Below, piece by piece: positions 1 to 32,086 of a DNA stretch of 32,086 bases. The DNA is from Thiotrichaceae bacterium. Lineage in GTDB: Bacteria > Pseudomonadota > Gammaproteobacteria > Thiotrichales > Thiotrichaceae. The translations under genes and the position numbers were made by a program. The DNA is taken from the NCBI GenBank assembly GCA_015486375.1, contig WFRR01000039.1, forward strand, positions 1 to 32,086. Reading direction: 5' to 3'. The notes under the pieces were generated by a model. That model was not told where the DNA came from, did not search any database, and saw only the letters and a list, made by a program, of their open reading frames with translations. The number at the start of each line of letters is the position of its first letter. Position 1 is the stretch's first letter.

Positions 1-1667
1 CCAATATCCTCTGCATCTGCACCCATTTCTAATGCTAATACTGCTTCAGCAATCAGTTCACCTGCATTCGTGCCAACAATGGAACAACCAATAATGCGTC
101 CTGTTTCTTTATCAAATAAGGTTTTAGTTATGCCTTCATTGCGTCCGATGGATAACGAACGTCCACTCGCTGCCCAAGGAAAAACGCCTTTTTCATAAGC
201 AATACCTTCATCCTTACAGTCTTGCTCGGTTTTACCCATCCATGCGATTTCTGGATCGGTGTAAGCCACGGAAGGAATCGTGCGTGCATCAAAGAAAGAT
301 GGCTGTCCTGCAATGACTTCGGCAGCAACTTTGGCTTCATGAGTAGCCTTATGCGCTAACATCGGTTGTCCAACAATATCGCCAATGGCAAAGATATGTT
401 CTACATTGGTACGCATTTGTTTATCAACCTCGATAAAGCCCCAATCATTCACCGCAACGCCTGCTTTGTCTGCATCAATCAGTTTGCCATTGGGACTGCG
501 TCCAATCGAAACTAAGACACGATCAAACGTGGCTTGTTCAGGGGCTTTTTTGCCTTCAAAACTACATTCTAAACCTGCATCTGTTGGGGTAATTGCGGTG
601 ACTTTGGTATTTAAATAAATTTTGTCATATTTGCGTTGGATGCGACGTTGCAAGGGACGGATAATATCCTTATCTACACCAGGAATTAGGCTCGGTGATA
701 ATTCCACCACGGTAATATTTGCACCCAGTGCATCATAAACCGTTGCCATTTCTAGCCCGATAATACCGCCGCCGACAATTAAGAGTTTTTCAGGGACTTC
801 TTCTAGCTCTAGTGCGTCAGTTGAATCCATTACGCGGGGATCATCCCAAGGTATAAAGGGTAATTTAGTTACCCGAGAACCTGCGGCAATAATACAATTT
901 TCAAAACCGACCACGGTTTTATCACCATTATCCGCTTCAACTTCAATAGTGTTGGCAGAAGTAAACTTTCCATAGCCCTGTAAAATTTCAACTTTACGCT
1001 GCTTGGCTAATTGTCCTAAACCACCTGTTAGGCGTTTAATGATATTTTCTTTATTACGGCGCACCTTATCAATATTAATATCAGGTTTGCCAAAGCTTAC
1101 TCCCTGTTTTGCAGACTCTTCAGCTTCATTAATAATTTGTGCAGTGTGTAATAAAGCTTTGGAAGGAATACAACCAACATTTAAACAAACTCCACCAATA
1201 TTGGCATAGCGTTCGATTAAAATAACTTTTAAACCTAAGTCAGCCGCACGGAAGGCAGCGGTATAACCTCCCGGTCCTGAACCCAAAATAACCACAGGGG
1301 TTTGTTTATCAACCTCACCAGTAAAACTCTGGGCTTGATTGTTCGCTGTATTATTTGGGTTGCTATCGGTATCGGCTGTATGACTACTCGTTGTCGTTTC
1401 CTTACTTTCTGCGGTATTTCCTGCGCTACTGGGTTCTAATAACAATAATAAAGAACCTGTTGCAACACTATCGCCTAAAACAATTTTTATTTCTTTGACA
1501 ATGCCTGCATCAGAAGAGGGTATTTCCATCGAGGCTTTATCAGATTCGACCGTAATTAAGGAATCTTCAGCTTGAATTTGATCACCTTCGGCAACCAAAA
1601 TTTCAATCACCTCGACATCGCTGAAATCACCTAAATCAGGGACGTTAACTTCAATTAATTGACTCAT
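1..1667 (-). CDS. lpdA: Dihydrolipoyl dehydrogenase (E3) with N-terminal lipoyl domain, partial at its 3' end
   Basis: E3 of the pyruvate dehydrogenase complex; it reoxidises dihydrolipoamide on E2 with FAD and passes electrons to NAD+. The ATG is the complement of 1665-1667. Residues 1-80 are a lipoyl domain with the lipoylation site [10 protein letters not shown] (Lys44). A Ser/Thr/Asn-rich linker follows, then an FAD-binding motif [10 protein letters not shown] near residue 123 and the redox-active disulfide CLNVGC at about residues 162-167. The reading frame is still open at base 1, so the C-terminal end, including the expected His-Glu motif of the dimer interface, lies outside the window. 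An E3 carrying its own lipoyl domain is known from Neisseria-type enzymes and is not found in the E. coli enzyme. The gene begins 12 bp after aceF and is the third gene of the operon. Confidence 0.95.
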
Positions 1668-1679
1668 AATGCTTTTTCC

Positions 1680-3020
1680 TTACAGCATTAAACGACGAAT
1701 ATCGCTTAACATCTTACTTAAATGACTGGTGAACCTTGCTCCGTCTGCTCCATCAACCACACGATGATCATAGGATAAACATAGTGGTAACATTAAACGA
1801 GGTTCAAACTCTGTACCGTTCCAAACGGGTTGCATTTTAGATCGTGATACGCCCAAAATAGCTACTTCAGGTGCATTCACGATCGGAGTAAATTTTGTCC
1901 CGCCAATGCCGCCTAAACTTGAAATAGTGAAACAGCCGCCTTGCATATCGCTGGGTTTAAGCTTTTTATCCCGTGCCTTGAGAGCAAAACTCCGAATTTC
2001 TTCAGAGATAATGGTTAATGACTTTTGATCGACATTCCGAATAACAGGAACAACTAAACCATTAGGCGTATCTACAGCGACACCAATATGATAGTAGTTT
2101 TTCTGGATTAAGTTTTCGCCCGTATGATCTAAAGAGCTATTGAAACGAGGATGGGCTTTAAGTGAAGCCACGACTGCTTTCATAATAAAGGCGAGTGGCG
2201 TGATTTTAATCCCTTCACGTTGCATTTCCACGCCCATCTGTTTGCGAAAGGCTTCCATTTCGGTAATATCGGCTTCATCAAATTGAGTCACATGCGGAAC
2301 AGTTAGCCAATTGCGATGTAAAAATTCCCCTGTTAGCTTATTAATTTTACTGAGCTTAATGGTTTCAATTTCGCCCCATTGACTAAAATCAATTTTCGGC
2401 ATTGCTGCAATACCCAGCGATGAGCCTTGTGTTCTCGCACTATTATTTGATGATGTTTGAGTTTGCATTGTTGTTTTAACAAAAGCCTGTACATCATCTT
2501 TTAGAATACGTTGCTTACGTCCAGAACCTGCAATTGCACCTAAATCAACGCCTAATTCACGCGCAAAACGCCTCACAGAAGGACTTGCATAAGCTTTACT
2601 AAAACTTACTTCATCAATGACCGCAGTAGGTGATGCTTTTGCTGGCGGTGTTGCTACGATTGGAGTAGCTTGCGGTTGTGGTGTCGCTTGAGAACTCGAT
2701 GCATCGGCATCTGTGACCCCTTCAGCCGTATTGCTGGTCGTACTTTCTATACTTTGAGGCGCACTGGTTTCAGCCGATACTTCTATCGCTTCAACCACCA
2801 CAATCGCAGAACCTTCAGAAATCATATCGCCAAGGCTTAATTTAATTTCTGTGATCACACCGGCTTTATCCGCAGGTATTTCCATTGAGGCTTTATCTGA
2901 CTCCACCGTAATAAGTGAATCTTCAGCGGCAATTTGATCACCGACACTGACTAAAATTTCAATGACTTCAACCGTATCAAAATCACCAATATCGGGAACT
3001 AAAATATCTTTTAATGGCAT
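1680..3020 (-). CDS. aceF: Dihydrolipoamide acetyltransferase (E2) of pyruvate dehydrogenase
   Basis: Core acetyltransferase of the complex, moving the acetyl group from lipoamide to CoA. The 446-residue chain has one lipoyl domain (1-80, lipoyl-Lys43 in [10 protein letters not shown]), a Pro/Ala/Thr-rich flexible linker (about 84-138), and a peripheral-subunit-binding domain (about 143-182, YASPSVRRFARELGVDL). A second short linker leads to the catalytic domain, with the active-site motif HRVVDG at 419-424 (His419, Asp423). E. coli AceF has three lipoyl domains and about 630 residues; the single domain here fits the shorter gammaproteobacterial form, and the lipoyl domain on LpdA partly compensates. 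The gene lies 14 bp downstream of aceE and 12 bp upstream of lpdA, so the three are almost certainly one transcript. Confidence 0.96.
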   Translation of the reverse strand: MPLKDILVPDIGDFDTVEVIEILVSVGDQIAAEDSLITVESDKASMEIPADKAGVITEIKLSLGDMISEGSAIVVVEAIEVSAETSAPQSIESTTSNTAEGVTDADASSSQATPQPQATPIVATPPAKASPTAVIDEVSFSKAYASPSVRRFARELGVDLGAIAGSGRKQRILKDDVQAFVKTTMQTQTSSNNSARTQGSSLGIAAMPKIDFSQWGEIETIKLSKINKLTGEFLHRNWLTVPHVTQFDEADITEMEAFRKQMGVEMQREGIKITPLAFIMKAVVASLKAHPRFNSSLDHTGENLIQKNYYHIGVAVDTPNGLVVPVIRNVDQKSLTIISEEIRSFALKARDKKLKPSDMQGGCFTISSLGGIGGTKFTPIVNAPEVAILGVSRSKMQPVWNGTEFEPRLMLPLCLSYDHRVVDGADGARFTSHLSKMLSDIRRLML

Positions 3021-3034
3021 GTCAATTCTCCTAA

Positions 3035-5698
3035 TTATGCGTAAATTGGGTTGATTTTTTCACTGTCTAAATCATATTTTTTAATCGCATCCGCGACTTT
3101 GATTGCTGCAAGACTCCCTTCATCGCTTAACGATTTTAAGGCAGCGACCACAATATGATAACGATTTACTTCAAAGTGTTTACGTAGTTGTGCGCGAGTA
3201 TCACTACGCCCAAAGCCATCCGTACCTAAAGTGGTATAAGCCATAGGTACCCACGGAGTCACTTGTGATGAATACGATTTAATATAATCGGTTGCAGCAA
3301 TCGCTGGACCTCTTCGACCGGTGAGTGCTTCAGTAATATAAGGTACTTTCGCATCGTCTAAAGGATGTAAACGATTCCAACGCTCAATTTCTTGTGCATC
3401 ACGCATTAACTCATTGAAACTGGTACAACTCCATACATCTGCATCCACATTCCATTCTTCCGCTAACATTTCAGCCGCTGCAATGACTTCACGGAAAATC
3501 GTACCTGAACCAAGTAGTTGTACTTTCTTCTTTTTATTACCGCCACCACTGAATAGATACATACCTTTGATAATGCCTGCTTCACAGTTCTCAGGCATAG
3601 CAGGATGTTGGTAATTTTCATTCATTGCCGTGATGTAGTAATACAGATTTTCTTGATTAACATACATACGCTGTAAGCCATCATGAATCAAAACGGCCAT
3701 TTCATAGCTAAAGGTTGGATCATAGCTAACACAGTTTGGAATCAAAGCGGCTTGTACCATGCCATGTCCATCCTGATGTTGTAGTCCTTCACCCGCTAAG
3801 GTGGTACGACCTGCTGTTCCTCCCAATAAGAAACCTCGGGTGCGAGCATCGCCTGCTGCCCAAGCCAAATCACCAATACGTTGAAAACCAAACATAGAGT
3901 AGTAAATATAGAAAGGCACCATATTAACGTTATGGGTGCTATATGCTGTACCTGCGGCAATCCATGAAGAAAACGCACCCGCTTCATTAATGCCCTCTTC
4001 CAAGATTTGTCCCGATTTGTCCTCTTTATAGAACATCACTTGGTCTTTATCTTGCGGGGTATAAAGTTGACCGACAGAAGAATAAATACCTAATTGACGG
4101 AACATCCCTTCCATACCAAAAGTACGCGCTTCATCAGGCACAATTGGGACAATATGCTTGCCCATTTTCTTGTCCCGCACCAAGATATTTAATAAACGCA
4201 CAAAAGCCATCGTGGTGGACATTTCACGTTTGCCACTACCTTTTAAGATTGGATCAAATACAGATAAAGGCGGAATTTCTAAAGGGGCAGCCGTGGTATT
4301 ACGTGACGGAATAAAACCGCCTAATGCTGCACGGCGTTGTAAAATATACTGACGTTCTTCACTATTTTCTTCAGGTAAATAGTAACTGGCTGCTGCTGCA
4401 TCTTCATCACTGAGTGGAATATTAAAACGGTCTTTAAAGGTGACCATTTCATCTTGAGTCAGCTTTTTCTGTTGGTGAGTACGGTTTTGACCTTCACCTG
4501 CTGAGCCCATGCCATAACCTTTAACGGTATGCGCTAAAATAACCGTCGGTTGACCTTTGTGTTTAGTCGCGGCATCGTAAGCGGCATAGACTTTATGCGG
4601 ATCATGTCCACCTCGATTTAAACGCCAGATGTCATCATCGGACATTTTTTCAACCATTGCTTTCAATTCAGGGTCTTTGCCAAAGAAGTGTTCCCGTACA
4701 TATGCACCATCATTGGCTTTGTAATTTTGGAATTCACCATCGACCACTTCTAACATACGAGCTTTGAGTTTACCGTCTTTATCTTTGGCTAATAGGGCAT
4801 CCCAATATGATCCCCAGATAACCTTAATAACATTCCAACCTGCACCACGGAAAATCGCTTCTAGTTCTTGAATAATTTTACCATTACCGCGCACAGGACC
4901 ATCAAGACGCTGTAAATTACAGTTAACTACCCAAGTTAAATTATCCAAACTTTCTCGTCCAGCAAGGGTAATTGCGCCTAAAGTTTCGGGTTCATCAATT
5001 TCACCGTCACCAACAAATGCCCATACTCGACGTTGTTTCGTATCTGCCATTTTTCGATCATGCAGATACTTCATAAAACGGGCTTGGTAAATGGCTTTTA
5101 GTGGACCTAAGCCCATTGAAACCGTAGGGAACTGCCAATATTCAGGCATTAACCACGGATGAGGATAGGAAGATAACCCCCCACCATCCACTTCCTGACG
5201 AAACTTATCTAAGTCGTCTGCGGATAAACGCCCTTCCATAAAAGAGCGAGCATAAATTCCAGGGGAAATATGTCCTTGGAAGAAAATTAAATCGCCACCG
5301 TGTTCGTGTGAAGGCGCATGCCAAAAGTGATTGAAACCCACATCATATAAGGTCGCGGAAGACGCAAATGAGGCAATATGCCCGCCTAACTCCGAACTTT
5401 TACGATTAGCGCGCACCACCATTGCAGCCGCATTCCAGCGAATAAAAGAGCGTAGACGGGCTTCAACCGCTTGATCACCTGGAATACTAGGTTCTAAATG
5501 CGGAGGAATAGTATTAATATAAGCGGTATTAGCAGAATAAGGTAAATTAGCCCCACTGTGTCGTGCAGTTTGAATTAATTTTTCCAGCAAAAAATGGGCG
5601 CGTTCTACCCCATCTGCTTCAATAACGCTTTCTAAAGACTCTGCCCATTCCTGCGTTTCTTGAGTGTCAATATCATTGTTTAATTTTTCTTGTATCAC
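3035..5698 (-). CDS. aceE: Pyruvate dehydrogenase E1 component, homodimeric type
   Basis: Thiamine diphosphate-dependent E1 that decarboxylates pyruvate and acetylates the lipoyl group of AceF. At 887 residues it has the usual length of the homodimeric E1. The thiamine diphosphate/Mg2+ motif runs from GDG at 230-232 to NCNLQ at 259-263. The sequence SSELGGHIASFASSATLYDV (101-120) is characteristic of this family and follows the conserved AAMVVRANRK. The start codon is GTG (complement of 5696-5698), preceded by GAGGT about 11 bases upstream. It is the first gene of aceE-aceF-lpdA. The 182-bp upstream region must hold the operon promoter. I did not find a convincing PdhR-type ATTGGT...ACCAAT operator there. 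Confidence 0.97.
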   Translation of the reverse strand: MIQEKLNNDIDTQETQEWAESLESVIEADGVERAHFLLEKLIQTARHSGANLPYSANTAYINTIPPHLEPSIPGDQAVEARLRSFIRWNAAAMVVRANRKSSELGGHIASFASSATLYDVGFNHFWHAPSHEHGGDLIFFQGHISPGIYARSFMEGRLSADDLDKFRQEVDGGGLSSYPHPWLMPEYWQFPTVSMGLGPLKAIYQARFMKYLHDRKMADTKQRRVWAFVGDGEIDEPETLGAITLAGRESLDNLTWVVNCNLQRLDGPVRGNGKIIQELEAIFRGAGWNVIKVIWGSYWDALLAKDKDGKLKARMLEVVDGEFQNYKANDGAYVREHFFGKDPELKAMVEKMSDDDIWRLNRGGHDPHKVYAAYDAATKHKGQPTVILAHTVKGYGMGSAGEGQNRTHQQKKLTQDEMVTFKDRFNIPLSDEDAAAASYYLPEENSEERQYILQRRAALGGFIPSRNTTAAPLEIPPLSVFDPILKGSGKREMSTTMAFVRLLNILVRDKKMGKHIVPIVPDEARTFGMEGMFRQLGIYSSVGQLYTPQDKDQVMFYKEDKSGQILEEGINEAGAFSSWIAAGTAYSTHNVNMVPFYIYYSMFGFQRIGDLAWAAGDARTRGFLLGGTAGRTTLAGEGLQHQDGHGMVQAALIPNCVSYDPTFSYEMAVLIHDGLQRMYVNQENLYYYITAMNENYQHPAMPENCEAGIIKGMYLFSGGGNKKKKVQLLGSGTIFREVIAAAEMLAEEWNVDADVWSCTSFNELMRDAQEIERWNRLHPLDDAKVPYITEALTGRRGPAIAATDYIKSYSSQVTPWVPMAYTTLGTDGFGRSDTRAQLRKHFEVNRYHIVVAALKSLSDEGSLAAIKVADAIKKYDLDSEKINPIYA

Positions 5699-5818
5699 GG
5701 GGTAATTTACCTCAGAAAGACCGATGCTGTACCTTAGCTAGTATTTATACAGAGTTCAATAAATTTTGATTGTTGGAAAAATGTTTATTGTTTTATCAAT
5801 AACTTGTAAGTAAAAGCT

Positions 5819-5838
5819 TTTATTCATCTACGAATAAA
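5819..5838 (-). terminator. Short inverted repeat, possible weak terminator after the 5881 gene
   Basis: TTTATTC and GAATAAA form a perfect 7-bp inverted repeat around a 6-base loop, 43 bases after the stop codon of the minus-strand gene ending at 5881. On that strand the stem is followed by AGCTTTTA, a poor U-tract. It could end that transcript or lie in the aceE promoter region. The rest of 5699-5880 shows no gene. Confidence 0.3.
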
Positions 5839-5880
5839 TTAAGGTATTTTGAATGAATATTTGGTTAAATTTCAATATGA

Positions 5881-6333
5881 TTAAGGGATTGGCGAATTAA
5901 ATAATTCATATAGCCGAGATATTTTTGTAAAATTTTCAACCAAACTGATTTTTTTGCCATTGAACTCAAAAATATCAAAATGGATATAAGTTGCGCTGTT
6001 GCTTTGATCTTTCATAATGACAATGACTTCTTCTGTGCCATCATTATTTAGATCACTGAGTTTAAGGTCTAATAACTGTCCATCAAGAGGGCGTAAAATA
6101 CTAATCGGTTTGTGTTTTATATGAGTGTCTAAAGTGATCTTCAAAACATAAGCATAGGCAGTTTTTGCCCCTTTTTTGCTGCGAGGCTCAACCGTAATAG
6201 AGTCAATTTTATTACTATTAACAGGCAATATAGACACGGTTTGATGAGTTGTTTCCGCTGCACCCGCAAAACTCAGCGTTAAAAATACGCTGCTAACATA
6301 TAACACAATAAATGTAAGTAATTGTTTTTTCAC
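5881..6333 (-). CDS. Secreted protein of unknown function, weakly PliI-like
   Basis: A 150-residue protein with a signal peptide (1-26; MKKQ start, hydrophobic core, cleavage near AGAAE), so probably periplasmic. The mature part has a segment LKLSDLNNDGTEEVIVIMKD (about 90-109) followed by a Ser-Asn-Ser-rich loop and a beta-like FDIFEFNGKK. This Asp-rich DLNxDGxxEV pattern plus loop is reminiscent of the PliI family of periplasmic lysozyme inhibitors and of FG-GAP-like calcium loops; I cannot decide which. The start codon is GTG (complement of 6331-6333) with no clear ribosome-binding site; it is chosen because it gives a normal signal peptide. It lies upstream of aceE on the same strand but 182 bp away, so it is probably not in that operon. 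Confidence 0.7.
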   Translation of the reverse strand: MKKQLLTFIVLYVSSVFLTLSFAGAAETTHQTVSILPVNSNKIDSITVEPRSKKGAKTAYAYVLKITLDTHIKHKPISILRPLDGQLLDLKLSDLNNDGTEEVIVIMKDQSNSATYIHFDIFEFNGKKISLVENFTKISRLYELFNSPIP

Positions 6334-6420
6334 AGAGATAGTTACTATATTAGAAAATAATTAAATATTAACATTTAATGAATGTAGAATCATTAGCCCT
6401 ATTATAATATCTATTATATT

Positions 6421-6531
6421 TATTTATATCTCTTTTGGATAGATATAAATAGATGTTCTACCTATTCTTAGCTACCCGAATCTTGCAAATGTTACGGGTA
6501 TATTAATATATTATTAAGTATTAATATATTA
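6421..6531. repeat. AT-rich intergenic block with two inverted repeats and a direct repeat
   Basis: The 256-bp gap 6334-6589 between divergent genes holds three elements in a row. A perfect 11-bp inverted repeat, TATTTATATCT (6421-6431) with AGATATAAATA (6441-6451), has a 9-base loop. A second pair, TACCCG (6473-6478) with CGGGTA (6495-6500), has a 16-base spacer. The 13-mer TATTAATATATTA occurs twice, at 6501-6513 and 6519-6531. The spacing suits a regulatory region for the plus-strand gene at 6590, but no regulator can be named. Confidence 0.5.
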
Positions 6532-6589
6532 GTGTGTTCATCAATATTAAATAAAGTTATTTTATAGCTACTATCAAGGTTGATGATTT

Positions 6590-6874
6590 ATGTATAATCG
6601 ACAAAAAAATACTAAGAATTTGATTAATATAGTTTTTTATATTCTTATATTCGCATTTCCTAGTGCCTATGCCAATGTTAATGAAGTCAGTATGGATGGT
6701 CCAGATACCCCTGATATGTCAACACTCAAAGTTAAACATGCCGTACAAAAGAAGCATGGTGGCGAAGTCACTTCTATTGAAAAAAAAGCGACCACGAAAA
6801 ACCCCAATTGCCATGTTGTTAAAATTAAGACAGCAACAGGCGGATTAAAATATATTCGTTATGCTTGCAACTAA
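6590..6874 (+). CDS. Small secreted PepSY-like protein
   Basis: A 94-residue protein with a signal peptide of about 28 residues (hydrophobic INIVFYILIFAFPSAYA, cleavage after SAYA). The mature part of about 65 residues has the pattern AVQKKHGGEVTSIEKK followed by HVVKIKTATGGLKYIRYAC. That is the alternation expected for a single small PepSY-like domain: helix, GG-E-V-hydrophobic strand, then two strands. Such proteins are periplasmic, often near peptidases or two-component systems; neither is adjacent here. Two cysteines (CHVVKI and the penultimate residue) could form a disulfide. AAGG lies about 11 bases before the ATG. An overlapping frame starting at 6663 has no signal or recognisable pattern and was left out. 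Confidence 0.7.
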   Translation: MYNRQKNTKNLINIVFYILIFAFPSAYANVNEVSMDGPDTPDMSTLKVKHAVQKKHGGEVTSIEKKATTKNPNCHVVKIKTATGGLKYIRYACN

Positions 6875-6992
6875 TGTGACTTAATTTCGGTCAAAGACTA
6901 TCTTAGCTGACAAGAAAGCTGATACCTCTTTGTTAGCTGAGGTAAAATAAACGATCTCATTGGAGATATATTATCAGGGAAATTGTTACTTT

Positions 6993-7412
6993 ATGTTTAT
7001 CCACTTATTGAATAGAACAGAAAAAGAAATATTGATCGATTTATTAATGCGTCTTGCGAATATTGATAATACATTTGACCGCAACGAAATGGATTATGTT
7101 TTGGCAATTCACCTCAAACACGAGGTCGATATGAAAACAGATCCTAATCGTAGCGTGCAACAACTATGTTCGAGTATTAAGAAAGATGCTAGTCGAGTGA
7201 TTATTCTGCAAGAAATGTTACGTCTTGCGCGTATTGATGGCGAATTTGCAGAGCCAGAAAGAGTACTGATTGATGAAGTAGCTAAATATTTCAAAATTAC
7301 CGCAGAAAAATTTATTGAAATTGATCGTTGGGTTAAAAGTGGTTTGACATGGTCTGCTAATGGTACACAAATCATCACCAGCTTAAATACTGTTAAACTC
7401 AGACGTTTTTAA
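6993..7412 (+). CDS. TerB-like helical protein
   Basis: A soluble 139-residue, probably all-helical protein. Two similar halves each carry a helix plus acidic loop: LLMRLANIDNTFDRNEMDYV (about 17-36) and MLRLARIDGEFAEPERVLID (about 75-94). The repeated pattern A-x-I-D-x-x-F-x-x-x-E is the metal-binding-like signature of TerB-family (tellurite resistance/co-chaperone) domains. No signal peptide or membrane segment is seen. I start at the ATG at 6993, which has AGGGA 12 bases upstream and opens directly into the domain. A TTG at 6960 in the same frame would add 11 residues but has no ribosome-binding site. The stop is 11 bp before the pseudouridine synthase gene, so the two may be co-transcribed. 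A role in tellurite resistance is not implied. Confidence 0.7.
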   Translation: MFIHLLNRTEKEILIDLLMRLANIDNTFDRNEMDYVLAIHLKHEVDMKTDPNRSVQQLCSSIKKDASRVIILQEMLRLARIDGEFAEPERVLIDEVAKYFKITAEKFIEIDRWVKSGLTWSANGTQIITSLNTVKLRRF

Positions 7413-7423
7413 TCAGTTGTCAC

Positions 7424-8338
7424 ATGACTATGCAGTGCAATTTACCTCATAAAGAAGGTGTGAGTCCTAGCTATCTTAATTTACCTAAAGGCTCATGGGA
7501 GACGATTCTCGATTTTTTAATTGAGCGTTTTCCTCATATTGATGCTTCAGTTTGGCACTATCGCCTCTCATCAGGAGGGGTGCTAATGCAGTCTGGGCAA
7601 AGCTATCGTCCTGATACCCCTTATAAGGGTGGACAGCGTTTATACTATTATCGTCAATTGGATAATGAAGCGGTTGTGCCTTTTAAGGAAAAAATTCTTT
7701 ATCAAGATGAGTATTTGATCGCAGTTGATAAGCCGCATTTTTTATCAGTCGTACCTGCAGGAAAATATCTACAACAAACTCTCTTAGTACGTTTAAAACG
7801 GGCTTTACAATTAGATACGATTAGCCCCATGCACCGTATTGATCGAGAGACAGCAGGGGTTGTGTTATTTTCTAAACAAGTAGAAATCCGTGGCATGTAT
7901 CAAAAAATGTTTCAAAATCATCAAATGCACAAAACCTATGAAGCGATTGCACCGACTTTACACGGGCTACAATATCCCCATGTACATCGCAGTCGTATCG
8001 TAAAATCTACCCCCTTTTTCTGTATGCAGGAAGTATCAGGAGAAGCTAATAGTGAAACGAAAATTGAATTAATGGAAACACAAGGAAAGTTAAGTCGTTA
8101 CTGTTTAAAGCCTATGACAGGTAAACAACATCAACTACGCGTGCATTTATCTGCTTTAGGACAAGGTATTTTAAATGATCCTTTTTATCCTGAAGTTTTG
8201 CCTGAGAAGCCACAGGGAAATTTTGATAACCCTTTACAGTTATTAGCTAAATCGATTGCTTTTACTGATCCGATTACGCATAAGGAACATTATTTTGAAA
8301 GCCAACATCAGCTTAAATTTCCTTGTTCTACACAATGA
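7424..8338 (+). CDS. RluA-family RNA pseudouridine synthase
   Basis: Converts uridine to pseudouridine in rRNA or tRNA. The catalytic motif MHRIDRETAGVVLFSK is at about 136-151 with the catalytic aspartate at Asp140. The typical preceding strand ILYQDEYLIAVDKPHFLSVVP is at about 91-111, and the late-domain motif GKQHQLRVHLSALG fits the family. The N-terminal 85 residues resemble the extended form of the RluA family with an S4-like segment. At 304 residues the length is normal. Which position is modified (for example tRNA U32 or a 23S rRNA site) cannot be read from the sequence. The start ATG lacks a good ribosome-binding site and may depend on translation of the gene ending 11 bp upstream; a second in-frame ATG lies 6 bp on. 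Its 3' end overlaps the minus-strand gene by 11 bp. Confidence 0.92.
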   Translation: MTMQCNLPHKEGVSPSYLNLPKGSWETILDFLIERFPHIDASVWHYRLSSGGVLMQSGQSYRPDTPYKGGQRLYYYRQLDNEAVVPFKEKILYQDEYLIAVDKPHFLSVVPAGKYLQQTLLVRLKRALQLDTISPMHRIDRETAGVVLFSKQVEIRGMYQKMFQNHQMHKTYEAIAPTLHGLQYPHVHRSRIVKSTPFFCMQEVSGEANSETKIELMETQGKLSRYCLKPMTGKQHQLRVHLSALGQGILNDPFYPEVLPEKPQGNFDNPLQLLAKSIAFTDPITHKEHYFESQHQLKFPCSTQ

Positions 8339-8900
8339 CGCGATTGCGTTTAATTTGAATTTGTTCAGCCAGTATATCGAGCTGATAATGAGTAATATTA
8401 TCTTCTTTAATCGTTTTAAGTAAGAAAGGCTCGGCGAACTTACCTAAGCGACCTTTTATTCTTCTACGAATTTTACCTTTATTATCGGCTAACCATTTTT
8501 TTTGTCGTCTATAACGATTCAATTTATCTTGTAGTGTTTCTTGCTGTTTTTTATAGGGGTCTAGTTGTAAAAGTAACTCTTCTAAATTCTCAAATTTCTT
8601 ACCAAACTTAGGGATAAAGTATTCATATAACTTCAAAAAATCACAAATAAACTCAGAAGATGATTGACTATCATGAATGGGTAAAGAAGTTTCACCTTTT
8701 AAAATTTGTAAACAAAACCAATAATATAAAGCAAACTGTAAATCCGTTAATACCACAGCGATCCCATTAAACTCAATTTGACGCTCATTACGGTATAAAA
8801 CAACGTTAGAACGTTGACTAAATAGTTCGATCTTATTAATGCTATCTTGAGATGTTGTACTGATGGGATATTCATAACCTTTTCGAAGGTCAATTGTCAT
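8328..8900 (-). CDS. Protein resembling the C-terminal half of NE0113-family CRISPR-associated (CARF/ring nuclease) proteins
   Basis: A 190-residue cytosolic protein. Three stretches match, by pattern, the region after the CARF domain in NE0113-family (TIGR02584/PF09623) proteins. These are VVLYRNERQIEFNGIAVVLT leading into DLQFALYYWFCL (33-64), a basic segment KGKIRRRIKGRLGKFAEPFL (141-160), and the terminal THYQLDILAEQIQI (170-183). Family members have corresponding blocks of the type L-x-F-A-x-Y-x-W-L-A, R-I-N-x-x-L-x-x-x-L-G-x-x-A-x-P-Y, and T-R-Y-x-L-x-L-x-x-x-x-I. The N-terminal Rossmann-like CARF domain is absent: only 30 residues precede the first block. I start at 8900 because AAGG is well placed and because the longer frame to 8993 would overlap the divergent gene. 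It could be a truncated relict, a stand-alone winged-helix protein, or an unrelated protein with chance similarity. Confidence 0.55.
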   Translation of the reverse strand: MTIDLRKGYEYPISTTSQDSINKIELFSQRSNVVLYRNERQIEFNGIAVVLTDLQFALYYWFCLQILKGETSLPIHDSQSSSEFICDFLKLYEYFIPKFGKKFENLEELLLQLDPYKKQQETLQDKLNRYRRQKKWLADNKGKIRRRIKGRLGKFAEPFLLKTIKEDNITHYQLDILAEQIQIKRNRVIV

Positions 8901-8964
8901 TATTTTTACCTTATGGGACGATAAGATGGCACGATATTTTTTTGAAAAATTATAAAAATCAATC

Positions 8965-10140
8965 ATGAATGATAGCAAAAAGAAACAATCCAACCAAAAT
9001 CATTTTCCTTGTTCACAGTGTGGGGCAGACTTGGAATATGCACCTGATTCAGGTGAATTACACTGTAGTTACTGTGGATACTTAAACCCAATTCCGACTT
9101 CTAATCAGCCTATTGTCGAGCATGATTTTATTAAATCCTTGCAAAAGCTAAAGGAGAGAAAACAGAATCCGAGTCAACTTCAACAAATCAATATAGTGCA
9201 TTGTCCTTCTTGTGCAGCACGATTTGAATTACACAATAATGAACATGCAGGTAATTGCCCCTTTTGTGATACTGCGGTCGTGATGGATATTCAAGATGTG
9301 CAAGTGTTTCATCCAGAATCCTTATTACCCTTTCAATTTACCGAAAAGCAAGCGACTGAAGCCTTTAAAAAATGGATTAATAGCCGCTGGTTTGCCCCTT
9401 CAGCTTTAAAAGATAAAGCCAAACGCGATGAAAAGTTACTGGGAATTTATTTACCCTATTGGACTTATGACAGTGAAACTCGTAGCGATTACACAGGCGA
9501 ACGTGGCACGATTTATTATGTACAAGAAGATTACACTGTGACCATTGAGGGGAAAACAGAACAACGTACTCGTTCCGTTGCAAAAATTCGTTGGCGATGG
9601 GTTTCAGGTAGAGTCCGCTTATCTTTTGATGATGTATTGATTGGTGCAAGCTACACTTTACCTAGAGCTATACTTGATCCTTTACAGCCATGGGATTTAG
9701 ACAATCTTAAACCCTATTCGGAAGCCTATTTAAGTGGCTTTCGGAGTGAAATTTATCAAGTTGAACTGGATGAAGGCTTTCAACGTGCGAAACAAATTAT
9801 GAATAATCGTATTCGTCGTGCAGTTAAACAAGATATTGGTGGCGATCAACAACGTATTGCACAGATCAATACACAACATTCTGATACGCGCTTTAAACAT
9901 ATTCTATTGCCCATTTGGTCAGCTGCTTTTAAGTATAAAAATAAAACTTATCGTTTTGTGGTCAATGGACGTAATGGCAAAGTACAAGGTGAACGTCCCT
10001 ATAGTGTTATAAAAATTATTGCCGCCAGTATTTTAGGCTTAAGCTTACTGGGAGCAGCAATCTATATTGCAGAAGTGACGGGCGTACTGGAGCAAGTTTT
10101 AAAAAATGCTCCCAGTGATATTCACTATCCTTACCGATAA
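8965..10140 (+). CDS. Double zinc-ribbon protein with C-terminal membrane anchor
   Basis: A 391-residue protein of the group often mislabelled as primosomal protein N' (replication factor Y); it has no helicase motifs. It has two zinc ribbons: Cys16/Cys19 with Cys34/Cys37 (CSQCG...CSYCG) and Cys80/Cys83 with Cys98/Cys101 (CPSC...CPFC). A beta-rich body follows, with the family-typical stretch LLGIYLPYWTYDSETRSDYT and a later LLPIWSAAFKYKNKTYRFVVNG. One membrane segment lies near the C-terminus (about residues 347-368, IIAASILGLSLLGAAIYIAE) with a short tail. The function is not established; relatives often sit beside SPFH/virion-core-like membrane proteins, which are not seen here. It is divergent from the 8900 gene with a 64-bp shared upstream region, and no strong ribosome-binding site is visible. 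Confidence 0.8.
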   Translation: MNDSKKKQSNQNHFPCSQCGADLEYAPDSGELHCSYCGYLNPIPTSNQPIVEHDFIKSLQKLKERKQNPSQLQQINIVHCPSCAARFELHNNEHAGNCPFCDTAVVMDIQDVQVFHPESLLPFQFTEKQATEAFKKWINSRWFAPSALKDKAKRDEKLLGIYLPYWTYDSETRSDYTGERGTIYYVQEDYTVTIEGKTEQRTRSVAKIRWRWVSGRVRLSFDDVLIGASYTLPRAILDPLQPWDLDNLKPYSEAYLSGFRSEIYQVELDEGFQRAKQIMNNRIRRAVKQDIGGDQQRIAQINTQHSDTRFKHILLPIWSAAFKYKNKTYRFVVNGRNGKVQGERPYSVIKIIAASILGLSLLGAAIYIAEVTGVLEQVLKNAPSDIHYPYR

Positions 10141-10145
10141 TTTCA

Positions 10146-10182
10146 ATAGGTTAATCAGCCATTTTTAAAGTCATAAACCTAT
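10146..10182. terminator. Long-loop inverted repeat between convergent genes
   Basis: ATAGGTT (10146-10152) and AACCTAT (10176-10182) are perfect 7-bp arms separated by 23 bases, exactly filling the 43-bp gap between convergent genes ending at 10140 and 10184. A run ATTTTTAAA lies in the loop and not after the stem, so termination is only a guess from position. Confidence 0.3.
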
Positions 10183-10183
10183 C

Positions 10184-10516
10184 TTAATGCGAATTTCGAC
10201 GCGATAAACGTCGCATAACAGCAGCACGATCACGATCTAGGTTCATTTCATGATGGGTATCACTGACTTTTTTATTAATACTGCCTGCTTCAGAGCGAAT
10301 TGCATGAGCGCGGGCAATATTATCACCTTCCTCTTGTCCAATGACTTGGCTAAGATTATTCATTTTTTGTTGAATACGTCGATCATAGGCTTGCTTTTCA
10401 CATTCTATCGTTTCAAGGTTAGCTCTAACTTGTTGTTTTAAAGTAGGATCTCCTTCAACAACTAAGTCACTCAGTACGGGGATGTGGACATTTCTTTCAA
10501 AGGCTGGCTGGCTCAT
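10184..10516 (-). CDS. Small hydrophilic, probably coiled-coil protein downstream of holC
   Basis: I do not recognise a named family with confidence. The 110 residues are charged, without signal peptide or membrane segment. The N-terminal IPVLSDLVVEGDPTL (about 12-26) is a pattern seen near the start of several small proteobacterial proteins (IPxLxDxVxxGDPxL). The rest is predicted helical with heptad-like spacing (ANLETIECEKQAYDRRIQQKM), ending in a basic RRLSRRN tail. It follows holC by 13 bp on the same strand and completes the pepA-holC-ORF transcript; a link to the chi subunit or the replisome is therefore possible but unproven. The ATG has no strong ribosome-binding site, as expected for coupled translation. 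Confidence 0.65.
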   Translation of the reverse strand: MSQPAFERNVHIPVLSDLVVEGDPTLKQQVRANLETIECEKQAYDRRIQQKMNNLSQVIGQEEGDNIARAHAIRSEAGSINKKVSDTHHEMNLDRDRAAVMRRLSRRNSH

Positions 10517-10529
10517 AATAAATGGATTT

Positions 10530-10946
10530 TTAGAGTTGATAATAATTTAAAGTATAGCCCTGTTTTCGATAGTCCACATAGCGTTTGCGTCCTGCCTGCA
10601 AGATTTCTACTTCTTGGTCTAATACCTCAGCAACGTGTTTAAAATCTGATAGAAAATCGGGTACATGAAGCGATAAATTAATTAAAAAATCGGCATTAGG
10701 GGGAGAATTATCCCCATAACCGAGTAAAACAGGCAGTGTTTCTTGACCAGCGTAGATTGAATGGGGAATAAAACTAATATCTTTAAATGTCCACAATAAA
10801 TCATCCATATATTCACAATCACGCAAACTATCGAGATAGATATAACAACTTAATTGTTGCTCTAAGGCTTTTTCAACCAGTTTGCAAGCAAATAACAGCC
10901 GAGAACGCAATTGGCTGCTTTTACCCACATAAAAATTAATTTTCAC
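10530..10946 (-). CDS. holC: DNA polymerase III chi subunit
   Basis: Chi of the clamp-loader complex, which contacts single-stranded-DNA-binding protein. The 138-residue chain starts with the family-typical MKINFYV, then has LLFACKLVEKALEQQLSCYIYL with the following LLWTFKDISFIPHSI and an ending FLINLSLHVPDFLSDF, VAEVLDQEV and GRKRYVDYRKQGY. The length is close to the E. coli protein (147). The start codon is GTG (complement of 10944-10946), without a clear ribosome-binding site, 13 bp after pepA. The pepA-holC order is common in Gammaproteobacteria, which strengthens the call. Confidence 0.93.
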   Translation of the reverse strand: MKINFYVGKSSQLRSRLLFACKLVEKALEQQLSCYIYLDSLRDCEYMDDLLWTFKDISFIPHSIYAGQETLPVLLGYGDNSPPNADFLINLSLHVPDFLSDFKHVAEVLDQEVEILQAGRKRYVDYRKQGYTLNYYQL

Positions 10947-10959
10947 TTTAAGTAAGTGA

Positions 10960-12447
10960 CTACGATTGAGCGCGATTAATCAGAATTTGACTTAAGAGGG
11001 GTACAGGACGACCTGTTGCACCTTTCGCTGCCCCACTTTTCCATGCTGTCCCTGCAATATCTAAATGTGCCCATTTTTTACCTTCAACAAAACGTGAGAG
11101 GAAACAAGCCGCAGTAATCGTACCCGCAGAGCGATCATTACCAATATTTGGAATATCTGCAAAATTACTTTTTAGTTGATCCTGATAATCTTCGGTCATG
11201 GGTAAACGCCATGCCTCATCTGCCGAATCTTTGCCTGCTTGTAAGATTTCATCCGCCAAAGCATTATCATTACTCATTAAACCACTGATATGATGTCCCA
11301 GTGCCACAATACATGCCCCTGTGAGTGTGGCAATATCGACAATGGCATCAGGTTGGTATTTATCTACATACGTCAGTGCATCACATAAGACCAAACGCCC
11401 TTCTGCATCGGTATTTAAAATTTCAATGGTTTGCCCTGACATACTGGTAACAATATCACCAGGTTTACAGGCTTTGCTACTGGGCATATTTTCAGCCGCT
11501 GCAATCACAGCAACCACATTAATGGCTAAATTCATTTCTGCACAGGCTTGTATAGTGCCTAATACACTGGCAGCCCCACCCATGTCATATTTCATTTCAT
11601 CCATTGCAGCACCAGGTTTTAAGGAAATTCCCCCCGTATCAAAAGTAATGCCTTTACCGACCAATGCAAAAGGTGCAGCGTTTGCATCTGTACCTTGGTA
11701 TTGCATTACAATCATTTTGCCTGCTTGTTCACTGCCTTGACTGACAGATAAGAAAGAACCCATACCCAATGTTTGCATATCGGATTCTTCTAATACCTCT
11801 AAACTTAATGAGTCATATTGTTGGCATAATTTATCTGCACTGCTGGCTAAGTAACTTGGCGTACAGATATTACCCGGTGCATTAGCAAGGTCTTTAGCAA
11901 GCTGCATTCCCTTAGCAATCGCTTGCCCGTATTGCAGTGCAGTTTGTTCTGGTGTTGATACAGAATGTGTAAATGCAAAACTAAAGTCCGTTAATGCAAT
12001 TTTATTCTCAGCTCGACTTTTATATTGATTACATTGATAGGTTGCAGCCGCTTGCTGAATAACAGATTGTTGTAATGCTGTCGGTATGTCTTGAACTTCA
12101 TCTAATAAATACGAGCTAGCTGAGGCACAGTTAGAGGCGGTATTTAAGGCTTTTGCCGCCGCGAGTGTGGCTTTTTCAATTGCCTTAGCAGAGAAATTAG
12201 CTTTTTCTCCACAGCCCACTAGGATAATACGTTTAGCCGCAATATGAGGCAGACTGTATAAAGTCGCTGTTTCAGCCAGCTTGCCAGTGAAATCACCTAA
12301 AGCCAAAAAGTCACTAATCGTATTATTTGCGCTAATATCAATATCTTTAGCCGCGATTGAATATTGCTGATCTTGATAAATAGCGATAATGAGACAGTCA
12401 CTATTGATTTGAGAAGCTCTAATATTATTATTGATTGTATATTTCAT
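10960..12447 (-). CDS. pepA: Leucyl (cytosol) aminopeptidase PepA
   Basis: M17-family metallo-aminopeptidase, a cytosolic hexamer in known members, releasing N-terminal residues from peptides; the E. coli enzyme also binds DNA in Xer recombination and carAB control. The 495 residues include the two-metal site: Lys265 and Asp270 in VGKGITFDTGG, Asp288 in YDMGGAASV, and Asp347/Glu349 in the signature NTDAEGRL (345-352). Catalytic Lys277 lies in SLKPG. The length agrees with E. coli PepA (503). The start has AGGAAAA 14 bases upstream. The gene is followed by holC (13 bp) and preceded by dapE (26 bp), so the four minus-strand genes 13601-10184 may form one operon. Confidence 0.97.
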   Translation of the reverse strand: MKYTINNNIRASQINSDCLIIAIYQDQQYSIAAKDIDISANNTISDFLALGDFTGKLAETATLYSLPHIAAKRIILVGCGEKANFSAKAIEKATLAAAKALNTASNCASASSYLLDEVQDIPTALQQSVIQQAAATYQCNQYKSRAENKIALTDFSFAFTHSVSTPEQTALQYGQAIAKGMQLAKDLANAPGNICTPSYLASSADKLCQQYDSLSLEVLEESDMQTLGMGSFLSVSQGSEQAGKMIVMQYQGTDANAAPFALVGKGITFDTGGISLKPGAAMDEMKYDMGGAASVLGTIQACAEMNLAINVVAVIAAAENMPSSKACKPGDIVTSMSGQTIEILNTDAEGRLVLCDALTYVDKYQPDAIVDIATLTGACIVALGHHISGLMSNDNALADEILQAGKDSADEAWRLPMTEDYQDQLKSNFADIPNIGNDRSAGTITAACFLSRFVEGKKWAHLDIAGTAWKSGAAKGATGRPVPLLSQILINRAQS

Positions 12448-12473
12448 TTTCTTTCTATTTTCCTGTGTTATTC

Positions 12474-13649
<1,176 letters not shown>

Positions 13650-13807
13650 TTAGATCAGGCTTAGGAGGATAAGTGCTGTGACAACAATTGTTACAAGTAA
13701 TGAGCAATAAATTCAATCAATCAGCTATTTTTGATCTATAGTTTAGGCAAAATAAGCAATAGATTATTTAATTTTCTCTCTCAAACTGCTCACTTTAGGA
13801 CATAGTC

Positions 13808-14518
13808 ATGCCCATTACAAAACCCTTAAGTATTCACCTTGTGAATCTAATTGGCTGTATTCTGCTAATTTTCAGTACCAATAGTTTTTCTGAAGATAGC
13901 GTAGAAAAATCCAATAAAACTAATGATGATGAAAAGTTAATTGTAAATATTACTGAAGATTTACCTTTCTTAGATGTTAGTCATAATGGCAATACCATAC
14001 GTATCCAAAGAGTCCAAGATATTCATTATAAGTTAACCAATAGTTTTGCCAAAACATCCCGTCAATGTCCCCCTTTTTGTTTACATCCAATTAAGCTTAA
14101 ATTACCTGGAAATATAAAAACGGTGGGTGAATTAGAAGTCCTTGAATTTTTAAAAGAAAAAGTGCCAAATAATAAGGGTTTACTTATCGATGCAAGATTG
14201 ACTGATTGGTATAAAAAAGGCACGATACCCAGCGCTACGAGTGTTCCTTTCACCTTATTTACAGGGGGAGTAGATGATGATAGTGCCGCTAATTTACTCA
14301 CCCTATTAGGGGTTAAAGAAAATGAAGAAGATGATGATGAACGTTTATTTCACAATGCAATTGATTTAATGTTCTTTGGTAATGGTGCATGGTCTGGACA
14401 AGCACCCAAGGCAATACAGCATTTACTACAAATGGGCTATCCTGCTAAAAAGATCACTTGGTACCGTGGTGGAATGCAAACATGGTTATTATTTGGTTTA
14501 ACCACAGTGAAACCTTAA
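13808..14518 (+). CDS. Secreted rhodanese-like protein lacking the catalytic cysteine
   Basis: A 236-residue exported protein (hydrophobic segment about 10-28, ending NSFS-E). After a beta-rich stretch comes a CPPFC motif (Cys87, Cys91), then a rhodanese-homology domain from about 105. This has LLIDARLTDWYKKGTIPSAT (125-144), the active-site loop region LMFFGNGAWSGQAPKAI (187-203) and the family-typical end WYRGGMQTWLLFGL (218-231). In active members of this group the loop reads C-N-G-x-x-C-G-Q; here both cysteines are replaced (Gly191, Ser196), so sulfurtransferase activity by the usual mechanism is unlikely. AGGA lies 9 bases before the ATG. The stop is 13 bp before the LysM gene, so the two are probably co-transcribed. 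Confidence 0.82.
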   Translation: MPITKPLSIHLVNLIGCILLIFSTNSFSEDSVEKSNKTNDDEKLIVNITEDLPFLDVSHNGNTIRIQRVQDIHYKLTNSFAKTSRQCPPFCLHPIKLKLPGNIKTVGELEVLEFLKEKVPNNKGLLIDARLTDWYKKGTIPSATSVPFTLFTGGVDDDSAANLLTLLGVKENEEDDDERLFHNAIDLMFFGNGAWSGQAPKAIQHLLQMGYPAKKITWYRGGMQTWLLFGLTTVKP

Positions 14519-14531
14519 GGAGAAGCTAAAA

Positions 14532-15326
14532 ATGAAAACAATAACATCAAGACTGAGTTTAATTACCGTACTGCTAATAACATTAATCAGCCATCTCAAT
14601 AGCGTCCATGCAGAGGAACCGAAGCAAAAATCAGTCGCTGATAAAATTAAATCATTTACACAAAAGCACTATGATGAAGAAGAAGCGATGATTAAACAAA
14701 AATCTGATAAATTTATCCAAGATTTGAAGGAAAAATATCCACAATTTACCCAAGAGCATTTAGAGTCAATGGCGCATACTTTTGAAGAAAGTCTATTAGA
14801 TAGACTCACTACTTACTACTCGGATAAAAAAAATATAGACTCATCAAATAAGGAAAATAAAGATGTAGTGACAGAAGCAAATAAGGAAAAGAAAGAAACC
14901 TTACAAGGTAAAGTTAAAAAGTTGGTTAACGATAATGCAGAAGAGAAAAAAAGGTTTGCTTCTCAGGTAGTTATCGATGAAGCAAAAATAACGACAATAT
15001 CTTTGATTGTTAAGGATGGTGATACTTTGAGTGATATTGCCGAACGTACTTATGGTGATTCCACTATGTATTTAGCCATTTACGAGGAAAATAAAGATCA
15101 ATTGAGTTCCCCTAATGCTGTGCCAATAGGGATTACCTTGAGAGTACCTAAAATTGACCATTCCATGAAAAAGAAATTTAAGGAATTACAGAAGCGGGCA
15201 GAAAGCAAAGAAACGAAACAGCCTAAGCTATCTCAGCAGTTCACTGCAAAATCGATTGATCCTAAACACGCAACGCCCCAAGAATTAAATAAGTTAATTT
15301 CAGAAGCAGTGTCTGCAGCCCAGTAG
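14532..15326 (+). CDS. Secreted coiled-coil protein with LysM domain
   Basis: A 264-residue exported protein: signal peptide 1-27 (cleavage near VHAEE), a highly charged Lys/Glu-rich helical region (about 30-150), and one LysM domain at about 156-207. The domain has the motif VKDGDTLSDIAERTYGDSTM, then NAVPIGITLRVP. LysM binds N-acetylglucosamine glycans, so the protein probably associates with peptidoglycan in the periplasm. The tail (about 210-264) is charged and low in complexity. A strong GGAG ribosome-binding site lies 9 bases before the ATG. It follows the rhodanese-like gene by 13 bp; their joint export suggests a shared envelope role that cannot be defined from sequence. Confidence 0.85.
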   Translation: MKTITSRLSLITVLLITLISHLNSVHAEEPKQKSVADKIKSFTQKHYDEEEAMIKQKSDKFIQDLKEKYPQFTQEHLESMAHTFEESLLDRLTTYYSDKKNIDSSNKENKDVVTEANKEKKETLQGKVKKLVNDNAEEKKRFASQVVIDEAKITTISLIVKDGDTLSDIAERTYGDSTMYLAIYEENKDQLSSPNAVPIGITLRVPKIDHSMKKKFKELQKRAESKETKQPKLSQQFTAKSIDPKHATPQELNKLISEAVSAAQ

Positions 15327-15360
15327 TTTTACTGTATTTTTGAATGTTTTATACTTAACA

Positions 15361-15377
15361 AGCACATTCGGGGTGCT
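15361..15377 (+). terminator. Probable intrinsic terminator after the rhodanese-LysM operon
   Basis: AGCAC (15361-15365) and GTGCT (15373-15377) form a 5-bp stem with a 7-base loop, followed by GATTTTAT on the plus strand, 35 bases after the LysM stop codon. The stem is short, so it is a moderate candidate. Confidence 0.4.
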
Positions 15378-15444
15378 GATTTTATAATTAGTTTGATGTT
15401 GAAACAACTACATCACCAGTAGTACAAAAAATAAGAAATTGGGC

Positions 15445-15473
15445 AAAAAAAAGCCCAACCAAGACGGTCGGGC
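15445..15473 (-). terminator. Strong intrinsic terminator, minus strand
   Basis: On the minus strand GCCCGACC and GGTTGGGC pair as an 8-position stem with one mismatch around the loop GTCTT (15453-15473), followed directly by eight T residues (complement of 15445-15452). This is a textbook rho-independent terminator. It lies 104 bases after the stop codon of the lipoprotein gene at 15577 and is the likely end of its transcript. Confidence 0.8.
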
Positions 15474-15576
15474 TAAAAGTATCACACACTTAGGAAGGGC
15501 TATCCCAAGTTGTGAAATTGGAGTTCCTTCCAGAACTCCAGGGGCTCACAAAAACACACTTTATTTAAGTGCGTTT
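15474..15576 (-). ncRNA. Structured 3' untranslated region, possible 3'UTR-derived small RNA
   Basis: Between the lipoprotein stop codon and the strong terminator there are about 100 bases with no ORF but several hairpins on the minus strand. They are CACTT/AAGTG (15557-15571) followed by a T-rich stretch, GGAGTTC/GAACTCC (15520-15539), and a longer imperfect stem between about 15482 and 15515 that pairs ACTT with AAGT and GGG with CCC. With the terminator these make a compact structured RNA of about 110-130 bases. Whether it is a separate small RNA or only a 3' tail is unknown. Confidence 0.35.
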
Positions 15577-15903
15577 CTAATGGCTACGTAAAAAGCCATT
15601 AACATCTGTTTGTCCAAAACCACGTCCCTGTATCGGGTCCGTATAAGAACGAAAAGGATTACTTTCTAGTGCATATGCACCTGTGTTAATCATATTTTGC
15701 TTAAATAAATAACTAGCATTCTGCTCTTTATTACGGCTAAATCCTTCTATCATCGGTACTGCTATATTTTGTGCAATATAAGCCTTACTGTAGTTAGACT
15801 GATAGTAAGGATTATCATTGACACTGGCACATCCTGTTGTTAAAACCAGTGATGCAATACAAAGTGATGCAATACAAAGCGTACAACTTAATTTCAATTT
15901 CAT
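15577..15903 (-). CDS. Small lipoprotein of unknown function
   Basis: A 108-residue protein with a lipoprotein signal peptide: lysines at the N-terminus, hydrophobic core, and lipobox LTTGC with Cys25 as the lipidated residue. After maturation about 84 residues remain, hydrophilic, with many Asn and Tyr (NDNPYYQSNYSKAYI) and a C-terminal GRGFGQTDVNGFLRS. I do not recognise the family. The signal peptide contains an exact tandem duplication CIASLCIASL that comes from a perfect 15-bp DNA repeat at 15848-15877. The residue after Cys25 is Ala, with no Asp at +2, which in enteric bacteria would favour outer-membrane sorting. The gene stands alone on its strand. Confidence 0.72.
   Translation of the reverse strand: MKLKLSCTLCIASLCIASLVLTTGCASVNDNPYYQSNYSKAYIAQNIAVPMIEGFSRNKEQNASYLFKQNMINTGAYALESNPFRSYTDPIQGRGFGQTDVNGFLRSH
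15848..15877. repeat. Perfect 15-bp tandem duplication inside the lipoprotein gene
   Basis: The unit AGTGATGCAATACAA occurs at 15848-15862 and immediately again at 15863-15877 without a mismatch. Being a multiple of three it keeps the frame and duplicates five residues of the signal-peptide core. Confidence 0.9.
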
Positions 15904-16059
15904 GCTGATACCTTCTTTTTTAGTATTAGTATTGAGGTCTGCTGCATTGATAGGAATGTTCTCACGTAAAATTCAGCACGCTAAGCATAAGCCGATAAAC
16001 GGTACTTATGATTTGCATTAATATTAATTAATAGGCAGTTTTCACAAAGGAAGGCGATA

Positions 16060-17121
16060 ATGCATAAAATTGGCAGAAAAAATAATACAAAAATCATTAT
16101 TCTCCTACTTGCACTGAGTTTGCTACTACTTTATAGCTATCATTTAAGTTCTCGACCCATATTGCAGTTAACAGGTGCAACGATGGGAACACGCTATCAT
16201 ATTAGTATTGTTCAAAATGAGACTAAACTGGATAAAAAAGCCCTTCACCGTGCCATCAAGCAGCGTTTAGAACAGATCAATCAAAGCCTGTCTACCTATC
16301 GAGAAAACGCTGAAATCAGTCGTTTTAATCGTTCTCGTACTACCCATTGGTTTCCTATTTCCGATGATTTTTTTCAGGTGATGACAAAAGCAATCACGGC
16401 TTATCAAGAAACACAAGGCGCATTTGATCCGAGTATTTATCCCTTAGTGGATTTATGGGGCTTTGCCAAACAAATTAAATTTAAACCGCCTTCTGAGCAA
16501 CAAATACAAATAGCCTTGAGTCATACAGGGTTTCAGCATATGAAATTACGATCAAGCCCTCCAGCAATAGCTAAACAAAAAATATCCTTAGCACTGGATT
16601 TATCGGCTATTGCGAAAGGTTATGCCGTCGATGTTATTTCCGAACTTTTATTGAATAAAGGTCTATCTAACCATTTGGTTGAAATTGGTGGAGAGATTCA
16701 AGCACAGGGTACAAATTCACAGCAATCCACATGGAAGATCGCTATTGAACACCCTGCCTCTGTACAAACACACGCGCAAGTGAATGCGGTGATTAAAAGT
16801 ATTCACTTAAATAATCAGGCACTAGCGACTTCAGGTAATTACCGTAATTTTTATGAATATCAGGGAAAGCAGTATGCTCATACACTCGATCCTAAAACGG
16901 GCTATCCTGTACAAACACCTGTAGTTTCTATTACCGTCTTACATCCTTCCAGTTTATGGGCAGATGCAATAGCGACAGCAATGCTGGTCATGGGAAAAGA
17001 AAAAGCGTTAAGATTCGCGGATCAAAAAAAATTAGCGATATTTATGGTGACCTATACTGACAAAGATCACTATCAAACATTGACTAATCATTATTTTGAT
17101 GCACTGACTAAACACCCATAA
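16060..17121 (+). CDS. apbE: FAD:protein FMN transferase (ApbE family)
   Basis: Attaches FMN covalently to threonine residues of exported flavoproteins such as RnfG/NqrC. The 353-residue protein has an uncleaved or cleavable N-terminal membrane segment (11-27) and no lipobox cysteine, so it is membrane-anchored or periplasmic. Family motifs are GATMGTRYHI (39-48), LDLSAIAKGYAVD (179-191), EIGGEI (208-213), YAHTLDPKTGYPV (272-284) and the metal-site ADAIATA (301-307). AAGGAAGG precedes the ATG. No Rnf, Nqr or other flavinylated partner lies in this window, so the target is unknown. Its last 14 bp overlap the end of sbcB on the opposite strand. Confidence 0.93.
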   Translation: MHKIGRKNNTKIIILLLALSLLLLYSYHLSSRPILQLTGATMGTRYHISIVQNETKLDKKALHRAIKQRLEQINQSLSTYRENAEISRFNRSRTTHWFPISDDFFQVMTKAITAYQETQGAFDPSIYPLVDLWGFAKQIKFKPPSEQQIQIALSHTGFQHMKLRSSPPAIAKQKISLALDLSAIAKGYAVDVISELLLNKGLSNHLVEIGGEIQAQGTNSQQSTWKIAIEHPASVQTHAQVNAVIKSIHLNNQALATSGNYRNFYEYQGKQYAHTLDPKTGYPVQTPVVSITVLHPSSLWADAIATAMLVMGKEKALRFADQKKLAIFMVTYTDKDHYQTLTNHYFDALTKHP

Positions 17122-18553
17122 AGCGTTGTTGTACCCACTGAGAAAGCTCTGCTAAAAGCTTTTGATCACGTTCACTTGTTCGACTTTGAGCTAAGGTCAT
17201 TAATGTTTGCTGAAATTGTTCTAAAGTAAGATTACAGTCAAATTTACCATCAATAAGGCGAGCTTGACAGAATTCCTGCCAGCGTAAACGACCTGCTTCA
17301 GAGAGTAGTTCAGGGTAATTCCTAGCTTGATAGCGAGGTAGCAAGCTTTGGAGTCGAGGATCATTAAAATAACTCCCCTTCCATGTGACTAATTGGGCCG
17401 GCGTTAATTTTAATAATTGCCGACAACGCTGACGGTCTTCATTACTAATAAAATCTGAATATAAAGCAACATCAACATCAGGATCTTTCGTGTTATAGCT
17501 CCGTTTATAAACAGAGATTAATTTAGCTTGTAAGCTAGAATCAGACATTAATAATTGATAATTCTGATTGATTTGTTGCCAATCAATACCCCATTTCTTC
17601 GCTTGCACTTCATTAAGCGTCTTAGGTGGTGCTAAAGCAGGTGACTTATTAATATGCACCCCCTTTAAGGCAATACGCTCTTCACCTTGGGGCAAACTGA
17701 CGCTGGGGGTATAGAGTTTTTCTACAATGCTATCTGCATCTAATGAGAGTAATGTTTTCGGTGAAAAACGTAAGTTATAACAGATAATCTCATTCTTATT
17801 ATTAGGATGTCTTAATAAAGGTACGATCGGTGCAATACATCCCTTTTCGACGGAAAACATCCCTGAAATATGCAAAACAGGCTGTGGACTTTCTAAAGAT
17901 AAAAAGCGTTCAGCATACGACTTCTGACGCAATTTAAAATAGAAATCAAATAAACGCGGCTGTTTTTCTTTGACTAATTTCGCTAATGCAATGGTAGCAC
18001 GGACATCGACTAAAGCATCATGTGCGCCACTATGCTCAATGCCATTGGCAGCCGTTAAGTGTTCTAGTTTAAAACTTGCTAAGCCATCATCGCGTAATGG
18101 CCAGTTAATGCCTTCAGGACGTAAGGCGTGTGTCATACGCATTAAATCAATAATATCCCAACGACTATTATTGTTTTGCCAACTATGAGCATAAGGATCA
18201 ATAAAGTTACGATAAAATCCAAAACGCGTCACTTCATCATCAAAACGGATGCTGTTGTAACCGACTCCACAGGTATTTTCTCGGGCAAACTCTGCTTGAA
18301 TTGTGCCAAAAAAGCTGGCTTCATTGATCCCTTCTTGTTCAGCCTTTTGTGGGGTAATACCCGTCACTAATACCGCTTCTGGATGAGGTAAAAAATCCAA
18401 GCCAGGATAGCAGTACAACATAATAGGTTCACCGATAGGCTCTAAATTAGCATCGGTACGAATGGCTGCAAATTGAGAAGGACGATCGACCCTAGGATTG
18501 ATACCCCATGTTTCATAGTCATGCCAGAGAAAAGTAAGATTAGACATCTGCAT
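17108..18553 (-). CDS. sbcB: Exodeoxyribonuclease I
   Basis: 3'-to-5' single-strand DNA exonuclease used in recombination and mismatch repair. The 481 residues match the usual length (E. coli 475). The N-terminal DEDDh exonuclease domain begins FLWHDYETWGINP with Asp12 and Glu14, followed by RPSQFAAIRTD and later GYNSIRFDDEVTRF and SGAHDALVDVRAT, which supply the remaining His/Asp residues. The C-terminal part (PELLSEAGRLRWQEFCQARL) fits the ExoI extension. Two start ATGs lie 6 bp apart (18553 and 18547); the first is used here. Convergent with apbE. In I-F and I-E systems ExoI-like nucleases have been linked to prespacer trimming, but no such link is shown here. Confidence 0.95.
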   Translation of the reverse strand: MQMSNLTFLWHDYETWGINPRVDRPSQFAAIRTDANLEPIGEPIMLYCYPGLDFLPHPEAVLVTGITPQKAEQEGINEASFFGTIQAEFARENTCGVGYNSIRFDDEVTRFGFYRNFIDPYAHSWQNNNSRWDIIDLMRMTHALRPEGINWPLRDDGLASFKLEHLTAANGIEHSGAHDALVDVRATIALAKLVKEKQPRLFDFYFKLRQKSYAERFLSLESPQPVLHISGMFSVEKGCIAPIVPLLRHPNNKNEIICYNLRFSPKTLLSLDADSIVEKLYTPSVSLPQGEERIALKGVHINKSPALAPPKTLNEVQAKKWGIDWQQINQNYQLLMSDSSLQAKLISVYKRSYNTKDPDVDVALYSDFISNEDRQRCRQLLKLTPAQLVTWKGSYFNDPRLQSLLPRYQARNYPELLSEAGRLRWQEFCQARLIDGKFDCNLTLEQFQQTLMTLAQSRTSERDQKLLAELSQWVQQRFMGV

Positions 18554-18650
18554 AAATCGTGTTACCCATAATTGGTGATACTGAGTTTAAGAGGGTAGTT
18601 TAATTTCTTTGTGTTGTCCCATTGTCATGATCGCATCATAGCAGCCAGCC

Positions 18651-18697
18651 AGATCAACATAAATAATACAAAGAAACTGTAGAATTTATGTTGATCT
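18651..18697. repeat. Perfect 14-bp inverted repeat between sbcB and the 18712 gene
   Basis: AGATCAACATAAAT (18651-18664) is the exact reverse complement of 18684-18697, with a 19-base loop. Neither strand has a T-run directly after the stem, so it is not a classic terminator. Part of the loop (18665-18676, AATACAAAGAAA) can pair instead with 18604-18615 (TTTCTTTGTGTT, one mismatch), giving two mutually exclusive folds. The position suits either the 3' end of the 18712 transcript or the leader of sbcB. Confidence 0.7.
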
Positions 18698-18711
18698 ATA
18701 TTTGAAAAATG

Positions 18712-19578
18712 TTACTTAAGAATATTTCTTGCCAGTAGTTCAACAGATGCCCAATAGTGACCTTGTTTACCTGAAGGTCGAATATCTAAGATTTTAACCT
18801 GATCACCAGAAGCCAATGTATTCATTACTTTTGATAGTCGTGACGGTTTTTTAGCCCGCATATACACTGAATAATCTAATTTGTAATCTTTTCCTTTGCT
18901 CGGTAATTTCTTATCAATACTTAGAATTTTTTCAGCCCAACTATTATTGATGTACTGACCAATATAAATCCATCCTACCTTTTTGTTAGCACTGACTTGT
19001 AATGGGGAGTTACTTGAGCCTTGTTTAGCTAGTTGAGTGGTAGGAGCGTTGTTATGTCGACTATTATTATTCGAGGCTTCAGATAAGAGAGTCTTTCTAT
19101 ATTGTGACACTTGTTGCTGAATCTTATTCTGACTTTCATTAATCGCTGTTTGTAAATTTTGTGTTAGTTTCGTATTAATATTGCTATCTTGCGTTTGCGT
19201 ATTGCTAGCCACTTTAATGGTATTTTGTATGCTATCACTATTAGTCTCAGTCTGGGAAAGTGCAATATTATCTATTTCAACTTGTTTAGCAATGGCGTGA
19301 ATAATGGCATTTTCCATTTCCAGGCTCTCTTTTTCCTGACTTAGTGCATCTTGTACCGCTTGATTAAGTGCTAAAGTCAGTGTTTCTTCATTTTTAAGTT
19401 TTAGTCGAATATGCTCTCTTTCAGAGGCAATGCGCTGATCTTCTTCTTCAAGAGCAAGCTGCACCAGATTATTCAGTTTTAATATAAATGTATCTTGGGA
19501 AGCATAGCTGACACAAGGGATTAAAGCGGACAATAGCAAGCAGCTTGAAAAAGCAACTTTATTGATGGAAAATTTCAT
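18712..19578 (-). CDS. Secreted coiled-coil protein with C-terminal SH3-like domain
   Basis: A 288-residue exported protein: signal peptide 1-26 (cleavage near SYASQ), a long Glu/Gln-rich helical region with heptad-like character (about 30-165), a Ser/Asn/Thr-rich linker (about 168-198), and a C-terminal module (201-283). That module starts GWIYIGQYINNSWAEKIL and ends GDQVKILDIRPSG...YWASVEL, the pattern of a bacterial SH3-like domain. The domain suggests binding to cell-wall peptides or another envelope protein. Overall family not recognised. GGATATACATA precedes the ATG. Upstream lies a 357-bp gene-free stretch that should carry its promoter. Confidence 0.75.
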   Translation of the reverse strand: MKFSINKVAFSSCLLLSALIPCVSYASQDTFILKLNNLVQLALEEEDQRIASEREHIRLKLKNEETLTLALNQAVQDALSQEKESLEMENAIIHAIAKQVEIDNIALSQTETNSDSIQNTIKVASNTQTQDSNINTKLTQNLQTAINESQNKIQQQVSQYRKTLLSEASNNNSRHNNAPTTQLAKQGSSNSPLQVSANKKVGWIYIGQYINNSWAEKILSIDKKLPSKGKDYKLDYSVYMRAKKPSRLSKVMNTLASGDQVKILDIRPSGKQGHYWASVELLARNILK

Positions 19579-19935
19579 TATGTATATCCAAGGATTGAGA
19601 GAGATTTAGGGCTTGATCACCGTCAATGAGTCACTAATGACGCGTTTGTTAGCAATACTGATGCATGAATATAATGAACTTTCCCTTAACGCTTACTTAC
19701 TATACTTATAACTGTTATTAGTTTATTCAATTAATATCAGGTAGGGCTTTAGCCATAAATTTCACATTTTTGTTAATCACAATTAATACTAACCCTATTT
19801 AGCTTTTAACTGTTTAATTTTTATTCGCATTGTACATAAAGAGATCAATAAGTAAACTATGAATTCTACTTAATTTTTCAAGCACGGACAGTTAAGCGGT
19901 ATTTTCAAGTGGTTGTATATCAAAAAGACCGTATC
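19579..19935. other. Gene-free stretch of 357 bp
   Basis: No ORF of useful length with a ribosome-binding site is seen on either strand. The stretch is AT-rich; near the left end CGTCA and TGACG (19621-19642) form a short spaced inverted repeat around ATGAGTCACTAA, about 45-65 bases upstream of the gene starting at 19578, and could be an operator. The right part, after the CAP-domain gene's stop, shows no clear terminator. Confidence 0.6.
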
Positions 19936-21336
19936 TTATTCCAGAAAATTTAAAAAAGATTTAGTCTTAAATTGCCATTGTAGCGTTTGATTTTTATGAT
20001 TAATTTGAACATCCACTTTGACACGATATATTGTTCCCCAATGTAATTTTTGTAGTGGAAACCATGCAAATTCTCGTTGTTTTAGCTTTTTATTAGGATC
20101 ATTTTTCTTACTTAATGCGCGTATATTGTTGACTAAATACCACTGTTTAGTCTTGATATCCTGATATTCTAATTGGAATTTAATAACCTTAACTTGTTGT
20201 ACTTTATACGGATTAAACTGTAATGAAATAGGGTATCCACTTTCTTCTAGATCAGGTAAAGGGTCGGGAATTTCTCGATAAAATGCCACATCAACTTGCT
20301 GCATATTATTTGCAGGCCAAGGTAAATACATTGCTTGTTGCTGATAACGCTGCTCATCCAATTGCTGCATAGCTTCAACACTGATCTTGTGTTTAGCAGT
20401 ATTACAGCTTTGATAATAACGACCACTTTGCGTATATTGACCGGCTTTAGGCACAGCATCACAACGCGTCTTTAACCAATAAGCAGGTACTTTTTGAGGA
20501 GTATCACAAATTTCATAATAACGACCATTACCCCGATATTTTGCACCTGTAGGTGGGTTACGACATAGATTTTCTAACCAACTCGCTTTGATTTTTAGTG
20601 AGTTACCGCATAATTTATAATAAGAACCTGCGCCTTTTAATAGTGCCGATTGTGGCGGTGATTGACACATTTTTTTCATATAGGCAGCATTGAGCAATAC
20701 CCCATTGTTACAACGATGTTTAAAGGGGGCTGCAAATATATCTTGCTTACGAATAGAGCTACAAAGCTGATTCCAGTAATTTTCGGTGACTTTTTTACCG
20801 AGGCAATCGTAAGCCTTTCCCGATAACGTTTGTTGGGAAGGGTGACGACAAATTTGAGATAAATCACTACGCCCCATATTGTAAACATACACTTTTTTAC
20901 TAATTCCTACGCCCATTTCATCAATTAAAAAATTAAGAAATCCAAAACGGTGATAAATGCCCGACATCAGTAACTCAGTAGAAGATAGTTCGTCTAGATT
21001 GCCTAAACTAATATTTTCCGAAACGCTATGATGGGGATAGTTTTCTACTTGCGTTCGTTCTCGTACTGTTTTACCTGTAAATCCTGCATTGCCACGTATT
21101 TCACCATGAGCATCCTGCATACTTTTAATATTTTCTTGTTCAATATGAGAAAGATAGTCTGCATGGTTTTTTGCAGAACGATTCAATGCTTGAGACGAAG
21201 ATAAAGTATTTAAACCCACTGCCTGACGATATTGATTCACCTGCTCAAGTGCATCAGCCATTAGCATTGATGAATCGAGGGCTAAATATAAAACCCCAAG
21301 TGGCATTGCAATGAGTTTATTAGAGATATATTTCAT
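19936..21336 (-). CDS. Secreted CAP-domain protein with five Cys-containing repeats
   Basis: A 466-residue exported protein (signal peptide about 1-27). Residues 30-155 form a CAP/SCP-PR1 (YkwD-type) domain, with ALEQVNQYRQAVGLNTL, the site residues His58 (NHADYL), Glu107 (SENIS) and His129 (IYHRFGFL), and the GVG strand. Residues 161-320 hold five degenerate repeats of about 32 residues, each with two cysteines or their positions. The clearest are CQSPPQ...GSYYKLC, CRNPPTG...GRYYEIC and CDAVPKAG...GRYYQSC, separated by an xWLxxLC segment. The C-terminal 330-466 is beta-rich (WFPLQKLHWGTIYRVKVDV). The start at 21336 follows GGAAATTTT; a longer in-frame start at 21384 would put 16 odd residues before the signal peptide. 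It is likely an extracytoplasmic protein with disulfides; its role is unknown. Confidence 0.83.
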   Translation of the reverse strand: MKYISNKLIAMPLGVLYLALDSSMLMADALEQVNQYRQAVGLNTLSSSQALNRSAKNHADYLSHIEQENIKSMQDAHGEIRGNAGFTGKTVRERTQVENYPHHSVSENISLGNLDELSSTELLMSGIYHRFGFLNFLIDEMGVGISKKVYVYNMGRSDLSQICRHPSQQTLSGKAYDCLGKKVTENYWNQLCSSIRKQDIFAAPFKHRCNNGVLLNAAYMKKMCQSPPQSALLKGAGSYYKLCGNSLKIKASWLENLCRNPPTGAKYRGNGRYYEICDTPQKVPAYWLKTRCDAVPKAGQYTQSGRYYQSCNTAKHKISVEAMQQLDEQRYQQQAMYLPWPANNMQQVDVAFYREIPDPLPDLEESGYPISLQFNPYKVQQVKVIKFQLEYQDIKTKQWYLVNNIRALSKKNDPNKKLKQREFAWFPLQKLHWGTIYRVKVDVQINHKNQTLQWQFKTKSFLNFLE

Positions 21337-21465
21337 AAAAATTTCCAACTTAATCAAAACTATATGACAAAATATTGCAAACATTGTTCAGCTACTTTAG
21401 CACTACTTCATCCCATTTCTGCGATGTAATCACTGATATTATAAAATATTGTGAATGATGATTGT

Positions 21466-23148
21466 TCAAAAATAATCGCTTTGTCTTGGTACAGCACTGA
21501 GTAGACGCTGTGTATAAGTATGTTGAGGATTACCACAAACTTCTGCCGTTTTACCCCGTTCCACAATTTTACCCTGATGCATGACCAACGTTTGGTCACT
21601 TAAATATTCCACTACGGCAATATTATGGGTAATAAAGATAAGCGCAAGTGCTTGTTGTTGTCGAATTTCTAGTAATAATTGCAAAATTTCTGCTTGGACA
21701 GAGACATCCAAAGCACTGGTAATTTCATCACAGACAATAAAGTCAGGATTAAGTATTAAAGCCCGGGCTAAACCAATCCGTTGACGTTGTCCCCCTGAGA
21801 ATTCATGAGGGTAGCGCCATAGGTACTCCCGTTTTAAATGGACTTTTTCCAGCACCTGTGCGGCTATTTCGACTCGCTCTTCATCCGATAAACCAATACC
21901 ATGAACTTTCATCGGCTCGGTTAATGTTGTAACAATATGCAAACGGGGATTGAGCGATGACTGTGGATCTTGAAAAGCGATTTGCATTTTAGGACGTAAG
22001 GGTTTTAATTGGCGTTGTGACAAACCCACTAATTCCTTACCCCGCATTTTTATACTGCCTGATGTCACTGTTTCCAGTTGTACTATGCTACGTCCCAAGG
22101 TGGTTTTACCACAGCCTGATTCGCCCACCAATGCCACAATTTCACCTTTAGATAAAGTGAAATCAACATTATCAACAGCTCGCACATAATCAACAGTACG
22201 TTGTAAAAGACCTTTTTTAATCGGAAACCAAACTTTTAATTTTTTAACCTCGATTAAAGGTAATTTCAGTGACATATCCGATAACATTTCCATCGGACGG
22301 GCTTGAGAGGGAACACGAGGTAAGTTTTCGGGTAAGGACGCTAAGAGTTTTTTTGAGTAGGCATGTTGCGGATCACGTAGCACTTGCTGCATTGCACCGA
22401 CTTCAACCAGTTTTCCCTGTTGCATGACCCCAACTTGATCAGCCATTTGTGCAACGACACCAAAATCATGAGTAATAAATAAAATGCTCATGCCAATACG
22501 GGTTTGCAAATCGCGCATCAGTTTTAATATTTCAGCCTGAATCGTGACATCCAATGCAGTGGTTGGCTCATCGGCAATTAAAAGATCAGGTTCACACGCT
22601 AACGCCATAGCAATCATAACCCGTTGCCGTTGTCCACCCGAAAGGTGATGCGGATATTGATTAAAGCGTTGTTCCAACTGTGGCATTTTTACTTGTTGCA
22701 ATACTTCCATAGCACGGTGTTGTGCGGCTTCATCTGACATATCAGGATGATGCAATTGCAATGTTTCCACGATTTGCTCACCAATCGTAAAAACAGGATT
22801 AAGCGAACTCATGGGTTCTTGAAAAATCATCGCAATACGTGCGCCACGAATTTGACAAAGCTGCTGTTCTTCTAACTTTAAAATATCCACCACAGCATTT
22901 TTTGGGTCAGAATTGCCTTGGGTGATGTTGTATTCAAAGTTTAGCCTACCACTGATTTTATCCACGACATATTGTGGTAAGAGTTGAATCAATGATAAAG
23001 CAGTAATGGATTTGCCACTGCCTGATTCACCGACAAGACAGAAAGTTTTACCTTTTTCTAGACGAAAACTAATATTATCGACTGCGTGAATTAGTTCATT
23101 TTCAGATCGCAAGGTGACACAGAGATTTTGTATATCTAATAAGCACAT
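21466..23148 (-). CDS. yejF: Peptide ABC transporter, double ATP-binding protein (YejF-like)
   Basis: Energises the Yej oligopeptide importer. The 560-residue protein is a tandem of two ABC ATPases. The first half has Walker A GESGSGKS, signature [15 protein letters not shown] and Walker [13 protein letters not shown]. The second half has [24 protein letters not shown] and [12 protein letters not shown]. Each is followed by the oligopeptide/dipeptide-transporter C-terminal extension with an RxPQHxYxxxLL pattern ([11 protein letters not shown] and [11 protein letters not shown]). The fused form and the gene order identify it as YejF rather than OppD or OppF. I start at MCLLDIQ (23148), one base after the yejE stop; the longer frame to 23226 lies wholly inside yejE. 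Confidence 0.93.
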
Positions 23149-23149
23149 T

Positions 23150-24370
23150 TTAAGAGACCCCTGCTTTTTGTGATAACTGTGGATCAATCGCATCACGTAA
23201 AGCTTCACCGAGTAGATTGTAAGCAAATACAGTCATAAAGATTGCCCCTCCAGGAAAAACAGCCATCCACCAATGAAAAGATGAAGATTGCACCGCTTGA
23301 TTTAGCATCTGTCCCCATGAAGGTGCATCCACTAAACCTAAACCTAAAAAGCTTAGTGTGGCTTCGGCTAAAATGGCAGAAGCAACCCCGAAACTTGCAG
23401 CAACTAATAAGGGTGCAATCCCATTGGGCAACATATGTCTAAATAGAATAGACCTAAGTGGTAAGCCACTTGCAATCGCGGCTTGAATATAGTCTTGTTT
23501 TCGCAATTTAAGGAATTCAGCCCGAATATAACGGGCATAGCCTGACCATGAAGTAATCCCAATAATCACCATCATCATATACATACTGCGGCCAAAAAAA
23601 GCGACAAAGGTAAGCAGTAAAAATAGCGTTGGCACAGCTTCAAAGATTTCAACCAAACGCATGCCAATCATATCAATAATGCCTGAAAAGTAGCCCATTA
23701 AACCGCCAATAATGACTCCGATAAACATCGCAATACCCGTGGCAATAAAACCAATGCCAAGTGCAATACGTGAAGCATGAATCATACGGCTCATCACATC
23801 CGCCCCATTTTCTTCTGTCCCCATCCAATGCAAACGATTTGCCTGAACTTTTTCTAGTTCGCTGCCAGTTTGATGTATTGGTTGAGCAAAAGGAGCTTCT
23901 AACCCCGTATCGCCATAATCACGCAGATAATCTCGGGGTGAATACGGTATAGGCGGCATAATCTGCCAATCTGCGCTCTGTAGTGAAGCATTACGATAAT
24001 TATCATAAATAATTACCGCAGGAGGAGAAACAAAGCGATTCGCTAATAAACTACTAATCACGATGACCAGTAATAAGATGCCTAACTTTAGAGGATGACT
24101 TAAGCTTAATTTCCATAATAAAAGTCCCGTAAAAAATACGCTTAAAACAATTACGTCTTCAACCGTTAGTAAACTTAAAATAGGAAAGTGTAAACCTGTT
24201 TCAGCGTGATAACTTAATAATGGGGCGGTATTGGCAATAAAGGGCGCAAAGGTAGCGATGATAAGGAGTAAAAATATCCATGCAATACCCATTTTTGCAC
24301 TGATACGACGAAAGGCTTTGGAAAGAATTCGTTGTCCAAAAGATTGTTGACTCATATTATTTTTATTCAT
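23150..24370 (-). CDS. yejE: Peptide ABC transporter permease (YejE-like), enlarged
   Basis: Inner-membrane permease of the Yej importer. The C-terminal part is standard DppC/OppC type, with GTEENGADVMSRMIHASRIALGIGF and the coupling-helix region YIRAEFLKLRKQDYIQAAIASGLPL followed by LATLSFLGLG-like AEATLSFLGLGLVDAPSWG. The 406 residues exceed E. coli YejE (341). The excess lies near the N-terminus, after the first membrane helix (28-47): two further hydrophobic segments at about 71-90 and 94-110, then a periplasmic-type stretch rich in Tyr, Arg and Asp. The ATG at 24370 overlaps the yejB end by 8 bp; a second start (MSQQSF) lies 15 bp on. Confidence 0.92.
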   Translation of the reverse strand: MNKNNMSQQSFGQRILSKAFRRISAKMGIAWIFLLLIIATFAPFIANTAPLLSYHAETGLHFPILSLLTVEDVIVLSVFFTGLLLWKLSLSHPLKLGILLLVIVISSLLANRFVSPPAVIIYDNYRNASLQSADWQIMPPIPYSPRDYLRDYGDTGLEAPFAQPIHQTGSELEKVQANRLHWMGTEENGADVMSRMIHASRIALGIGFIATGIAMFIGVIIGGLMGYFSGIIDMIGMRLVEIFEAVPTLFLLLTFVAFFGRSMYMMMVIIGITSWSGYARYIRAEFLKLRKQDYIQAAIASGLPLRSILFRHMLPNGIAPLLVAASFGVASAILAEATLSFLGLGLVDAPSWGQMLNQAVQSSSFHWWMAVFPGGAIFMTVFAYNLLGEALRDAIDPQLSQKAGVS

Positions 24371-25742
24371 AACTCACTCGTGGATCAACTAAAGTGTAAA
24401 GAAAATCGGCTAGGAGATAACCAATCAAGGTTAAAAAACCACTTACATAGGTAATTGATAATACTAATTCACGATCTCGACTTTTTACCGCTTCAATCGC
24501 AAGTTGTCCCATGCCTTCAATACTAAATATTTGTTCAACAATCAGTGAACCTGCCATTAAAGCCGGTAATAAACCTGCGGAAGCCGTAATGAGGGGTAAT
24601 AAGCTATTCCGAAAAACGTGATGCCATAATACTTCTTTTTCAGCCACCCCTTTAGCCCGTGCCGTACGGGCGTAATCAGAGTTTAAATTTTCTAGTACAG
24701 CCGTTCGGGTTAGTTTAGCTAATGCCGCAAAACCACCATACGATAAACATAAAATTGGTAAGGTCAAATGCCAAAAATTATCGAATAAATAACCGCGTAC
24801 AAAACCTGCCTCCAAACTATTCATGGCGAGTAATAAACCAATTCCTGCACCGATAAAGCCTAAACCTGCAATACGAAATAATTTAAAATCTGTCCATGCT
24901 AAAACAGCTAAAGTCGAGCCTAATAAAGATGGCCAAAAGATCCAATTTAACGTGAGTGATAAAGGATGAGAATTTGCCATCCATAAACCCAATGCAACGC
25001 CCAATAGTGCAAAGAATGCAATGCGTATTTGAAAGTGCTTGAGGCGACTTAGGCTGATGGTCAATATTGCTCCTAGAGAGCTATAAATAAAAACTTTGGC
25101 AATATCCCATATTGAAACCCAATGCGGTAAAAAAGGCATATTTTTAGCAGAATAACTGCTCAGTCCTGCGGTGGGAAACCATTGCCAATGTTGAATATTG
25201 GCAAAAAATCCGATCAGTAATACCCCTGCTAACATGGTCGGTACAGACCATAGCCCTAACATAATGACACTGGAGCTGACATCAAAACGTCCATCTCGAT
25301 CAGTTGCGGCTTTCATACCAATCGTAATGGCCAGAATATATATCAGGGGAATACTGAGGACATTCAGTAATAAAGTAATGGGAATCCGTTCCGATAAAAT
25401 ATCTGCCACAGGACGACCATAATAAAGGCTTTCACCTAAATCAGAGCCTTTACTAAAAGAGAAATCGCCGAAATTATTCTTGTCATCCAGTTTAAAACCC
25501 ACTGGAGAAATATTATTAAGCCAACGTAAATACTGCATATAGGCAGGTTGATCAAGACCATAGCGTTTATTGTAATAGTCCATTAATGCCTGTTTTTCTT
25601 GGGGTTTCATATCTGCTCCCCCGACTAAACTTTGTGCCGTAATCCCTCCAGGGGCGGCAGCCATAATGGTAAATACAACAATCGTAATCCCTAACAAGGT
25701 GGGAATCATTAAAAGTAAACGTCGAATAATATAATTTAACAA
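24363..25742 (-). CDS. yejB: Peptide ABC transporter permease (YejB-like), enlarged
   Basis: Inner-membrane permease of the Yej importer, DppB/OppB type. It starts MLNYIIRRLLLMIPTLLGI with a TTG start codon (complement of 25740-25742). The C-terminal core has GGFAALAKLTRTAVLENLNSD and YARTARAKGVAEKEV, the coupling helix region. It is 459 residues against about 364 in E. coli. The extra roughly 100 residues lie between the YejB-typical FPTAGLSSYSAKNMPFLPHW (189-208) and DNFWHLTLPILCLSYGGFA (321-339). This insert (about 212-318) has four hydrophobic segments near 217-231, 243-256, 266-286 and 291-307, an even number that keeps the topology of the core. No yejA-type binding-protein gene lies upstream. 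Confidence 0.92.
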   Translation of the reverse strand: MLNYIIRRLLLMIPTLLGITIVVFTIMAAAPGGITAQSLVGGADMKPQEKQALMDYYNKRYGLDQPAYMQYLRWLNNISPVGFKLDDKNNFGDFSFSKGSDLGESLYYGRPVADILSERIPITLLLNVLSIPLIYILAITIGMKAATDRDGRFDVSSSVIMLGLWSVPTMLAGVLLIGFFANIQHWQWFPTAGLSSYSAKNMPFLPHWVSIWDIAKVFIYSSLGAILTISLSRLKHFQIRIAFFALLGVALGLWMANSHPLSLTLNWIFWPSLLGSTLAVLAWTDFKLFRIAGLGFIGAGIGLLLAMNSLEAGFVRGYLFDNFWHLTLPILCLSYGGFAALAKLTRTAVLENLNSDYARTARAKGVAEKEVLWHHVFRNSLLPLITASAGLLPALMAGSLIVEQIFSIEGMGQLAIEAVKSRDRELVLSITYVSGFLTLIGYLLADFLYTLVDPRVSYE

Positions 25743-25747
25743 GGCGT

Positions 25748-25780
25748 AGTCTCTTATTCTTAATATTGAATATTGAGACT
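25748..25780. promoter_or_regulatory. Inverted repeat in the yejB-cas1 divergent region
   Basis: AGTCTC-T-TATTC (25748-25759) faces GAATA-TT-GAGACT (25768-25780), an imperfect 11-bp inverted repeat with an 8-base centre. It begins 6 bp from the yejB start codon, so on the minus strand it lies in the yejB leader; for cas1 it is about 80 bp upstream. It could be an operator or an RNA hairpin affecting yejB. Confidence 0.45.
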
Positions 25781-25859
25781 AATAGTAGCAGTAAATTTGT
25801 CTTAGTGACTTCTTCCAACAGATTTAAGGCATTATCAAATTTTATCGTGGAAAATATTT

Positions 25860-26807
25860 ATGGAAGCTCTAACAGATTTAAATGCTATTTTACACTCCAA
25901 ACGTGCCAATATTTATTACATTGAAAAATGCCGAGTCATGCAAAAAGATGGTCGGGTGGTTTATCTTTCAGAGGCTAAATATGAAAAACAGTACTGGAAT
26001 ATTCCTATCGCAAATACGACTGTTATTTTGTTGGGAATGGGAACATCCATTACACAAGCCGCCGTTCGTAGCCTAGCTTCGGCAGGGGTACTTATTGGTT
26101 TTAGTGGTAGTGGTGGAACACCATTAATTGCAGCTAATGAGGTGGAGTGGTTATCTCCTCAGAGTGAATATCGTCCCACAGAATATATTCAGGGCTGGAT
26201 GCAGTTCTGGTTTGATGAAAATAAACGTCTAAAAATAGCCAAACGCCTGCAACAATGTCGGATTGAATATTTAAAAACCGTTTGGGGTAAAGATCGTGAT
26301 TTACATAACTATAGCTTTTATAGTGATGATGCTGATATAGAAAATGCACTTAATCAATTTCTTTCTCGTATTAAAAATAGTCCCAATATTAATAACTTAT
26401 TATTAGTAGAAGCACAACTAACAAAATCTTTATATAAGATTTCAGCTAATCGTACCCAAATTAGTAATTTTCGACGTGATGCTAATTGTGGTGATGCAGC
26501 CAATGACTTTCTAAATCATGGTAATTATTTAGCCTATGGACTGGCGGCAACAACGCTTTGGGTACTTGGCATTCCTCATGGCTTTGCCGTAATGCATGGA
26601 AAAACAAGACGAGGGGCATTAGTTTTTGATATTGCTGATTTAATTAAAGATAGCTTAATTTTACCGTGGGCATTTATTTGTGCTGATAAAGGAATGTCTG
26701 AACAAACATTTAGGCAGCAGTGCTTACAAAATTTTACTAAACATAAAGCCCTTGATTTTATGTTCAACACGGTAAAACAGATGGCAAAAGAGGGGAAATC
26801 GCTATGA
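25860..26807 (+). CDS. cas1: Type I-F CRISPR-associated endonuclease/integrase Cas1
   Basis: Integrates new spacers at the leader end of the array together with the Cas2 part of Cas2/3. The 315 residues are of I-F type, with SKRANIYYIEKCRVMQKDGR near the N-terminus and the segment WNIPIANTTVILLGMGTSIT typical of Cas1f. Metal ligands are Glu184 (LLVEAQL), His246 (AVMHGKTR) and Asp257 with Asp260 (FDIADLIKD), all present, so it should be active. GGAAAA lies 5 bases before the ATG. The final ATGA overlaps the start of cas2/3 by 4 bp, indicating translational coupling. It is divergent from yejB, with a 117-bp shared region. Confidence 0.97.
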   Translation: MEALTDLNAILHSKRANIYYIEKCRVMQKDGRVVYLSEAKYEKQYWNIPIANTTVILLGMGTSITQAAVRSLASAGVLIGFSGSGGTPLIAANEVEWLSPQSEYRPTEYIQGWMQFWFDENKRLKIAKRLQQCRIEYLKTVWGKDRDLHNYSFYSDDADIENALNQFLSRIKNSPNINNLLLVEAQLTKSLYKISANRTQISNFRRDANCGDAANDFLNHGNYLAYGLAATTLWVLGIPHGFAVMHGKTRRGALVFDIADLIKDSLILPWAFICADKGMSEQTFRQQCLQNFTKHKALDFMFNTVKQMAKEGKSL

Positions 26808-29800
26808 TTGTTACCTTTATTTCACAATGTAAAAAAAAGTCCCTTAATAAAACACGGCGAGTATTGGATAGCTTTGCTAATCGTATTGGTAGTCGAACAT
26901 GGCAAACCATTATGACTAATGAAGGTTTGCATGCAGTCAAAAAACTATTACGAAAAACAGCCTCTAAAAATACCGCAGTTTCTTGTCATTGGATTCGCAG
27001 TCGTACCCGTATAGAACTCGTTTGGATTGTCGGTAATCGAAATCAATTTAATAGTGAAGGTTGCGTACCTGTCAATACAACCCGACAAAACATTATAAAT
27101 ACTCATTGGGAAAATAACTGGAACTACCTCCCATTGATTAAATCCTTATCTGCATTATCTGCACTCTTTCATGATTGGGGAAAGGCTTCTGAGTTTTTTC
27201 AGAGTAAATTAAAAAGTAAAAAAATTCTAGCTGATCCCTTACGGCATGAATGGATTTCAGTGCTATTTTTACAGGTTTTTGTCAATGGAGAAAATGATCA
27301 ACAGTGGTTATCTCGCTTGAGTAAGGGAGAGATTGATAGAGAACAGATTAATCTCAATATTGACAACAAAAGTGACCAGCCTTTAAAGAATCTACCGAAT
27401 GCTGCTAGTTTAGTGGCTTGGCTCATTGTGACTCATCATCGTTTACCTTTACCGATAAAGGAAGAAGCAAGAAGATATAAAACAATCCCTGTTGATGCTT
27501 TTCAAACGCTTTTAGGGGTGATCGATTCAGAGTGGGGCTATGAAAACAAAAAAGCAAAACAGGAACTTAAACGCTGCTTTGACTATCCCGTATTACCGAG
27601 TGAATCCCGTCCTTGGCTAAAGCAAATTAAGAAATGGTCGAATAGATTATATGATAACTTATCTTTATTAAATCAGTCGCTTAATGATGGTAGTTGGAGA
27701 GTCGTTCTGCATCATGCACGCTTAAGTTTAATGTTAGCCGATCATCATTATTCTTCGCTTGATAGAGATATGAACTGGCAAAGCCCGTTAAAATTTTATG
27801 CCAATACTGATCGAAAAACTGGAAAACTAAAACAGCAGCTAGATGAACATCTTGTTGGGGTTATGAAAAAATCTTTAAAAATCGCCCATTTATTACCTAT
27901 GTTTGAAGGCAGTTCGACTGAATTATTTCCCCGAGCTTATGATGTTAAAGCCCTAAAACGCAAAAGCACTAACACAGATTTTCGGTGGCAAGATACTGCT
28001 GTTAGTCAAATCATAAAATGGCGGAATCAAGGTGATCTAAAACAATCACAGGATCATTTTGGCTTTTTTGCAATTAATATGGCAAGCACGGGAAAAGGAA
28101 AAACGTTTGCTAATGCTAAAATCATGCGTTCCTTGTCATCAGATAAGAATAGTTTACGATATATTTTAGCATTAGGATTAAGAACCTTAACGCTACAAAC
28201 AGGCGATGAATATCGAGATCGTATTGGTTTGGATGAAACCGAACTTGCTGTATTAATTGGTTCTAAGGCTGTACTAGACTTACACAACCGCAATAAAACT
28301 CAAGGGAAATATCCATTAGATGCTAAAGATAATGAGGACTTTGGTTCAGAGTCACTAGAGAATTTACTAGACAATGAAATTGATTACGAATCAAACTTAC
28401 CCGAGGATATTTTAGCCACGATTTTTAATACTCCACAGGGAAAGAAGAATCGTAAATTTCTGTATGCACCTGTTCTAACTTGTACGATTGACCACCTAAT
28501 CGCAGCCACAGAAACAAAACGGGGAGGACGTTATATCTTACCTTGTCTGCGTTTGATGTCATCTGATCTTGTCATTGATGAAATTGATAATTTCGAGGGC
28601 AGTGATTTAGTTGCCATTGGTCGTTTAATTCATTTAGCCGGTATGCTAGGGCGGAAAGTAATGATTTCATCTGCCACAATTTCCCCTGATTTAGCAGAAG
28701 GCTATTTCAATGCCTATCAGTCTGGTTGGTCACTATTTGCCAATAGTAGAAATATGAGTCAGGCACTGACTTGTATTTGGGTAGATGAATTTGTGACTCA
28801 TATTGATGATATTAATACTAATCTGGAAGAAAATAGACGCATTCGTTTTAAAGAAAGACACCAAGCCTTTATTCACAAACGAGTAGGAAATTTAGCTAAG
28901 CTAAAAGCTAAACGCAAAGCAAAATTACTTAACTGTCAAAATTTATTAAAATTACCTGAAAGTGATATAGAAAATCAGTATTATCAAACAATTAAAACTG
29001 AAATTATTTCTCAGCATGAGCAGCATTATTCCGTTGAGCAGCAATCAAAGAAACAAGTTTCATTTGGAGTTGTTCGGGTTGCCAATATTAAACCCTGTAT
29101 TCATCTAACCGAATATTTAGCTGAAAGTTATTGGTCTGATGAGATTGAAATAAAGGTGATGGCTTATCACAGTCAACAAGCTTTACTGATGCGAAGTTAT
29201 CAAGAAAATCATCTAGATTCAGTATTAAAGCGCGACAATAATCACACTCAAGCTATTTTTGAAAATGCCGTGATTAGAAACCATCTTGAGCAATGCCAAC
29301 ATAAAAATCTGATTTTTATTTTAGTGACAACCCCTGTTGAAGAGGTCGGCCGTGATCATGATTTTGATTGGGCTATTATTGAACCCTCTTCATTTCGATC
29401 TATTATTCAGCTATCAGGTCGTGTATTAAGACATCGTGATATATATCCTCAATATGCCAATATTGCTTTACTCCAATATAATTTAAAATCATTGACTCAA
29501 AAAAATAATAAGGCGACTTATTGTCAGCCGGGTTATGAAACTCAGGAAAATTTGCTGGATTCCCATGATCTTAATCAATTAGTTAATTTTTCAAAGCTAA
29601 TAAAGCGAATCGATGCACAACCCCGTATTCAACGAAAGTCACGGCTAAATCCTCAAAAAAGGTTAAGTGATTTAGAACATTACTCTATTCAACAACTGCT
29701 TACAGACTATGAAAATCAAGGTGCTGTCAATTTACAAGGATATTTATCAGGCTGTTGGTGGATGACTGCTTTACCACAATGCTTTAATGCTTTTCGAGAA

Positions 29801-30133
29801 GGAAGCAAACAGCACCCCATTTACCTGATGCCTGAACTTGCAGATGAAACCTATAGCTATGTGGAAAAAGTGTATGAAAAAGGAAAAATGCTAATGCCGC
29901 CACCACAAACACTTTATAAAATACATAAAAAAACACTGTCAAAACAACAGCAAAGCCGATTATGGCTACCGCGAGACTATTTGAAATTATTAAAAGAAAT
30001 CGCCGTATTTAAAGGAATGGATATACAATATGCCGCATTATTGTATGGTGAATTAATATTGCCTAGCTATGGAAAAGATGCAATCAGTGTTGAATTTACT
30101 TACAATGAACAACTGGGTTTGACTAAATATTAA
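26804..30133 (+). CDS. cas3: Type I-F Cas2/Cas3 fusion (helicase-nuclease)
   Basis: The I-F hallmark fusion; it takes part in spacer integration and degrades target DNA. Of 1109 residues, 1-95 are Cas2 (MIVTFISQCKKKSLNKTRRV start). An HD nuclease domain follows with His123-Asp124 (LFHDWGKASEF), His148 (HEWIS), His211-His212 (THHRLPLP) and Asp313-His314. The SF2 helicase has Walker A MASTGKGKTFAN (427-437, Lys433), a DExD-type motif VIDEIDNF (590-597), motif III SSATIS (622-627) and motif VI QLSGRVLRHR. A C-terminal domain of about 200 residues ends the chain. The length matches known I-F proteins, and no motif is lost. Next to it stands the CRISPR leader directly; no csy1-csy4 genes follow. 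Confidence 0.96.
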   Translation: MIVTFISQCKKKSLNKTRRVLDSFANRIGSRTWQTIMTNEGLHAVKKLLRKTASKNTAVSCHWIRSRTRIELVWIVGNRNQFNSEGCVPVNTTRQNIINTHWENNWNYLPLIKSLSALSALFHDWGKASEFFQSKLKSKKILADPLRHEWISVLFLQVFVNGENDQQWLSRLSKGEIDREQINLNIDNKSDQPLKNLPNAASLVAWLIVTHHRLPLPIKEEARRYKTIPVDAFQTLLGVIDSEWGYENKKAKQELKRCFDYPVLPSESRPWLKQIKKWSNRLYDNLSLLNQSLNDGSWRVVLHHARLSLMLADHHYSSLDRDMNWQSPLKFYANTDRKTGKLKQQLDEHLVGVMKKSLKIAHLLPMFEGSSTELFPRAYDVKALKRKSTNTDFRWQDTAVSQIIKWRNQGDLKQSQDHFGFFAINMASTGKGKTFANAKIMRSLSSDKNSLRYILALGLRTLTLQTGDEYRDRIGLDETELAVLIGSKAVLDLHNRNKTQGKYPLDAKDNEDFGSESLENLLDNEIDYESNLPEDILATIFNTPQGKKNRKFLYAPVLTCTIDHLIAATETKRGGRYILPCLRLMSSDLVIDEIDNFEGSDLVAIGRLIHLAGMLGRKVMISSATISPDLAEGYFNAYQSGWSLFANSRNMSQALTCIWVDEFVTHIDDINTNLEENRRIRFKERHQAFIHKRVGNLAKLKAKRKAKLLNCQNLLKLPESDIENQYYQTIKTEIISQHEQHYSVEQQSKKQVSFGVVRVANIKPCIHLTEYLAESYWSDEIEIKVMAYHSQQALLMRSYQENHLDSVLKRDNNHTQAIFENAVIRNHLEQCQHKNLIFILVTTPVEEVGRDHDFDWAIIEPSSFRSIIQLSGRVLRHRDIYPQYANIALLQYNLKSLTQKNNKATYCQPGYETQENLLDSHDLNQLVNFSKLIKRIDAQPRIQRKSRLNPQKRLSDLEHYSIQQLLTDYENQGAVNLQGYLSGCWWMTALPQCFNAFREGSKQHPIYLMPELADETYSYVEKVYEKGKMLMPPPQTLYKIHKKTLSKQQQSRLWLPRDYLKLLKEIAVFKGMDIQYAALLYGELILPSYGKDAISVEFTYNEQLGLTKY

Positions 30134-30196
30134 TCAATGTACTTAATTATTAGTGATTTTAACCAATGAAAATACGTATAAAAATATTAACTTTTA

Positions 30197-30209
30197 AATC
30201 AATTACTTA
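30197..30209 (+). promoter_or_regulatory. IHF-like binding site in the leader
   Basis: AATCAATTACTTA fits the IHF consensus WATCAA-N4-TTR at every defined position. It ends 83 bp before the first repeat. IHF is known to assist I-F and I-E spacer integration by bending the leader. The gene for IHF is not in the window. Confidence 0.5.
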
Positions 30210-30258
30210 CAGGTGGGTAATTTTTGATTCCTAAAATACTCAAAATAAAGGTAGTTGC

Positions 30259-30288
30259 TTGTTATCTCTAAATATTCCTTGTTATAAT
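30259..30288 (+). promoter_or_regulatory. Probable promoter for pre-crRNA
   Basis: -35-like TTGTTA (30259-30264), 18-base spacer, perfect -10 TATAAT (30283-30288). Transcription would begin near 30294-30296, within the first bases of repeat 1 and just before its hairpin. Confidence 0.55.
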
Positions 30289-30292
30289 TGCT

Positions 30293-31823
30293 ATTCACTG
30301 CCGAGTAGGCAGCTTAGAAAAATTCTCCTGCTACTTTTGCGGCTACTGTTAATATTCACTGCCGAGTAGGCAGCTTAGAAAACAAAGAGAAGGGAAACTC
30401 CCTGTCACATGGATATTCACTGCCGAGTAGGCAGCTTAGAAATTCTGAGAAATTACACCTCAATAAAAAATCAGATTCACTGCCGAGTAGGCAGCTTAGA
30501 AATTGCTGGTTAACCCTTTCTGTTATCGCATCAAATTCACTGCCGAGTAGGCAGCTTAGAAAGATCTTCGTCTTAGAATGTGCTTCTTTCAGTGATTCAC
30601 TGCCGAGTAGGCAGCTTAGAAATGCAAGCGCAATCGATGCCGCATATTGTTTGAATTCACTGCCGAGTAGGCAGCTTAGAAAACGCGAAAGTGTAGGTTG
30701 CCCCAATTTGCCTTATTCACTGCCGAGTAGGCAGCTTAGAAAGTACTGGATGATCATCCCGCAATGTATTTAGGATTCACTGCCGAGTAGGCAGCTTAGA
30801 AATGCATAAGTGTTATTAGTACGCAACACCCGCCATTCACTGCCGAGTAGGCAGCTTAGAAATCATGATTCGGTAACTCTTTCACTTTATGCACATTCAC
30901 TGCCGAGTAGGCAGCTTAGAAAACTACGCATGTCTTATAATCCATGTTCGATACATTCACTGCCGAGTAGGCAGCTTAGAAAACAAACAAGCATTCCTAA
31001 GTTTGCTGTAAAACATTCACTGCCGAGTAGGCAGCTTAGAAATGATTGGTATGCAGCATCCATTTCTTTTAATGATTCACTGCCGAGTAGGCAGCTTAGA
31101 AAATTCGATCAGGAGCGGTAAACAACCACTCCATATTCACTGCCGAGTAGGCAGCTTAGGAAATCAGTAAAATTGATCAACAGATGAAAACAGCATTCAC
31201 TGCCGAGTAGGCAGCTTAGAAATGATTATTCAATGTGTAATAGCCGCAAATGCAATTCACTGCCGAGTAGGCAGCTTAGAAAAACAGAGATTGATGATGA
31301 CGATTGTGAAGTTTATTCACTGCCGAGTAGGCAGCTTAGAAAATTCCTGTGCAAAAGTAAGGAGTAATATCTTTATTCACTGCCGAGTAGGCAGCTTAGA
31401 AATGTGGTGGATTTGGATGATCTGCTATTGCTTGTATTCACTGCCGAGTAGGCAGCTTAGAAATCACTAACGGCGTAAGCAATCAAGGTAAAGCCATTCA
31501 CTGCCGAGTAGGCAGCTTAGAAATGTCAATAAATGCACGATTATCCACGGCACTCATTCACTGCCGAGTAGGCAGCTTAGAAATCATTATTTTCATCTGG
31601 AACACAAGTGCATTCATTCACTGCCGAGTAGGCAGCTTAGAAATGTACTTTTTGTCCACATATTATTGGAATACCATTCACTGCCGAGTAGGCAGCTTAG
31701 AAAAATACCAAGCTTTTGCACCTGTAATCGCTAGTATTCACTGCCGAGTAGGCAGCTTAGAAAAAAGCATTAATGATGCCTATCACGCTACGATCATTCA
31801 CTGCCAAGTAGGCAGCTTAGAAA
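30293..31823 (+). CRISPR. Type I-F CRISPR array, 26 repeats and 25 spacers
   Basis: The 28-bp repeat begins ATTCACTGCC and ends GCAGCTTAGAAA. It contains the I-F hairpin CTGCC-GAGTA-GGCAG (repeat positions 6-20), so a Cas6f/Csy4 cut after position 20 would leave the 8-base handle CTTAGAAA. Repeats start at 30293, 30354, 30415, then every 60 bp to 31375, then 31436 and every 60 bp to 31796. Spacers are 32 bp except numbers 1, 2 and 19 (33 bp). Twenty-four repeats look identical. Repeat 15 (31135) has A to G at position 26, and the last (31796) has G to A at position 11, in the hairpin loop. No spacer occurs twice by eye. Transcription runs left to right from the cas side. Confidence 0.98.
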
Positions 31824-31830
31824 ACCGACA

Positions 31831-31855
31831 ATGAATTTTTTCATAGGAGGCTATG
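31831..31855 (+). other. Two overlapping small hairpins with an AGGAGG box, after the array
   Basis: ATGAA/TTCAT (31831-31844) and CATAG/CTATG (31842-31855) share three bases and cannot both form. The second holds GAGG of an AGGAGG Shine-Dalgarno-like box in its loop. The ATG after it is followed at once by TAA, and the next ATG by CAA TAA, so no protein is encoded. The 131 bp between the array and the tandem repeats carry no gene. Confidence 0.35.
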
Positions 31856-31954
31856 TAACGGATTAATGCAATAAAGAGAGTTTTCAGATTATTTAAGCGA
31901 AATATTAGAACAGACTTCTTTGCTATAGACCTGACCCAATAGATAGACACGACT

Positions 31955-32062
31955 TAGGTTTTTATACCTATTTAGATATAACCCAAAATAGGTTTTTATG
32001 TCTACTTTGATATAACCCAGTTTAGGTTTTTCTAACCAGAATGGATATAAAAACCCAGTTTG
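31955..32062. repeat. Three tandem copies of a degenerate 34-bp repeat
   Basis: Copies begin with TAGGTTTTT at 31955, 31989 and 32023, exactly 34 bp apart. Copies 1 and 2 share TAGGTTTTTAT at the left and GATATAACCCA at the right; copy 3 diverges in the middle, gains a few bases and ends GGATATAAAAACCCAGTTT. At each junction AACCC and GGTT form a short hairpin. A 61-residue minus-strand frame across them is a by-product of the repetition. The copies touch each other without spacers, so this is not a second CRISPR array. Confidence 0.8.
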
Positions 32063-32086
32063 GGGCATACACAACAGACAAACGAC

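Follow-up and report, generated by a model that had tools for sequence, protein, structure and literature searches.

Introduction

Proteins of the NE0113 (CARF5) family are common beside type III CRISPR systems, and the two models by which they are recognised, PF09623 (208 positions) and TIGR02584 (209 positions), both end just past the CARF domain. According to a passage of PMC4012209, NE0113 proteins have no C-terminal effector domain, and direct control of transcription is predicted for them. Literature searches on CARF, OmpR and type III CRISPR together, and on the name TIGR02584, found no paper.

Here we describe P0002, a protein of 190 residues that corresponds to the part of NE0113 proteins lying beyond the CARF domain. 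A described protein to which it may be likened is Csa3, a CARF-HTH transcription factor, in which, according to a passage of PMC9704534, a helix-turn-helix domain linked to a CARF domain regulates genes; in contrast to P0002, Csa3 has retained the CARF domain and is responsive to cA4, and the likeness is drawn from this description and not from sequence.

The P0002 gene and its neighbourhood

The window analysed, that is the whole stretch of 32,086 nucleotides, is contig C39 (WFRR01000039.1) of a Thiotrichaceae bacterium genome of 2.67 Mb in 175 contigs (GCA_015486375.1). The coding sequence of P0002 occupies 8331-8900 of the minus strand, with an ATG at 8900 and a stop codon at 8330-8328. The gene and the sites proposed upstream of it are as follows:

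8328-8900, minus strand: stand-alone gene for a C-terminal half (P0002, 190 aa), from the ORF, profile matches and codon statistics
8949-8978, minus strand: promoter-like site TTGCTA-18-TATAAT for the P0002 gene, from a consensus match only (10/12)
8910-8925, no strand: inverted repeat CTTAT-N6-ATAAG between the promoter-like site and the P0002 start codon, from the sequence

Its open length, position-specific GC and codon use show that the frame is a real coding gene: it is open for 190 codons, for which the chance at its composition is about 1e-7, its GC content is 0.43, 0.27 and 0.25 at the first, second and third codon positions, and its codon usage resembles that of the neighbouring genes. 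The plus strand of 8328-8900 contains many stops. An AAGG located 8 nt 5' of the ATG gives the gene a good start context. The match to a promoter is weak, since five such sites were observed in the scan and 3.8 were expected from shuffles. The inverted repeat is a possible operator, if it does not occur by chance; it was found a single time in the window, and neither of the contigs with type III genes (L063 and L099) contains it, so that it gives no support to a regulon.

The P0002 gene is convergent with an RluA-type pseudouridine synthase gene (7424-8338), their ends overlapping by 11 bases, and divergent from a zinc-ribbon gene (8965-10140). The latter has a conserved counterpart in 33 of 57 genomes, conservation in the full-length matches listed running from about residue 3-10 onward. 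The surroundings consist of TerB-like, RluA-like, Zn-ribbon, HolC, PepA and DapE genes. No CRISPR genes were found among these neighbours, so that P0002 is not encoded in a type III CRISPR locus, and its gene lies away from the contigs bearing type III genes.

Further along the window (25860-31826) we observed type I-F Cas1 and Cas3f genes followed by a CRISPR array with a 60-bp spacing and at least 26 copies. The best PADLOC match of this Cas1 was the variant Cas1fv, and Cas6f/Csy4, looked for in the whole genome, was not found; it is possible that the type I-F interference genes are absent, or that they belong to a variant.

Homology to the C-terminal half of NE0113 proteins

The sequence-only reading had taken 8328-8900 for the C-terminal half of an NE0113-family CARF protein without its CARF domain, and profile comparisons bore this out. 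A profile built from 29 NE0113 proteins of the same bacterial family scored 51.3 bits across its positions 233-382 (of 384), the highest score among 5000 shuffled sequences being 11.4 bits. In an independent public model, the full-length PADLOC model PDLC01904 (CARF5--CARF), the match to P0002 extended from position 212 to position 350 (of 351), with an E-value of 9e-13. By these alignments, P0002 is homologous to the complete C-terminal half of the NE0113/CARF5 proteins. Pfam and NCBIfam gave no convincing family match, and neither PF09623 nor TIGR02584 was matched at E-values up to 1, showing no CARF (Rossmann) domain in the protein and hence no domain for binding cyclic oligoadenylate. A match to PF09623 had been proposed as a check on the homology; it was not obtained, yet this is uninformative because the model stops just past the CARF domain, and even on the full-length NE0113 protein of this genome TIGR02584 covered residues 17-221 of 389. 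The claim that no upstream frame restores the sensor was also correct, as only 64 bp separate the P0002 gene from the divergent gene at 8965 and no CARF domain is found there.

When genome contigs were scanned with profile A4, three loci were found, L096 (MAG S144_19), L097 (MAG S141_38) and L098 (HyVt-493), of which L096 (29.6% over 169 aa) and L098 were the nearest to P0002. Scans with the single P0002 sequence detected no relative in genome contigs, viral contigs, plasmids, phages or PDB sequences; likewise, no match was obtained in PDB sequences with profile A3, nor in viral sequences with profile A4 or with a full-length NE0113 family protein. The segments of P0002, all encoded on the minus strand, were assigned as follows:

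8847-8900, minus strand: residues 1-18, remnant of the CARF/C-terminal linker (MTIDLRKG... against IPFVRLREG... in the family), from alignments
8700-8810, minus strand: residues 31-67, predicted three-strand sheet and first helix of the winged helix, the best conserved part, from model secondary structure, alignment and hhalign
8508-8552, minus strand: about residues 117-131, insertion of 15 residues absent from L096 and L097, from alignment
8433-8519, minus strand: residues 128-156, expected recognition helix, net charge +12, from profile and hhalign alignment
8349-8420, minus strand: residues 161-184, C-terminal strands at the position of the wing hairpin, family G-x-R-P motif lost, from model and alignment

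P0002 begins in the linker, a few residues from the conserved LR-x-G motif that ends the CARF part, and finishes about six residues beyond the usual C-terminus of the family, indicating that both ends of the module have been kept. An Arg that is invariant in the family (column frequency 1.0) is retained in the linker remnant. P0002 therefore shares the whole C-terminal half with the family defined by PF09623, TIGR02584 and PDLC01904, but differs from it in having no CARF sensor, in lying outside a type III locus, in the replacement of the GxRP and RKS motifs and in the 15-residue insertion.

Predicted fold

Structure prediction, which had also been proposed as a check, pointed to a winged helix, more clearly for a relative than for P0002 itself. 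The AlphaFold2 model of the C-terminal half of L096, made from an alignment of four rows, had a pLDDT of 78.9 and a pTM of 0.73, and showed in order a helix, three strands, a helix, further helices, a long helix and a hairpin. All 50 of the neighbours listed for it by VIA-align were of the OmpR/PhoB type, CadC and ToxR included (Z 7.2-9.8), and its best Foldseek matches were BaeR and OmpR domains, with a best E-value of 0.019 and none below 0.001. The model of P0002 itself was of low confidence (pLDDT 57); its 25 top rows were of the OmpR/PhoB type over residues 31-184 (Z 5.1-7.8), the first unrelated row having a Z of 4.9, and its best Foldseek E-value was 0.39, again with none below 0.001.

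A profile of 51 C-terminal halves was compared by hhalign with the eight OmpR-type domains of the same genome, giving a score of 33.0, a probability of 69.5 and an E-value of 4e-5 for this one comparison, with only 33 aligned columns in the default run. None of 200 column permutations reached this score (maximum 22.5), the reversed profile gave 11.5, and omission of P0002 left a score of 31.6. With the option -glob 0 the result was lower (score 23.4, probability 22.5). The models and the profile comparison together predict that the C-terminal half of NE0113 proteins is a winged helix of the OmpR/PhoB type.

With the winged helices of this type (PF00486; BaeR, PhoP, CadC, ToxR) P0002 shares a predicted topology of sheet, helix, recognition helix and hairpin. 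In contrast to them, it has neither a receiver nor a membrane domain, only about 30 residues preceding the winged helix, it does not match the PF00486 profile at E-values up to 1, and an additional segment separates its helix 1 from the recognition helix.

Distribution and origin

Using P0002 as the query, 2 of 57 relatives gave a match, namely the genome itself and G020, and nothing was found in either congener. With the C-terminal profile A2, matches were obtained in 24 of 63 genomes of the order (31 places), in 31 of 369 of the class (35 places) and in 22 of 398 of the phylum (28 places), these three sets overlapping. Among the 63 family and order genomes, the number with a C-terminal half equalled the number with PF09623 (24/63 each). 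The other short frames were a relict of 227 aa in G136, described further on, two frames of a split gene in G074, and pieces at contig ends in G020 and G032, and the C-terminal pieces in G564, G508, G575 and G664 were small or stop-bearing; no second intact stand-alone copy was detected in the 63, 369 and 398 genomes. P0002 is so far known from one genome of one species. Accordingly, of the suggestion that a winged-helix module exists on its own in this lineage, the winged helix stood as a prediction and the lineage-wide occurrence did not, given its absence from the two congeners and the lack of a second intact copy.

In the single-contig genome G074 (L026, G074:C1:1817660-1821133), the CARF half and the C-terminal half lie in two different frames, owing to a frameshift or to a sequencing error. 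In G186:C1, G197:C1 and G415:C338 (L035, L041 and L057), NE0113 C-terminal halves lie in frames of at least 700 aa, about twice the usual length, which are possible fusions.

In a tree of the 51 C-terminal domains, P0002 grouped with L006 and L044, which lie on the same contigs as L096 (MAG S144_19) and L097 (MAG S141_38), respectively, with a support of 100/99. Its end branch was the longest of the tree (3.44, against a median of 0.46). A tree test rejected a descent of P0002, through duplication and truncation, from the full-length NE0113 protein encoded elsewhere in its genome (AU p 0.0035, to be taken with caution in view of the long branches). A sister relation of P0002 with L006 alone was not firm, as the grouping of L006 and L044 without P0002 was not rejected (p 0.30). 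The grouping and the rejection suggest that P0002 derives from another NE0113 branch and is not a fresh truncated copy.

The NE0113 gene of MAG S141_38 (L097:3740-4480, WFXF01000020.1) belongs to the same branch as P0002, and it too has an open C-terminal half without an intact CARF domain. It differs from P0002 in that it is located in a Cmr locus, with a CRISPR array on one side and a cmr1-like gene on the other, and in that its CARF part bears scars, the frame being broken early and a large internal piece deleted, from which it is clearly a relict. We considered it as a convergent loss of the sensor that would support function, and dropped this because the frame break precedes the deletion. 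These scars indicate that relicts do arise in the branch of P0002, and broken NE0113 copies were also found in G564, G508 and G426. P0002 might likewise be the remnant of a second type III locus, the CARF part having gone with the locus and the leftover half being functionless and not yet destroyed, a history with which its absence from the congeners and the loss of most family-conserved surface residues would agree. We regard it as unlikely, in view of the normal codon use of its 190 open codons, the good start context, the clean domain boundaries at both ends and the state of the hydrophobic core.

Signs of selection in the P0002 sequence

Of 44 columns that are hydrophobic in the family, 41 remain so in P0002. 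At the hydrophobic sites substituted with respect to L006, 18 of 19 residues were still hydrophobic, compared with 5 of 20 in other columns (Fisher p 1e-5). In a neutral simulation from the L096 DNA (2000 runs with point changes only, frameshifts not being counted), about half of the changed hydrophobic sites stayed hydrophobic, and at 80% identity only 4.9% of the runs were still without a stop. Compared with this simulation, the core hydrophobicity and the open frame indicate that most of the divergence took place under selection for a folded protein. This selection does not date the loss of the CARF domain; if the loss was recent, it was the full-length ancestor that was selected.

The surface has changed much more. 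P0002 keeps 18 of 57 strongly conserved columns, whereas L006 keeps 34, and it has lost an Arg that 98% of family members share, the serine of the RKS motif and the GxRP motif. In turn, the charge of its recognition helix is the highest of the 51 members (median +3). With its core kept and its surface remodelled, P0002 looks more like a protein whose binding role has changed than like one that has simply decayed.

Winged helices bind both DNA and RNA, and the basic helix could hold either one without sequence preference, P0002 then being a nucleic-acid binder rather than a transcription regulator, for example in RNA metabolism in relation to the neighbouring pseudouridine synthase. The charge of the helix and the identity of the neighbour would fit this role, which we nevertheless find quite improbable: the RluA-type gene is convergent and belongs to a separate operon, and its synteny with P0002 is not conserved, since in the congener G001 the corresponding RluA-type gene is followed by another gene and not by P0002.

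Type III system in the same genome

It had been stated that the only CRISPR system visible was type I-F, which is right for the window and wrong for the genome. The genome contains one PF09623 protein, the full-length NE0113 of 389 aa, encoded on contig C167, where its neighbours are Cas6 and the beginning of a Cmr1-like gene. Contig C94 carries a gene for Cas10/Cmr2, in which a GGDD motif is present, together with Cmr3, a Cmr6-like protein and other frames of Cmr type; it also encodes a CARF-HEPN protein of the Csx1 type, in whose sequence a HEPN-like RxxxxH is seen. Judging from these genes, a type III-B system capable of producing cyclic oligoadenylate (cOA) coexists with the P0002 gene in the same genome. 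Contigs C167 and C94 both end in cmr1-like pieces (L063:18380-19474 and L099:10310-11014) that have a stretch in common, similar and not identical, either because there are two copies or because the assembly contains strain variation.

With a GGDD Cas10, Csx1 and a full-length NE0113 encoded in the same genome, P0002 might act in trans in cyclic-oligoadenylate signalling, pairing or competing with the full-length protein. This is very improbable, because the two proteins belong to different NE0113 branches, their common grouping being rejected with the caution given above, their pairwise similarity is weak (BLASTP E-value 0.023), their recognition helices differ, and the P0002 gene is distant from the type III contigs.

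Discussion

The sequence-only reading had left undecided whether P0002 is a relict or a functional module; the preserved hydrophobic core and the open frame favour function, an old relict remaining as the main rival. P0002 is probably functional, and it probably binds DNA without ligand control. As an explanation of its origin we consider it probable, if only just, that P0002 is a domesticated, sensor-less offshoot of CARF5/NE0113 proteins. Against this, the long end branch and the low number of conserved columns retained would also fit relaxed selection, and the divergence could mostly predate the loss of the CARF domain.

According to the domesticated-offshoot reading, an ancestor from the NE0113 branch seen in MAGs S144_19 and HyVt-493 would have lost its CARF domain at the linker, and the leftover OmpR/PhoB-type winged helix would have become a small solitary protein beside housekeeping genes. 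The fold would have been kept and the insertion acquired, the recognition helix would have turned very basic, and the surface motifs of the family would have been lost. P0002 would then bind DNA without awaiting cyclic oligoadenylate, serving constitutively as a local regulator or else as a nucleoid-type binder; DNA binding, a regulatory role and independence from the ligand would be the most likely properties of such a protein. The full picture, in which the OmpR-like winged helix of CARF5, cut off from its sensor, now serves as a lone constitutive DNA-binding regulator outside CRISPR loci, in a genome that makes the messenger and has a separate full-length CARF5, is put forward tentatively, as plausible rather than probable.

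The name 'ring nuclease Csm6' is silent on the second half of NE0113 proteins. The assignment of this half to the OmpR/PhoB type makes the old prediction of direct transcriptional control testable, and the P0002 gene supplies the C-terminal domain already detached from its sensor. Beyond P0002 itself, the broader gain is a predicted fold for the second half of the NE0113 family.
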